A DNA stretch of 64,000 nt from positions 1 to 64,000 of the forward strand of contig JAGVOT010000111.1 in the NCBI GenBank assembly GCA_020052615.1, given 5' to 3'. Shown one piece after another: positions 1 through 64,000 of the stretch; position 1 is the first letter of the stretch; each line of letters begins with the position of its first letter. The position numbers and the translations under genes are program-made. The DNA is from Nitrospirota bacterium. GTDB taxonomy: Bacteria > Nitrospirota > UBA9217. The notes beneath the pieces are model-generated. The model did no database searches and had not been told where the DNA came from. It saw nothing but the letters and a program-made list of their open reading frames with translations.

Positions 1-2744
1 ACCCGCGGGTCGAGGCCCGCCCGGCCGTCCTGGTACCGCACGACCCGCTCGTCGCCGAGCACCTGACGGAGCCGGTGGAGCGTGGTCTTGAACGACTGGC
101 GGGCCGCATCGCCCTCGGCCTCGGGCCAGAGCGCTTCCGTCATCTGGGGCTCGCTCAGCTCCTTCCCACCGTGGGCCGCCAGGAGCTTCAGCAGCTCCAG
201 CGGCTTCTTCTGGACCTTGCCGCTGAACCGGACCGGCTTGCCGTCCTTCTCGATGACGAACCTGCCGAGCATCCGGAGCCGACAGGGCCACGGCCACTGC
301 CGGGGGACGGGCTGCGAACGGTCCGGCAACAGTCTGTGTCGCCGGACCAGCTCCCGGACATAGGATGTTTCAATATTCAGTTCGAACGCCTTCGCGCAGA
401 GCCCCTGCATGACCGCCGGGAGCCACCAGTCGAAACTGTAAATCTTCCGGGTGCGGCCAAGCGCGAACGTCCTTCGGAGAGCCGCGCCGCACCTCAGGTC
501 GTCCCCATTCTCCCAGGCCGCGTGCGCCCGTGCAAGATAGTACTTGAATTCGAGCAGGGCGCTGCCGGCGATTTTCAGGAACTGTTTAACTTCCTCGAGC
601 TGCGTCACCGCCCGTTCGCGCTCCCCGCAGAGCAGCAGAACGTGCGCCATGGCGATGCGGTTCAGATTGATGAAAAAATGCGCGCCGGTCCCGCTGATCC
701 GCATGAAGAGGTCTGCCTCATCACGCGCCATGGTCATGTCTCCGCGAAGAGCGGCTGCCCAGGAGGAATTGTAGTGATAATGCGTTACATCGAGCCTTCG
801 TCCCGGATGGACCATCGCATCCATCGCACGCAGATAGGCTTCCGCCCCCCGCTGATCACCCGATGCGAGCGTGTTGTAGACCCCTATGGCGGAGAGCATC
901 AGGTCCCAGAGCCGGACGCCCGAGGACTTCGCGGCGGCAAGGCCTTCCTCGACCGACCGCAGGCTTTGCTCCCGCGCTCCGCTGAACCAGCAGAAATAGG
1001 CCTCGATCGACTTTCCGATCAGCATCGCCGGAGGCGCACCGGCAGGATGCAGCGCGGATCGGCGGACAACATGATGCACCGAGGAAGCCTGTTCAAGATC
1101 GCCCTTCAGGGTGTAAAAGAGGATCAGGTAATTCCCCATCATGAGCCGCGCTCCCCGGTCGATGTCTTCGCGCAAGAGGCTGTTCGCCCGCCGTTCCCAC
1201 TGGGGAAGGGCCGAATGCCAGGGTGAGCGAAGAAAGAGGGCCGCGAAGATGTTCGTTGTTGCGCGAATTTCGATGTCCCTGGAGGGGAAGCGTGCGCCCC
1301 GCTTTTGCATTCTCAGGAACTCGCTGATCCAGCGGTCGAGGGACGTGAGATCGTCCCATGCATACAGATACGACTCGACGATGCCGGACCACGCAAAAAG
1401 CTGTCCTGCCGTGTCATCCTTTTCCCTGAAACGGGCAAAAGCCCGCTCGAACAGCGGCCGCGCTCCGTTCGGATCAGCGGCAAGCCTGCAGCCTCCCTTC
1501 CAGTAAAGCACCCAGGGCTGGTCGGCGGCGATCCGCTCCGGGACAGCGGCGAGCCATTGTTCCAGCAGCTTCGTCCGTCCCTGGGCCGCGAGGACGGGCG
1601 CCTGGCGAAGCGCAAGCGGGATCAGTCGGTCCCACCGCTCCGCTTCGGCGTACAGCGCGGCGGCATCCTCCATCATGCCGCTCTGCTCCATGATCCGCGA
1701 GGCCCGCAGGGAATGGCGGCTGACGACGGCCGCATCGGATCGTTCGCGCAAGCGCTGCAGCAGGAACTCCCGGAAGAGGGGATGATACTGGTAGGTCGTC
1801 TCGTCTCCGGAATGCCGCTCGGTGAAGTAATTTTTCCGGTTCAGGTCCGCGAGGATGCGGCCCGCGTCCCGGTTGCGGCTGATCATCCGGGCCATGCCGA
1901 CGGTCATCCGGGGAAGCAGGGCGCTCGCGAGCAGGAACTGCCGAATCCTGCGCTCCTGCCGGTCGAATATTTCCCCTGCAAAGTAGTCGGCGATCTTCCC
2001 CGCCGGCGCGCGGACGAAGTCGCTCGGCTCCGCTCCCTGCATCCGGGCCGCGCCCAGAAGCACTATGCCCGCGGCCCATCCCCGGGTCCTGGCGTGCATC
2101 TGCCGGTTCTCCTCGCGCGTACAGGGCCGCCTGCCGCTGTGCAGGTTTACAACGCCCCGCGTTTCTTCCAGTGAGAGCCGGAGCTGCTCTTCGCCGATCA
2201 GTTTCATAACGCCGTTCGCCTGCATCCGGGAGAAGGCGGCCGGCGGGTCGAAGCGGCTGATGATGACCGCGGGTATGCCTTCGGGAAGCGCGGACAGGCC
2301 GTTGACGACGACCTCATGGAGCGGCGAGTCGTCAGGGACCTCCTGGTAATTGTCGAAGATGATGATGGACGAAGGCCTGAGCCTGCGGGCAAGAGATTCA
2401 AAATATCTTCGCGTAAAGGCGGGAATGCCGAAGGCGTATTCGGGCGTCAGCAGCGGCAGGGGGTGCTTGTGCCGGGGCGCGGCTTTTTTGACCGCAAGGC
2501 CGAAATAATAGAAGAACGCTGCGGGATCGGCGTCTCCCGCATCCACCTGATACCAGATCGACGGAAGCGTCCGCGCATCGATATAAGCGGCCAGGAGCGT
2601 CGTCTTCCCGGAACCTGCGGGTCCTGAGACCCAGGTGACCGGGTGGGGGCCGCGTGCGTCCAGGACGCGGAACAGCCGCTCCCGTGGCAGGACCCGGGGG
2701 AGGGTGGGATGGGTGATCTTGCTGAGAACGGTTTTCGGCCTCAT
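1..2744 (-). CDS. MalT-like ATP-dependent transcriptional regulator with C-terminal OmpR/SARP-type winged helix (3' end truncated by window edge)
   Basis: Reading the reverse complement from ATG at 2744 gives one open frame to base 1 (MRPKTVLSKITHPTLPRVLPRERLFRVLDARGPHPVTWVSGPAGSGKTTLLAAYI...LRMLGRFVIEKDGKPVRFSGKVQKKPLELLKLLAAHGGKELSEPQMTEALWPEAEGDAARQSFKTTLHRLRQVLGDERVV). Walker A GPAGSGKTT; C-terminal winged-helix-like segment. Absent from the ORF track because no stop lies inside the window. Confidence 0.85.
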   Translation of the reverse strand, partial: MRPKTVLSKITHPTLPRVLPRERLFRVLDARGPHPVTWVSGPAGSGKTTLLAAYIDARTLPSIWYQVDAGDADPAAFFYYFGLAVKKAAPRHKHPLPLLTPEYAFGIPAFTRRYFESLARRLRPSSIIIFDNYQEVPDDSPLHEVVVNGLSALPEGIPAVIISRFDPPAAFSRMQANGVMKLIGEEQLRLSLEETRGVVNLHSGRRPCTREENRQMHARTRGWAAGIVLLGAARMQGAEPSDFVRAPAGKIADYFAGEIFDRQERRIRQFLLASALLPRMTVGMARMISRNRDAGRILADLNRKNYFTERHSGDETTYQYHPLFREFLLQRLRERSDAAVVSRHSLRASRIMEQSGMMEDAAALYAEAERWDRLIPLALRQAPVLAAQGRTKLLEQWLAAVPERIAADQPWVLYWKGGCRLAADPNGARPLFERAFARFREKDDTAGQLFAWSGIVESYLYAWDDLTSLDRWISEFLRMQKRGARFPSRDIEIRATTNIFAALFLRSPWHSALPQWERRANSLLREDIDRGARLMMGNYLILFYTLKGDLEQASSVHHVVRRSALHPAGAPPAMLIGKSIEAYFCWFSGAREQSLRSVEEGLAAAKSSGVRLWDLMLSAIGVYNTLASGDQRGAEAYLRAMDAMVHPGRRLDVTHYHYNSSWAAALRGDMTMARDEADLFMRISGTGAHFFINLNRIAMAHVLLLCGERERAVTQLEEVKQFLKIAGSALLEFKYYLARAHAAWENGDDLRCGAALRRTFALGRTRKIYSFDWWLPAVMQGLCAKAFELNIETSYVRELVRRHRLLPDRSQPVPRQWPWPCRLRMLGRFVIEKDGKPVRFSGKVQKKPLELLKLLAAHGGKELSEPQMTEALWPEAEGDAARQSFKTTLHRLRQVLGDERVVRYQDGRAGLDPR

Positions 2745-2859
2745 GTCCGCTCCGGACTGAAGAACGTCGTACGCGACACGCTGATTTTGACTGATTAGCG
2801 ACGAGGGGAAAAGCGGCGCATCTCCCTGGAGGGCCCGACCGGGCCGCAGCGACGGATCG

Positions 2860-3843
2860 TTATATCTCCAGCATTCTGTCGAGAGCCCGCTTTGCCTTGA
2901 TGCGGACGCCCTCGGGGACCTTGATGACGTACTGCATCTTCTCCATGGCGGCAAGAACACTGTCGAGCTTTGTTCTCTTCATGTTCGGACAGACCATCTC
3001 TTTGGACAGGATGAAGAACTGCTTGTCGGGGCTTTCCTTGCGAAGGCGGTGGAGGATGCCCTCCTCGGTGCCGATGATGAACTCCTTGCGGGTTGACTCC
3101 TTGCAGTACCTGAGCATGCCAGACGTGCTGGTGATGTGATCGGCCAGGTCCTGTATCTCCGGCGGGCACTCGGGGTGGATGACGAGCAGGGCCTGGGGAT
3201 GCTCTTTCTTTGCCCTGTGCACGTCTTCCATGTCGAGATGGGCGTGGTGGACGTTGCAGAAACCGTCCCAGGAGATGATCTTCTTTTTCGTCCGCTTCGC
3301 AGCGTAAGCAGAGAGGTTCCGGTCGGGGATGCAGATGATGGTATCCTCTTTCAGGGACTCCACTACCTTTACGACGTTCGACGAAGTGCAGCAGATGTCG
3401 CTTTCCGCCTTGACCGCGGCGGAGGTGTTCACATAGGCGACAACAGGTGCGCCGGGATATTTCTGCTTCATGTCCCTCAGCGTGAAGGTATCGGAGAATT
3501 CGAAGTGGATGCCGAGCTTGTCCGTGAACAGCTCGCGGCGGGTCTTGCGCGGTCCTTCCACGGTCACCATATCGGCCATTGGACAGCCTGCGGTGATCTC
3601 GGGCAGCAGTACCGTCTTGTCGGGAGAGAGGATCGACGCGCTTTCGGCCATGAAGTGGACGCCGCAGAACACAATGACCTTGAAGTCCGTTCTCGCCGCG
3701 GCGCGGGAGAGCTCGAGGGAGTCGCCGGTGATGTCGGCGATGTCCTGGACCTCCGGACGCTGGTAATTATGGGCCAGGATGATCGCGTTCAGGTCCTTCT
3801 TGAGCTTGACGATGCGCTCGCGGATGACGGTCTGGTCGGTCAT
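2860..3843 (-). CDS. nadA: quinolinate synthase NadA
   Basis: Translation [47 protein letters not shown]...; typical NadA AHNYQ and CP/GC motifs. Track ORF is N-terminally over-extended; start placed at 3843. Confidence 0.93.
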
Positions 3844-3949
3844 AGGTAAAAGGATAATACCGGTAAGAACCATGGGTGTCAATCCTATTTTGCCCTGTTT
3901 ATGAGGGAATATGGCTTGCGCGGCACTTTCGTTTCGGGTATTGTATGCC

Positions 3950-4855
3950 ATGCAGAACGAAAAGGATAAGAACTTCAAATCGGGCTTCATCGCCATCATC
4001 GGCAGGCCGAACGTGGGCAAATCAACGCTCATGAACTGCCTCCTGGGCGAGAAGATATCGATCATCTCCGACAAGCCCCAGACGACGCGGAACCGGATCC
4101 GGGGGATCCTCACGCTGCCCGAAGCGCAGCTGGTGTTCCTCGATACGCCGGGCATCCACAAACCGCTCCACAAGATGAACGAGATCATGGTGCAGACCGC
4201 CCTCGGGACCTACGGCGAGGTCGATGTGATCATGCTGCTCGTGGAGGCGACCGAACGGCCCGGCGCGGGCGACAAGTTCATCATCGAAACGCTTGCCAGG
4301 ATAAAGACCCCCGTATTCCTCGTCATCAACAAGGTGGACCTCATCGCGAAGGAGCGGCTTCTGCCGCTCATGCAGGAACTGAGCGGCCTCTATCCCTTTG
4401 CCGAGATCATCCCCGTCTCCGCCTTGAAAAAGGACCTCGGGGGCCTCGTGGACGCGCTCCTGAAGCGCATGCCCCAGGGCCCGAAATATTTTCCCGACGA
4501 CCAGCTGACCGATCAGCCCGAGCGCTTCGTCGTCACCGAGATCATCCGCGAAAAGATCTTCGAGCTTACCAAGGAGGAGATCCCGTACTCCACCGCCGTG
4601 GTGATCGAACAGATGAAGGAAGAGCCGAGCCTCACGAGCATCCATGCCATGATCTACGTCGAGCGGGACTCGCAGAAGGGGATCGTCATCGGAAAGAACG
4701 GCGCGCTGCTCAAGGAGATCGGCACGCGGGCGCGGCTGGATGCGGAAAAGCTCCTGGGCGTGAAGGTCTTCCTGCAGCTCTGGGTGAAGGTCAAGAAGGG
4801 CTGGCGGGACGACGACCACATGCTCAGGAACGTCGGGATCATCGAGGAAAAGTAA
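3950..4855 (+). CDS. era: GTPase Era
   Basis: [24 protein letters not shown] and KH-domain [17 protein letters not shown] motifs; start MQNEKDKN at 3950. Confidence 0.95.
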
Positions 4856-4999
4856 CCAATTGCGGATTTCGGATTGCGGATTGCGGAGTAGAAACAGCAT
4901 AAGTCGTAAGATGGAAGGTTTATCGTTTCACCCCTTACCCCTTACGCCTAACGGACTTTTATCTATGTTCATCTGTGGTTCCAACAAGGAGTTGTTCTC

Positions 5000-5617
5000 A
5001 TGCACGCACTGATCGACTGGCTGCTCACGACCATCGGCGCCCTTGGCTACCCGGGCATCTTTCTGCTCATGGCCATGGAAAGCTCGGTCATCCCCGTTCC
5101 GAGCGAACTCGTGATGCCGCCGGCCGGCTACCTTGCCCAGCAGGGCCGGATGAACATTTGGTTCGCGATCTTCATGGGCACCACAGGAAGCCTCGTGGGC
5201 GCCTACGCAAATTATTATGCCGCCCATTACCTCGGACGGCCGCTGCTGCTCAAGTACGGCAAATACGTCTGGATCACCGAGGAGAAGTTCGCCAAGGTGG
5301 AGCGGTATTTCAAGGACCACGGCGAGATATCGACCTTCATCGGCAGGCTTCTTCCCGTTGTCCGGCACCTCATCTCGCTTCCCGCCGGGCTTGCAGGAAT
5401 GAACCACGTGAAGTTCACGGTCTACACGCTGGCCGGAGCGGGCATCTGGGTCACGATCCTGACCTGGATCGGCTACTTCATCGGCGCGAATCAGGAACTG
5501 ATCATGCAGTATTCCCATCAGGCGGTCATCGGCGTGGTCATCGTGAGCGCGGTGATCATCGCGTTCTATGTGAGGAACCACAAGAGGAAAAAGGCGGCGG
5601 GCCTGCGGCCGGAATGA
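5000..5617 (+). CDS. DedA family membrane protein
   Basis: MHALIDWLLTTIGALGYPGIFLLMAMESSVIPVPSELVMPPAGYLA..., F-x-GR-x-x-P-x-x-R motif (FIGRLLPVVRHLISLPAG). Confidence 0.9.
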   Translation: MHALIDWLLTTIGALGYPGIFLLMAMESSVIPVPSELVMPPAGYLAQQGRMNIWFAIFMGTTGSLVGAYANYYAAHYLGRPLLLKYGKYVWITEEKFAKVERYFKDHGEISTFIGRLLPVVRHLISLPAGLAGMNHVKFTVYTLAGAGIWVTILTWIGYFIGANQELIMQYSHQAVIGVVIVSAVIIAFYVRNHKRKKAAGLRPE

Positions 5618-5621
5618 AGGA

Positions 5622-6275
5622 ATGAAGAAGAACAAGAAACAACGCGCGTCGGGTCTTTCCCGGCGCTTGCACTTTCCCGAAGACGAAAAGGACCTCGTCT
5701 GGCTGTCTCCGCTGCTCGATGCGTACTCGATCGCGGATACCGGAGTGGCAATAGCGATTCGGGACGCGGAGAAAAAGGAGAAGAAAAAACTGGCCTGCGG
5801 GAAAGGGTGCGGCGCCTGCTGCGTACATCAAAAGGACCTTCCCCTGTACCCCCATGAGATCGTCGGCATCTACTGGTATGTATCGGAAAAGATGACGGGT
5901 CCCCTGCGGGAGTCACTGATGGGCCGGCTGGCATCACGCGACGCGGCTTCAGGCTGCCCGTTCTTGATCGATAATTCCTGTTCCATTCATCCGGTCCGGC
6001 CGGTCGGCTGCAGGCAGTTCAATGTGTTCACGTCGCCCTGCGCACCGGGAGAGGACCCCTACTTCACGAGACGCGACGATGTTCTGCAGCCCATCCCGGC
6101 TTACCTTGACCGTGCTTTTGCCGCGGTCATTCCCTTGTACCCCGGAGTGCGGAAAGAGGACGTGCCGGGGGCGATCAGGATCATTCGCGGCCAGATCATG
6201 AACCTTCTTTCCTACGACTGGTCGAAGCTGGCTGTCCTGATGGAACAAGGCGTTCCTTCCCCCTGTTCGGAGTAG
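5622..6275 (+). CDS. YkgJ family cysteine-cluster protein
   Basis: CGKGCGACC...CPFLIDNSCSIHPVRPVGCRQF cysteine pattern typical of YkgJ/UPF0153 proteins. Confidence 0.75.
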   Translation: MKKNKKQRASGLSRRLHFPEDEKDLVWLSPLLDAYSIADTGVAIAIRDAEKKEKKKLACGKGCGACCVHQKDLPLYPHEIVGIYWYVSEKMTGPLRESLMGRLASRDAASGCPFLIDNSCSIHPVRPVGCRQFNVFTSPCAPGEDPYFTRRDDVLQPIPAYLDRAFAAVIPLYPGVRKEDVPGAIRIIRGQIMNLLSYDWSKLAVLMEQGVPSPCSE

Positions 6276-6505
6276 ACCGGGAACTGACCGGCTGATCGTA
6301 TTACGCACTCCAAAAAGTATTTCCTCAAATTGTACGATGATTTCCCGATTGCCTTAATGTGGCTGACTGCTGTGATCGCGACCTCATAGCCATATTCTAC
6401 CCACTAACCGCGCATACCCCAAAAATACCCCGATTATTTTCTTTATCTTACCGTCGGATTTCTCTATACTTTTGTGTACCTGTCCGCTGTCTCACGCATT
6501 TCCCT

Positions 6506-7159
6506 ATGAAAATTCCAAGCCTTTCGGTTTTGATTGTTGTCAGTATCATCTCCGGCCCTGTTTTGACCGAGGCGGAAGAACGGTCCTTGCCTGCCGAGTG
6601 TTCCTATGAGATGCAGGTCTGGAACGTGAACCTGAGAAGCAGCGCGCAGGCAAAGAAGGTTCGACATCCCTACGACGACCTGACTCCTGTCGAGACAGAT
6701 CGCGATACCGGTTGCACGGTCTGCAGCGAAGATCAGGTTCTCGTGGATATCTCCCCGCTTCAGCCCTTTTTCGTCTGCCATCGTCTGGCACCGCGGGTGC
6801 GCGCCGTTGTCCGGGACCTTCTGCGGTCCGGAAGTTCTCTGCACTCTGTTGTCGGCTATCGCGTAATCAGGTCCCGCGGCCCGGTGGACGAACAGGGAAA
6901 CCGGACGGAATTCAGCAATCATTCCTACGGCACTGCCTTAGACATCAACCCGGAACAGAACGGACTATACGATGACTGCGTCACCTTCGGGCCGCAGTGC
7001 CGGCTGATTCGCGGCGGAGAATGGAAGCTCGGTGTGACGGGTGCACTTGATAAGAACAACCCTATAGTCACCATGTTCAAACAAGCAGGTTTCAAATGGG
7101 GCGGGGAGATCGCCGGCAAGCAGAAAGATTTCATGCATTTTTCATTAACCGGTTACTAG
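6506..7159 (+). CDS. secreted M15-type peptidase (D-Ala-D-Ala/L-Ala-D-Glu peptidase-like)
   Basis: N-terminal signal-like sequence; SNHSYGTALDINPEQN and FKWGGEIAGKQKDFMHFSL match M15 zinc ligand blocks. Confidence 0.75.
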   Translation: MKIPSLSVLIVVSIISGPVLTEAEERSLPAECSYEMQVWNVNLRSSAQAKKVRHPYDDLTPVETDRDTGCTVCSEDQVLVDISPLQPFFVCHRLAPRVRAVVRDLLRSGSSLHSVVGYRVIRSRGPVDEQGNRTEFSNHSYGTALDINPEQNGLYDDCVTFGPQCRLIRGGEWKLGVTGALDKNNPIVTMFKQAGFKWGGEIAGKQKDFMHFSLTGY

Positions 7160-7183
7160 ACAATTATTCGAACCAGGGGGAGG

Positions 7184-10100
7184 TTGAGGTTGAAAATCAT
7201 TAGCGGAATGTTCAAGGGATTGCTCGGCATCTTTTCGAAGCTTTTTGGTTCGTTTTCCTGGTCACCACCGCCGTGGTTCGATTTTCTCAAGCACTTCTCC
7301 TCGAATATCAAATCTCTTGTCTCCCGATTCAGAACCGCTGTTCGCTCGCTCATAAAAAGGCCTCCGGCAATAGGCAGCGAGACCAAGCCTGCCGAAGGAG
7401 AACAGCGCGGTTTCAGCTTCATCCGGCTCGGAAAAATTCTCGCTGTCATATTCGTCATCTTCGGTCTGCTCATGTGGTATGCGTCACATCGCCGCGGGAT
7501 GATCAGGGTCTCCGGCACGACGCCGGAACTGACGAAGATCGAGGACATCCTGAAGCCCGATCCGGTCCGCATCCACTTCAGCGGTTCCGCCGCCCGTCTC
7601 GACCTGATCGGCAAGTCGCTCACCCAGGGCATCTCGATAGCGCCCGCCATCGAGGGCGACTGGACGTGGAGCAGCGACAGGGTCCTCATCTTCCGGCCGA
7701 AAGCGGACTGGCTGCCAGGCACGGAATACACGGTCCGCATGGACAAGTCGCTGTTCCCGGACCATGTCAAGCTTTCATCGCACTCTTACTCCTTTCAGAC
7801 ACCCCGCTTCGCCGCCGATCTGACATATACGGAATTCTATCAGGACCCCGAAGACCCGAAGATAAAGAAGGTCATCGCTACGGTAAAGTTCACGCATCCG
7901 GTGGATGCCGTGGATTTTGAGAAACGCATCCGCCTGAGACGGGCGGACCGGGAAGGGGGCTTTCTGGGCCTGGGCGCGAAAACCGTGCCGTTCACCGTGA
8001 CCTACAATAAATACAAAAGTGAGGCATACATCCAGACCAGGTCCGTGGATATTCCTGAAAAGGACACTTCGATGTCCGTCGCCATCGACTCAGGCATTCG
8101 CGCCGAGCGCGGCGGTCCGGCTACGCCCAAACCCATTGAAAGAGAGCAGTTGATACCGGGTAAATACACGTTGCTCCGGATCGATTCAGTTGAACTTTCC
8201 CTCGTACGCAACGAACGGTACGAGCCAGAACAGGTTTTAGTAGTGAATGCTACAGCGGGGGTGCAGGAAGCGGAGATCATAAAGAACCTTACCGTGGTCG
8301 TTCTGCCGAAGGACCTGCCGCCGGTCCAGAAGCAGGAGGGGAAGAAGGACTATAAGTGGTCCGAATGGTCCGATCCCTCCAAGATCGGTCCGGAGATCCT
8401 GAAATTGTCGTCGCCGGTGAAGCTCAAACCGCTGCCCCGGGACCGGGAATACGCAGAACTCCACAGCTTCAAATTCACGGTGCCTCCGGGAAAATACCTC
8501 TACATAAAAGTGAACAAAGGGATCAAGTCCTTCGGCGGGTACCTTCTCGCCAAGGAGTTCGACGCGATCCAGCGTGTGCCCGATCTTCCGCAGGAACTGG
8601 GCATCATGGCCAGCGGATCGATCCTGAGCCTGCGCGGTGAAAAGCGGCTTTCCGTATTTGCGCGGGACATCGACGCGGTCCGGTTCACGATCGGCCGCGT
8701 CGTTCCCGATGATATCAATCATCTCGTGACCCAGACGCAGGGCGACATCAAGAGCCCGGAATTCCTGAACTACGAGTTCAACGAGGAGAACATCTCAGAG
8801 CACTTCACCGAGGTCCGTGAGTTCGGGCAGAAGGAGCTCGGCAAGGCCCAATATACGACCTTCGATTTCTCCCGCTATCTCAAGACGGAGAAAGAGACGA
8901 ACCGGGGCATGTTCTTCCTGAAAGTGGAAAGCTGGGACCGGGCGGAAAAGAAGACCACCGGGAAGAGGGATAAACGTCTGATCCTGATCACTGACCTGGG
9001 CGTTCTGGTGAAGGACAACGCCGACCAGACCCATGATGTCTTTGTCCAGTCCATCCAGACCGGTCACCCTGTTTCCGGGGCCCGGGTCGACATCCTCGGC
9101 AAGAACGGCGTGTCCGTATTTGGAGCAAATACCGATGCGGAAGGCCGGGCGCAGTTCCCGAAGCTGACCGACTTTACTCACGAAAAAGCGCCCACGGTCT
9201 ATCTTGTGCGAAAGGGAAGTGATATTTCCTTCCTGCCCTATGAACGGAGCGAGCGGAAGCTCAACTTCTCGCGATTCGATATCGGCGGCGTCATGACCGA
9301 AGGGGTCGCGGACCGGCTTGACGCGTACCTCTTCTCGGACCGGGGCATCTACCGGCCGGGAGACGAGTTCCATGTCGGCATCATCGTCAAGTCCGCCAAC
9401 TGGACGAGGGCGCTCGCCGGCATCCCCCTCGAAGTTTCCATCATGGACTCCCGCGGACTGGAGGTGAAGCGCCAGAAGATCAGCCTTACCGCTTCGGGAT
9501 TCGAAGAGGTAAAATATCAGACCGAGGACACCTCTCCCACGGGAAGGTACACGACGAACCTCTATATCGTGAAGGACAGCAAGCGGGGAGCGCTTTTGGG
9601 ATCGGCATCGGTGCGCGTGGAGGAGTTCCTCCCAGATCGCTTGAAAATAACGACGAAGCTCTCGCAGGAACGCAAGGAAGGCTGGGTCGCGCCGGCCGGC
9701 CTTAAGGGCAGGGTCAACCTCATGAACCTTTACGGCACCCCGGCGGTCAATCACCGCATCGCAGCAGAGGTGACGCTTGCGCCGGCTTCGCCGTCCTTCA
9801 GGCAATACCAGGACTATACCTTCTTCGACCCTGCGAAAGCGGAAACAAGCTTTGTCGAACCGCTTTCCGACGCGGTCACGAACGAAAAAGGCGACGCTGA
9901 GATCGACCTCAACCTGGGGCGTTACGACAAGGCCACCTACCGTCTTACCTTCGCGGCTGAAGGCTATGAGCTCGAAGGAGGCCGAAGCGTCGGCTCGACA
10001 AGCACGGTCCTTGTATCGCCGCTCTCCTATCTCGTGGGCTATAAGGCGGATGGGGACCTTACGTACATCCATAAAGGCAGCAGCAGGACTGTGGACCTGA

Positions 10101-13100
10101 TCGCGATCGACCCGTCGCTGAAAAAGATCGGGGTCAAGGAACTGAAGGCACAGATCATCGAGGAACGCTATGTCTCGGTCCTTACCAGACAGTCGAGCGG
10201 CGTTTACAAGTACCAATCCATCAAAAAGGAGATCCCGGTCAGCACAACGGACCTGTCGTTTTCCGAACAAGGTATGAAATTCCGGCTGCCGACAACGAAC
10301 CCGGGAGATTTTCTCCTGATCGTGCGGGATGAGAAAAAGACCGAGCTCAGCCGCGTGGCCTTCAGTGTTGCCGGCATGGGTAACCTCACGCGAAGCCTGG
10401 AGAAGAACGCCGAACTGCTGATCAAACTGAACAAGTCCGATTACACCCCAGGCGAGGAGATCGAGCTCCAGATCCGCGCCCCCTACACGGGAGCGGGGCT
10501 TATCACGATCGAAAGGGACCGGGTATACGCGACAAAGTGGTTCAAGACGACCGCAACGAACTCCGTCCAGAAGATACGTGTTCCCGCTACCTTCGACGGA
10601 AATGGATACATAAACGTTTCCTTCGTCCGCGGGCTCGACTCGAAGGAAATATTCATGAGCCCCTTGAGCTACGGCGTGATGCCCTTCTCGGTGAGCCGCG
10701 AGAAACGGACCATCAAGATCGACATCGACACTCCCGAGCTCGCACGTCCCGGGGAACCGTTCAAGATACGCTACAAGGGGAACAAGGCGGGCAAGGCTGT
10801 GGTCTATGCCGTGGACGAGGGCATCCTCCAGGTGGCCCGGTACACGACGCCCGACCCCCTGTCGCACTTCTTCCGGAAGCGCGCCCTGGAAGTGAAGACG
10901 GCCCAGATCCTGGACCTCATCATGCCGGAGAACTCGATCGTGCGCATGCTCTCGGCAGCCGGTGGTGACGACGGAGGAAGGGGTCTCGGCCAGAACCTGA
11001 ACCCCTTCAAACGCAAGCGCGACAAGCCCGTGGTCTACTGGTCGGGCATCGTGAACATCGATCCTACGATGCGGGAGCTGGTCTACCGGGTGCCCGATTA
11101 TTTCAACGGCACGATACGGGTCATGGCGGTTGCGGTGGCCCCTGACGCCATCGGCGCGAACCAGAAGAGGTCAGCTGTGCGCGGCCATTTTGTGCTGAGC
11201 CCGAACGTGCCGACCTTTGTTGCGCCGGGCGATGAGTTTATCGCGACCGTTAGTGTTGCCAACAACGTTGAAGGCTCGGGCAAGGACGCGGTGGTGAACC
11301 TTGATCTTGAGACGTCGGAGCACCTGGAAATACTGGATAAGGGACAGCGTTCTCTCAAGATAGCCGAAGACAGCGAGGTGAGTGCGTCCTTCAAGATCAA
11401 AGCGAAAGACATCGTGGGGTCAGGCCGCTTCACCTTTACCGCGTCGCACGGCGGGAAAAAGACCTCTTATTCCATCGAAGCAAGCGTCAGGCCGCCGGTC
11501 CCGTACATGACCGACGTAAAGAGCGGGTACTTTAAATCAGGGAAAGTAGATGTGGAAGTAAAGAGGTCGATGCATCCCGAGTTCCGGACCCTGGACGCCT
11601 CCGCATCGCCCATACCGCTCGGACTGGCCCACGGCCTGGTGGCCTATCTGGAAAAGTTCCCCTACCTTTGCACCGAGCAGCTTGTGAGCCAGGCCTTCCC
11701 GGCCATCGTGCTCAAAAACCGGCCGGAGTTCGGGTATACGCACAAGAAGGCAGGGGAGAACCTGGAAAAGACGATCGGCGTACTGCGGTCACGCCAGAAC
11801 GCCGACGGAGCCTTCGGATTCTGGGCCGCGAACTCCCACATCTCGGACTACGCAAGCATCTATGCCATGCACTTCCTTACGGAGGCGAAAGAGCGGGGTT
11901 TTGCAGTGCCGCAGGAACTCGTCCACAGGGGCAGTAGATATCTCAACAGTCTTTCCTTCGGTACTGTTGAAAATCTGGTTCAGGCGCGTATCCAGGCCTA
12001 TGCGATCTACATTCTGACACGAAACGGTGAGGTAACGACCAGCTTTGTAGACAACTTGCGTGAGCAGCTCGACAAGGCCAAGGGGACGAAGAAGTGGAAG
12101 AAAGACTTGACAGCCTCCTACCTTGCGGCAACCTACAAGCTGCTCAAGCTCGATTCAAAGGCCGACGACCTGATCTCGGGAATGAAGATGGGCCAGCGCG
12201 TTGAGGCAGATTATGACAATTACTATGACAGCCTGGCCCAGGACTCGCAGCATCTCTATATCCTGGGGAAACATTTCCCCGAGCGCTTCAAGAAGTTCTC
12301 TGAAGGGGACATAGTGTGTATGCAGTGCATCGTGAGCGGGATATCGGACAACAGCTTCAATACCATTACGTCGGCCTACGCAATCCTGGCCATGGACGCC
12401 TATGCCGAGGCCGTAGGCGAGAAGGCGCTCGCTGAGATCAACTTCAAGGAGGTTGTCGATAAGGCGGTAAAGGACCTTGCGAAACCAAAGGGCCTCTTCC
12501 CCAAGGTCGCTTTTTCAGGCGAGGCCAGGAAAGTACGGATCGAAAGCACAAGCGGATATCCCACCTTCTACCAGGTAACCATGGCGGGCTTCGATAAGAC
12601 CCTGCCGCAAAAAGAGATCAAGGAAGGCATCGAGGTACAGCGCGAGTACCGGGACCTGAAGGGCAATGTGATCACGTCAACAGCCCTCGGTGCGGAGATA
12701 GAGGTCCACTTCAAGATGCGGTCGGTCAAGTCCGGGTATCACGGCAACGTGGCGATCGTGGACCTGCTGCCCGGCGGATTCGACGTAGTGATCGAAAAGT
12801 CGCGGCCTATGTCAAAGCCTACACAGGTCCAGGAGCAGAGGGGCGAGGAAGGGGAGGGAGAAGGGGAAGGCGGAGAACGCAGGTCCGGTGAAAGCCAATC
12901 CCGTAAAAAATGGGATTCTCCCATAGGAACGGCCGCCTCTACCTGGCAGCCCGACTTTGTTGACATAAGGGAAGACCGGGTAGTGCTTTTCGGGAGCGTG
13001 GGCGACTCCGCCCAGGAGTTCGTGTACCGAATCAAAGCTACGAATAAGGGTATGTATGTGATCCCGCCTGCCTTCGCAGAGTCCATGTATAACCGGGCAG

Positions 13101-13189
13101 TACGGGCAAGGACCCTAACGGGAACGATGGTGGTGGAGGAGAAGAAGGAAGAGAAAAAAGAAGAGAAGCAGGAACCGAAAGGCAAATGA
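7184..13189 (+). CDS. bacterial alpha-2-macroglobulin family protein with CTEQ thioester motif
   Basis: 2001 aa; MG domains, FPYLCTEQLVSQAFPAIV thioester region (tgc acc gag cag at 11669-11680), C-terminal receptor-like domain. Start listed is TTG; ATG at 7208 possible. Confidence 0.88.
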   Translation: MRLKIISGMFKGLLGIFSKLFGSFSWSPPPWFDFLKHFSSNIKSLVSRFRTAVRSLIKRPPAIGSETKPAEGEQRGFSFIRLGKILAVIFVIFGLLMWYASHRRGMIRVSGTTPELTKIEDILKPDPVRIHFSGSAARLDLIGKSLTQGISIAPAIEGDWTWSSDRVLIFRPKADWLPGTEYTVRMDKSLFPDHVKLSSHSYSFQTPRFAADLTYTEFYQDPEDPKIKKVIATVKFTHPVDAVDFEKRIRLRRADREGGFLGLGAKTVPFTVTYNKYKSEAYIQTRSVDIPEKDTSMSVAIDSGIRAERGGPATPKPIEREQLIPGKYTLLRIDSVELSLVRNERYEPEQVLVVNATAGVQEAEIIKNLTVVVLPKDLPPVQKQEGKKDYKWSEWSDPSKIGPEILKLSSPVKLKPLPRDREYAELHSFKFTVPPGKYLYIKVNKGIKSFGGYLLAKEFDAIQRVPDLPQELGIMASGSILSLRGEKRLSVFARDIDAVRFTIGRVVPDDINHLVTQTQGDIKSPEFLNYEFNEENISEHFTEVREFGQKELGKAQYTTFDFSRYLKTEKETNRGMFFLKVESWDRAEKKTTGKRDKRLILITDLGVLVKDNADQTHDVFVQSIQTGHPVSGARVDILGKNGVSVFGANTDAEGRAQFPKLTDFTHEKAPTVYLVRKGSDISFLPYERSERKLNFSRFDIGGVMTEGVADRLDAYLFSDRGIYRPGDEFHVGIIVKSANWTRALAGIPLEVSIMDSRGLEVKRQKISLTASGFEEVKYQTEDTSPTGRYTTNLYIVKDSKRGALLGSASVRVEEFLPDRLKITTKLSQERKEGWVAPAGLKGRVNLMNLYGTPAVNHRIAAEVTLAPASPSFRQYQDYTFFDPAKAETSFVEPLSDAVTNEKGDAEIDLNLGRYDKATYRLTFAAEGYELEGGRSVGSTSTVLVSPLSYLVGYKADGDLTYIHKGSSRTVDLIAIDPSLKKIGVKELKAQIIEERYVSVLTRQSSGVYKYQSIKKEIPVSTTDLSFSEQGMKFRLPTTNPGDFLLIVRDEKKTELSRVAFSVAGMGNLTRSLEKNAELLIKLNKSDYTPGEEIELQIRAPYTGAGLITIERDRVYATKWFKTTATNSVQKIRVPATFDGNGYINVSFVRGLDSKEIFMSPLSYGVMPFSVSREKRTIKIDIDTPELARPGEPFKIRYKGNKAGKAVVYAVDEGILQVARYTTPDPLSHFFRKRALEVKTAQILDLIMPENSIVRMLSAAGGDDGGRGLGQNLNPFKRKRDKPVVYWSGIVNIDPTMRELVYRVPDYFNGTIRVMAVAVAPDAIGANQKRSAVRGHFVLSPNVPTFVAPGDEFIATVSVANNVEGSGKDAVVNLDLETSEHLEILDKGQRSLKIAEDSEVSASFKIKAKDIVGSGRFTFTASHGGKKTSYSIEASVRPPVPYMTDVKSGYFKSGKVDVEVKRSMHPEFRTLDASASPIPLGLAHGLVAYLEKFPYLCTEQLVSQAFPAIVLKNRPEFGYTHKKAGENLEKTIGVLRSRQNADGAFGFWAANSHISDYASIYAMHFLTEAKERGFAVPQELVHRGSRYLNSLSFGTVENLVQARIQAYAIYILTRNGEVTTSFVDNLREQLDKAKGTKKWKKDLTASYLAATYKLLKLDSKADDLISGMKMGQRVEADYDNYYDSLAQDSQHLYILGKHFPERFKKFSEGDIVCMQCIVSGISDNSFNTITSAYAILAMDAYAEAVGEKALAEINFKEVVDKAVKDLAKPKGLFPKVAFSGEARKVRIESTSGYPTFYQVTMAGFDKTLPQKEIKEGIEVQREYRDLKGNVITSTALGAEIEVHFKMRSVKSGYHGNVAIVDLLPGGFDVVIEKSRPMSKPTQVQEQRGEEGEGEGEGGERRSGESQSRKKWDSPIGTAASTWQPDFVDIREDRVVLFGSVGDSAQEFVYRIKATNKGMYVIPPAFAESMYNRAVRARTLTGTMVVEEKKEEKKEEKQEPKGK

Positions 13190-13201
13190 TCTCGCATATC
13201 A

Positions 13202-13225
13202 CCCTCTCCCCATTGCGGGAGAGGG
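13202..13225. repeat. short palindromic element downstream of the A2M gene
   Basis: ccctctccc-cattgc-gggagaggg perfect 9-bp stem followed by ccggggtgaggggg; no U-tract. Confidence 0.6.
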
Positions 13226-13368
13226 CCGGGGTGAGGGGGATGGGATTTAAAATCGGATCAGCTGTGTATCTCATAAGGTCTGCTTCTCAAAACAGGCACC
13301 AGCAATCAGTTATTGCTGTTGATAATTGCAAATTCGAGTTATAAAATGGCAATTATCAGGAGGTTGGC

Positions 13369-13635
13369 ATGAAAATGATGATGGACCGTTTTGGAAGAGT
13401 GGTCGTACCCAAGGATATCAGAGACCGGCTGGGACTGCGGCCTGGGGTGGAGATCGAGATAGACGAAAAAAATAATGAACTCGTGCTGAGGTCGGTTGAA
13501 CATGAACCCTCGCTTACGTTGAAGAAGGGCATTCTTGTTTTCTCAGGGAAAATGACGGGAGACCTTAGGGGGGCTGTCAAGGCACATCGCAGCGAGCGGC
13601 TGCACAAAGTCACTTCCGGGAAGAAATCAGCATAG
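13369..13635 (+). CDS. AbrB/MazE-type DNA-binding protein (VapB-like antitoxin)
   Basis: MKMMMDRFGRVVVPKDIRDRLGLRPGVEIEIDEKNNELVLRSV swapped-hairpin AbrB motif; C-terminal tail GDLRGAVKAHRSERLHKV resembles VapB tails. Confidence 0.8.
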   Translation: MKMMMDRFGRVVVPKDIRDRLGLRPGVEIEIDEKNNELVLRSVEHEPSLTLKKGILVFSGKMTGDLRGAVKAHRSERLHKVTSGKKSA

Positions 13636-13671
13636 TGACGAAGAAAGCGGCTTGACTTGAAAGGAAGGTAG

Positions 13672-14316
13672 ATGGGAATCACGATATTCGCAAGCGGAAG
13701 GATCGACCGTATCGGAGACATCGCGCGTCTGATTGATGACGTGAAGGCGATTGCCGGAGAAAGCAACTGGTCTTGCCAAATACTGGACGATGTCTTCGAT
13801 GCGCAGCCGAACGCGGTCCTTTCCGGGCCGGGAACGGCCGGCAGCGCTGGGGTGATCGAAGGGTTGTTGGGACTGAAAGGGATCGTCGTGAACCTCGGCC
13901 CCGGAGCGGAGCCGCTGTCTCTTCTCTTCGACCCGTCCGGCACGCTGACAGGCATTCTGGAGCAACTATCCTGGGTCCAGAGCGACGGGCAGAGTGAACG
14001 ATTTACGTCGTGCAAAACGCAGTTTGGGAGCATCGAGTCACATATTCACATCATTGAACTGCTTGCCCGCCTCAAAGAGAAATATATAACCGACCTCATC
14101 GTAAACGACGAAGGCGCTTACTGGGAAACCCGCGACCGGAGGATCCTGGCGGATAAACGCATCGCCCTGGGGCATTGCCTCCGCCACACCGAACGGGTCA
14201 TAGGCAGTATCGAGACTTCCGGTGACGAGGCCCTCGATCCCGAGGAGCTTGCGGACCGAATTGAGCAAGCGTTACTGAAAACGGACCAGACGAAACAAAG
14301 CGATTCTGTCTTGTAA
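13672..14316 (+). CDS. hypothetical protein
   Basis: 214-aa ORF downstream of the AbrB-like gene with codon usage like its neighbours; no family recognised. Confidence 0.55.
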   Translation: MGITIFASGRIDRIGDIARLIDDVKAIAGESNWSCQILDDVFDAQPNAVLSGPGTAGSAGVIEGLLGLKGIVVNLGPGAEPLSLLFDPSGTLTGILEQLSWVQSDGQSERFTSCKTQFGSIESHIHIIELLARLKEKYITDLIVNDEGAYWETRDRRILADKRIALGHCLRHTERVIGSIETSGDEALDPEELADRIEQALLKTDQTKQSDSVL

Positions 14317-14480
14317 CGGATACTCCTCAAGTCCTGATAAGATCAAGAAGGCCGAGGTCGTGGCGGAGCGGATAAGACGAAGGGGAGATGGGACTAGAAA
14401 ATGCACATCGCGTCTGAACATCCCCCCCCCCAATGTTTGCAACGTCCCCGAGGCAAAGGAGGAGTCCCTTTTAAATAATT

Positions 14481-15383
14481 ATGGAAAGAACTTGCAAAAA
14501 TAGGCCAGAAAGAAACCATTTCGTGCCGGCATCATATCTTCAGAGATTTGTAAATCCAGAATCTGGCATGCTTGTTGTGTATGATTCAGAAAAAAAAGAA
14601 TGGCGGAATCAAAGACCCGACGAAATAATGTTTGTAAGAAATTATAATCGACAAGAATGGGCACCAAAAGGGGCAGATCCTTACATTTTGGAAAAAACCT
14701 TGAGTAACCTTGAAAGTAATGCAAAACAAGTGATAGATAAATTAATAAATCGGTCTAGTGAATTTACTCAAGATGAAATTATTAACTTTGCGGTCATTCT
14801 TTCTCACTTGCGAATGGGCGTACCACGTCAAGCAAAAATGGCTAAAGTGGTATATGAACAGTTAATTTCGGATATTGTCCTTCAAAATGCTGATATAGCA
14901 AAAAAATTACGAGAAGGTAAATTTAAAATTGCTGTGAAGGCAAAGGAGTCGCGCATTAATTTCATGCGACAAGCTCTAGGGCCTCACATGTATTTTATCT
15001 TGAAAATGAATTGGGAAGTAATCTATACGAGTCAACTAGCAAAATTTATTACAACAGATAGCCCTGTCACTTATTATAATGTTAAAATACCACCTCCATA
15101 TGAGGCTGGCATAGCTCTGGCGGGCACAATAATCTTGTTTCCATTATCTCCGACTCATTTGTTAACTTTGCGTCATGCTGAGTACGAAGCGAATTCGCAA
15201 ATTGATCCGCTGACCAAGCTTGAATTGAAACAGTTGGATGAAATGGAAGATGAGGGAAATACGTCTATCCAGTATGGCATTGAGAGAGATGGCGAATTTG
15301 TTAAAAGCACAAATCAGATATTGTTTATGCAATCAGACAGATATGTTGTAGGAATGAATGCGCTGGATTTACAAATCCTATAG
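14481..15383 (+). CDS. DUF4238-like protein
   Basis: RNHFVPASYLQRFVNPESGMLVVYDSEKKEWRNQRPDEIMFVRNYN resembles the N-terminal H-[YF]-V-P-x-x-[YF]-L-x-x-F signature of DUF4238; AT-rich codon usage. Confidence 0.7.
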   Translation: MERTCKNRPERNHFVPASYLQRFVNPESGMLVVYDSEKKEWRNQRPDEIMFVRNYNRQEWAPKGADPYILEKTLSNLESNAKQVIDKLINRSSEFTQDEIINFAVILSHLRMGVPRQAKMAKVVYEQLISDIVLQNADIAKKLREGKFKIAVKAKESRINFMRQALGPHMYFILKMNWEVIYTSQLAKFITTDSPVTYYNVKIPPPYEAGIALAGTIILFPLSPTHLLTLRHAEYEANSQIDPLTKLELKQLDEMEDEGNTSIQYGIERDGEFVKSTNQILFMQSDRYVVGMNALDLQIL

Positions 15384-15431
15384 CATGCCCGGGCTGTTAA
15401 TGCGTGTTCTAAATTGTCTAAGGATGCAAAT

Positions 15432-16646
15432 ATGAAAAAAATATGGGAAAAGAATAGTAGAAAAGACGCCGAGCATATCATCAACACATTATTGAATAAT
15501 AAACTCGCCGATGGTGGTTGGATAGCCAACTTTCAAAATGAGTTTTTTTTCAGAGCACTTCAGAGCCTCACAAAAACCCGATTATCAAGAGCCGACCTTC
15601 TGAAAACGTTAGGTGAGATGGCAAGGAAGGGAGCAACCGGCGCTGAAAGTTTTGAGGTAGCTCTCAATAAGATTCAGCATGATAGTTGGCAAGGCAACCA
15701 AGAATGGACGCTTCATTTTCCTTGGTACGTACTACTGAAGGGAAATATTAGGCTACCTTTTTCAGTCACTGCCTGTAAGACGCGATTTACGATATCTAAA
15801 TGGTCACACTATGAAGAAAAAATAAGGCGAGCCGAGCTGTGTGACAGTATCGAGGCTGTTTCCTCTCGACCCATGTTTAGTGGTCTTTGCATAACCGCAA
15901 GGGTAATGGGGCGAAATCATTATGAAGCGTGGGAGAAGCTTGCGCCAGCATCAGATGTATTTCGGGGGATAGTTGAATTAACATTCAATTTAGGCAGGCA
16001 CAGTCTAAGTGTGCCGCCGAAGCCGAAATGTGCAGTGCCACATCATTTGTGGGCTGCACTTTTCCCCAAGAACGGCTCGGGCGAATATTTGAATTTCACG
16101 GTTGACGAAGTTGGAATCCGTGAAAAAGAAATCACGGTAAAGCGCTTAGCAGCCTTGAAAAAGAACTCAAGATTCTTTCGTAGGCTTACTGACAATGACG
16201 GGACCATAGATGGGCTACTTCTAAATTGCGTTCGACTTTATGCGCAAGCAATGGATGAACGACTGGAGCATCGCGCGCTCTTGACATGGTGGCAACTCGC
16301 AGAAGCTATCGCCCTCTCAGCACGCATTAACGGCGACACTAAAATAGTCGCAAAAAGGCTGTCATGGTATTGTCGTAAGTGGAAGATGGATACTACTGGA
16401 ATTAACGAATGTCTGGAGAAAATAGCAGAACATAGAAATGAAATCGTCCATAGAGGAAATGCTGTAGATGTTGATGAGGAAGACTGTAATTTTATGAAAA
16501 CCGTCTGCGAAAGAGCTATCTTGTGGTTGGCAAGCAATCGCCCTCGGCTGAGGAACCTTGAGGTGCTTGAAAGAATTTACCAATTCAATTCTCAAACTCC
16601 AGATGGTTTAGACAATATACGATGCGCGCTAAAATTAATTAGATAG
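15432..16646 (+). CDS. HEPN-like (ApeA-type) C-terminal domain protein
   Basis: C-terminal helical region LEHRALLTWWQLAEAIALS...LEKIAEHRNEIVHRGNAVDVDEEDC contains R-N-x3-H (RNEIVH). A TTG start at 15414 is possible. AT-rich. Confidence 0.6.
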   Translation: MKKIWEKNSRKDAEHIINTLLNNKLADGGWIANFQNEFFFRALQSLTKTRLSRADLLKTLGEMARKGATGAESFEVALNKIQHDSWQGNQEWTLHFPWYVLLKGNIRLPFSVTACKTRFTISKWSHYEEKIRRAELCDSIEAVSSRPMFSGLCITARVMGRNHYEAWEKLAPASDVFRGIVELTFNLGRHSLSVPPKPKCAVPHHLWAALFPKNGSGEYLNFTVDEVGIREKEITVKRLAALKKNSRFFRRLTDNDGTIDGLLLNCVRLYAQAMDERLEHRALLTWWQLAEAIALSARINGDTKIVAKRLSWYCRKWKMDTTGINECLEKIAEHRNEIVHRGNAVDVDEEDCNFMKTVCERAILWLASNRPRLRNLEVLERIYQFNSQTPDGLDNIRCALKLIR

Positions 16647-16691
16647 AATTATGACAAGCTCGAATATTACTGTGTTTATAAACATAAAGCA

Positions 16692-19019
16692 ATGAAGCAA
16701 ACTATCCGCATACTTCTATTTCTTGCTGCTATTTTGATCCTTCTCCGTATCCTTTCCCCCTCCCTCCAATCCGACGTCAGCTTCTCCCAGGCGATCTACG
16801 ACCGGAGCGGCAAGCTCCTCCGCCTGACGTTGTCACGTGATGACAAATACCGACTATGGCTGCCGCTCAAATCAATATCTCCGGTCCTCGTCAATGCCAC
16901 TCTCCTGCATGAGGACAAGTGGTTCAGGTTCCATCCGGGGGTGAGCCCGAAATCGCTTGTCCGCGCAATATGGCATACCTATGTCAAGAAGGACCGGAAG
17001 ATTGGTGGGTCCACGATCACGATGCAGTTGGCGCGTATCAAGTATGATATCAACTCTCGCACGATATCCGGCAAGACATCCCAGATCCTGGCTGCATTCT
17101 GGCTTGAACTTCTGTATTCCAAGAACGAGATACTCGAAGCCTATTTGAACCTCGTTTCGTACGGCCTCAATATAGAAGGCGCGGGCGCGGCAAGTCTCGT
17201 CTATTTCCATAAGAACGCGGACAAGCTTACCCTCTCCGATGCGCTTGCTTTGAGCGTGATACCGCAAAGCCCGGCGAAGCGGATGGGGAGGGTGACAGAG
17301 GGTATACCTGCGAACCAGAGCCTCGAGCAGGCCCGCAAGGTCCTTTTCGCCAAATGGATAGGTAAGTATCCTAAAGATCAGGACCAGAAGTCCATAGTTG
17401 ACCAGCGTATCATACTCAAGCGTCCGTCCGACCTGCCGTTCCTGGCCCCTCACTTTGCGAACGAGGTGCGCGAGCTTGACCCCTTTGATCCGGTGCTCAA
17501 CACTACGCTCGATCTCAGGCTCCAGCGGCTAATTGAGCGGCACATTAAAAGCTATGTCGAGGCGAACCGGCAGAAGGGGATCAAGAATGCCGTGGTCCTC
17601 CTTGCAGACCATCGGACACTTGAAGTAAAATCGCTGATCGGTTCCGCTGACTTCTTTGACCAGAAGATCGACGGCCAGGTGAATGGGGCCCGGGCGAAGC
17701 GTTCTCCGGGGTCGGCGCTCAAACCGTTCATCTACGGCCTCGGGATCGACCAGGGGCTGATCCATCCTATGACGATGTTGAAAGACGCGCCCATGAGCTT
17801 CGGCGCCTATAATCCCGAGAACTTCGACGGTGAATTCAGCGGACCGATAAAAGCGAAGGATGCGCTGGTCAAAAGCAGGAATGTTCCGGCCGTTGATATT
17901 GCATCGCGTCTCGCTCCGCCGGGGCTGCATGGGCTTCTGCTCAAGGCCGGCATCACGCGCATGCGCGATGAGTCTTTTTACGGCATGTCGCTTGCACTCG
18001 GAAGCGCGGAGGTTTCGGTCGAAGAGCTGGCACAGCTCTACGCCATGCTTGCAAACGGGGGTGTTCTGAAGCCGCTCAAGTTTCTCAAGCATCAAAAGGA
18101 AGAAACTGGTACGCGGCTGCTGAGCAAAGAGGCGAGCTACCTTGTGCTTGATATTCTTTCGAACAATCCCAATCCGCTTCAGGGATTTCGCACGGACTGG
18201 ATACGGGACCATCTCTCTGTTTCCTGGAAGACCGGCACCTCCTTCGGGTTTCGTGACGCATGGTCAGTGGGCATCGTGGGACCGTACGTGCTCGCGGTCT
18301 GGATCGGGAACTTCGACGGAGATGGTAATCCCGCATTTATCGGCCGGGAGGCGGCAGCACCGCTTTTCTTCGAGATCATCGACTCGCTTAAATCCCAGGC
18401 CCCCGAGATCAATGAGTATTCCGGCAAGGGACTTGGCGACTTGAATCTGACCAAAGTCGAGGTTTGCGCCGTGTCAGGGGGGCTGCCAGGTCCTGAATGC
18501 GATCAGCGGGTTCCCACGTGGTTCGTTCCCGGCAGGTCACCCATCGCGAAATGCGACGTTCATCGAAGGATATTCGTCAATTCAGCCACGGGCCTGCGTG
18601 CCTGTTCCGACGGGGCACGCGGAACCAGGCCCGAAGTGTACGAGTTCTGGCCCTCCGACCTTCTGGCGATCTTCCAGCAGGCGGGCATTCCGCGTCGCGT
18701 GCCGCCGCCCTATGAGTCGGGCTGCAGGATGGACGACACGGCTTCACGGGGCGCCGGTCCGCGAATCACCTCGCCCCGGGAAGAGGTGGTCTACAGCCTG
18801 CGGATGTCCGATCTCAACAAGGAGCGCATACCGCTTACCGCCGTCACCGATGCCGATTCCCGGGTCGTGCGTTGGTTCATGAACGAAGAGTACCTGGGAG
18901 CGTCGGCCAGCGGAAAACCGTATTTTTGGCGGCCGAAAGCCGGGACATTCGTTGTTAGGGCAGTTGACGACCTCGGCAGGACCTCGTTCCGGGAAGTAAG
19001 AACTCAACTCGTTGAATAG
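16692..19019 (+). CDS. pbpC: penicillin-binding protein 1C
   Basis: Transglycosylase block LLHEDKWFRFHPGVSP...KIGGSTITMQLAR, transpeptidase SPGSALKPFIYG and KTGTSFGFRDAWSVG, C-terminal BiPBP_C-like domain. Confidence 0.93.
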   Translation: MKQTIRILLFLAAILILLRILSPSLQSDVSFSQAIYDRSGKLLRLTLSRDDKYRLWLPLKSISPVLVNATLLHEDKWFRFHPGVSPKSLVRAIWHTYVKKDRKIGGSTITMQLARIKYDINSRTISGKTSQILAAFWLELLYSKNEILEAYLNLVSYGLNIEGAGAASLVYFHKNADKLTLSDALALSVIPQSPAKRMGRVTEGIPANQSLEQARKVLFAKWIGKYPKDQDQKSIVDQRIILKRPSDLPFLAPHFANEVRELDPFDPVLNTTLDLRLQRLIERHIKSYVEANRQKGIKNAVVLLADHRTLEVKSLIGSADFFDQKIDGQVNGARAKRSPGSALKPFIYGLGIDQGLIHPMTMLKDAPMSFGAYNPENFDGEFSGPIKAKDALVKSRNVPAVDIASRLAPPGLHGLLLKAGITRMRDESFYGMSLALGSAEVSVEELAQLYAMLANGGVLKPLKFLKHQKEETGTRLLSKEASYLVLDILSNNPNPLQGFRTDWIRDHLSVSWKTGTSFGFRDAWSVGIVGPYVLAVWIGNFDGDGNPAFIGREAAAPLFFEIIDSLKSQAPEINEYSGKGLGDLNLTKVEVCAVSGGLPGPECDQRVPTWFVPGRSPIAKCDVHRRIFVNSATGLRACSDGARGTRPEVYEFWPSDLLAIFQQAGIPRRVPPPYESGCRMDDTASRGAGPRITSPREEVVYSLRMSDLNKERIPLTAVTDADSRVVRWFMNEEYLGASASGKPYFWRPKAGTFVVRAVDDLGRTSFREVRTQLVE

Positions 19020-19108
19020 GGGAGTTCATCGTATTTTCATCTCTTTCCTTCTTTCCCCAATCCCCGCAACGATGTATAATGCCCGCAGTTCGTCGCGATG
19101 GGTCGACC

Positions 19109-19861
19109 ATGAAATCCAAAACAGAAGCCGTCATCATAGGCAGCATGAACCTGGGAGAGGCGGACAAGCTGGTCACGTTCTTTTCCCTGGAACGCGGCAA
19201 GCTCCGGGGCGTCGCGAAGAACGCTCGGAAGTCCTTCCGCCGGTTCGGCGCGGGGCTCGAGCTGTTCACCCACGCCCGGCTGCATCTCTACGAAAAGGAG
19301 CACCAGGAGCTGATCCGGATCGAGTCCTCCGACATTGTCAGCCAGCATTTCGATATCGCCGGAGATCTCGACCGTTTGGCGGCGGGCTCAGTCATGGTGG
19401 AGTTGGTGAGAGAGATCGCTCCGGAGGGAGAGCGGAATCCCCAGGCCTTTCTGCTGCTTGCCCACCTCCTGCATCTTCTGAACGAGGGGGCGGACCCGCT
19501 GTTCCTGCTCAGGATCTTCGAGATCCGGTTCCTGTCCCTTCTGGGGTTTCAGCCGAAGCTCGACAAATGCCTGTCCTGCGGCTGCGGAGCGGCGCGCCCG
19601 ATGGTCTTCTACGGACTGAAGGGCGGCGTGCTCTGCCCCGACTGCCTTGTTTCGTCCGGCGAGGACCAGATACAGCTCTCGCCCGGCGCCATCGGCTTCT
19701 ATTATCATGCGCTTCGCATGGACCTCGATAAGGTGACCCGCCTCAAGCCCTCAGCCGAGATCATGCGCGAGCTTGACCGGGCGTTCGCTTCCCATACCCT
19801 TCACATCGTCGGAAAACGCCTCAAGTCAGACGGATTCCTACGGTCCGTCTGCCCGCTCTGA
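19109..19861 (+). CDS. recO: DNA repair protein RecO
   Basis: MKSKTEAVIIGSMNLGEADKLVTFFSLERGKLRGVAKNARKS...; CLSCGC...CPDC zinc region. Confidence 0.92.
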   Translation: MKSKTEAVIIGSMNLGEADKLVTFFSLERGKLRGVAKNARKSFRRFGAGLELFTHARLHLYEKEHQELIRIESSDIVSQHFDIAGDLDRLAAGSVMVELVREIAPEGERNPQAFLLLAHLLHLLNEGADPLFLLRIFEIRFLSLLGFQPKLDKCLSCGCGAARPMVFYGLKGGVLCPDCLVSSGEDQIQLSPGAIGFYYHALRMDLDKVTRLKPSAEIMRELDRAFASHTLHIVGKRLKSDGFLRSVCPL

Positions 19862-19980
19862 TCGGCGTCTTCCTCCGCGCACGATCTCGGGGAATAGTAC
19901 CTTGACGCGGCTGTCTTCCTTTGCTATCGTTACCACCATTGCATGTTGGAATGACGCATCATACTAAGGAGGAACGGCTT

Positions 19981-20976
19981 ATGAAAAAGTGGATGTTGCT
20001 GTTTGCCATGCTCATGCTTGCCGCCGGCACGGCCATGGCGGATGTCTCGAACGAGGTGGTCGTGGGGTTGGAGGTCGACTCGGTCGACGAGGCAAAGGAT
20101 AGCACGGGCGCCGATATTACGGACAAGATCGAGAACGACAATGCACAGTTCATCGTACAGTACACGCATTTCTTCTCGCCCCTCAAGGACGACGACAAAC
20201 CCATTGAGCTGAGGCGGTTCTACCAGCATCCGTCGACCCTGTCAGCGGGCCTTGTGTTCATCGGCGCCGAGGGAAAGGACAGCACGACGCTGCCTGCCGA
20301 TGCTTCCGAGACGAAAGCGAGCGTGCTCCTGCTGGGCGGCGAACTCTACTTTCCTACAAATACCGGTATTTTCCTGAACATCGGGATGGGCTCCGGCACG
20401 GCGAAGGCAACTTTCGGCGGAACCGCCCAGCCGGATGCTGATCTCACGGTAGGCCAGTTCGAGCTCGGGGTACGACAGTATATCGGCGAGAGCTTCGCGC
20501 TCCATCTCAGGCTCAACAGCGAATCTCTCGAATCGAAGCAGAGCGGAGCGGCAACGGCCACGAATGATACGGCTGTGATCTACCTGGGCGGCCGGGGCGT
20601 TATCGCGGACGTGGTCGGTCTGGCACTCGAGTTGGGCGGCGGAGAACGGGAGCATGACTCAGGCGCAGGCACGTCGAAGTTCGACGTCGGAGCGGTGAAC
20701 CTTGAGATCGCGGGCTACATTGGGAAACATCTGACGGTTCGCCTCGCGATCGAGGCCGAGGAGGAGGACCTGCAGGGGATGCCCTCAGGGATCCAGCATG
20801 TCACGACGACGGGACGCACGACGCTGGCAGCGCGCTACTGGTTCAGCGAGAGCTTCGGTCTGGAACTGCCGCTCTATTCAGAGAAGGAAGAGGTCAAGAC
20901 CGTGTTCCCTGGAGGCGAGTTCAAGAGCGAGACAACGAACACCGGCCTCGGGCTGTACGCGTCCTTCCGGTTCTAA
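19981..20976 (+). CDS. secreted/outer-membrane beta-barrel-like protein
   Basis: Signal peptide MKKWMLLFAMLMLAAGTAMA; alternating beta-like pattern ending LGLYASFRF (terminal Phe, OMP-like). Confidence 0.65.
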   Translation: MKKWMLLFAMLMLAAGTAMADVSNEVVVGLEVDSVDEAKDSTGADITDKIENDNAQFIVQYTHFFSPLKDDDKPIELRRFYQHPSTLSAGLVFIGAEGKDSTTLPADASETKASVLLLGGELYFPTNTGIFLNIGMGSGTAKATFGGTAQPDADLTVGQFELGVRQYIGESFALHLRLNSESLESKQSGAATATNDTAVIYLGGRGVIADVVGLALELGGGEREHDSGAGTSKFDVGAVNLEIAGYIGKHLTVRLAIEAEEEDLQGMPSGIQHVTTTGRTTLAARYWFSESFGLELPLYSEKEEVKTVFPGGEFKSETTNTGLGLYASFRF

Positions 20977-21005
20977 CGAAGTAGCAGGACGGACGAATCG
21001 GTATC

Positions 21006-21041
21006 AACAGCCGCCGGACCATCTGGTCCGGCGGCTGTTTT
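21006..21041 (+). terminator. rho-independent terminator
   Basis: aacagccgccggacca-tc-tggtccggcggctgtttt, near-perfect stem plus U-run between convergent genes. Confidence 0.9.
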
Positions 21042-21061
21042 GTGAAAGGGACCGTTCGCTC

Positions 21062-22582
21062 CTATTTGAGCCGAGGCAGGGGGATGACGGCAAGGAGGGT
21101 ACCGAGGACGCACAGCCATGAGAAAACATCGCCGTAGCGCGTGTAGAACGTCTTCTTGCTGCCGGGGGTGAGAGACCGCGTGAGTACTGCCTCGGTGAAG
21201 ACACCGGAAGCGTCGGGGATATGCCCTTGTGCATCGATGAACCCTGATATGCCGGTGTTCGCGGCGCGGGCGACCGGCACGCGGTTCTCAACGGCCCGGA
21301 GCACGGCCATGGAAAAATGCTGGTACGGCGCGCCGGTCCTTCCGAACCAGGCGTCGTTCGTGATGGTCGTCAGGACCGTGGCTCCTTCGTTCACGAGCCG
21401 GCGCACCAGGTCGGGGAAGATGATCTCGTAACAGATGACCGTCCCCATGGCGACCTCTTCCCCCGCAGGAAGACGGACCTTCATGATCGTATACCCGGCG
21501 CCCGGCTGAAAATCACCGACAGGCTGCACCATCTTTTCAACGAAGAACAGAAGACTGCTCTTGAGGGGGACGTATTCGCCGAAGGGGACAAGGTGGATCT
21601 TGTGATAGACGGCTTTCGTCATGCCGTCCCGGCCCAGAAGGAAGGCGGAATTCCTCAACAGATGGCGTCGGTCCTTTTTCTCATAGGTCGGGCTGCCCGT
21701 CAGCAGCGGGGTCCCGCCTGAGCGAACGAACCGTCTCAGGTCGCCGGTCAGCGTCGGGTAGGGAGCATCGGACCCTTCGAAGTAAAAAGGGACGGCGGTC
21801 TCGGGCCAGACAACGAGGTCGGGTTTCTGCTCCAGTGCTTTACGGGTCAGCCGCTTGTACGTCGCGATGACCTCGCTCTGATAGGCCGGGTCCCACTTTC
21901 TGTCCTGATCGATGTTCCCCTGCACTATGGCAACGTTGACCCTCCCCGGTGCAACATCGTCGTTCAGCCGGTGATAACCATATCCGAGAACGGCGATAAG
22001 GACCGCGGCCGCCGTCAGCGGGGGCGCGAACCGCTTCCCGCCGGAGATGAGCTCCTCGATGGCGGTGTTCACGAGCACGATCACGAAGGATACGCCGTAC
22101 ACCCCCGCGAGGTCCGCCACCTGGATGACCGGCAGCATGCGGTACTGGGAGTATCCTGCGAGGGCCCAGGGAAATCCGGAGAACAGGTTCGTGCGAGCCA
22201 GCTCCAGCGTGACCCATACGGACGGCGCTGCCAGGAAGACAAGGCCGGGGCGTGACGACCGGATGTGGACGAGCGCGGCGCCGAAGGGGGCGATGAAGAG
22301 CGCGAGGATGATGCAGAGGAGGAGGGTGATGATCGAGGCGGCGGGGAGCGGTACATGGCCATAGACGTGCACCGCATCGGCCACCCAGGAGATGGTGCCG
22401 CAGAAGAACACGAGCCCGACGACGAAACCGAGCAGGAGGGCCGTCCGGGTGCTTGATCCCCTGAGCGCGAAAAGGAACGGGACGAGGGAGAACCAGGCGA
22501 GGAACGAATAGCCGGCACCGGGGAACGACGCCGCGAGCAGAAGACCGGAGAGGACCGCGAGCGCCAGGGAGCGGCGGGTCAT
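21062..22582 (-). CDS. lnt: apolipoprotein N-acyltransferase
   Basis: Polytopic N-terminus then nitrilase domain: VVWPETAVPFY, HKIHLVPFGEYVPL, GTVICYEIIFPDLVR, NDAWFGRTGAPYQHF. Confidence 0.95.
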   Translation of the reverse strand: MTRRSLALAVLSGLLLAASFPGAGYSFLAWFSLVPFLFALRGSSTRTALLLGFVVGLVFFCGTISWVADAVHVYGHVPLPAASIITLLLCIILALFIAPFGAALVHIRSSRPGLVFLAAPSVWVTLELARTNLFSGFPWALAGYSQYRMLPVIQVADLAGVYGVSFVIVLVNTAIEELISGGKRFAPPLTAAAVLIAVLGYGYHRLNDDVAPGRVNVAIVQGNIDQDRKWDPAYQSEVIATYKRLTRKALEQKPDLVVWPETAVPFYFEGSDAPYPTLTGDLRRFVRSGGTPLLTGSPTYEKKDRRHLLRNSAFLLGRDGMTKAVYHKIHLVPFGEYVPLKSSLLFFVEKMVQPVGDFQPGAGYTIMKVRLPAGEEVAMGTVICYEIIFPDLVRRLVNEGATVLTTITNDAWFGRTGAPYQHFSMAVLRAVENRVPVARAANTGISGFIDAQGHIPDASGVFTEAVLTRSLTPGSKKTFYTRYGDVFSWLCVLGTLLAVIPLPRLK

Positions 22583-22583
22583 G

Positions 22584-23006
22584 CTATTTTCCCGCCTTAT
22601 GCTCCTGCATCCATCGAAGGAGGCCTTCCTTCATGCTGTTGCTGAGGCCGGGATCAGAGGCCGGCGCTGCGGTTGCGGCTTTGGGCGCGGGACGTGAAGA
22701 CCTGCCTTGAGCGGGCGCATGCTTCGGATAGGTTGCGGCTTTTTGTGCGGGTTTCGCTGCAGGCTTCGCCTGCTCGCCCCGGTGCTCACGGGGCTGGCGA
22801 GGCTGCTCCACGGACAGTTCGGGGAGGAGGCTCGATATCGCATGGCGGTAGACGATCTCGTTCTTCTGGTTCTCCATTACGATGACGTAACTGTCGAACA
22901 TCCTGATCCTTCCTGAAACGCGATTCTTGTTCTGCAGGACGATGGTAACGGGCGTCTTCCGGGACAAGTAGGAGCTCAGCATTTTATCGAGAAGGTTTGT
23001 TTCCAT
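22584..23006 (-). CDS. Hfq-like (Sm) RNA-binding protein with low-complexity C-terminal tail
   Basis: METNLLDKMLSSYLSRKTPVTIVLQNKNRVSGRIRMFDSYVIVMENQKNEIVYRHAISSLLPE matches Sm1 (VTIxLxNGxxxxGxxxxFDxxxVxL) and Sm2 (YKHAIS) of Hfq; Ala/Pro/Lys-rich tail. ORF could start at 23039. Confidence 0.8.
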   Translation of the reverse strand: METNLLDKMLSSYLSRKTPVTIVLQNKNRVSGRIRMFDSYVIVMENQKNEIVYRHAISSLLPELSVEQPRQPREHRGEQAKPAAKPAQKAATYPKHAPAQGRSSRPAPKAATAAPASDPGLSNSMKEGLLRWMQEHKAGK

Positions 23007-23059
23007 CGGATACCTCAACAACACAGTGATGATCGCCATGCGCCATCGGGCTTCACTGT

Positions 23060-23533
23060 CTATCGGTTGATCGTCGTGATCGCGTGCTTGTAGAACAGAT
23101 GCTGCTTGCCGCCCTCCTGGACAAGGACGGTGAAGTTGTCATAGGCATCGATGGCGGCGCGTATGCGCTGACCCGTGATCAGGAAAATGGTGAGGACATG
23201 GTTCTCACGGATGGCCTTGTCGAGGAATTCCTGCTGTATGTTCGGTTTGGCGGTCACGCCTTCAGCAGAACCCGCAGGAGCAGACGGAGGCCTTTCGGAA
23301 ATGGCCGGGGCGGACGATGGCAACAACGGAACAGGCGTGGAAATGCAGGAGATGTCCTTTTTTAGGAGGGTAATGATCTGGCCGTTCTCTTCGATGTTGA
23401 TCTCATACCGGCCGATCTCCCGAATGATGCCTTCATGGTCCGACTTGTTCATCTGGCCGATGCGGAGTTTTGTGCCCTGGGCGAGTGCCTGGGACAGGAA
23501 TTGCGGCTCAATAGCGTGCGTTGCTGCTTCCAT
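23060..23533 (-). CDS. protein with two tandem Hfq/Sm-like domains
   Basis: N-terminal FLSQALAQGTKLRIGQMNKSDHEGIIREIGRYEINIEENGQIITLLKKDISCI (divergent) plus C-terminal IQQEFLDKAIRENHVLTIFLITGQRIRAAIDAYDNFTVLVQEGGKQHLFYKHAITTINR (Hfq-like, YKHAIT). Confidence 0.78.
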   Translation of the reverse strand: MEAATHAIEPQFLSQALAQGTKLRIGQMNKSDHEGIIREIGRYEINIEENGQIITLLKKDISCISTPVPLLPSSAPAISERPPSAPAGSAEGVTAKPNIQQEFLDKAIRENHVLTIFLITGQRIRAAIDAYDNFTVLVQEGGKQHLFYKHAITTINR

Positions 23534-23643
23534 CGTGTGCAATGATAAAGGAAACACGGAAAGTTTGCAAGGGAATTTTCCACATGAACTGCAATGGGCG
23601 GAAGATTATTATGAGCAGGTTGTGCTATAATTTCCCCACTGCG

Positions 23644-24039
23644 ATGAATGACGACGAAATGCGAACAATGCTCATCGAATACATGGGCAGGGGATTCCTC
23701 GACAACATCATTGCCCTGATGAAACAGGACCCCGCGACGGTCCGCTTTATCCCCGATCTCATTGGTGATGACACTATCATGGTCCGCCTGGGCGCAACGG
23801 CCCTGGTCGAGGAACTGGCAAGAGAACACCGACCCCTCCTGGAAGCGGCAGTGCCTGCACTGGTGAAACTGCTTGGTCACGAGAACCCGACGATCCGGGG
23901 CGATGCCGCGAACGTCCTCGGGATCATCAGGGACCGATCGGCCGTTGAGGCGCTCAGAACACGTCTCAATGACGAGCATCCGACCGTACGGGAGATCGTG
24001 TGGGAAATCCTGCAGGAGATCGAACGAGGGACGTCCTAG
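23644..24039 (+). CDS. HEAT-repeat protein
   Basis: AVPALVKLLGHENPTIRGDAANVLGIIRDRSAVEALRTRLNDEHPTVREIVWEIL repeats. Confidence 0.75.
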   Translation: MNDDEMRTMLIEYMGRGFLDNIIALMKQDPATVRFIPDLIGDDTIMVRLGATALVEELAREHRPLLEAAVPALVKLLGHENPTIRGDAANVLGIIRDRSAVEALRTRLNDEHPTVREIVWEILQEIERGTS

Positions 24040-24123
24040 GGCGAGGCAGGGAACGTTCGTCCCCGTCCCGGTGCCGCGACGGGTATGGTACTATGCAGAT
24101 TTCAAAACGACAGGGAGGAGTCC

Positions 24124-24747
24124 ATGTTCCCCGATGACAGCGTTATGTCCCTCAATGACACCCTGGGGACGATCAGGGCCAGGCGCAGCGTCAGGACCTT
24201 CACGGGCGAAGAGGTGACCGACGACCAGGTCAAGGTCCTGCTTCATGCCGCCAATCTGGCGCCGTCGGCACACAACCAGCAGGCGTGGCGGTTCATCGTC
24301 CTTCGCGGGAGCAAGAAGAGCGAACTGGCGCAGCTGGTGACGGCACGGTCGGCAGCTCTCCCCAAGCCTGCTGCGGCGCTGCTCAGGATGGGGGCCAAGA
24401 GCATCCTCTCCGCGCCGGTCGTCATTGCCGTGGCCAATACGGGCGACCTTATCCGCCATGGGACCGACCTGTTCAAGGTCGAGAAGGAAATGGCCCATGA
24501 TTTTTTCCGGACCATGGAGATCCAGAGCTCGGCTGCGGCGGTGCAGAACATCCTGCTTGCCGCCGCTTCGCTGGGTCTCGGGACGGTCTGGCTTGGCATC
24601 CTCTATCTCATCAAGGACGAGGTGCTCCGGTTCCTCGGCGAACCTGAGGGCGAGTTCATGGCCGTGGTCCCGGTGGGGCATCCCGCAAAGGTGGGGAGCG
24701 GACCGAAGAAGCACCCTCTGGAGATGAAGGTAAAGCTGCTCGCCTGA
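24124..24747 (+). CDS. nitroreductase family protein
   Basis: TIRARRSVRTFTGEEVTDDQVKVLLHAANLAPSAHNQQAWRFIVL typical FMN-binding nitroreductase N-terminus. Confidence 0.9.
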   Translation: MFPDDSVMSLNDTLGTIRARRSVRTFTGEEVTDDQVKVLLHAANLAPSAHNQQAWRFIVLRGSKKSELAQLVTARSAALPKPAAALLRMGAKSILSAPVVIAVANTGDLIRHGTDLFKVEKEMAHDFFRTMEIQSSAAAVQNILLAAASLGLGTVWLGILYLIKDEVLRFLGEPEGEFMAVVPVGHPAKVGSGPKKHPLEMKVKLLA

Positions 24748-24774
24748 ACGGTCGGGCGGAGGATGGATCGCAAT

Positions 24775-24814
24775 GAAAGAGGCATGGTTACACGAGCGTG
24801 CCTCTTTCTCTTGG
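24775..24814 (+). terminator. rho-independent terminator-like hairpin
   Basis: gaaagaggcatg...cgtgcctctttctctt downstream of the nitroreductase gene. Confidence 0.7.
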
Positions 24815-24942
24815 AATAGATCCTGCATTGACCAGACGAAATTGCAGGCCACGAGAGGGAGTGTGTACTTGTCCCGGGCGAACGAACTCGTACCTGTATC
24901 AGTGTGATGCCACCGGCATGGGTGTTGACCGCGAGGGGTCTG

Positions 24943-25140
24943 TTATTGGAGAATGTTCAGTTTTCTGAGGAAATGGGCGATGAGGACCCCGCTGAGCCAT
25001 ACCATGCCGGTTATTCCCACGGTTGAGATGAGGAAATATCCTGCCTTCCTGAGGGGGCTGTCGTTTCGCTTCCTGATCGAGAGAACGTAGACCAGGATGC
25101 TGAATCCGAGGCCGAATAGAAAGGACGCTGTTTCGATCAT
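24943..25140 (-). CDS. small membrane protein
   Basis: MIETASFLFGLGFSILVYVLSIRKRNDSPLRKAGYFLISTVGITGMVWLSGVLIAHFLRKLNILQ, two hydrophobic helices. Confidence 0.55.
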   Translation of the reverse strand: MIETASFLFGLGFSILVYVLSIRKRNDSPLRKAGYFLISTVGITGMVWLSGVLIAHFLRKLNILQ

Positions 25141-25193
25141 GGCGGCATGATAGCGCAAACGATCGTGTCCTGTCAATGTCGCGCGGGTATGCC

Positions 25194-25706
25194 CTATTCG
25201 GGGGACAGAGGCTGATAAGAAACCTTGACGATCGTGAAGACCGCATCCCCCTTCGGGCGCTTGACAACGACATCATCGCCTTCGGCTCTCTTCATCAGCG
25301 CCCGTGCCATGGGAGAATCCATGCTGATGTAGCCCTTGTCCGTGTCGAACTCGTCGGGTCCCACGATCCGGTATTCCGCACGGTTCCCTCCCCCATCCTC
25401 GAGCCTGATCCAGGCGCCAAAGAACACACGCGTTTGGTCATCCGGAACGGTGTTCACGACGACAACGTCCTCAAGGCGTCCCTTCAGAAAATGAATGCGG
25501 CTGTCTATCTCTCTCAGCTGCTTCTTGCGATAGATGTATTCGGCGTTCTCCGAGCGGTCGCCCTCTGCTGCCGCGGCAGCGAGTGCCGCGGTCACCTCCG
25601 GCCGTTTCACCGTCCAAAGGAACGTGAACTCGTCGGTCAGCCGTTTCTTTCCGTCCGGCGTAATGTATTTGGAGCCCGGGATCACCGGTGGTCGGTATCT
25701 GCTCAT
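25194..25706 (-). CDS. greB: GreA/GreB family transcription elongation factor
   Basis: ITPDGKKRLTDEFTFLWTVKRPEVTAALAAAAAEGDRSENAEYIYRKKQLREIDSRIHFLKGRLE coiled coil with acidic tip; C-terminal FKBP-like domain. Confidence 0.9.
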   Translation of the reverse strand: MSRYRPPVIPGSKYITPDGKKRLTDEFTFLWTVKRPEVTAALAAAAAEGDRSENAEYIYRKKQLREIDSRIHFLKGRLEDVVVVNTVPDDQTRVFFGAWIRLEDGGGNRAEYRIVGPDEFDTDKGYISMDSPMARALMKRAEGDDVVVKRPKGDAVFTIVKVSYQPLSPE

Positions 25707-25814
25707 AGGTTATTCGGGAAGCGGTTAACAGCCCCGCGACAGCACGGCACGCGACGAGACGGCGGAGCCTGAAAATGCAACGGGACCCCTGCTCAGAAGG
25801 GGCCCCGGATAGGA

Positions 25815-25929
25815 ATTGAGGCTCCCTGCAGCAGGCTGCCGGGAGCTTCGATCCACATGTAGTCCTATGTATTCTAATCGCTCGCTGACCCGCAGCAAGC
25901 TGCGGGGTAGCGCTCGCTCCTGGATCCAC
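25815..25929. repeat. dispersed double-hairpin repeat, copy A
   Basis: ttgaggctccctgcagcaggctgccgggagcttcgatcc...taatcgctcgctgacccgcagcaagctgcggggtagcgctcgctcctggatc; related copy at 34873-34983. Confidence 0.8.
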
Positions 25930-25952
25930 GGTGAACGTCGTAATGGACGTCG

Positions 25953-27071
25953 CTACGACGAAGTGACAAGAACCTTCCCGGCAAGTTCATCCATGAGCGA
26001 CTTTACCGATACGATGCAGTTTACGCGGGAGGCATTGGTTCCCACCGTGAAGAGCGGTTCCTCGACATCCCTGTTGTAGTTTGCCGAACTCAGGAGGCCG
26101 TTGCAAATACAGAAGTGATGTTCGTTGCTTTCCTTGGCGGGGCACCTCGTATAGTTCCCTTCGGCGTCCTTCATGAGCACGGTCCCCTTGTCGCACTTGG
26201 GTTTCCTGAGCCGCTTGAGCGCCGATACGTACATGGGAGATTGCTTGATCACCCGGAAGGGGAGGCCGCAGGGAGAACCCGGGTCGGTGGCGACGATGAT
26301 GTCCTCGTCCTTTGACCGCACCACCGCCTGCTTATACTCGTCCGAGGCGGTGCTTTCTTCGGTGGCAAGGAACCGGGTCCCCATCTGAACGCCCTTCGCC
26401 CCCATGTCGAGGAATCTGCGGATGTCCGCGTTGGTGTATATCCCGCCGGCGACGATGATCGGGAAGTCGCCGTATTTTTTCGCTATTTCCAGGACGGGCG
26501 GAAGAAGGTTTTCCAGCTTGTTGGACTCAATGTCTACCTGCTCGATCTTGAATCCAAGATGACCGCCGGCCAGCGGCCCTTCAAGCACCGCGGCGTCAGG
26601 GCGGTAGCCCAGTTTTTCCCACTTTTTGCAGATCAGTTCCAGCGCCCTGCCCGAAGAGACAATGGGTATCAGGGCAGTATCTTTCGGCGCCTGAATCCCG
26701 GGAAGGCCCATGGGCAGCCCCGCGCCTGAGATGATGGCATCGGCGTTGGCGTCCAACGCTCCGCGGACCGATGCTTCATAGTCCCTGGCCAAGGCACACA
26801 TGATATTGATGCCCGCAAATCCGCCGCGCGCCTTTGCGAGAGACACTTCCTCATAAGCGGCCTCGTAGGAGTCCATCTTCTTGTTGTTCCGTTTGGACAG
26901 GAGGCGGTCAAGGAGGGCACTTGATATAATGCCGGCGCCGCCTTCCTGGGCAACGGCACGTGCAAGGGGATGGAGCGAAACCCCGACGCCCATTCCTCCC
27001 TGGATGATGGGAACCCGGATGGTCTTTCCTTTTATGGTAAGCTGAGGCAATGGTTTGGCAATTTTGTTCAA
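25953..27071 (-). CDS. NAD(P)H-dependent flavin oxidoreductase (nitronate monooxygenase family)
   Basis: RVPIIQGGMGVGVSLHPLARAVAQEGGAGIIS, PIIVAGGIYTNADIRRFLDMGAKGVQMGTRF. Confidence 0.88.
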   Translation of the reverse strand: MNKIAKPLPQLTIKGKTIRVPIIQGGMGVGVSLHPLARAVAQEGGAGIISSALLDRLLSKRNNKKMDSYEAAYEEVSLAKARGGFAGINIMCALARDYEASVRGALDANADAIISGAGLPMGLPGIQAPKDTALIPIVSSGRALELICKKWEKLGYRPDAAVLEGPLAGGHLGFKIEQVDIESNKLENLLPPVLEIAKKYGDFPIIVAGGIYTNADIRRFLDMGAKGVQMGTRFLATEESTASDEYKQAVVRSKDEDIIVATDPGSPCGLPFRVIKQSPMYVSALKRLRKPKCDKGTVLMKDAEGNYTRCPAKESNEHHFCICNGLLSSANYNRDVEEPLFTVGTNASRVNCIVSVKSLMDELAGKVLVTSS

Positions 27072-27342
27072 AATGACCCCTCAATTAGCAGAACGAAACG
27101 CTTGGCAGGTGAGATATGCGCAAGAGATGGGCAAACGTTACTTTCTGAAGTTATACTATCTTCAATGAAATATAATACACGTTATGACCCTAATTAATCA
27201 AGCAAAATATGCCCGGTCGTACTGTATGATGCTTCGCGATGCGGCTCATGGCGCCTTAACTGTTGGAAAAAGGTTGACTTTTAACCCTATGGCAGCTATC
27301 ATCGAAAAAGGATAAACGTTAGTTTTTGTTGTAGCAAGGAGG

Positions 27343-27376
27343 CTGCAAAAACGAGTAATTTTTGCGGTCTTTTTTT
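27343..27376 (+). promoter_or_regulatory. terminator-like leader hairpin upstream of the RRM gene (possible attenuator)
   Basis: ctgcaaaaa-cgagtaa-tttttgcgg then tcttttttttctt, 33 nt before the RRM start codon. Confidence 0.6.
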
Positions 27377-27408
27377 TCTTCAGCAAACTCAACCACTACG
27401 GAGGAGCC

Positions 27409-27762
27409 ATGGCCAAGAAGCTTTATGTTGGGAACCTGTCGTACAGCATGACCGAAGACGATATGAGAGAGACCTTCGGCAAGATCGGCGAGGTATTGTC
27501 GGCCAAGATCATTACGGACAGCGAGACAGGGCGGTCAAAGGGCTTTGGGTTCGTTGAGATGGCTAATGATGAGGATGGCGACAAGGCGATCACCTCTTTG
27601 AACGGATCATCGCTCCTGGACAGAACCATAACGGTCAGTGAGGCTCGTCCTCAGAAGGAGCGGAGCAGGTCTGGTTTTGGCGGCGGTGGCGGCGGGCGGG
27701 GAAGGTCCGGAGGCGGCGGTGGTGGTTTTGGAGGAGGAAGGAAAAATAATAATTGGAGATAA
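27409..27762 (+). CDS. RRM-domain glycine-rich RNA-binding protein
   Basis: KLYVGNLSYSMTEDDMRETFGKIGEVLSAKIITDSETGRSKGFGFVEM (RNP2/RNP1) with Gly-rich tail. Confidence 0.93.
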   Translation: MAKKLYVGNLSYSMTEDDMRETFGKIGEVLSAKIITDSETGRSKGFGFVEMANDEDGDKAITSLNGSSLLDRTITVSEARPQKERSRSGFGGGGGGRGRSGGGGGGFGGGRKNNNWR

Positions 27763-27972
27763 AGGTTGACGGCAAGGACATCGAAAAAGCCATTCGTGTC
27801 CTGAACGGAAGATCCAGCGTGACGGGATATTCCGGGAACTAAAGAACCGTCGATTCTACGAGAAACCTCCATCAAAAAGAAACGAAAACGGATTGAGGCC
27901 CAGAAACGCAGGCGGAAGGCCCTGCGTATGAGCAGGCAGAGCAGCGGGTTTCGATCCGGTTCCCGAACATAG
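27753..27972 (+). pseudogene. rpsU: ribosomal protein S21 gene with two apparent 1-nt frameshifts
   Basis: Conceptual translation across three frames from TTG 27753: MEIKVDGKDIEKAIRVL/RKIQRDGIFRELKNRRFYEKP/SIKKKRKRIEAQKRRRKALRMSRQSSGFRSGSRT*; breaks near 27804-27806 and 27866-27868. Length 220 = 222 - 2. Confidence 0.82.
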
Positions 27973-28015
27973 TTCAGCGGCCTGAGTTCGCCTAACAATC
28001 TATGCAGCAATGAGG

Positions 28016-28046
28016 AAAGGGACGTCATTTATTGACGCCCCTTTTT
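28016..28046 (+). terminator. rho-independent terminator after RRM-rpsU
   Basis: aaagggacgtca-ttta-ttgacgcccctttttag, one internal mismatch, U-run. Confidence 0.8.
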
Positions 28047-28330
28047 AGTGTCCTGGTTTCCCAGCCTGATGTTCGCTCCTGCGATCATAGATTCTGCCCG
28101 GGGCAAGAGCGCTGCCAAAGTTTGTCAGGACTGCCGATGGCAAAGTCTCTCCTTGCAGAACAGAAAGCCTCAAATAAATGACCACGGCTCAACGAACGAC
28201 AACGACGATCCTTTGTCATTGGTGTCGGCAGCTTTTGCGTTCTATATTGTTTTTGTGAGAAAGATATGATACTATTTTTCATCTTGTTTCCGAACATCCG
28301 ATGCAGCTCAGGAAGCCGGTAACCACAGAG

Positions 28331-28996
28331 ATGAAGAGAATCCGTGATAGATCCTTATGGAGCGTGCTTGTTCTTGCCGCTCTGCTGCTCCTTGCCGCCG
28401 CAGAACCCCCGTGCAGCCTTTCTGCATCGGAAGAGCGCATCGCGGATCAGACCGGATTTGAGAAGGATATCCTCCTGCTCGTAAAAGGGGAGGTGCGAGG
28501 TCCGGTCCACCGCCTGACGGGATATGATGAGGACGGTTACCAGATCATGGCGAACGGATTGACCGTAGCGGTACCCCGGGGCCGGTCGGAGCAGGTCCTG
28601 CGGTCGCTTCGTGAAAAATTAAAGCCATTGAAATATATGGCCTTCCTCGTTGAGGTCAACAATGCATTGAAGATCGATAAGATCGGGATCATCAAAGGCA
28701 CCGACCAGTATGATATCCTGACGGTTATGCACACGAATGGTGACGAAGATGATGTTAGTCATGACGATGTGAATGAAAAACTGAGGGTATGGGGAAAACG
28801 GTGCACCTTTGACATTCTCGGTGCCGAGAATGACTGGGTTGAGATCGAGTTCAGGATCATGCCTCGCGATCTCAAGGATTTTGCAGACGATGTCTATGAT
28901 TTCAGTCCGGACACGGTGGATGAAGGTGCGGGGTCGCTCTCCGCGTTGATCAAGGAGATTACTGCAACGAAGAGGCTCATGTTATGGTGGAAATAA
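28331..28996 (+). CDS. hypothetical secreted protein
   Basis: MKRIRDRSLWSVLVLAALLLLAAAEPPCSLSASEE signal-like N-terminus; no family recognised. Confidence 0.6.
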   Translation: MKRIRDRSLWSVLVLAALLLLAAAEPPCSLSASEERIADQTGFEKDILLLVKGEVRGPVHRLTGYDEDGYQIMANGLTVAVPRGRSEQVLRSLREKLKPLKYMAFLVEVNNALKIDKIGIIKGTDQYDILTVMHTNGDEDDVSHDDVNEKLRVWGKRCTFDILGAENDWVEIEFRIMPRDLKDFADDVYDFSPDTVDEGAGSLSALIKEITATKRLMLWWK

Positions 28997-29011
28997 GGGA
29001 CTTTTCGGAAT

Positions 29012-29043
29012 AAAAAAGCAGGCGATCAATAATGATCGCCTGC
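29012..29043 (-). terminator. terminator for the minus-strand Lys/Ala-rich protein gene
   Basis: aaaaaagcaggcgatcaataatgatcgcctgc; 11-bp stem followed by U-run on the minus strand. Confidence 0.8.
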
Positions 29044-29100
29044 TCAATCACTTCTAGGAATTCATTTTCCCGCACTGGATAATAAATCTGCGGTATAGCA

Positions 29101-29340
29101 TTACTTTGCTGCAGGGGCCGCTGCAGGGGCCGCTGCCGGAGCTGCTGCCGGAGCTTCAGCCTTCTTCTCCTTCTTTGCCTTCTTCTCTTTCTTTGCCTTC
29201 TTTTCCTTCTTCGCCTTCTTAGGAGCTGCCTTCTCCTCGGCCTTCTTCTCAGCCGGGGCTGCCGCCTTCTCCTGCGCGAATGCAACGCCCAGGGTCATGG
29301 CGAACACAACTGCCGTGAACAGAGCAATGATCTTCTTCAT
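29101..29340 (-). CDS. small exported Lys/Ala/Glu-rich low-complexity protein
   Basis: MKKIIALFTAVVFAMTLGVAFAQEKAAAPAEKKAEEKAAPKKAKKEKKAKKEKKAKKEKKAEAPAAAPAAAPAAAPAAK; signal peptide plus repeats; own terminator. Confidence 0.7.
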   Translation of the reverse strand: MKKIIALFTAVVFAMTLGVAFAQEKAAAPAEKKAEEKAAPKKAKKEKKAKKEKKAKKEKKAEAPAAAPAAAPAAAPAAK

Positions 29341-29729
29341 GTGGTTTCACCTCCCTTCATGGCTTAATTTAATGGGGCAATCTAGCAAATTGACTAATGC
29401 TTGTCAAGTTTATAAATGGCACGTGTATCTGCAAACATCGCGAAATCGCTTGCAAAGCTGCAATTTCAGCTCTGCCCTGCAAGGTCGAAGATGTTCGTCT
29501 TTATGTGGGCTTTACCGGAAGATCTTGACTTCCAGCCTGTGTTCAGTCGACATGTCCCCCATCACACTGGTCTATTTTGCGGATGATCGTTATCACGATG
29601 CCCCATGCTACGCAACGTATATTCCTTTTTTGTCTTTTCTTGCACAGCGTATTGTGTAATAATGGACACGGTCCGATGGGGATGGTTTGATCTGAAAGGC
29701 GATCTGTTCAACATCTGTTCAACACGACA

Positions 29730-30860
29730 ATGAACCCCACGCTGAAAAAAAATATCATCAGACAGATGGGTCTCGCCGGCATGCTGGGCATCATCACCCT
29801 CGTCCATACGTTTATGGGCGTGGGCCGGCATTCAGCCGGACACCACGACGGCGGCGGGCTGCTCATCAATATCCTTCATATTACCTTTGCCCATTTTTAC
29901 ATAGTCCCGATCATTCTCGGCGCCTATTGGTTCGGGATCCGCGGGGGCGTCCTGGTCTCGATCATCTCGACGGCGTTGTTCACTCCCCATATTTTCGCAT
30001 GGATGGACCCGGTCTGGTCGATCTACAACTATGTGGAGATCTTCCTGTTCCTCCTCATAGGGGGGATGACGGGTGTGCTGATTGAGATGGAACGGAGCCA
30101 GCGGCTGCGGTACGAAGATGCGCTTGTCCGGCTGGATGATTCCCACCGGAAGCTGAAGGCGCAGACCGAGGTCCTCTTTCAGACGGAGGAGCAGCTCAGA
30201 CGGGCGGACCGGCTCTCAGCGTTGGGGGAATTGTCCGCCGGCATGGCGCATGAGATCCGGAACCCGCTCGGTTCCATCAAAGGAGCGGCAGAGATCCTGA
30301 AGGATGATTACGGCCCCGATGCTCCCAAGCAGGAATTCATTGAGATCCTCTTGAAGGAAACGGACCGGTTGAACAAGATCGTGCAGGAATTCCTCAGTTT
30401 TGCCCGGCCCAAGCCTCCTGAACTCCGGGAGGAGGACATCAACGAGCTTCTTGAATCCGTGCTCATCCTTACGGCACAGCCCGCCAGGAAGGCGGCGATC
30501 GCGGTAGAGAAGCGGCTCGATCCTCATATCGGAAAAGGGAACCTTGACGCCGACCTTCTGAAGCAGGCCTTTCTGAACCTCGTCCTGAACGCGATCCAGG
30601 CAATGCCGGACGGCGGCACGCTGACGGTGGTGAGCAGCCGGCGAGACGACAGTATCGAGGTGAAGATCATTGATACGGGCCTGGGGATATCGGCGGACAA
30701 CCGGAAGAAGCTTTTCAGCCCATTCTTTACTACCAAGGCGGATGGTACCGGGCTGGGCCTTGCGATCACCTATCGGATCGTGCAGAACCATCGCGGGACC
30801 ATCGATGTCGCAAGCGAACCAGGGAAGGGCTCGACGTTCACGATATCGATACCGGTATGA
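29730..30860 (+). CDS. membrane sensor histidine kinase
   Basis: GELSAGMAHEIRNPLGSIKGAAEIL (H-box), NLVLNAIQAMPDGG, DTGLGISADNRKKLFSPFFTTKADGTGLGLAI. Confidence 0.93.
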   Translation: MNPTLKKNIIRQMGLAGMLGIITLVHTFMGVGRHSAGHHDGGGLLINILHITFAHFYIVPIILGAYWFGIRGGVLVSIISTALFTPHIFAWMDPVWSIYNYVEIFLFLLIGGMTGVLIEMERSQRLRYEDALVRLDDSHRKLKAQTEVLFQTEEQLRRADRLSALGELSAGMAHEIRNPLGSIKGAAEILKDDYGPDAPKQEFIEILLKETDRLNKIVQEFLSFARPKPPELREEDINELLESVLILTAQPARKAAIAVEKRLDPHIGKGNLDADLLKQAFLNLVLNAIQAMPDGGTLTVVSSRRDDSIEVKIIDTGLGISADNRKKLFSPFFTTKADGTGLGLAITYRIVQNHRGTIDVASEPGKGSTFTISIPV

Positions 30861-30891
30861 AGTAGACGCAGAAACCCGCGCGTGCGTAGTG

Positions 30892-30979
30892 GAGCCCCCA
30901 CCGGCAGGAGCCGGTGGCTCCCTTGAAGAAAGCGACCTCCCGCGAATTCGGCATTCCTCCCCCGGCAGGAGCCGGGGGA
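30892..30979. repeat. pair of hairpins sharing core ccggcaggagccgg
   Basis: gagcccccaccggcaggagccggtggctc and tcccccggcaggagccggggga in the HK-RR intergenic spacer. Confidence 0.75.
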
Positions 30980-31058
30980 TTCAAATTCACAGGGATTGAT
31001 CGCCGGAGCGTTCCCGTTCGTTCTCAGCCGGTGTGTGTGCCTTTTTATGGGGTTCAGC

Positions 31059-32417
31059 ATGGCCAGAAAACCGCATGTCCTTCTCATTGATGATGACCAG
31101 AGCCTCAGGCGGGTGATAGAGTACAGCCTGGTAGAGAATGGTTTTGCGGTGCGTCCGGCCTCGAGCGGCGAAGAGGGGATCTCTTTTTTTCAGAAGGAAT
31201 CCTTTGACGCGGTGATCACGGATATCACCATGCCCGGCATGAGCGGCATGGATGTGCTCGAGAAGGTGCGCAAGGAGGACCCGGGACTTCCCGTCATCAT
31301 CATCACTGCATACGGGACGATCGAGAGCGCCGTGTCTGCCATGAAGCAGGGCGCTTTCGACTATATCACCAAGCCGTTTAATCGCGACGAGCTCCGCATT
31401 ACCCTGGACCGTGCGCTCAGGATGCGGCGTCTGGAACGAGAGAATGTACGGCTCCGCGCCGAGGTCATCGACCGCTTTCAGTTCGAGGCCATCGTCGGCG
31501 GCAGCGAGAAACTGCGGGAGGTCATTACCCTCGCTGGACGCGTTGCCCCCAGCGATGCCACGGTCCTGGTGACCGGCGAGAGCGGTACCGGGAAAGAGCT
31601 CCTTGCGCGGGGGATCCACTACAGCAGCGGACGCTCGGAGGGACCGTTCGTTGCCGTGAACTGTGCCGCCATTCCCGAAAATCTCATAGAGAGCGAGCTG
31701 TTTGGTCACGTGAAGGGATCCTTCACCGGTGCGGTACGCGATAAAGAAGGAAAGTTCGAGCAGGCAGAAGGCGGGACGCTGTTCCTGGACGAGATCGGCG
31801 ACCTGCGCATTGACCTTCAGGCCAAGATACTGCGTGCACTTCAGGAACGGACCGTTGACCGCGTGGGCGGAGTGAAACAGGTCGAACTGGATGTTCGCGT
31901 GATCGCCGCGACGAACAGGGACCTGGAACGGGAGGTCCGGGAGGGGAACTTCCGGGAGGACCTGTATTACCGCTTGACCGTTGTCATCCTGCACATGCCG
32001 CCGCTCCGGGAGCGAAGGGACGATATTCCGCTGCTGGCCGAGCATTTTCTGAAGAAGTTCAACCCCAAAGATTCGGATGTACGACTGGCGCCGGATGCCC
32101 TTGCCCTCCTTACCACCTACGGGTGGCCGGGGAATGTGCGGGAATTGGAGAATGTCATGGAACGGGCATCGATCCTCAAGCACGGGGGCGCCATCACCTC
32201 GGCGGACCTGCCGGAAAAGCTCAGCAGGAGAGCGGCCGGGACCGCAGGCATACTGCTCAATCTGCCCGATGATGGAGTATCCCTCGAGGAACTCGAAAAG
32301 GATCTCATCATCAAGGCGCTGGACAGGCACAAGGGCAACCAGACCCGCGCCGCCGAGTACCTGCGCATCACCCGTCCCACGCTCATCTACCGGATGGAAA
32401 AATACGGTCTAAAATAG
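31059..32417 (+). CDS. sigma-54-dependent response regulator (NtrC family)
   Basis: Receiver DAVITDITMPGMSG, AAA+ GESGTGKELLARGIH, GAFTGA-type motif (GSFTGAVRDKEGKFEQAEGGTLFLDEIGD), Fis-type HTH. Confidence 0.95.
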   Translation: MARKPHVLLIDDDQSLRRVIEYSLVENGFAVRPASSGEEGISFFQKESFDAVITDITMPGMSGMDVLEKVRKEDPGLPVIIITAYGTIESAVSAMKQGAFDYITKPFNRDELRITLDRALRMRRLERENVRLRAEVIDRFQFEAIVGGSEKLREVITLAGRVAPSDATVLVTGESGTGKELLARGIHYSSGRSEGPFVAVNCAAIPENLIESELFGHVKGSFTGAVRDKEGKFEQAEGGTLFLDEIGDLRIDLQAKILRALQERTVDRVGGVKQVELDVRVIAATNRDLEREVREGNFREDLYYRLTVVILHMPPLRERRDDIPLLAEHFLKKFNPKDSDVRLAPDALALLTTYGWPGNVRELENVMERASILKHGGAITSADLPEKLSRRAAGTAGILLNLPDDGVSLEELEKDLIIKALDRHKGNQTRAAEYLRITRPTLIYRMEKYGLK

Positions 32418-32528
32418 AACACCATTTCGTTCCTCGCTTTCTGAAAAATCGCTTCACCTTCTTCAGAGAATGAGGTACGATACGGGAACTGCATAGTTCC
32501 TATCATTACATCGCTCAGGAGGATTGTC

Positions 32529-32738
32529 ATGACCGCATCATCAACACTCAAGATACAGGGGATGACCTGCAATCACTGTGTTATGCGGGTTGCGAAGGCG
32601 CTCAAGTCGCTTCCCGGAGTACAGGACGCACAGGTAGATCTGCAAAAGGCCCAGGCGGTGATCACCTATGACGATGCCAAGGTAGCTCCGGAAAAGCTTG
32701 CCGCGGCGGTTGTCGAATCAGGCTACAAGGTCGGTTGA
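32529..32738 (+). CDS. heavy-metal-associated (HMA/CopZ-like) protein
   Basis: LKIQGMTCNHCVMRVAKALKSLPGVQDAQVDL: GMTCxHC motif. Confidence 0.88.
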   Translation: MTASSTLKIQGMTCNHCVMRVAKALKSLPGVQDAQVDLQKAQAVITYDDAKVAPEKLAAAVVESGYKVG

Positions 32739-32941
32739 TCCGCGTCAGTCGGGCCTTCTTCCCCGAGTGCGCACCATCGCTTGACAACAGGGTGCCGCGT
32801 CAGTATACTTCCTTCTGCTTTCCCCGGCAATTCGCATGAAGGCCCGACAGGGGCCGGCGGAGCCGCGAGTCAGGACATGGAAGTCTGTTCGGGGCAGCGG
32901 CTTTATTGAACGCATGCCCGCAGTTCAGCGGAGTGAAGTCT

Positions 32942-33742
32942 ATGGACGTTCAGGAACTGTGGAAATACATCCTCGCAAAGAAACGGAAGAGAAAACAGCT
33001 CGTGCTCGATATCGAGCACTGTTCTCCTATTACGCTCCGAAACATCATCCTTGACGTCCGCACGTCGCCGGTAGTCCTCGACCGGATTGCGCAGGTCTAC
33101 AGCGACGATGAATACCTCCTTCGTGACCTCGTCCGCTGTCCGAACCTTTCCGAGACAACGCTGGCCTTCATTGCCTTGACGGCGTCCGATGAGATCAAGA
33201 GCTTTATTTCGGGAACGCGCGTCCTTGATCTCGTCGTGCATGATGAAACAACGACGGCAGCAACCGTCCCGGCGGCGCCGGAGACCGGCCAGCAGGGAAA
33301 GGGGACCGGGAAGAAGAAGTTCAATGTCATGCAGGCTGTCCAGAAGATGACGAGTCCCCAGAAGATCAAACTCGGGCTTTCTGGCGGGAAAGAGGCCCGG
33401 GGCCTTTTGATCCGCGACTCGAATAAACAGGTGTCGGCCGCCGTGCTGGAGAACCCGCGGATCACCGATGGCGAGATCGAGTTCTTCTCCAAGTCCACGA
33501 ACTTGAGCGAGGACATCATGCGCAAGATCGGTACGAATTCCGAATGGACGAAGAAATACAGCGTAGCCCACGCCCTGGTGAATAATCCCAAATGTCCTCC
33601 CGGCATTGCCGTCGGTTTTGTCATCAAGATGACCGAAAAGGACCTCGCCATGCTGGAGAAGAGCCGGAACGTATCCGAGGCCGTTCGCGGCGCGGCGCGG
33701 CGTCTCAATGCTATGAAAAAAATGGGCAAGAAATCGTCGTAG
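32942..33742 (+). CDS. hypothetical protein
   Basis: MDVQELWKYILAKKRKRKQLVLDIEHCSPITLRNIILDV..., helical; family not identified. Confidence 0.6.
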   Translation: MDVQELWKYILAKKRKRKQLVLDIEHCSPITLRNIILDVRTSPVVLDRIAQVYSDDEYLLRDLVRCPNLSETTLAFIALTASDEIKSFISGTRVLDLVVHDETTTAATVPAAPETGQQGKGTGKKKFNVMQAVQKMTSPQKIKLGLSGGKEARGLLIRDSNKQVSAAVLENPRITDGEIEFFSKSTNLSEDIMRKIGTNSEWTKKYSVAHALVNNPKCPPGIAVGFVIKMTEKDLAMLEKSRNVSEAVRGAARRLNAMKKMGKKSS

Positions 33743-33802
33743 TCTTTCACCTGTCCTGTCGGCCTCGGTGCACATCCCTTCTTCTGTGCCGCATTTAAGC
33801 TC

Positions 33803-34798
33803 ATGCTATTCCTTGGAGAACCAGTGAAACGAAAGGGCATCTTACTGTTTGCGTTGCTTTCCCTTGTCTTCGGATGTACCGAGCAGAAAACCGTGCAGAG
33901 GACCGAGACCATCATGGGGACCCGGGTCACCATCACCGTGGTGGCCCCGACCGCCGAGCAGGGTGAATCCGCGATCGACGCCGGTATGGCCGAGGTCAGG
34001 CGCTTCGATGCCATGATGTCGCTGTACAAGGACGACAGCGAGATCACGAAGATCAACCTCGCTGCGGGAAAGCGGCCGGTCAGGGTATCTCCCGAGATGA
34101 TCGAAGTCGTGGAGCAAGCAGCGGAGATCTCGCGGCGCTCGGGCGGAGTCTTCGATGTGACCATCGGTCCCCTTGTGGTCCTGTGGCAGATGCGGCTCAA
34201 GGAGGGGAAAACACCATCGAAAGAGGAGATCGGCAGAGTCCGCCGGCTGGTGAACTTTCGGAACATCGTAATTGATAAGAATGCATCGACGATCTTCCTG
34301 AAGCGACCGGGCATGATCATGGACCTCGGCGGGATGAAAGGATACATTGCCGACAAGGTTGCCGGCCTTTTCAAACAGCGGGGCACCACGAACGCCCTTA
34401 TCGCCCTTGCCGGGGACATCTGGGCACTGGGACATCGCGAGGACGGGAACCCGTGGAGGATCGGCGTACAGCATCCCCGCGAGAAGGACAGGACCCTGAC
34501 CGTTCTCGAACTGAGCGATCGGTACGTCTGCACGTCAGGCGATTATGAACGCTTCGTCATCAAGGAAAAGAAGCGGTATCATCACATTATCGATCCCCGC
34601 ACGGGCAAGCCGTCAACCGGGGTCATTTCTGTGACATTGGTGGGGGGGAATGGAGCGCTCATCGATCCGCTCGCCAAGGTCCCGTTCATCATCGGTGCTG
34701 AAAGGGGATTGGAACTTGTCAGGGAATATGGCGCCGAAGCAATCATCGTAGATGATCAGGGCAAGGTGACCAGCACAGCAGGCATCGTACTTCAGTGA
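33803..34798 (+). CDS. apbE: FAD:protein FMN transferase (lipoprotein)
   Basis: Lipobox-like LSLVFGC; IMGTRVTITV, DLGGMKGYIADKVAG, HHIIDPRTGKPSTG motifs. Confidence 0.92.
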   Translation: MLFLGEPVKRKGILLFALLSLVFGCTEQKTVQRTETIMGTRVTITVVAPTAEQGESAIDAGMAEVRRFDAMMSLYKDDSEITKINLAAGKRPVRVSPEMIEVVEQAAEISRRSGGVFDVTIGPLVVLWQMRLKEGKTPSKEEIGRVRRLVNFRNIVIDKNASTIFLKRPGMIMDLGGMKGYIADKVAGLFKQRGTTNALIALAGDIWALGHREDGNPWRIGVQHPREKDRTLTVLELSDRYVCTSGDYERFVIKEKKRYHHIIDPRTGKPSTGVISVTLVGGNGALIDPLAKVPFIIGAERGLELVREYGAEAIIVDDQGKVTSTAGIVLQ

Positions 34799-34872
34799 TG
34801 ATGGCGGTTTTTTCCGTGTACACAGATCGAACGTCATTTCTCCGTTCTGCTTCAGCTTTGCGCACATCAATA

Positions 34873-34983
34873 TTGAAGCTCCCTGCAGCAAGCTGCAGGG
34901 AGCTTTGATCCTCAAGGTGAGACCATACTAACCGCTCGCTGACTCCGCAACAAGTTAGGGGGGACGCACTCGTTCCTGGATTC
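34873..34983. repeat. dispersed double-hairpin repeat, copy B
   Basis: ttgaagctccctgcagcaagctgcagggagctttgatcc...ctaaccgctcgctgactccgcaacaagttaggggggacgcactcgttcctggattc. Confidence 0.8.
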
Positions 34984-35113
34984 AATTAAATCAAGGACCT
35001 GCTCAGAACCGGTGCCGCCATCCACTTTTCGGGGGATTCCGAAAAAGTCCTTGCAACTCCTTAAAAAATTTACTATAATTCACACTCTTGCCGCAGGGCA
35101 TACTATACCGACC

Positions 35114-36187
35114 ATGTCTATCGAGAAAATACAAGAACTTAGAAAGAAGATCGACGAACTGGATGATAAGATCATTGATCTGCTGAACCAGCGGGCGAAG
35201 ATCGTTATCGAGGTGGGCGACATCAAGAAGGTGGAAAAGCTTGATTTTCACTCACCGAACCGCGAGCGGGAGATCCTCGAGCGGTTGACGTCCCGCAACC
35301 GAGGGCCCTTTCCCCAGGACACCCTGAAGGCCGTCTACCGCGAAATACTCTCGTCGTCCCTCTCCCTGGAGCGTCCGCTTCGCATCGCCTATCTTGGTCC
35401 CCGTGCGACCTTCACCCATATGGCCGGCATGCAGCAGTTCGGCCTGGCCGCACAGTACGTACCGGTCGAGAGCATCAAGGATGTGTTCGGTGAAGTGGAG
35501 CGGGGAAGAGTGGACTACGGCGTCGTCCCCGTCGAAAATTCCACCGAAGGCGTGGTGAACTACACCCTCGACATGTTCATCGATTCTGACCTCAAGATCA
35601 CCGCCGAGATCATGCTCGAGGTCTCCCAGAACCTCATGAACCGCTCCGGGAAGATCGAGGACATCCGGAAGATATACACCCATCCCCAGGTGCCCGGGCA
35701 GTGCCGCCAGTGGCTCGAAAAGAACGTTGCGGGCATCCAGATCCTCGATGCGCCGAGCACGGCCCGTGCGGCCGAAATGGCGAAGGACGATCCCGAGGTC
35801 GGCGCCATCGCCAGCGAGATGGCGGCGGTCCTCTACGGCCTCCAGATCGTCGCGAAGAAGATCGAGGACAATCCCCATAACTTCACGCGGTTCATCGTCA
35901 TTTCCCGGAAGCCCAAAGGAAAGACGGGCCGCGACAAGACATCCATCATGTTCTCGATCAAGGACAAGGTCGGAGCCCTCCACAGCATGCTGACGCCCTT
36001 TGCCGAGGCGGGGATCAACCTGAACCGCCTTGATGCCCGACCTTCGGGAAGGCAGGTCTGGGACTACGTCTTCTTCCTTGATATGGAAGGACATATCGAA
36101 GAAGCGAAGGTCGCCCATGCCATCGAGCAGCTCAGGAAGGACTGCATGTTCCTGAAGGTGCTGGGTTCGTATCCAAAAAGCCAGTAG
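35114..36187 (+). CDS. pheA: chorismate mutase / prephenate dehydratase
   Basis: MSIEKIQELRKKIDELDDKIIDLLNQRAKI (CM), PDT and ACT motifs. Confidence 0.95.
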   Translation: MSIEKIQELRKKIDELDDKIIDLLNQRAKIVIEVGDIKKVEKLDFHSPNREREILERLTSRNRGPFPQDTLKAVYREILSSSLSLERPLRIAYLGPRATFTHMAGMQQFGLAAQYVPVESIKDVFGEVERGRVDYGVVPVENSTEGVVNYTLDMFIDSDLKITAEIMLEVSQNLMNRSGKIEDIRKIYTHPQVPGQCRQWLEKNVAGIQILDAPSTARAAEMAKDDPEVGAIASEMAAVLYGLQIVAKKIEDNPHNFTRFIVISRKPKGKTGRDKTSIMFSIKDKVGALHSMLTPFAEAGINLNRLDARPSGRQVWDYVFFLDMEGHIEEAKVAHAIEQLRKDCMFLKVLGSYPKSQ

Positions 36188-36250
36188 AACCCAGTGCGGA
36201 ATGCGAAGTGCGGAGTGCGGAATAAATAATCAGGACCGGAGCTAACCATC

Positions 36251-37327
36251 ATGATCAACGTATCCGAAAATATTAAATCCATCTCACCCTATGTTCCCGG
36301 AAAACCCGTTGAGGAACTGGAGCGGGAACTGGGGATCAGCGGGAGCATCAAGCTTGCGTCGAACGAGAACCCCCTTGGCCCATCGCCCAAGGCGGTCAAT
36401 GCGATCAGAAAAGCGCTGGAGGGCTTGAACCGCTATCCCGACGGCAGCGGCTTCTATCTTTCCCAGGCCCTTGCCAAGAACAACGGGGTGGACATCGCCC
36501 AGGTCATCCTCGGGAACGGATCGAACGAATTGATCGAACTTGTCGTTCGGACCTTCGTTCAGCCCGGTGACGAGGTCATATCAGCCGACCCGTCCTTTGT
36601 CGTGTACAAAATGATCACCCAGGCGGCGGGCGGTACGAACGTCATTGTGCCCTGCAAGGAGATGCGTCATGACCTCGATGCCATGGCCGAAGGGATCACG
36701 GCAAGGACAAAGCTGGTGTTCATCGCGAATCCCAACAATCCGACCGGCACCATGAACACCAAGGCCGAGATGGACCGGTTCATGGCGAAGGTGCCGGACC
36801 ATGTGCTCGTGGTCGTGGACGAGGCGTACTTTGAGTATGTGACGCGGGCCGATTATCCCGACGGGCTCGACTATCTGAGGGACGGCAGGAACATCCTGTC
36901 GCTCCGGACCTTTTCCAAGATCTACGGCCTTGCGGGACTGCGCATCGGCTATGGCATCACGACGGCGGTGATAGCTGAGCTGATGAACAAGGTGCGCCAG
37001 CCGTTCAACACCAATTCGCTGGCCCAGGCCGGCGCGCTTGCGGCACTGGCCGACCGGAAGCATGTAGAGCGGTCCGTCACCCTCAACAACGAGGGAAAAC
37101 AGCTTCTGTACCGGGAGTTCGAAAGGCTGGGGGTCCAGTACATCCCGTCGGAAACGAACTTCATCATGTTCGAGACGCAGCTCGACGGCAAGGACGTGTA
37201 CGCGGGACTGCTCAAGACCGGCGTAATCATCCGGCCCATGGGCCCGAAAAAGCTTCGCGTGACCATCGGCCTGCCCGAGGAGAACAAGCGCTTCGTTGCC
37301 GAGCTCGAGAAGATCGTAAAACCGTAA
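36251..37327 (+). CDS. hisC: histidinol-phosphate aminotransferase
   Basis: [38 protein letters not shown]. Confidence 0.94.
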
Positions 37328-37371
37328 CTCCCCGCCGCAGCTTGCCTGACGCGGATAAGAAAGGACCATTC

Positions 37372-38385
37372 ATGATCATCGTTCTCCGTCCCGATGCTAC
37401 ACGCGAGCAAAAGGACCATGTCATCAAGAAGATCAAGAGCCTGGGATTCCAGGCCCATGTCTCCGAGGGAACGGAGCGCACGATCATCGGCGCTATCGGA
37501 GATGAGGCAGCGCTTCAGACGGTCCCGCTCGAGGCGATTCCGGGCGTGGAGAAGGTCCTGCCGATCCTGAAGCCCTTCAAGCTCGCGAGCAGGGACTTCA
37601 GGCCCGAGAACACGATCGTTACGGTCGGCAAAGAAGCGATCGGCGGCAAGCGGATCGCCATCGTCGCCGGTCCCTGCGCCGTGGAGAACAAGACCCTTCT
37701 GGTGGAGATCGCGAAAAGCGTCAAGGACGCCGGCGCCAATTTTCTACGCGGCGGCGCGTTCAAGCCCCGGACCTCGCCCTATGCCTTCCAGGGACTGGAG
37801 GAGGAAGGGCTCAAGTACCTTGCCGATGCGCGGGAGCGCACGGGGCTTCCCATCGTGACCGAAGTGATGGACGTCCGGGATATCGATCTTATCGCAAAGT
37901 ACGCCGACATCCTCCAGATCGGGGCCCGTAATATGCAGAATTTCCGCCTGCTCAAGGAAGTGGGGTTGTGCAAGAAACCCATTCTGCTGAAACGGGGGAT
38001 ATCGGCAACCATCAAGGAATGGCTTATGTCCGCCGAGTATATCATGGCCGGCGGGAACCGCGACGTGATCCTCTGCGAGCGCGGCATCCGGACCTACGAG
38101 ACAGCTACGAGGAACACGCTCGACCTGTCTGCCGTCCCGGTGCTGAAACAGATGACCCATCTGCCGGTCGTGGTCGATCCCAGCCACGCGGTGGGCAAAT
38201 GGGACCTCGTGGCTCCCATGGCAAAGGCCGCCGTCGCGGCCGGTGCCGACGGACTGCTGATCGAGGTGCATTCGAATCCCGAGGAGGCGCTCTGCGATGG
38301 TGAGCAGTCCCTCAAACCGAAGGCCTTCAAACAGCTCATGGACGAAATGCGGCCTATCGCAGCGGCGGTGGGAAGAGAGATTTAA
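37372..38385 (+). CDS. aroF: 3-deoxy-7-phosphoheptulonate synthase (type with N-terminal ferredoxin-like domain)
   Basis: [42 protein letters not shown]. Confidence 0.93.
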
Positions 38386-38450
38386 CGCAGGACAGGGAGA
38401 CGCGGGGACACGGGGACGCGGAGACAGAAGGACAATACGTGGAGTTTTCC

Positions 38451-38579
38451 ATGGCCAAAAAAGGCGGATGGTTCGAGATCAGCGCGTGGGGCAATCTGCA
38501 GTTTTTCATTTTCATCATTGCAGGAATCTTACTCCTCATATGGCTGTTTCCGCTTATCAGGGAATGCAGGCCGAAATAA
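38451..38579 (+). CDS. 42-aa single-pass membrane microprotein
   Basis: atggcc...ccgaaataa: MAKKGGWFEISAWGNLQFFIFIIAGILLLIWLFPLIRECRPK*; ends 3 nt before the tyrA ATG; below the ORF track length cut-off. Confidence 0.55.
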   Translation: MAKKGGWFEISAWGNLQFFIFIIAGILLLIWLFPLIRECRPK

Positions 38580-38582
38580 GAA

Positions 38583-39446
38583 ATGTCTCTCTTCTTTAAT
38601 AAAGTAACCATCATCGGTGTCGGCCTCATCGGCGGTTCGCTGGCCAGGGTCATGAAGGCGCAAAAGATCTGCGGCGAAATCCACGGCGCCGGCAGGGGCC
38701 GCGAGACCCTGGAAGAGGCCATCAGACTGGGGGTCATCGACCACATGGGCCGGGGCCCTGCCCATGCGGTGGAGCACGCCGATCTCGTGGTCCTCGCAAC
38801 ACCGGTCGGGACCTTCGCTTCCCTTGTCCGGGAGATCGCGCCCCATCTGAAGAACGGAGCGATCCTGACCGATGTGGGCAGCGTGAAAGGCGGTCTGGTC
38901 AGGATCATCGAGGGTCTCCTTCCCCCGGGAGCTCGCTTTGTGCCCGGTCATCCCATTGCGGGCCGGGAAAAGCACGGTGTCGGCGCAGCGTCGGAAGACC
39001 TGTTCCGGGGCGCGAAGTGCATCATCACGCCCACGGAGAAGACCGACGTGAATGCCCTCGAGGCGGTCACCGCCTTGTGGACCGCCGCGGGAATGAACGT
39101 CGTCATCATGGACCCCGAGCAGCATGACCATATCTTCGCCGCCGTAAGCCATCTGCCCCATGCGGCGGCCTACGCCATGGTCAGCACGGTGGCGGAGTTC
39201 TCCTCAGGCGCGGACAACTATACAACCTTTTCCGGAGCGGGCTTCCGGGATTTCACCCGCATCGCCGCCAGTTCGCCGGAGATGTGGCGCGATATCTGCC
39301 TTTTGAACGGCAAGAACATCGTCGAGATGATCGAACAGTATCAGTTCGCGCTCAACAGGATCAAGAAAGCGGTCAAGCACAATGATGGGCGAAAGCTTGA
39401 GGAATTGTTCCGGTCGGCAAGCGACGTGCGGCGGGGGATGCAGTAA
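38583..39446 (+). CDS. tyrA: prephenate dehydrogenase
   Basis: VTIIGVGLIGGSLARVMKA, DVGSVKGGLV, GHPIAGREKHGVGAA. Confidence 0.94.
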   Translation: MSLFFNKVTIIGVGLIGGSLARVMKAQKICGEIHGAGRGRETLEEAIRLGVIDHMGRGPAHAVEHADLVVLATPVGTFASLVREIAPHLKNGAILTDVGSVKGGLVRIIEGLLPPGARFVPGHPIAGREKHGVGAASEDLFRGAKCIITPTEKTDVNALEAVTALWTAAGMNVVIMDPEQHDHIFAAVSHLPHAAAYAMVSTVAEFSSGADNYTTFSGAGFRDFTRIAASSPEMWRDICLLNGKNIVEMIEQYQFALNRIKKAVKHNDGRKLEELFRSASDVRRGMQ

Positions 39447-39450
39447 TCCC

Positions 39451-40749
39451 ATGGCAGACCTTGTGATAGATCCTTCCCCGGGACTCAGCGGCGAGCTGAC
39501 GCCGCCCGGCGATAAATCCATCTCGCACCGCGCGGTGATGTTCGCCGCGATCGCCGAAGGAAGGACGGAGATCACCGGTTTCCTTCCCGGTGAGGATACG
39601 CTGAACACCGCGAAGGCCGTGCGGATGCTCGGCATCACCGTGGCAGAGAGCGGGCCGGGCGCGCTGACCGTCGAGGGGAGGGGCCTCAACGGTCTCTCAG
39701 AACCTTCCGGCGTGCTCGATCTCGGGAATTCCGGGACCGGCATGCGGCTCCTTGCGGGCCTGCTGGCGGGGCAGGATTTCTTCTCGGTGCTGACCGGTGA
39801 CCAGTACCTGGCGAAACGGCCGATGGGCAGGATCGTGGAGCCGCTTCGCTCCATGGGCGCCGTCATCGAAGGCCGCTCCGGCGGGAAGTATGCGCCGCTC
39901 GCGATCCGGGGAGCAGGTAAGAACGTAAAGCCGTTGTCGTTCCTGAGCCCCATTGCCAGCGCCCAGGTGAAATCAGCGGTCATCCTGTGCGGATTGTACG
40001 CCGATGGCGTGACAACGGTCACCGAGCCGCACAAGTCACGGGACCATACGGAGAGAATGCTCCGGTTCTTCGGGGCCGCGGTGAAGGAAGACGGTCTCCA
40101 GGTGAGCGTGCGGGGAAGGCAGACCCTCACGGCGCGGGGAACGGTCGAGATCCCGGCGGACATCTCCTCTGCGGCGTTCTTCATGGTCGCCGCGTGCACC
40201 GTTCCCGGGTCCGACATCGTGATCAGGAACGTGGGCGTAAACCCCACGCGCACCGGCATCATCGATGTCCTGGTCTCGATGGGCGCGGACATCTCACTGC
40301 TCTCCCCGAGGGAGCAGGCCGGTGAACCGGTAGCCGACGTCCGGATCCGGTACCGAAGGCTCCACGCGGCCGCGGTCCGGGGAGACCTCATCCCGCGGTC
40401 CATCGACGAAATTCCGGTCATTGCCGTTGCAGCGGCAACGGCATCGGGGACAACGCTCATCAAAGACGCTGCAGAGCTCCGGGTAAAGGAATCAGACCGC
40501 ATTGCGACCATTGCAGCGGAGCTGCGGAAGATGGGTGCCGCTGTCAGGGAACTTCCTGATGGCCTGGAGATCACCGGCAGGGAGCGGCTCAACGGAGCGC
40601 CCTGCGAAAGCCACGGCGACCACCGCATCGCCATGTCGCTGGCGGTGGCCGGGCTTGCCGCGACCGGTCAGACCGCCGTTCGGGACGCTGAATGGATCGA
40701 GACCTCGTTCCCCGGTTTTGAGCACATGCTGAGGCAGTCGGCGTATTAA
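39451..40749 (+). CDS. aroA: 3-phosphoshikimate 1-carboxyvinyltransferase
   Basis: PPGDKSISHRAVMFAAIAEG, LGNSGTGMRLLAG, HGDHRIAMSLAVAGL. Confidence 0.95.
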   Translation: MADLVIDPSPGLSGELTPPGDKSISHRAVMFAAIAEGRTEITGFLPGEDTLNTAKAVRMLGITVAESGPGALTVEGRGLNGLSEPSGVLDLGNSGTGMRLLAGLLAGQDFFSVLTGDQYLAKRPMGRIVEPLRSMGAVIEGRSGGKYAPLAIRGAGKNVKPLSFLSPIASAQVKSAVILCGLYADGVTTVTEPHKSRDHTERMLRFFGAAVKEDGLQVSVRGRQTLTARGTVEIPADISSAAFFMVAACTVPGSDIVIRNVGVNPTRTGIIDVLVSMGADISLLSPREQAGEPVADVRIRYRRLHAAAVRGDLIPRSIDEIPVIAVAAATASGTTLIKDAAELRVKESDRIATIAAELRKMGAAVRELPDGLEITGRERLNGAPCESHGDHRIAMSLAVAGLAATGQTAVRDAEWIETSFPGFEHMLRQSAY

Positions 40750-40773
40750 CGAATGATCGAAGGAGTGGATGCC

Positions 40774-42048
40774 ATGATGAAAATACTTCGTATGATGGCC
40801 GCAATTCTCGCGATGGTCGCTGGTGCCGTGCCTTTCGCGGGCGCTGCAGAGCAGGCGATATTCGGTCCGCAGAAATATGATGTCAAGGAACGGCACGGAA
40901 AGGTGAACCGGTATACCGGAACGTTCATGGCCGGCGAAGCCCTGTATCTGATCAAGATCCAGAACGGCGATAAACTTCCCGAGAGATCGGATTGGATCGA
41001 GTTTACCCTGAACGGGGAAAAGCTCTTGAGGGACGAAAAATACGGATATCGCTATATTGCCGGTTTTGTGAACATGAAGAAGGAGAACACCTTCGAGATC
41101 GTGCTGAAGGACGATAAACCCTCCGGCTTTCGGAGACCGGCACTTCCGCCCCGGTTCGTTACTCTCACGGTCCAGCCGATCGCCCCTGCGCTGAATAAGA
41201 TGCATGGGATGTTCGGGCTGAATACGTGGGATGGCCTGGCCAAGTATTCCGAAACGATCCTGAAAATAAAGAATGCTGACGCGTTGTCTCTTGCCTTGTC
41301 GGCGTCAGGTCTTCAGAACGATGTCCCCGCGCGGTCGGATGCATTGCGGAAGCTCTCCGATCTGAAAGAGCAGAGCGCACAGGATTATCTTCTCATTACC
41401 TACGGGGATGTGAATTGCGTGCCTGATGTGCGCGGCGAGGCGGCCCTTGCCCTGGGTGTCCTTGGCGACAAGGCCGTCATCCCGGCGCTGATCCCCGGCG
41501 TCCTTGATCCTGAGGAAAAAGTGAGCATCGGTTCTGCCCGGGCCCTGTCTTTTTATCGCGAGGAGGATACGCAGGAGTCTCTCGTGAAAATGCTGGAACG
41601 GCTGGATTTTATGAGGAAGGACGCAGCCATCAGGGCGATCGTAAGTGCCGGCTGGAAGCCTGTCGGCACGATCCTGAAACTGGCCGAGTCCACCGATCGC
41701 CAGGTGGCCAATACCGCCACCAGACTTCTGGGCGGGATGCAGGATCCCCGGGCGACCGATCTGCTGCTAAAATTGCTCAATGAACCGGGCACACGGGACC
41801 AATCGGTTATCATCAGCGCCCTGGGAGACACAAAGGACCCGAGGGCGGTGGAACCCCTCCTGAAGATCGCGAACGATCACGAACTGCGGAAGGGGAAACA
41901 GGCTGAATTGGGTGAGGCCCTGGCCAACCTTGGTGACCAGCGGGCCGCCGAGCCCATAGCGGACATGATCAAGAAGGCGGACACCCGGATGTCCTGGGAC
42001 CGTCTTCGTGTGGCCTACAAAAAATTGACCGGCAAGGATTTCAAGTAG
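40774..42048 (+). CDS. secreted HEAT-repeat protein
   Basis: Signal peptide MMKILRMMAAILAMVAGAVPFAGAAEQ; C-terminal HEAT-like repeats (DKAVIPALIPGVLDPEEKVSIGSARALSFY, DPRATDLLLKLLN). Confidence 0.75.
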   Translation: MMKILRMMAAILAMVAGAVPFAGAAEQAIFGPQKYDVKERHGKVNRYTGTFMAGEALYLIKIQNGDKLPERSDWIEFTLNGEKLLRDEKYGYRYIAGFVNMKKENTFEIVLKDDKPSGFRRPALPPRFVTLTVQPIAPALNKMHGMFGLNTWDGLAKYSETILKIKNADALSLALSASGLQNDVPARSDALRKLSDLKEQSAQDYLLITYGDVNCVPDVRGEAALALGVLGDKAVIPALIPGVLDPEEKVSIGSARALSFYREEDTQESLVKMLERLDFMRKDAAIRAIVSAGWKPVGTILKLAESTDRQVANTATRLLGGMQDPRATDLLLKLLNEPGTRDQSVIISALGDTKDPRAVEPLLKIANDHELRKGKQAELGEALANLGDQRAAEPIADMIKKADTRMSWDRLRVAYKKLTGKDFK

Positions 42049-42096
42049 ACGGCCTGTCGTTTTTCCCGATCGAACACACGCTCCAATGAAGGGGAT

Positions 42097-42783
42097 ATGC
42101 ATAAGCGGAAAAAAGGCCTGGTCATAGCTATTGACGGGCCCTCGGGGGCCGGCAAGAGCACTATCGCACGTCTTCTTGCCCGGCGCCTCGGTTATACCTA
42201 CATCGACACCGGCGCCATGTACCGCGCCATCGGATGGAACGCGAAGCAGGAAGGGGTAGACCCCTCAGATGAGCCGGCCCTTCAGCGGCTTTGCTCCCGG
42301 ACCGATGTCACGATCCGGCATGATCCAGGCCTTCAACGGGTCCTGGTGAACGGCCGGGAGGTGACCGGCGAGATCCGCACCCCGGAAATGGGCATGCTGG
42401 CCTCGGCAGTCTCGAGATCCCCTGCGGTACGGGCGCGGCTTTTGACGCTCCAGCGGGGCCTCGGCGCATCGGGCGGGGTGGTGATGGACGGAAGGGACAT
42501 CGGAACCGTGGTCTTCCCCGGAGCGGACGTCAAGTTCTACCTCGACGCCAGCGCCGAGGAACGGGGACGGCGGCGCTGGCAGGAACTCAAGGAAAAAGGA
42601 ATGGACGTTGACCAGGCGGTCATCACCGAAGAGATACGGACTCGGGACCTTCAGGACAGCAGCCGCGCTCTTGCGCCGCTCAAGCGCGCGCCTGATGCCT
42701 GCTACGTGGATTCCAGTGCCATGACGATCGAAGAAGTTGTTGCCGCCATGCTGTCCGTTTGTGCGGAAAAGGACCCTCGGTAA
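42097..42783 (+). CDS. cmk: cytidylate kinase
   Basis: IAIDGPSGAGKSTIARLLARRLGYTYIDTGAMYRAIGW; GRDIGTVVFPGADVKFYLDASAEER. Confidence 0.95.
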   Translation: MHKRKKGLVIAIDGPSGAGKSTIARLLARRLGYTYIDTGAMYRAIGWNAKQEGVDPSDEPALQRLCSRTDVTIRHDPGLQRVLVNGREVTGEIRTPEMGMLASAVSRSPAVRARLLTLQRGLGASGGVVMDGRDIGTVVFPGADVKFYLDASAEERGRRRWQELKEKGMDVDQAVITEEIRTRDLQDSSRALAPLKRAPDACYVDSSAMTIEEVVAAMLSVCAEKDPR

Positions 42784-42786
42784 TCT

Positions 42787-43620
42787 ATGGAAGTCATCTT
42801 GGCGGAAAAGGCCGGTTTCTGCTTCGGCGTCCAGCGGGCCATCAATACAGCGTTCAAGGCCGCGGGCGAGGGAAGAGTGTTTTGCCTGGGGCCGCTCATT
42901 CATAACCCCCAGGAGGTGGCCCGGCTTAAGGATGCGGGAGTGGAGACGGTCGAAGATTTTTGCGGACTTAAGCCCGGAGATTCTTTGATCATCCGTTCTC
43001 ATGGCGTCCCGCCGTCGGTCCTTACCAAGGCCCGGGAACAGGGCCTGACCATCATTGACCTTACCTGTCCGTTCGTTGCAAAGGCCCAGCAGCACGCTGA
43101 TATGCTCCGGAAAGAAGGCTATCAGATCGTTGTCGTGGGAGAAAAAAGACACCCCGAGGTCCAGAGCATCCTGGGATATGCCGGCGAGAACTCCGTGGTC
43201 GTGGAAACACCTGAAGACATGGGCCAGATCACGTTTCAAGTCCGGCTCGGGGTGGTGGCTCAGACAACGCAATCCTATGGTAATTTTTCAGAAATTGTGC
43301 TAAGATTGCTTCGTCTTTCCAAGGAGTTAAAGGTCTTTAACACGATCTGCAGCTCCACGAAAGAACGGCAGGACGCGACCCGCATCCTTGCTTCGCGGGT
43401 CGATGTGATGTTCGTGGTGGGCGGCAGGAACAGTGCCAACACCAGCAGGCTGGTGTCCCTCAGCCGTGAAGCAGGGAAGCCGACCTATCACGTAGAGGTC
43501 GTCGATGAGATCCAGCCGGAATGGCTGAAGGGCGTCAGGACCGTGGGAGTGACGGCAGGGGCCTCGACGCCGGGCTGGGTCATCGATGCTGTCATCAGAC
43601 GATTACAGGCCGGTGGTTAA
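42787..43620 (+). CDS. ispH: 4-hydroxy-3-methylbut-2-enyl diphosphate reductase
   Basis: EVILAEKAGFCFGVQRAIN, GPLIHNPQEV, IRSHGVPP, DLTCPFVAK, TAGASTPGWVID. Confidence 0.95.
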   Translation: MEVILAEKAGFCFGVQRAINTAFKAAGEGRVFCLGPLIHNPQEVARLKDAGVETVEDFCGLKPGDSLIIRSHGVPPSVLTKAREQGLTIIDLTCPFVAKAQQHADMLRKEGYQIVVVGEKRHPEVQSILGYAGENSVVVETPEDMGQITFQVRLGVVAQTTQSYGNFSEIVLRLLRLSKELKVFNTICSSTKERQDATRILASRVDVMFVVGGRNSANTSRLVSLSREAGKPTYHVEVVDEIQPEWLKGVRTVGVTAGASTPGWVIDAVIRRLQAGG

Positions 43621-43669
43621 TAACCGACGGCAAGATCAGCGCTAGGGTATCAGGAGGGTTGGAAGTCTC

Positions 43670-45364
43670 ATGAACATGAGCAACGGAGATGTTGAGTTTG
43701 AGGACACGAACGCCGCAGAAGAGGACAGCAGCGAGTTCGAGCAGTTGTACAGCCAGTCGATCAAGAGCTTTCAGAAAGGCTCTCTCGTCACGGGCAGGGT
43801 GCTCCGGGTACAGTCCAACGCGGTCCTTGTCGATCTCGGTTACAAATCCGACGGGATCATCCCCATCGAACAGTTCACGCCCGAGGAGCTCGCAACGCTC
43901 AAGCCCGGTGACGAACTGGAGATGTTCCTGGAGCAGGCAGAGGACTCGAAGGGGAACCTCATCCTTTCCCGGGAAAAGGCCAAGAAACTGCAGGTATGGG
44001 ACGATCTTAACGCGGCGTCCCAGAACGGGACCACGCTGAAGGGCCGGGTCATTTCCAAGATCAAGGGCGGCCTCATGGTGGACATCGGCGTCCCGGCCTT
44101 TTTACCGGGATCCCAGATCGATATCAAGCCGGTGAGGGACCTTGACCAGTTCCTCGGTCAGGTGCTGGACCTGCGCATCATCAAAATGAACTCCGGCCGC
44201 GGCAACATCGTCCTCTCGCGCAGGGCCATCCTGGAAGGCGCGCAGAATGCCCGGAAAGAAGGCCTGCTTGCCGGCCTCGCCGAAGGGCAGACCGTGTCCG
44301 GCGTCGTGAAGAACATCACCGACTACGGCGTGTTCATCGACCTCGGCGGCATTGATGGCCTTATGCATGTTACCGACATGTCCTGGGCCAGGATAGGTCA
44401 TCCTTCCGAGCTGTTCAAGGTCGGGGACGCCGTGGAAGCGATCGTGCTCAAATACGACCGGGAGAAGCAGAAGATCTCCCTGGGTCTCAAACAGAAGACG
44501 CAGGATCCCTGGCTGTCGGTGGCGGAAAAATATCCTGTCGGTACGCGGGTACGCGGCAAGGTGACAAGCCTTGCGGACTACGGCGCTTTCGTCGAACTGG
44601 AGCGCGGTATCGAAGGCCTCGTGCACGTGTCCGAGATGTCCTGGACACAGAGGATAAAGCATCCCTCGAAAGTAATGACGGTCGGCGACATGGTGGATGC
44701 GCAGGTCCTTGCTGTCGATCCCGCTGCCAAGCGCATCTCGCTCGGGACCCGGCAGGTCGGTCCAAATCCCTGGGAGACCATCGGTCAGCGATACCCTGTC
44801 GGTTCCGTGGTCGAGGGCAAGATCAGGACCATTACGGATTTTGGGGCATTTGTCGGACTTGAGGAAGGGATCGACGGGCTGGTGCATATCTCGGACCTGT
44901 CCTGGACCCAGCATATAAAGCACCCTTCGGAGCTGCTCAAGAAAGGCCAATCGACCAAGGCCGTCGTCCTGAACATCGATCCTCAGAAACAGCGCATTTC
45001 CCTTGGCATCAAGCAGCTGACGGCCGACCCCTGGGAAACGGTCATTCCCGAGCGATACAAGGTCGGGAAGGATGAACAGGTGAAGGTCGCGAAAAAGGCC
45101 GAATTCGGGCTTTTCGTGGCGTTGGAGCACGGGATCGAGGGGTTGATACCGCTGTCGGAGATCCCGAAAGATGCTCCCGACATCAAAGAAGGCGATGAAG
45201 TGACCGCCCGGATCATGAAGGTCGACCGCGGCGACCACAAGATATCCCTCTCCATCAAAGCGCAGATCAAGGGGGAGGACAAAACAAGTCTGAAAGAATT
45301 CATGAAGCAGCAGGAAAAGTTCGATACGTCCATCGGCTCCCTGCTGAAGGATAGGGGGAAATAA
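43670..45364 (+). CDS. rpsA: 30S ribosomal protein S1
   Basis: Multiple S1 domains (GxVxxITDYGVFIDLGGIDGLMHVTDMSWARIGHPSE etc.). Confidence 0.95.
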   Translation: MNMSNGDVEFEDTNAAEEDSSEFEQLYSQSIKSFQKGSLVTGRVLRVQSNAVLVDLGYKSDGIIPIEQFTPEELATLKPGDELEMFLEQAEDSKGNLILSREKAKKLQVWDDLNAASQNGTTLKGRVISKIKGGLMVDIGVPAFLPGSQIDIKPVRDLDQFLGQVLDLRIIKMNSGRGNIVLSRRAILEGAQNARKEGLLAGLAEGQTVSGVVKNITDYGVFIDLGGIDGLMHVTDMSWARIGHPSELFKVGDAVEAIVLKYDREKQKISLGLKQKTQDPWLSVAEKYPVGTRVRGKVTSLADYGAFVELERGIEGLVHVSEMSWTQRIKHPSKVMTVGDMVDAQVLAVDPAAKRISLGTRQVGPNPWETIGQRYPVGSVVEGKIRTITDFGAFVGLEEGIDGLVHISDLSWTQHIKHPSELLKKGQSTKAVVLNIDPQKQRISLGIKQLTADPWETVIPERYKVGKDEQVKVAKKAEFGLFVALEHGIEGLIPLSEIPKDAPDIKEGDEVTARIMKVDRGDHKISLSIKAQIKGEDKTSLKEFMKQQEKFDTSIGSLLKDRGK

Positions 45365-45372
45365 CGCTCCCG

Positions 45373-46278
45373 ATGAAGAACAAACCGATCCTCATTATAC
45401 TGGTCTCGGCTGTGGCGCTGGGGGTGCTGTTCTTCTCCGTTCTGTATCTCGCCACCCTCATTGCCGGCGGGAAACCGTCGAAGTCCCTATCGCCCCTTCC
45501 GGGAATGGAAAAGATCGCGCTGGTCAAGATCGAGGGCCTGTTGATCACCGCCGACGCCATCGTTGAAGAGATCAATAACTATGCCGAGGATTCGTCGGTG
45601 CGGGCTATCCTTATCCGGATCGACAGTCCTGGCGGCGGTGTCGTGGCGTCCCAGGAGATATTCAACGCCGTATTGAACGCCAGGAACCAGCAAAAGAAGA
45701 AGGTCGTCGTATCCATGGGCTCCGTAGCGGCATCGGGTGGATATTATATAGCGGCGGCGGGGGACCGGATCGTCGCAAATCCCGGGACCCTGACCGGCAG
45801 CATTGGCGTAAAAATGGAGTTCGCCAACCTTGAAAAACTTCTTGAAAAGATCGGCGTCAGGGGCATGGTGGTCAAAGCGGGAGAATACAAGGACATGGGC
45901 TCCCCTTTCCGGGAAATGACCGAACATGAGAAGCTGCTGCTGCAGTGGGTCATCGATGACGTGCACAGCCAATTCATAGAAGCGGTGGCAAAGGGACGGA
46001 ACCTGCCGGAAGCCGACGTGAAGGCCATAGCCGACGGGAGGATCTTTACCGGTCGGCAGGCCCTTCACCTGCAGCTTGTTGATCAGCTCGGTGATCTCGA
46101 GGACAGCATCCGCGTGGCCGCGGAACTCGCCGGGATCAAAGGGAAACCCAAGATCGTGAAGAAAGAGAAGAGGGTGCAGTTCCTCGAATACTTCAAGGAA
46201 GAGACGGCAGCATGGTTCTCTGATATCATCACCCGAAGTCTGGACCGCGGTAAGGTCAGTCTTCAGTTCCGGTATTAG
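45373..46278 (+). CDS. sppA: signal peptide peptidase SppA
   Basis: IRIDSPGGGVVASQEIFNAV, VVSMGSVAASGGYYIAAAGDRIVANPGTLTGSIGV. Confidence 0.93.
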   Translation: MKNKPILIILVSAVALGVLFFSVLYLATLIAGGKPSKSLSPLPGMEKIALVKIEGLLITADAIVEEINNYAEDSSVRAILIRIDSPGGGVVASQEIFNAVLNARNQQKKKVVVSMGSVAASGGYYIAAAGDRIVANPGTLTGSIGVKMEFANLEKLLEKIGVRGMVVKAGEYKDMGSPFREMTEHEKLLLQWVIDDVHSQFIEAVAKGRNLPEADVKAIADGRIFTGRQALHLQLVDQLGDLEDSIRVAAELAGIKGKPKIVKKEKRVQFLEYFKEETAAWFSDIITRSLDRGKVSLQFRY

Positions 46279-46308
46279 AAGGAAAAGGGCGCAAGAGGAG
46301 GATCGTTC

Positions 46309-46593
46309 ATGACGAAGGCGGAGTTGATCGACAGGATATCGGAAAAAAAGCCGGGTCTTACCAGGAAACAGGTCGAGGTGGTCGTGAACACCGTTCTCGA
46401 CAGCATCAAGTTCGCCCTGGCGAAGGAAGACAAGGTCGAGATCCGGGGTTTCGGCAGTTTCCGGATCCGCCATCGCCGCGCCAAGGAAGGCCGGAACCCG
46501 AAGACCGGTGAAACGGTCTCGGTCCCCCCCAAGAAGGTCCCGTTCTTCAAGGCCGGGAAAGAGATGCGCGAAATGGTCGACGGCAAGATCTGA
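46309..46593 (+). CDS. HU/IHF family DNA-binding protein
   Basis: MTKAELIDRISEKKPGLTRKQVEVVVNTVLDSIKFALAKEDKVEIRGFGSFRIRHRRAKEGRNPKTGETV. Confidence 0.95.
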   Translation: MTKAELIDRISEKKPGLTRKQVEVVVNTVLDSIKFALAKEDKVEIRGFGSFRIRHRRAKEGRNPKTGETVSVPPKKVPFFKAGKEMREMVDGKI

Positions 46594-46627
46594 GGCCGAC
46601 GTCCTCCTGTGCACGGCACGCGCGGCT

Positions 46628-47287
46628 TCAGTCGATCTGAATGATGCCTTTTTGGATCGCGAACTTGATCAAGCCGGCGCGGGAATGGATCTTGAGCTTT
46701 TCGCTGATGTTGGTCTGATGGGCAATGACGGTTTTCACGCTGATGTTCAGGATATCGGCGGCTTCTTTGTGCGTGTGGCCTTCGGCAATGAGCTTCAACA
46801 CCTGCTTCTCCCGGTCGGTCAACAGATCGTACGGGTCCTCCAGCAGTTCTCCTTTTTGGATTCCCAGATAACCATCAATCACTCCCGATGCTATGGAGGG
46901 GTGTACATAGACTTTTCCCGCCTTGACGGCCCGTATGGCCGTCAGGAGGTCCTCACCCACCGCTTTCTTCAGGAGATATCCCGAAGCCCCCGCCTTGAAG
47001 AACCGCTTGATATACATCATGTCCTCGTACTGGGTCAGCACCAGGATCTTGGTCCCGGGATGGTGCTTCTTGATCTCCAGCGTCGCTTCGAGCCCGCCGA
47101 GCCTCGGCATCGAGATGTCCATGAGGACGATGTCGGGCTTGTGCTTCTTGACGGCCTCGATGGCCTCCACGCCGTCCGCGGCTTCGCCCACGACCTCGCA
47201 ATCCTCGGACATGTTGAGGAATGACGCGATCCCCTGGCGGACCATCGCATGGTCATCGGCGATCAGTATCCTTGTTTTATTGCCCAT
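46628..47287 (-). CDS. NarL/FixJ-family LuxR-type response regulator
   Basis: RILIADDHAMVRQGIASFLN; LTDREKQVLKLIAEGHTHKEAADILNISVKTVIAHQTNISEKL. Confidence 0.95.
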   Translation of the reverse strand: MGNKTRILIADDHAMVRQGIASFLNMSEDCEVVGEAADGVEAIEAVKKHKPDIVLMDISMPRLGGLEATLEIKKHHPGTKILVLTQYEDMMYIKRFFKAGASGYLLKKAVGEDLLTAIRAVKAGKVYVHPSIASGVIDGYLGIQKGELLEDPYDLLTDREKQVLKLIAEGHTHKEAADILNISVKTVIAHQTNISEKLKIHSRAGLIKFAIQKGIIQID

Positions 47288-49097
47288 GTATCTCCTCCGG
47301 TGACAGCGGGATGGTGCACAGGACGATGGTCCCCTGACCGGGCGTTGAACAGACCTGCAGCCGGCCGTTCACCTGCGCAGCGCGCTCCTTCATGCCGAGA
47401 ATGCCGAGGCCTCTCCCGGTATGGGTGTTTTCGAACACCGTTGCCGTATCGAATCCCTGCCCATCGTCCTCGATGATCATGTTAAAGACCTTTTTATCGT
47501 TCTTGATGGAAATGCAGACGTTCTGTGCCTTCGCGTGACGGGCTATGTTCATGGTGACCTCCTGGAACATCCTGAAGAGCGTGACCTGGAGCTCCGGCGG
47601 CAGGCTCTCTTCCCGGAGTTCGTGCAGGTTCAAAAAGCAGGTGATGCCTTTGTCCTTCAGGTTCCGGTCGATAAGCCAGATGATGCCCGCCTCGAATCCC
47701 AGGTCGTCGAGGACCGTGGGCCGCAGATTCTGGATCAGCTTGGTCGTTTCATTGATGACCATCGTCACGGTGTCCCTCATCTTACCGACCTTCTCCGGCG
47801 TGATCAGTTCGGGATGCAAACGGCACATCTCGATGTTCATGAGGAGGGCAGCGAGGGTCTGAAGGGATTCGTCATGGAGCTCCCGGGCGATCCTCTTTCG
47901 TTCGTCCTCCTGCGAGGTGATGAGCTTCCGCAGCAGCGTCGCGTTCATGAACTGCTTTTCTTCGAGCTGCCGGGTCCGTTCCCGGACCCTCTGCTCGAGC
48001 TGGACGTTCTGGCGCTGGATGCTTTCGAGAGAAACGGCGAGCTTTTGCCGCATGACATCGAAGCTCTGGGACAGGGCGCCGATCTCGTCGGTGCTTTCTA
48101 TAAAAACGGGTTCGGTGAGGTCTCCTCGTGCGATCCGGTCCGCCGCCCGGATGAGCTGACGGACCGGCCTCACAATGCTCTTGCTCATGCCGAGCGACAG
48201 CACAAAAGCTGATGCCAGGGATACGATGCCGAGTATAAGGAAGCCTTTCTCCAGGGCGGTGGACGGCGCATAAACGACTGATTTCGGGACCCGCAAGGCG
48301 ACTCCCCAGGGAGCGAGGTTGAGCGGGGAAAAGACCAGGATATCTTCCGTCCGCTTCTGAGCGTCCTTGCCGGTGATGTGGCAGCGGTGGCAGGAGGTCA
48401 CGGTGCTCTTTTTTTCGGCAATCAGCCGGCTCAGGAATTTATTGTGGTCGATGCCGCTCAGAATGCTCTCGTTATGGTTCGAGGCGATGACGATGCCGAG
48501 GCTGTCCACCAGCTCGATGTTCATCTGTTTGTCCGTGGCGATAGCGGAGAGGATGCGGGTAAAATGATAGTTCGTTGGATCGATTAGGCCGCCCGCCGTG
48601 CCCACGACCTCGCCATTGCGGTTCTTGAGGGGGACCAGGGCGAAGATGACCTTTCGTCGCGTGGGTTCCATGGTGAAGATGCTGGAGACGACGGGACGCA
48701 TTTCCCGGATGACCTTGCTCACCGGGGGTATGCCGAGCAGGTTGATGGTCCACCCCTCCCGGGGCGGATAGGTCAGGAGAACGTTTCCCATCTTGTCGAG
48801 CAGAAACACGCCATCGGAGAAGATTGAGTAATGGTAGGCCGCCTTGAGCGCCTCCCGTTCGGGGACCCAGTTGTTATCGGCGATCTCGATCTTGTCGGAC
48901 AGGGATATGTCGTAGAGACGGGTCAGGTTCTCTTCGAGGATATGATCGATAGAGGTCGCGAGGATCTGCGATTCCGCGAGCCGGTTCCTATAGGATCGTT
49001 CTATGCTGGCTTCGATGTGGTAATAACTTACGAGCCCAAGGCTGATCATGATGATCAGAACGCTCAGGAGAATGGAAATGATGATTCGTTTCTGCAT
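47277..49097 (-). CDS. sensor histidine kinase with periplasmic CxxCH haem motif and HAMP domain
   Basis: TM1 ISILLSVLIIMISLGLVSYY, sensor region with SCHRCH (codons near 48378-48392), TM2, HAMP, RIARELHDESLQTLAALLMNIE, C-terminal HATPase. Confidence 0.9.
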   Translation of the reverse strand: MQKRIIISILLSVLIIMISLGLVSYYHIEASIERSYRNRLAESQILATSIDHILEENLTRLYDISLSDKIEIADNNWVPEREALKAAYHYSIFSDGVFLLDKMGNVLLTYPPREGWTINLLGIPPVSKVIREMRPVVSSIFTMEPTRRKVIFALVPLKNRNGEVVGTAGGLIDPTNYHFTRILSAIATDKQMNIELVDSLGIVIASNHNESILSGIDHNKFLSRLIAEKKSTVTSCHRCHITGKDAQKRTEDILVFSPLNLAPWGVALRVPKSVVYAPSTALEKGFLILGIVSLASAFVLSLGMSKSIVRPVRQLIRAADRIARGDLTEPVFIESTDEIGALSQSFDVMRQKLAVSLESIQRQNVQLEQRVRERTRQLEEKQFMNATLLRKLITSQEDERKRIARELHDESLQTLAALLMNIEMCRLHPELITPEKVGKMRDTVTMVINETTKLIQNLRPTVLDDLGFEAGIIWLIDRNLKDKGITCFLNLHELREESLPPELQVTLFRMFQEVTMNIARHAKAQNVCISIKNDKKVFNMIIEDDGQGFDTATVFENTHTGRGLGILGMKERAAQVNGRLQVCSTPGQGTIVLCTIPLSPEEIHGQ

Positions 49098-49343
49098 AGG
49101 TCACGATCCCGTGAGTGCAGGAGCGGGCGCATTGCCGTCAGTTTGCCGCGGGGAACGCGAGCGGTGAGAACCAAGCATATCAGCCGTGAGGATCGAAGGT
49201 TCCCTGCGGCCTGCAACGAGCTTGAGCGACCTGCATAGGGGGAAGATCATTGACTGCATTTTAGCATATATCCAATGTTCCGTCGAGGCGAGAGTGGCTG
49301 CAGGGCGGTATGCGGAAAGGCACAGGGAAACTGCGAGGGGGCA

Positions 49344-50078
49344 TTATTCCCCCTCGCTTGGACGCGCGGCATGATGATGCTTCACGATCTCTTCAACGGG
49401 GACGTTCTCGATGTTCGCCAGTTCAAGCGGATGTTCGTGGACCATCCGTTCCCGGGATATCCTGCCGGTGAAAATGGCGGTATCCAGGGGGAACACCTCG
49501 GGGCTGAAGATGGAATTATAGATGTGCCATATGATGATCACCAGGAACGCGAGCAGCGCCTCGTTGGAGTGAGCGGCTTTCGCCGCGGGGATGAATTCTC
49601 CGGGCAGGAGCCGGGCAACCTCCACCGGGAACCAGAGGATCAGGCCGGTGGCGATCATCAGGAACCCGCCGGCAATGACCCCCCAGTATTCGAACTTCTG
49701 CTTGTAGTCATACCGGTCGCAGAGCGCCGGGTGGTTCGTGATGCCGAAGTAGTATTTGAGGTTCTCGATGGCGTTCCGGAAGTCGTTCATGTTGATCATC
49801 ATGGAGGCCGGCCAATGCTTCTTGACGACGCCGTAGATCCCCGCGGCGATATGCACGACGATCAGCGTGGCAAAGAGCAATCCCGAGTACCGATGGATGA
49901 TCCGCATGGTGTCAACGCCCCCGAGGGTCTTGATGATCCAGTGGGACACCCGGTATTCGTGGAACCGCTGCGACAGCCCGGTGATCACCAGCATGGCGAA
50001 GACGAGGGCGTTCATCTGGTGCTCGACGATCCTGCCGATCCCGAAACGTTTTATTTGAGAGTGAGATGTTGTTGCCAT
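49344..50078 (-). CDS. cytochrome b561/formate-dehydrogenase-gamma-like membrane cytochrome b
   Basis: FGIGRIVEHQMNALVFAMLVITGLSQRF...IIHRYSGLLFATLIVVHIAAGIYG; four hydrophobic helices with conserved His. Confidence 0.8.
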   Translation of the reverse strand: MATTSHSQIKRFGIGRIVEHQMNALVFAMLVITGLSQRFHEYRVSHWIIKTLGGVDTMRIIHRYSGLLFATLIVVHIAAGIYGVVKKHWPASMMINMNDFRNAIENLKYYFGITNHPALCDRYDYKQKFEYWGVIAGGFLMIATGLILWFPVEVARLLPGEFIPAAKAAHSNEALLAFLVIIIWHIYNSIFSPEVFPLDTAIFTGRISRERMVHEHPLELANIENVPVEEIVKHHHAARPSEGE

Positions 50079-50113
50079 GGCAATCGCTCCTTCTGGGAAT
50101 GGAATCGCACCGA

Positions 50114-51568
50114 TCAGCGGTTCACCGCATACCGCCATACATGCAGGAGGATCTGTAGTATGAGCCCGATCAGCATGAAGGGGATGAAGAACTTATACGT
50201 CAGGTTTATGAGGAACACGAGCGGCGCGTTGCTGAGGCTCGGCTCATAGTGCGAAAGCCATGCGTCGGGGAAATCGTCCGAAGCGCCGGGATGGCATTTC
50301 TGGCACCGTTTCAGGAGACGGGTCTTGACGAGGTTCGTTGTCGGGCCCGTGGTCTTGGTGATATCATGGATCCCGTGGCAGTCGATGCAGGTTGCAATGG
50401 ATTTCCGGGAGCCGTTCACCTCCGAGGCATTCTCCTGGCTCCTGTACAATTTCAGGGTCACGCCGTGGAAATCCTGGAGATAGGAGTTCACGACGCCGGG
50501 GGAAAGACCGTACTTCTTCATCAGGGTTGTGTCCCCATGGCATTTTCCGCAGATCTCGGGGACCTTGTCCCGGTAATCCTGGGTATGGGCGCCCTGGATG
50601 CTGTGCGCGGTGTGGCAGTCGGCGCAGATGGGGACGTCGGTGTTGTGGTCCTGGACCAGCGCGGTGCCATGGACGCTTTTCGTGTAGGTGCCGAAGATTT
50701 CCTGGTGACATCTGCCGCAGCGTTTGGAGCTTTGCAGCTTGTCGGCCCGCGCCTGGACGACCGTATGGGCGCCGTGGCAATCGGTGCAGACCGGGGCCTT
50801 GAGGTTCCCCTGGCTCAGGAGGGAATAGTGGATGCTCTCCAGGGTCTTGGTGTACTTGTCGAAATGGCAGCGGCGGCAGGCCTCGGACTGGGCAATGGAG
50901 AAATCGCGGGGCGAGTTGAAGTTCCGTTTGGGGTGCTGGCTTCCGGAAAAGCCAAAGTGGCAGTCGTAGCATCCGAGCTTGGCGTGGACCGAACCTTCCA
51001 GGGCCGCGGCATCGACCTTCAGAGAAACCTTGTCGCCGCTCCGGAGCCTGATCCCCATGGCATGCTGGTGACAGCGCAGGCACTGTTCCTTCTCGGAGGT
51101 GAACTTCCTGCCCCCCGCGATGGAAGTGAGCGTATGGGGATTATGGCAGCTCGCGCAGACCGGCGCCTTGTTCTCCTTGGTCAGGAGCGAGGCATGGACC
51201 GGGGAGCGCTTCAGCTGTTCATCGGCATGGCATTGGCGGCATATCGCCGATGACCTGCTGCTGAACTGCTCCCGGCTCCGGAATGAACGCTGCGGATGCC
51301 CCTGTCCCTGCCCGGCGAACTCCCCGTGGCAGGAGGAGCAGCTCAGGGACTGATGCACCGAGGCCTTGTACTTATTTGCGTCAATAAAGGCCTCCAGGCT
51401 CTCTCCGTTCTGGAACTTGACGGACAGCCCCCGTTCGCCATGGCAGCCAAGACACGCCAGGACGTCTTCCGGCAGGCCCTGTTCAGCGGAGAACACCGCC
51501 GGTGGAGCTGCTGCAATTGCCAGGAACAACAGCATGAGGTAAACAGGAAAGCGTTTTCCTTCCTTCAT
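50114..51568 (-). CDS. multihaem c-type cytochrome, 13 CxxCH motifs, C-terminal TM helix
   Basis: Counted CLGCH, CSSCH, CRQCH, CASCH, CLRCH, CYDCH, CRRCH, CTDCH, CGRCH, CADCH, CGKCH, CIDCH, CQKCH; signal peptide MKEGKRFPVYLMLLFLAIAAAPPAVFSAEQ. Confidence 0.92.
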   Translation of the reverse strand: MKEGKRFPVYLMLLFLAIAAAPPAVFSAEQGLPEDVLACLGCHGERGLSVKFQNGESLEAFIDANKYKASVHQSLSCSSCHGEFAGQGQGHPQRSFRSREQFSSRSSAICRQCHADEQLKRSPVHASLLTKENKAPVCASCHNPHTLTSIAGGRKFTSEKEQCLRCHQHAMGIRLRSGDKVSLKVDAAALEGSVHAKLGCYDCHFGFSGSQHPKRNFNSPRDFSIAQSEACRRCHFDKYTKTLESIHYSLLSQGNLKAPVCTDCHGAHTVVQARADKLQSSKRCGRCHQEIFGTYTKSVHGTALVQDHNTDVPICADCHTAHSIQGAHTQDYRDKVPEICGKCHGDTTLMKKYGLSPGVVNSYLQDFHGVTLKLYRSQENASEVNGSRKSIATCIDCHGIHDITKTTGPTTNLVKTRLLKRCQKCHPGASDDFPDAWLSHYEPSLSNAPLVFLINLTYKFFIPFMLIGLILQILLHVWRYAVNR

Positions 51569-51715
51569 GGTTGTCCTCCTTGTCGTGAAGAGATTGTATC
51601 GGTCTGTTTTTCCACTGTCCCCTACTATAGCAGAGGAACGGGAACGGTGGTAGTGGGAAAAGTTCTTATCCCTCCAGGTATTTGTTCCTAGGACCGTCAT
51701 GAGCCAAGGGCCGGT

Positions 51716-52261
51716 TCAGCGCCCCGGGTGCTGGGCGACGATGCTTTCAGCGATCCTGACCAGTTCGACGGGGGAAGACCGCATGATCAGGGAAAGGCGG
51801 AAATCACCCTCGTCCCAGGCCATGCGGCTGCACTGCTCTTCCCTGCGGCATACCCCGACCTCAAGGACGGCGACCCTTCCCTTGAATGGATACTGGACCG
51901 TTTCGCGCACCTCTGTCAGCTGGATCTTCAGCGCCAGAGGAGGATGCGCGCGGGCGGTCTGCGTGATGACGAGGATCGTTTCGTTGCGGTCATCGCTTTT
52001 CGAGAATTCGGTCAGGACAGCGGCATAGGGCCGCGTCTGCGCCGCGATCAGGGCGGGGGGCCACTGGACGCTCCGCGGATAGTACGCCGGCGTGTACACG
52101 GGATCGATCTTGAGATGCGCCCGCACATCGTCGATGCTCGGATATTTCCGGAATGCGCCCTCCTGGACGGCCGAAGGTATCCAGTTCAGGACCTGGAGCA
52201 TGCCGAACAGAACGGCTATCATTGTGGCGAATACCAGCAGACCGCCGAAAGTCTTTTTCAC
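51716..52261 (-). CDS. hypothetical secreted/membrane-anchored protein
   Basis: MKKTFGGLLVFATMIAVLFGMLQVLNWIPSAV N-terminal helix; no family recognised. Confidence 0.6.
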   Translation of the reverse strand: MKKTFGGLLVFATMIAVLFGMLQVLNWIPSAVQEGAFRKYPSIDDVRAHLKIDPVYTPAYYPRSVQWPPALIAAQTRPYAAVLTEFSKSDDRNETILVITQTARAHPPLALKIQLTEVRETVQYPFKGRVAVLEVGVCRREEQCSRMAWDEGDFRLSLIMRSSPVELVRIAESIVAQHPGR

Positions 52262-52279
52262 AAACGCACCTCTGACCTC

Positions 52280-53272
52280 TTATACCAGGTAATAATTGAT
52301 ACTGAAGATCGTCACGAGAACGATGATGAATGCCAGGGACCCTTTCATCGCCGGGGCCGGCGGCTCTTCGAGCCGGGTGATCCTGCTCTCGATAAGTATG
52401 GAGTGGCTGTATTCCTCGATCCGGTCGCGGAGACGGGGCGTATTCGGCAGCGGATGCTGCTGCTCCCCGGCATCGGCGAAGTAGAATTTGCGGAGCGCGC
52501 TCGCCAGGGCGGCCCGGTTCCCGGTGAGCTCCGCGGCCACGTCATCGCAGATCTTTTCCTCCTCCTGCACGATGCGCCGGAACTCCATGAGGATGATGGG
52601 GTTATAGAACATCAGGATCCGCAGCAAAAAGACGACCACCATGAGGGGCCGCCTGCTTCTGTCGATGTGCCCGATCTCGTGGGCAACCGCCGCCCGAAGC
52701 TCTTCGAAGGTTAGCGCTTCCACGAGCCTTCCGGATAGGTAGACCGCCGGCTTTTTCCCGGTGGAGGAAAACATGATGTACTCCTCATCGTCGAGAATGA
52801 ATATTTCGGGCTTCCCGCCGGGGAGGCTTTCGAGGGCCCGGGTCACGCGCGATTCCGGTTCCGGATCGGTCGTGTCCAGCGAAGACCCGCCCGGGGTCAG
52901 CGTATGGTGCGCGATCGGCAGCATCTCCTGTACGACGAATATCACCGCGGTAAAGGCGAGAAAGAGAAGGAAGAGCACGCCCACGGGCACAACCCCCCAA
53001 AGCTCCAGGTTGAGCCACCGTCCGATGTCGAAGAGAGCGTCGAGCCGGAAGAGGGCGGAGCCCCGTTCGGGGCTGAGGAACTGGTAGAGGGGGTAGGAGA
53101 CGATGGGCAGCACAAGCACCATCAGGCGGAAACGCTGCCGCATGACCGGGGACTCGATCCTCCACGCGATCAGCGCCGTATCGACGATGAAGGCGGCGAT
53201 GAGCGAGTGCAGGAAGGACTGGACAAGGTACATGCCCGGCCATGAATTGAAGATCGCAGAGAGGTTTGTCAT
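52280..53272 (-). CDS. M56/M48-type membrane zinc metalloprotease (BlaR1-like)
   Basis: LRAAVAHEIGHIDRSRRPLMVVVFLLRILMFYNPIILMEFRRIVQEEEKICDDVAAELT: HExxH plus downstream ExxxD. Confidence 0.85.
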   Translation of the reverse strand: MTNLSAIFNSWPGMYLVQSFLHSLIAAFIVDTALIAWRIESPVMRQRFRLMVLVLPIVSYPLYQFLSPERGSALFRLDALFDIGRWLNLELWGVVPVGVLFLLFLAFTAVIFVVQEMLPIAHHTLTPGGSSLDTTDPEPESRVTRALESLPGGKPEIFILDDEEYIMFSSTGKKPAVYLSGRLVEALTFEELRAAVAHEIGHIDRSRRPLMVVVFLLRILMFYNPIILMEFRRIVQEEEKICDDVAAELTGNRAALASALRKFYFADAGEQQHPLPNTPRLRDRIEEYSHSILIESRITRLEEPPAPAMKGSLAFIIVLVTIFSINYYLV

Positions 53273-53420
53273 GCATGGGGACGACCCTGACGGTCGTGTA
53301 ATGATGCGTTGTTTCTCAGGGCCGTGACCATTATAGCGAAATATTGTCCGGTTGTCATAAAAAAGCGATTACTCTATAATAGAGGCCTGTCCCGTGCGGC
53401 GTAAAAGCGGGGAAGGGAGG

Positions 53421-54065
53421 ATGGCCACGGAACAGTTCGATGTCCTCGACAGCAGCGGAAGGAAGACAGGGGCGCTCATCGGCCGGGACGATGCGCATGC
53501 TGCCGGCGTATGGCACGGCGCGTTCCATTGCCTCATGGTCTACAGGAACGGGGGCAGCGAGTATGCACTGTTCCAGAAACGGTCAGTGGAAAAAGTTATC
53601 GCGGCCGGGCTGTTCGATGTGAGCGTGGGAGGGCACTATTCAGCCGGCGAGGATGCCCGGAGCGCCGGACCGCGGGAGATCAGCGAGGAGCTGGGATTGG
53701 CCATAACGTTCCCGGATCTGGTCCCCCTGGGGAGAAGGGTGTTCGCATACTCTTTTGGTCCCGGCAGCGTTGAACATGAGTTCCAGGATGTATTCCTGCT
53801 GCCCCTTGCGACGAGGCCGGAAATCCTTGTCCTGCAGGCGGGAGAGGTCGACGCGGTGCTTGAGATGGAGATCGGAAGAGGCATCGAACTGTTCTCCGGC
53901 GCGACCGCATCGGCGACAGGCAGGCTGACCGGCATCGATGGCGGGGAAGCGCAGGTTTCCGTCGCGATGGCGGATTTTGTTCCCTCTGAGGACCAGTACT
54001 ATCGCAAGTTCCTGCAGCTTGCGCGGCGGTACCTGCGAGGGGAACGTGAAGCGCTGGCAATATGA
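53421..54065 (+). CDS. NUDIX hydrolase
   Basis: MATEQFDVLDSSGRKTGALIGRDDAHAAGVWHGAFHCLMVY...; GGHYSAGEDARSAGPREISEELGLAI Nudix box. Confidence 0.85.
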   Translation: MATEQFDVLDSSGRKTGALIGRDDAHAAGVWHGAFHCLMVYRNGGSEYALFQKRSVEKVIAAGLFDVSVGGHYSAGEDARSAGPREISEELGLAITFPDLVPLGRRVFAYSFGPGSVEHEFQDVFLLPLATRPEILVLQAGEVDAVLEMEIGRGIELFSGATASATGRLTGIDGGEAQVSVAMADFVPSEDQYYRKFLQLARRYLRGEREALAI

Positions 54066-54152
54066 CTTGACTCCGCGAAGAGTTGCGTTACAATTGATGC
54101 ATTGATGCTGCGTCCGGACGGCATTACCGTGCCGGACCTCGGGAGGGGATCC

Positions 54153-54662
54153 ATGAGCGAACAGGACGTTACACGGCGTAATTTCATGATCCGGACGATC
54201 ATCGGGATCGGCGCATTCATCGGCGTGGCGATCTCCGTTCCGCTCGCCGGATTCGGCATCCTGCCTGTCCTCCGGAAAAGGGATGCGGGCTGGAGCGATG
54301 CCGGAACCGCAGCTGACCTCCTGACGGACGAACCGCAGGAGCGGAGATTTTTCCAGATGGTCAAGAGCGGCTGGCAGGAGGAGCGGATGGAGCGCACGGT
54401 CTGGCTGGTCAGAAAGGCCGACGGAAGCGTCACCGCCTTCTCGCCGAACTGTCCCCACCTGGGCTGCGGGTACCGGTGGTTCAGCCAGGACAAGCAGTTC
54501 AAGTGCCCCTGCCATGCGAGCTTTTTTGATATCGACGGGAAGGTGATCGCCGGCCCCGCGCCCCGGGCGCTCGATACGCTGCCGGCGAAGATCGAGAGCG
54601 GGAAGGTCCTGGTCAAGTTCGAGATATTCCAGGTAGGGACGGCGAAGAAGACGGCGGCCTAA
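54153..54662 (+). CDS. Rieske 2Fe-2S protein of a bc/b6f-type complex
   Basis: RRNFMIRTIIGIGAFIGVAISVPLAGFGILPVL; CPHLGCGYRW...CPCHASFFD. Confidence 0.92.
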   Translation: MSEQDVTRRNFMIRTIIGIGAFIGVAISVPLAGFGILPVLRKRDAGWSDAGTAADLLTDEPQERRFFQMVKSGWQEERMERTVWLVRKADGSVTAFSPNCPHLGCGYRWFSQDKQFKCPCHASFFDIDGKVIAGPAPRALDTLPAKIESGKVLVKFEIFQVGTAKKTAA

Positions 54663-54735
54663 CGGCCTGACGCGGCCGCGGGGACATGGCGAAACGACGA
54701 GACAAGACGGCAGCAGGACTTGTACAGGAGGCGTT

Positions 54736-56061
54736 ATGGTGAAGGGACTGCTTGACTGGCTGGACGAACGCATCAAGATACGGGACCTCTGGAACGATTT
54801 TGCCGACCGTCCCATCCCCGGCGGATCGAGCTGGTTCTATGTGCTCGGCGCGTCGCTGCTCTTTATATTCTCCCTGCAGATGATCACGGGCATCCTGCTG
54901 GCCATGTACTACGCCCCGACGCCCGATCATGCCTATGCCAGCGTGAAGTTCATCGAGGAGGTGGCCCCGTTCGGCAGCTTCGTAAGGGGAATGCATCACT
55001 GGGGCGCAAGCTTCATGATGGTCCTCGTGGGCCTGCATATGATCCGGGTGTTCGTCTTCGGCTCGTATAAAAAGCCGCGGGAGATCATCTGGGTGCTCGG
55101 AATCGGACTTATCGCCATTGTCGGCGGGTTCGCCTTCACGGGATATCTGCTCCCCTGGGACCAGAAGGCGTACTGGGCGACGGTGGTGGGGACGAACGTT
55201 GCGGGCACGGTGCCGGTGGTAGGCGGCGTGCTCCTGCGCATCGTGCGCGGAGGCACGGAACTGGGGGCGTTTTCCCTGAGCCGGTTCTTCGCGATCCACA
55301 CGTATATCCTTCCCTGGAGCCTGGCGCTCCTTGCCGGCCTCCATGTGTTCCTGCTCGAGCGGGCAGGGGCCGGGGGCATCTGGAACGCGGCGGACCGGGT
55401 CCCCTACAAGGCGGAGCCGCTGTTCCCGAACCAGATATTCAAGGATACGATCTTCATCGCCATGGTCTTCATCGCCCTCGCCGGTCTGGCCGTTCTTTTT
55501 CCCGCGCCCCTCGAGCCTCAGGCGGACCCTACGGACAGCACCTATAACCCGAGGCCTGAATGGTATTTCTATTTCGTCTTCCAGATGCTCAAGATATTCG
55601 AGGGCAAGCTCGAACTGCTGGGGACGGTCATCCTGCCGAACCTGGGTGTCGCGGTCCTGCTGCTCGTCCCGTTCATCGACCGGTCCCCCGAGCGTGATCC
55701 GGCAAAGCGGAAGCTCATGATGACCGCGGGGGCGCTTTTCGTCGCTACGGTGATCGGCCTTACCATCGCCGGCGCCCGCGCGCCCATCGTGAATGTGCCT
55801 GCCGTCACTTCACCCTCGGTCCTTGCCGGCCGGGAGATCTATGCCAGGAACGGCTGCAGCGCATGCCACAGCATCCATGGCAAGGGCGGGAAGATCGGAC
55901 CCGACCTGACCCATGTGGCCTCGCGGCGTCCTGATGCGGACTGGCACCTCAAACATTTCCGGGATCCCCGGGCCGTCGTACCGGGCTCGATCATGCCGAA
56001 GGTGGACCTGTCAGACAGGGAACTGCGCGAGTTGACTGACTACATGCTGAGCCTGCGTTGA
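54736..56061 (+). CDS. cytochrome b fused to a C-terminal monohaem cytochrome c
   Basis: WFYVLGASLLFIFSLQMITGILLAMYY, HHWGASFMMVLVGLHMIRVF, PEWYF; C-terminal GREIYARNGCSACHSIHGKGGKIGPDLTHV. Confidence 0.92.
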   Translation: MVKGLLDWLDERIKIRDLWNDFADRPIPGGSSWFYVLGASLLFIFSLQMITGILLAMYYAPTPDHAYASVKFIEEVAPFGSFVRGMHHWGASFMMVLVGLHMIRVFVFGSYKKPREIIWVLGIGLIAIVGGFAFTGYLLPWDQKAYWATVVGTNVAGTVPVVGGVLLRIVRGGTELGAFSLSRFFAIHTYILPWSLALLAGLHVFLLERAGAGGIWNAADRVPYKAEPLFPNQIFKDTIFIAMVFIALAGLAVLFPAPLEPQADPTDSTYNPRPEWYFYFVFQMLKIFEGKLELLGTVILPNLGVAVLLLVPFIDRSPERDPAKRKLMMTAGALFVATVIGLTIAGARAPIVNVPAVTSPSVLAGREIYARNGCSACHSIHGKGGKIGPDLTHVASRRPDADWHLKHFRDPRAVVPGSIMPKVDLSDRELRELTDYMLSLR

Positions 56062-56308
56062 GGCCGGCGGCGTCCGCAATAGTTGCGATACAAAAAGGAT
56101 GCCTGTCCACGGCCTGTCATTGCTGCATGGTGCTCTGTCGATGATGCCTTTCCTCCAGGTCGGAGCAGTACATCCGCCGACCTGAGCGATCCCAACAACG
56201 CCCCTCTTTCGCCTGTGATTTATCTTTCATTCGTATCGTACCCATGCTATATAGGGACACCTACGATACTTCATCTGGTAACTTAACCTGTATGTCAGGG
56301 GAGGCATC

Positions 56309-57772
56309 ATGTCAGAGCTCAGGAGCAGCAAGAAGTTCACGATCGTTCGGGTAGTGGTCTTATGCATCATCGCTGCGTTCGCCTTGAGCAGCTGCGGCGG
56401 AGGTGGGGGCGGCGGGGTGGTCTCACCTCCCACCTGCACCTGCAGCTCCGGAACCCCATTCTGGGCCGCAGATTTTACGTCAAACTTGCCCTATTGTGTT
56501 TGCGCAAACGAGGTCGATACAGGGACCCACAGTCGCATCTTTGCAGAAAACACGTTTTCTCTTACGCCTGCCGAGGTGGCATGGGTCAAAAGTGCATTTG
56601 ATAATGATATCTATCCGTCAAACACGTTAAATTTCGGGAGTGAGCCGAATCCCGGTATCGATGGCGATCAGCTGATCACCATCCTGCTTTTGAACATCAG
56701 GGACGGGTTCAATGGAGGGAGCTATACGGCCGGCTACTTTGATCCCGGCAACGAATACCCCTTGTCCGCAAATCCGTACTCGAATCAACGGGAAATGTTC
56801 TACATGAACATCAATCCGGCGTTGACCATCATAGAGCAGGAGTTTAATTCGACGCTTGCCCACGAATTCCAGCACATGATCCATTGGGAGCAGAAGACCC
56901 ATCAGAAGGGCCTCCTTGACGATACATGGTTGAACGAAGCCATGTCGGAAATAGCGCCCACATTCCTCTACGGGCCCAGCTATTCTCGCATTTACACATA
57001 TGAACAGGATCCCTCAAACTCGCTGACCACCTGGAATGGGACGATCCATGATTACGGTATTGCCTATATGTGGTCGCAGTACTACAGCGACCAATTCGGC
57101 GGAAGTATATTCAAAAGCATGATGACAACGACCGCAACCGGAATAACGTCGGTCAATGAAGCATTGGCAACGGCATCCCCTGGAAAGACCTTTGACAGCA
57201 CCTTTAACGATCTTTCGATAGCGATCCTTTTAGGTACGATCACAGTGCCCGGGCGTCCCGAGTGGTCCTATTCGACTATTGATACATCCCCCACTAATAC
57301 CTGGGTAACCCTGCCGGGCCTGTTGACCGATGCCAATCTCAATCCGACCACTTTACCGGCACTCGGTCCCTGGAGCATCGGGTTCAGCTGGTATGATCCT
57401 CTTGTATCCCCGCCAGACGGAACGGTCACCTGGACTGCTGCTTCGGTATTGCAAAAGGCGACATTCATCGATGACGGTGGCGGTACGATAACTACGAACA
57501 TTACGTCAGGAGCGTCGTATAGTTTCAATACCAATGGAATACTGATCGTGACAAACCAATCAAGCGATGTGTCGCTTCCCACAGGAGGCGGGGTGGTGCG
57601 CACCGCGCCTTTAGCGATGGGGCCGGTTATGTACCAGTCGCCGAAGCAGATGCTTGCGGCGGCGAACGTGCAGTCCCTGGCAGAGGGCAAGCCACGTGAG
57701 GTCTGCGTCCACTCCGCGTTCCTGGAACGGGAAAAGGAGCTGCGCAGGAAGGGTTTCAAACCCGGATTCTAG
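56309..57772 (+). CDS. lipoprotein zinc metalloprotease-like protein (M30-like, HExxH)
   Basis: Lipobox ALSSC followed by poly-Gly; STLAHEFQHMIHWEQK...DTWLNEAMSEIAP. Confidence 0.72.
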   Translation: MSELRSSKKFTIVRVVVLCIIAAFALSSCGGGGGGGVVSPPTCTCSSGTPFWAADFTSNLPYCVCANEVDTGTHSRIFAENTFSLTPAEVAWVKSAFDNDIYPSNTLNFGSEPNPGIDGDQLITILLLNIRDGFNGGSYTAGYFDPGNEYPLSANPYSNQREMFYMNINPALTIIEQEFNSTLAHEFQHMIHWEQKTHQKGLLDDTWLNEAMSEIAPTFLYGPSYSRIYTYEQDPSNSLTTWNGTIHDYGIAYMWSQYYSDQFGGSIFKSMMTTTATGITSVNEALATASPGKTFDSTFNDLSIAILLGTITVPGRPEWSYSTIDTSPTNTWVTLPGLLTDANLNPTTLPALGPWSIGFSWYDPLVSPPDGTVTWTAASVLQKATFIDDGGGTITTNITSGASYSFNTNGILIVTNQSSDVSLPTGGGVVRTAPLAMGPVMYQSPKQMLAAANVQSLAEGKPREVCVHSAFLEREKELRRKGFKPGF

Positions 57773-57843
57773 TCCGCTGCGAATGATCCTGCTCCCGGAC
57801 GATTCGCGAACGCGGAGCTTACAGGCTCAGGAGAAGATAGATC

Positions 57844-58200
57844 ATGAGAACTGTTCATTATGGCCTTGCCATGATCCTGTTGACCGCATTGTGGACGTCC
57901 GCCGGATCGGCGATGGGCAAGCGAAATCCCGAGGGTCTGGTGTCCCTAACCGGCACTATCCGGGTGACGGGGAACATGCCCTTTGCCCGCGTCGTGCTGG
58001 TGCCTCAGGGCGAGGATCCGGATCGGGCCACGAAGGACCGCATCTACCTGGTGACCGGGGACAAAGCCAGGGAGCTGATGGACCGCTACCAGGGCAAGAC
58101 CGTCACACTCCTGGGCTCTCCCTGCGCCTCACCGTCACCGGAGTATCAGAAATGCATCGCACCGGTCGAGATCCGTCAAGGGGCGTCAACGCTGCCTTAG
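57844..58200 (+). CDS. hypothetical secreted protein
   Basis: MRTVHYGLAMILLTALWTSAGSAMG signal peptide; 118 aa. Confidence 0.6.
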   Translation: MRTVHYGLAMILLTALWTSAGSAMGKRNPEGLVSLTGTIRVTGNMPFARVVLVPQGEDPDRATKDRIYLVTGDKARELMDRYQGKTVTLLGSPCASPSPEYQKCIAPVEIRQGASTLP

Positions 58201-58219
58201 CCGGGAGGGGAGGACCATC

Positions 58220-58462
58220 ATGGAGATCAAGATATTAGGTCCCGGCAGTCTCAATGACCAGAAGATGGAGGAAATGGTCAAGGTCGCCGTCAAAGAGCTC
58301 GGCGTCGAAGCGACGCTGGTGAAGATCTCGGACATCGGGGAGATCGTCAGGTACGGCATCGTTGCCACTCCGGGGCTCATCGTGAACGGGAAGGTAAAAC
58401 ATTCCGGCAAGACGGTCCCGGACATGGACCGGATCAAGGACCTCATAAAGAGCGAGCTGTAG
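58220..58462 (+). CDS. small thioredoxin-like protein lacking the CxxC motif
   Basis: MEIKILGPGSLNDQKMEEMVKVAVKELGVEATLVKISDIGEIVRYGIVATPGLIVNGKVKHSGKTVPDMDRIKDLIKSEL; fold pattern of MTH895/TM0996-like redox proteins (usually GPGCxxC) but GPGSLND here. Confidence 0.82.
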   Translation: MEIKILGPGSLNDQKMEEMVKVAVKELGVEATLVKISDIGEIVRYGIVATPGLIVNGKVKHSGKTVPDMDRIKDLIKSEL

Positions 58463-58538
58463 AACGGTCCTTGAAAAGGACCGAACAGGACGAGACCGGG
58501 CGTCTCTGATCCAATCAATTAATTGCGAGGCATAGCCC

Positions 58539-58964
58539 ATGCTGAAGGTGATGTTCCTTTGTACGGGGAATTCCTGCCGAAGCCAGATGGCGGAAGGGTT
58601 CGCACGGACGCTCGGCCAGGGCCTCATTGAAGCGCGCAGCGCAGGACTGATGGCGGCAGGCGTCAACCTGCGGGCCGTCGCGGTCATGTTGGAGGCGGGG
58701 ATCGATATTTCCGGCCAACGGTCCCGGGAGATCGATCCGGACCTGCTTAAGTCGATGGATGTCGTGATCACCCTCTGCGACAATGCCGCGGAAGCCTGTC
58801 CTGTCACACCGCCCTCCATAAAACGGCTCCATTGGCCTGTCAAGGACCCGGTCCGGGCCGTCGGCACCAATGAGGAGATCATGAACGAATTCCGACGGGC
58901 ACGGGATGAGATCGGGGAAAAGATCGAAAAATTCATAGCAGAGATCAAGGCAAAGGGAAAATGA
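58539..58964 (+). CDS. arsC: arsenate reductase ArsC, thioredoxin-coupled (LMW-PTP fold)
   Basis: MFLCTGNSCRSQMAEGFAR; VVITLCDNAAEACP resolving cysteines; HWPVKDP. Confidence 0.9.
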   Translation: MLKVMFLCTGNSCRSQMAEGFARTLGQGLIEARSAGLMAAGVNLRAVAVMLEAGIDISGQRSREIDPDLLKSMDVVITLCDNAAEACPVTPPSIKRLHWPVKDPVRAVGTNEEIMNEFRRARDEIGEKIEKFIAEIKAKGK

Positions 58965-59304
58965 CCATAGCCGGAACGTCGGCGGCACGGAATCATTTGT
59001 AAACAGCTTTCAGGCCGGCGCGATCGAGATTTCATCATTATCGACCTTATCCTCATGATATATGCCCGCCACCTGATAAAAATATTGCCCCATCGATCAG
59101 TGCCGTATTTCTGTGACGGGCTGATGCTAAGTGTCAGAAAATATATAGAAAAAATGCGTCGGTCATGGAGTATGCTTTTTTCCATTCACGCCAGAGGAAA
59201 AGAAAAAACAGTTGCGAACTATCGAATACGGGAGTATTATACGGCAGTTTATAACCGATATTGATCAGGGTTCTTCTCTGATGACCTTAAGGAGGAAGTA
59301 GCTG

Positions 59305-59610
59305 ATGGTAAGTATTACTGACGGAGCGGTAACGAAGTTCAAGGAAGTGGTCACCCAGCAGGGTACTGCCGGCGACGGGGTGCGGATATTCCTCGTCCCC
59401 GGCGGCTGAAGCCCCTCTCTGGCTATGGACGTAGCCAAAGCCGCCCAGGCGGGCGACACGACCTTTGAAAAGAACGGTCTGAAGGTATTTCTCGAGGACC
59501 GGGCGAACCAGATGCTGGCGACCACGACCATCGATTTCGCCGAGGGACAGGGTTTCGTCCTCTCCGGCATGCAGAAGGAAAGCTCTTCCTGCGGATCCTG
59601 CAGCTGCTGA
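59305..59610 (+). CDS. HesB/IscA-like selenoprotein (Sec encoded by in-frame TGA at 59407-59409)
   Basis: MVSITDGAVTKFKEVVTQQGTAGDGVRIFLVPGG-U-SPSLAMDVAKAAQAGDTTFEKNGLKVFLEDRANQMLATTTIDFAEGQGFVLSGMQKESSSCGSCSC*; frame preserved across TGA; TGA sits where HesB/IscA proteins carry Cys (GGC). Confidence 0.88.
59402..59444 (+). promoter_or_regulatory. bacterial SECIS-like hairpin overlapping/after the UGA codon
   Basis: gcggc-TGA-agcccctctc-tggcta-tggacg-tagcca-aa-gccgc: perfect 6-bp apical stem 10 nt after UGA, loop with GG, lower GCGGC/GCCGC pairing. Confidence 0.75.
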
Positions 59611-59646
59611 GAACAGCGCCGAACCAAAGCGTGTAGTTAACCAATG

Positions 59647-59683
59647 AAAGGCCGTTTCCCATGTTGGGAGGCGGCCTTTTTTT
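59647..59683 (+). terminator. rho-independent terminator
   Basis: aaaggccgtttcccatgttgggaggcggccttttttt. Confidence 0.88.
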
Positions 59684-59919
59684 GTCCATAGGCATACATG
59701 GGCTTATACTTCAGCAAGACCTTCCTCCCTGCGCTACAATAGAATGAGAACCGGTTATAGCAAGGATTATCCTATTAAAATGCATTTGGACACGGGAAAA
59801 GCGGATTAACTGTCTGATAAGGGCGGATATGATAAATAGAAAGTGGGCTTTTACTTGATCCGACTTTATCCGGTTCTTATCGGATTTTATCCGTGTCAAA
59901 GATTTTCAGGTGCCTGTCC

Positions 59920-60645
59920 ATGGCCATGCTCAAGATAAAGGACCTGGTTTATGAGGCCGCCGGCCAGAGGCCCTCGCGCATCCTTGACGGGCTCTCGTTC
60001 ACCGTCGAGTCCGGCGAGGTCCACGCGCTTCTCGGCGCGAACGGTACCGGCAAGAGCACGCTGGCCTATCTGATCATGGGATGCGGGGGATACCGGCCCT
60101 CGTCCGGCGACATCGTGTTCGAGGGAAACGCTCTCGGTTCCCGGCCGATCCACGAGCGCGCCCGTATGGGCATCACCATGGCGTGGCAGGAGCCGGTGCG
60201 TTTCGAGGGGATCACGGTGAACGATTACCTTACCTTCCGGAACAAGGATGCCGACACGGCGGAGCTCCTTGCGCTGGTGGGGCTGAATCCCTCGCTCTAT
60301 GGCCACCGGATGGTGGACCGCGCCCTGAGCGGCGGCGAGCGGAAACGGATCGAGCTGGTGTCCATCCTCGTGCTCCGGCCGAAGCTTGCCATTCTCGACG
60401 AGCCCGATTCAGGCATCGACATGCTCTCAACGCAGGACATCATCAACGTGATCGGCGCCTTCAAACGAAACGGTTCTGCGGTCCTTCTGATCACCCATCG
60501 CGAGGAGATCGCCATGATCGCCGACCGGTCCTCGCAGTTGTGCGGCGGCCGGATCATCTGTTCCGGCGATCCGGCGAAGGTGGCCGAGCATTACAAGGCG
60601 CGTCATTGCATGATCTGCAGCGACCGGGAGTGCCACTATGTCTGA
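59920..60645 (+). CDS. SufC-like ABC ATPase (minimal SUF/SmsC type) with Cys-rich C-terminal tail
   Basis: LGANGTGKSTLAYLIMG, ALSGGERKRIELVSIL, LDEPDSGID; tail ARHCMICSDRECHYV. Confidence 0.88.
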   Translation: MAMLKIKDLVYEAAGQRPSRILDGLSFTVESGEVHALLGANGTGKSTLAYLIMGCGGYRPSSGDIVFEGNALGSRPIHERARMGITMAWQEPVRFEGITVNDYLTFRNKDADTAELLALVGLNPSLYGHRMVDRALSGGERKRIELVSILVLRPKLAILDEPDSGIDMLSTQDIINVIGAFKRNGSAVLLITHREEIAMIADRSSQLCGGRIICSGDPAKVAEHYKARHCMICSDRECHYV

Positions 60646-61573
60646 GCTTGACGAACTGACGGCGTGTTTTGGGAACGCGGGTGGGGATGTGGCCGCCCTC
60701 GGGGACGCGGAATTCGCCCACCTGGCCGCGAGCGGGCATCGCATCCTGAGCAGCCGCACGGTGGAAGGCCTTGTCGTCGACGCCCGGGAAACACGGGACG
60801 GCATCAGCGCTCATGTCACGGTCAAGGCCGGGGTGAAGCTCAAGAACCCTGTCCATATGTGCTTCGGCGTGCTGCACAAGGAAGGAACGCAGAGGATCGA
60901 GATGGATATTCGGCTGGAGAAGGGTTCGTCCGCCCATGTCATCGCCCACTGCATCTTCCCGAAGGCCGAAAAGGTGCGGCATATCATGGACGCAACGGTC
61001 GCCATCGGCGAAGGCGCCGAGATGAGGTACAGCGAGACCCATTTCCACGGGCCCCTCGGCGGCGTGGAGGTCGTGCCGAAGGCCGTGGTCGCGGTCGGCA
61101 GGGGCGGGCGCTATTTCACGGACTTTACCCTGACGACGGGCAGGGTCGGGAAGCTTGACCTCGATTACACCGTCGAAGCGGCGGAGAATGCCGTGACGGA
61201 GCTTGTGGCGCGGGTCTTCGGACATGGCCGGGACGCTATCCATATCCGGGACAAGGTCCTGCTTGCCGGAAAGAACGCGCGCGGGCTCATCAAGTCACGG
61301 GTCGCCATCGAGGACGACGCCACCGCCGAGGTCACGGGCATCACCGAGGGCAACGCGCAAGGCGCGCGGGGCCACGTGGACTGCATGGAGATCGTGAAGG
61401 ACCGGGCCGTGGCCAGGGCCATTCCCATCGTGCAGGTGAACGATCCCGGGGCGAAGGTCACGCATGAAGCGGCCATCGGCAGCGTGGATAAACGGCAGAT
61501 GGAAACGCTCATGGCCCACGGCCTGCTGCCCGAGGAAGCGGTGGACATCATCGTGAAGGGGATGCTGCGGTAA
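60638..61573 (+). CDS. SufB/SufD-like scaffold protein (SmsB type)
   Basis: SSAHVIAHCIFPKAEKVRHIMDATVAIGEGAEMRYSETHFHG..., MAHGLLPEEAVDIIVKGML C-terminus; 8-nt overlap with the upstream SufC-like gene. Confidence 0.87.
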   Translation: MSELDELTACFGNAGGDVAALGDAEFAHLAASGHRILSSRTVEGLVVDARETRDGISAHVTVKAGVKLKNPVHMCFGVLHKEGTQRIEMDIRLEKGSSAHVIAHCIFPKAEKVRHIMDATVAIGEGAEMRYSETHFHGPLGGVEVVPKAVVAVGRGGRYFTDFTLTTGRVGKLDLDYTVEAAENAVTELVARVFGHGRDAIHIRDKVLLAGKNARGLIKSRVAIEDDATAEVTGITEGNAQGARGHVDCMEIVKDRAVARAIPIVQVNDPGAKVTHEAAIGSVDKRQMETLMAHGLLPEEAVDIIVKGMLR

Positions 61574-61583
61574 CATCTAGTTG

Positions 61584-62958
61584 ACAACGTTCAGGACATC
61601 GTGGACAGAAATAATGCTCACGTCATCGTGGACTCGATACTCTGAAACCGCGATGTCGTGATAGAAGCTCGGCAGATCATCGCAGTTGATACTTGTATTC
61701 TTCGACCTGGATCGTATCCAGGAAAAGCTTTAGCTTTTGTTCTTTGACATCGATAGTAGCCACAACGTATTCGTACTGAGTCTGCGGTGGAGCAGAGAAC
61801 ATTTCTCCGAAGATGTTCAGACGGCAGTCATTTCGGATAAATCTGACGAGATGATAGTGTTCATCTTCCGGCTTCGCCAAGGGATGCTTAGGAGCATCGC
61901 TCTTACTCGGAAATACCAATTTTATATTCTTCTCGGCTAATGCCGTAAGAGGTGTCTTGCCTTTGATCTTGCTGTAGCGATAGGTGCTGTTATGCCGATA
62001 TTCAAATGCCAGAGATTCCCTTCGAAGCTGCGGTACTGATGCCATGGTGATTTTATCGAGAAACTTTTGCCGGTAATGATCGTTGAACTTTTCGACAATC
62101 CCGTTTCGCCATGGTTCGGAAGGCGGAATGAACCAGAGTTTGACTCCGTAGGCCAGGCAGAGACGAATAAGCGGCCCCATGCCTCGGGGATGGGTTGGGC
62201 TCCCGTAAAAGGAGAAATCATTGTCCACCTGCAGGTTCTCCGGGATACCCATGCACATCCAGATCGCATAAACAGCGCTTAAAACGCTTTGCGCTGCCCG
62301 GGAAGTAATCGGCTCAATGCCGCATCTGTTGATCGACGTATCGACGGCATGCAGGCTGTAGAACTTTATCGGGCCGGTAAGGTAGCAAGGGCCGACCATA
62401 TCTATCTGCTGTGTCTGATTAGGCAACAGCGTCGGGAGTTCGGGATATTTCTTGCCTTTTGGTGCATAGCGTCCTGTTCTCCGGTGGGTCAATTCCCGGC
62501 GCCGTAGGATACGGCCGATCGTGCTGAGCGAGGGAACCGGCTGGACCTCCATGTCAATCAGTTTCCATTGGATGGCCTGATTGCCACAGAAGAGGTCATT
62601 GTTATATAGGTCCAGCCTCACCAGCTCTACGATCTTCTCTATCTCAACGGGTGTACGATAAGGGCTGGATAATGGTCGCCGAGATTGATCTTCAAGCCAT
62701 GCCGGATCATCCGGGGTATACCGAGCTGACCATTTGTACAGCCATGAACGAGAACAACCGAGAGATGCACAAATCTCATCCGGATCTTCTCCTTCATGGA
62801 ACCGCTGCACCGCTTTCAATCGCTTCTGCTTTTTCATGAACACCTCCTCTTCGGTTAGGTGTTCATAATACGTTGATGTTGCGGCTATTCGATTGTCAAA
62901 GAGCTTTTGTCCACGATGTCGTGAACCGAAAAAGTATCCACGATGTCCTGAACGTTAT
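61584..62958. mobile_element. complete insertion sequence (~1375 bp) with TIRs and 10-bp TSD
   Basis: TIRs acaacgttcaggacatcgtgga / ataacgttcaggacatcgtgga (revcomp of right end); flanking direct repeat catctagttg at 61574-61583 and 62959-62968. Confidence 0.9.
61677..62843 (-). CDS. DDE integrase-core transposase (IS481/IS3-superfamily-like)
   Basis: HTH AVQRFHEGEDPDEICASLGCSRSWLYKW; catalytic-core-like blocks QIDMVGP, LQVDND, EPWRNGIVEKFN. Confidence 0.88.
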   Translation of the reverse strand: MFMKKQKRLKAVQRFHEGEDPDEICASLGCSRSWLYKWSARYTPDDPAWLEDQSRRPLSSPYRTPVEIEKIVELVRLDLYNNDLFCGNQAIQWKLIDMEVQPVPSLSTIGRILRRRELTHRRTGRYAPKGKKYPELPTLLPNQTQQIDMVGPCYLTGPIKFYSLHAVDTSINRCGIEPITSRAAQSVLSAVYAIWMCMGIPENLQVDNDFSFYGSPTHPRGMGPLIRLCLAYGVKLWFIPPSEPWRNGIVEKFNDHYRQKFLDKITMASVPQLRRESLAFEYRHNSTYRYSKIKGKTPLTALAEKNIKLVFPSKSDAPKHPLAKPEDEHYHLVRFIRNDCRLNIFGEMFSAPPQTQYEYVVATIDVKEQKLKLFLDTIQVEEYKYQLR

Positions 62959-63090
62959 CATCTAGTTGCTACCGAGAACACAGAAAGCACAGTTATAAAA
63001 ACGCCGACGGGGTTGTTCTCCCGCCGGCGTTTTCGTTGTCATTACTTGTCTTTCTTCGTGCTTCTGACTTCTGACTTGCGTTCCTGGTTC

Positions 63091-64000
63091 TTACACCCCG
63101 CCTTTTTCCAGCGGTATTTTCCTCGTTATTTTGTGCCAGGTAATGCCGCTGTCCCTTTCGCCGAAGGGCATGTACATGAGCTCGATGTCGACGGTCATCT
63201 CATGATCGAGAATGTTCGTGACGCTCTTGCCGTCCTTTTTAACATATTCGGCGGGATAAGGAATCTCGAAATCCTCATGCACGGGCTTGTTCGGCGGCAG
63301 GCCGTTGTCGCGGATGATGCCGCTCTTTTCGTAGGGTCCGCGGCCCATCTTGTCGCCGCGGCCGAGCTGCTGGGGAATGGGCATGTAGATACGGGTATGC
63401 TTCGCTATCTGATTACCTTTTGAATCTTTCGCGGTCACTTCCAGGACCAGCCGGTTGGGGGTTGGTCAGCCGTCAGGGATGGAGTGGCCGGCGCGATTGA
63501 TCATCTCGATCTTGACGAGAGCCTGGGGCATCATTTTCGCTCCGTCGCGCCAGATGTAGCCGAGGGTCTCGACCTTGAAGTCCACGGCGCTTTTGCCCAT
63601 GTTAAGGTCGTTGTAGCTCTGCATGTTGTGGCCGAGCTTGCTCTTCTTCATGTGGCATTCCTGGCAGCTTTCCTGGCCGCCCTCGGCGCGGTAGGCCCAG
63701 AGGTAGCTCCCGTAGAGCGTTCCGCACTGCGACGGGTTCTCCAGCTCGAAGTTCGGGCCGAGGCCATGGCACTGTCCGCAAAGGATGGATTCGGACATGA
63801 TGGGGCTCTTCTTCATGACCGGATGGCTGGGGTCCGGATGGCTGCCTTCCTTCGATCCGAAGACCTCGTTCTTCTGCGGGAATCCGTCCACCCACTTGTG
63901 GGTGATCGCGTTCCGCTGGTGGCAGACGAGGCAGTTGATGTTGACCTTCGTCAGTTGCTGTTCCGCTTTATTTCTCGCGTCATCGCTTGACTTGGGGTCC
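63091..64000 (-). CDS. multihaem c-type cytochrome with in-frame TGA (63466-63468), putative selenoprotein; 5' end beyond window edge
   Basis: Reverse-strand frame open from 64000: ...CLVCHQRNAITHKWVDGFPQ...CGQCHGLGP...CQECHMKKSKLGHNM...AGHSIPDG-U-PTPNRLVLEVTAKDSKGNQIAKHTRIYMPIPQQLG...IPLEKGGV*; both track ORFs (63466-63891 and 63091-63438) are in the same frame. Confidence 0.82.

Follow-up and report, generated by a model that had tools for sequence, protein, structure and literature searches.

The ExtKL family of multihaem c-type cytochromes was predicted in 2007 to be a selenoprotein family from two Geobacter sulfurreducens genes, GSU2937 and GSU2936, at which time neither a SECIS element nor homologs lacking selenocysteine (Sec) were reported for it (PMC1914089). 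It is listed among selenoproteins in a 2026 review (PMC13188914), and NCBIfam holds a model for it (NF040886, “multiheme c-type cytochrome (seleno)protein ExtKL”), with a curated cut-off of 250 bits. A structurally solved relative has been deposited in the PDB as “Multiheme cytochrome c selenoprotein (MccSep)” (entries 9WT8, 9WT9, 9WTA, 9WTB, and 9WTC), with a U325A mutant sequence among entries 9WT9 and 9WTC; a literature search on these entries and on cytochrome c selenoproteins returned no relevant paper. G. sulfurreducens lacking ExtI is impaired in reducing selenite and tellurite, and the authors of that work named ExtKL as a candidate selenoprotein in the reduction of selenite (PMC5877670). 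The extHIJKL genes also help this organism to reduce Fe(III) and Mn(IV), and their deletion lowers the reduction of Fe(III) citrate to 66% (PMC6148476). In syntrophic Seep-SRB2, an ExtKL homolog is highly expressed (PMC10553843).

In the current study, we analyzed a 64,000-nt stretch of DNA (the window) from a Nitrospirota genome assembled in 135 contigs. A first-pass annotation of this sequence had described, at its far end, a minus-strand frame open from the window edge through three CxxCH motifs to an in-frame TGA, followed by plausible protein down to position 63091 and, 17 nt past the TGA, by a small hairpin. All of these lie exactly where they had been placed, and the features that we recognize are as follows.

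63091..64000, minus strand: 3′ part of the extKL-like selenoprotein gene, an open frame with the TGA read through (NF040886, 569.6 bits)
63919..63933, minus strand: CLVCH, third haem motif, its Cys and His unchanged in all 54 aligned homologs
63766..63780, minus strand: CGQCH, fourth haem motif, Cys and His positions invariant
63724..63726, minus strand: Cys227, an invariant Cys outside the haem motifs (54 of 54), possibly a partner of Sec
63652..63666, minus strand: CQECH, fifth haem motif, Cys and His positions invariant
63484..63486, minus strand: His307 of GHxIPDGU, candidate distal haem ligand, invariant in 54 of 54 and aligned with the His of HxMPTG in cytochrome c552 (5ZE8)
63466..63468, minus strand: in-frame UGA, Sec313, matching in alignments Sec325 of PDB 9wt8 and the UGA or Cys of homologs
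63433..63448, minus strand: SECIS-like hairpin GGUC-CUGGAAGU-GACC, 17 nt past the UGA, its stem present in 38 of the 43 distinct Sec sequences and in none of 5 non-Sec genes
63094..63465, minus strand: C-terminal beta domain, the 124 codons past the UGA, conserved among homologs and modeled by AlphaFold as beta-rich with high pLDDT

The missing 5′ end was recovered by extending the contig (C8) to its end at position 64908, which adds 404 bases of the gene, two further CxxCH motifs (making five in the full-length product), and an ATG at contig position 64404 with AGGAGG 5′ of it. The complete frame thus comprises 437 codons (64404 to 63091, minus strand) and crosses the window edge; it contains a single TGA (63468-63466), after which 124 sense codons lead to a TAA at 63093-63091. 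The predicted product carries an N-terminal hydrophobic stretch, MRVARTAAVMALLALPLLMPLPGQAASA, which by eye resembles an export signal. An Rfam scan of the window at gathering thresholds gave no match.

The full-length product matches NF040886 with 569.6 bits over residues 9 to 432 (E value of 3e-171) and has the features by which members of the family are recognized, namely, the profile score, five CxxCH motifs, and a Sec or Cys in GHxIPDG[U/C]; location in an extHIJ-KL-MNOPQS cluster, which is a common context but not strictly defining, is the one feature that it does not share. Membership in the octahaem tetrathionate reductase family was considered and rejected, as the score there, 17 bits, falls far below the cut-off of 375. 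Like ExtKL of G. sulfurreducens, the Nitrospirota protein has five CxxCH motifs, the GHxIPDGU-PTPNR motif with UGA at the same codon, a comparable length, and the C-terminal domain. Its match to MccSep is nearly full length (E value of about 1e-177), and the residue encoded by the UGA falls opposite an X (nonstandard) in the wild-type chain and opposite the A of the U325A mutant, such that Sec325 of MccSep corresponds to Sec313 here; nevertheless, the window protein is a clearly diverged, distinct sequence within the same family. The gene is, then, a new Nitrospirota member of an already catalogued and structurally solved family. The first-pass annotation was correct in recognizing a selenoprotein multihaem cytochrome, as is borne out by the NF040886 match, the alignment with Sec325, the exchange of Sec for Cys among homologs, the Sec machinery of the genome, and a family-wide SECIS-like hairpin. 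However, it rated the novelty of such a protein too highly, given the NCBIfam model, the 2007 prediction, and the PDB entries with their U325A mutant.

When homologs from several phyla were aligned at GHSIPDG[C/U]P, 53 of 54 had Sec or Cys at the position of codon 313. The single exception, a Val, occurs in a divergent tandem copy (locus L042) whose second copy carries Cys, and it is the only homolog that runs against the expectation of a Sec or Cys at this site. Among 52 sequences with distinct stretches following the codon, 47 had TGA, 4 had Cys, and 1 had Val, and conservation among the homologs does not drop across the UGA. A scan of GTDB species genomes returned 34 loci, the closest being from a Nitrospiria bacterium (94% identity). 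Within the Nitrospirota, 82 of 296 sampled genomes contained a match to NF040886 over the cut-off; among the 102 matches listed, 84 had a TGA (its position being checked directly in the fetched loci) and 18 had no internal stop, and all 18 of the latter carried Cys at the position of codon 313. A tree built from 74 proteins requires four changes between Sec and Cys, at least three of which are forced by starred branches. Judging from this tree, the two forms have been interchanged at least three times. Geobacteraceae sequences are placed among those of the Nitrospirota, although several branches are long and the fine placement is unsure.

The hairpin behind the UGA (63448-63433) had been proposed to be compatible with a SECIS. 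At the level of the family, this holds up well; taken alone, the hairpin of the window gene is weak. Against recodings that preserve the protein and are drawn from the gene's own codon usage, it gave a P value of 0.205, and we therefore rejected it as independent proof of Sec. Stem and spacing agree with the SECIS criteria, the loop starts with a G only when the inner CU/AG pairs are formed, and the minimum free energy of the surrounding 51 nt, −7.2 kcal/mol, narrowly misses the published bacterial SECIS limit of −7.5 (PMC13188914). Under a relaxed criterion (a stem of at least 4 pairs, a loop of 4 to 9 nt, and a G within loop positions 1 to 3), a hairpin score of at least 10 was reached by 46 of 47 Sec genes versus none of 5 non-Sec genes, and the Sec genes averaged 13.8, where 6.3 was expected. 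Of 43 distinct Sec sequences, 38 retain all four pairs of the exact stem, while 2,000 shuffles averaged 32.8 with a maximum of 37, and the fourth pair of the stem, formed by third codon positions, shows compensatory changes (C-G, G-C, and U-A). In our reading of the Geobacteraceae sequences, the hairpin lies in a different register, CCGAC-UGGUUCU-GUCGG. The SECIS-like hairpin thus exceeds coding chance in the family though not in the window gene alone, and since the counts ignore relatedness, they are supportive and do not amount to a formal test.

The genome that carries the gene also encodes SelA and SelB as well as two candidate tRNA-Sec genes with anticodon UCA, both called by Rfam and by ARAGORN, so that the Sec machinery, whose absence would have spoken against the first-pass annotation, is present. 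The two tRNA genes (L006, 1497-1595; L007, 1500-1594) are very different from one another, the latter having a lower score and a strongly divergent sequence. Across genomes, SelB over the cut-off was found in 43 of the 47 with a Sec form (two of the remaining four have a SelB truncated at a contig end), in 9 of 10 with only Cys forms, and in none of 9 Nitrospirota genomes lacking a family member over the cut-off. SelB therefore accompanies the Sec form, though its presence alone does not identify that form; presumably, in genomes with Cys forms it serves other selenoproteins.

In this light, window gene extKL is almost certainly a genuine Sec form whose UGA is read as Sec, a judgment drawn from sequence comparison. 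It is very improbable that the UGA is a true stop separating adjacent genes, extK for a cytochrome and extL for a beta domain. The original G. sulfurreducens annotation did list GSU2937 and GSU2936 separately, and the 2007 study, having found no SECIS, had to allow for a conserved operon (PMC1914089), but homologs that carry Cys at this codon have one uninterrupted frame, conservation is steady across it, and the solved MccSep chain is a single polypeptide. That the UGA stems from a sequencing error, marks a pseudogene, or is read through as an ordinary amino acid is barely conceivable; while an assembly in 135 contigs might invite such a suspicion, the same TGA recurs in dozens of independent genomes from several phyla, the frame is intact on both sides of it, and SelA, SelB, and tRNA-Sec are all encoded.

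In the confident AlphaFold model of the protein (mean pLDDT of 89.9), the haem part is helical and gives way to a beta domain whose start precedes the UGA. In Foldseek, the library of which ends in April 2026 and does not list 9WT8 among the matches, the model best matches the fold of pentahaem cytochrome c552 from Thermochromatium tepidum (PDB 5ZE8). This protein likewise has five haems, and its HxMPTG motif aligns with GHxIPDG; however, identity is 18%, the TM score is 0.55, and 5ZE8 has Ala at the Sec position. Outside the haem motifs, His64, His259, His307, and Cys227 are invariant in the 54 aligned homologs, and Sec313 follows His307 by six residues. We infer that His307 is probably a distal haem ligand and that Sec would lie near a haem. 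Under the mechanism that we propose, UGA codon 313 would be decoded as Sec by SelB and tRNA-Sec, aided by the hairpin 17 nt downstream, and the product would be exported as a presumably periplasmic pentahaem cytochrome c. Electrons may then be taken up via its haems, and the loop that holds Sec, past the probable ligand His307, may form a redox-active or substrate-binding site.

Whereas the Geobacteraceae gene lies within extHIJKLMNOPQS, and Geomobilimonas has the classical order ExtH, ExtI, small ORFs, ExtKL, multihaem cytochromes, a Rieske protein, and cytochrome b, the Nitrospirota gene stands alone. A small unrelated ORF lies upstream, a transposase and then SufD/SufC-like genes lie downstream, and no ext genes adjoin it. 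The transposase is IS481-like (61677-62843, minus strand) and sits between extKL and the SufCD-like genes; the close relative L023 has the same Suf neighbors without it. Homologs of ExtH and ExtI are encoded on another contig (C39, 9542-12488, minus strand) with no extKL adjoining, and a search of the genome for ExtM with a single Geobacteraceae protein as the query gave no match, which is weak evidence of absence. The genome does contain a second NF040886 paralog with a UGA, on contig C16 (9612-10781, minus strand), with the motif GHRIPDGULWS; its relatives include Sec forms from Desulfobulbaceae as well as Cys forms from other members of the Nitrospirota.

Elsewhere in the window, a HesB/IscA-like selenoprotein ORF (59305-59610, plus strand) has an in-frame TGA at 59407-59409 (FLVPGGU) and scores 45 bits against NF038090, below the cut-off of 85; presumably, this is the other putative selenoprotein that the first-pass annotation had counted within 4 kb. 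At 58220-58459 (plus strand) is an ORF for an ArsE/MTH895-type thioredoxin-like protein in which the expected N-terminal Cys motif reads GPGSLND, with no Cys, and an arsenate reductase-like gene (58539-58964) adjoins it.

By analogy with the ExtI phenotype in G. sulfurreducens, we tentatively suggest that the substrate may be chalcogen oxyanions (selenite or tellurite) or related sulfur species. The functional link to selenite and tellurite is weakened by the separation of extKL from extHI in this genome. Another possibility, to be taken seriously if short of probable, is that the protein serves in general electron transfer to metals rather than in chalcogen reduction, with Sec only tuning or protecting the haem site. 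The part played by extHIJKL in Fe(III) and Mn(IV) reduction, the high expression of the Seep-SRB2 homolog, and the stand-alone position of the gene speak for such a role, and the lowered Fe(III) citrate reduction after extHIJKL deletion is compatible with a general electron conduit. Set against these are the selenite and tellurite phenotype of the ExtI mutant and the strict conservation of Sec or Cys, which points to chalcogen chemistry over a simple electron relay. An unlikely though more specific version of the chalcogen reading is that, outside the Geobacteraceae, the protein would be a Sec enzyme working on its own, with Sec313 and the invariant Cys227 paired for redox chemistry next to a pentacoordinate haem and with the C8 and C16 paralogs differing in their chalcogen or sulfur substrates.

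The two doubts dating from 2007, over the SECIS and the non-Sec homologs, are met here by a SECIS-like hairpin and by Cys homologs in the ExtKL family, which is widespread in the Nitrospirota, the majority of its members there having an internal TGA. Given that Sec and Cys versions occur naturally, with both in some genomes, what Sec does in a haem protein is directly testable. Should the proposed Sec313-Cys227 pair and the different substrates of the two paralogs prove to be true, the Nitrospirota would harbor a widespread, uncharacterized class of Sec-haem reductases.
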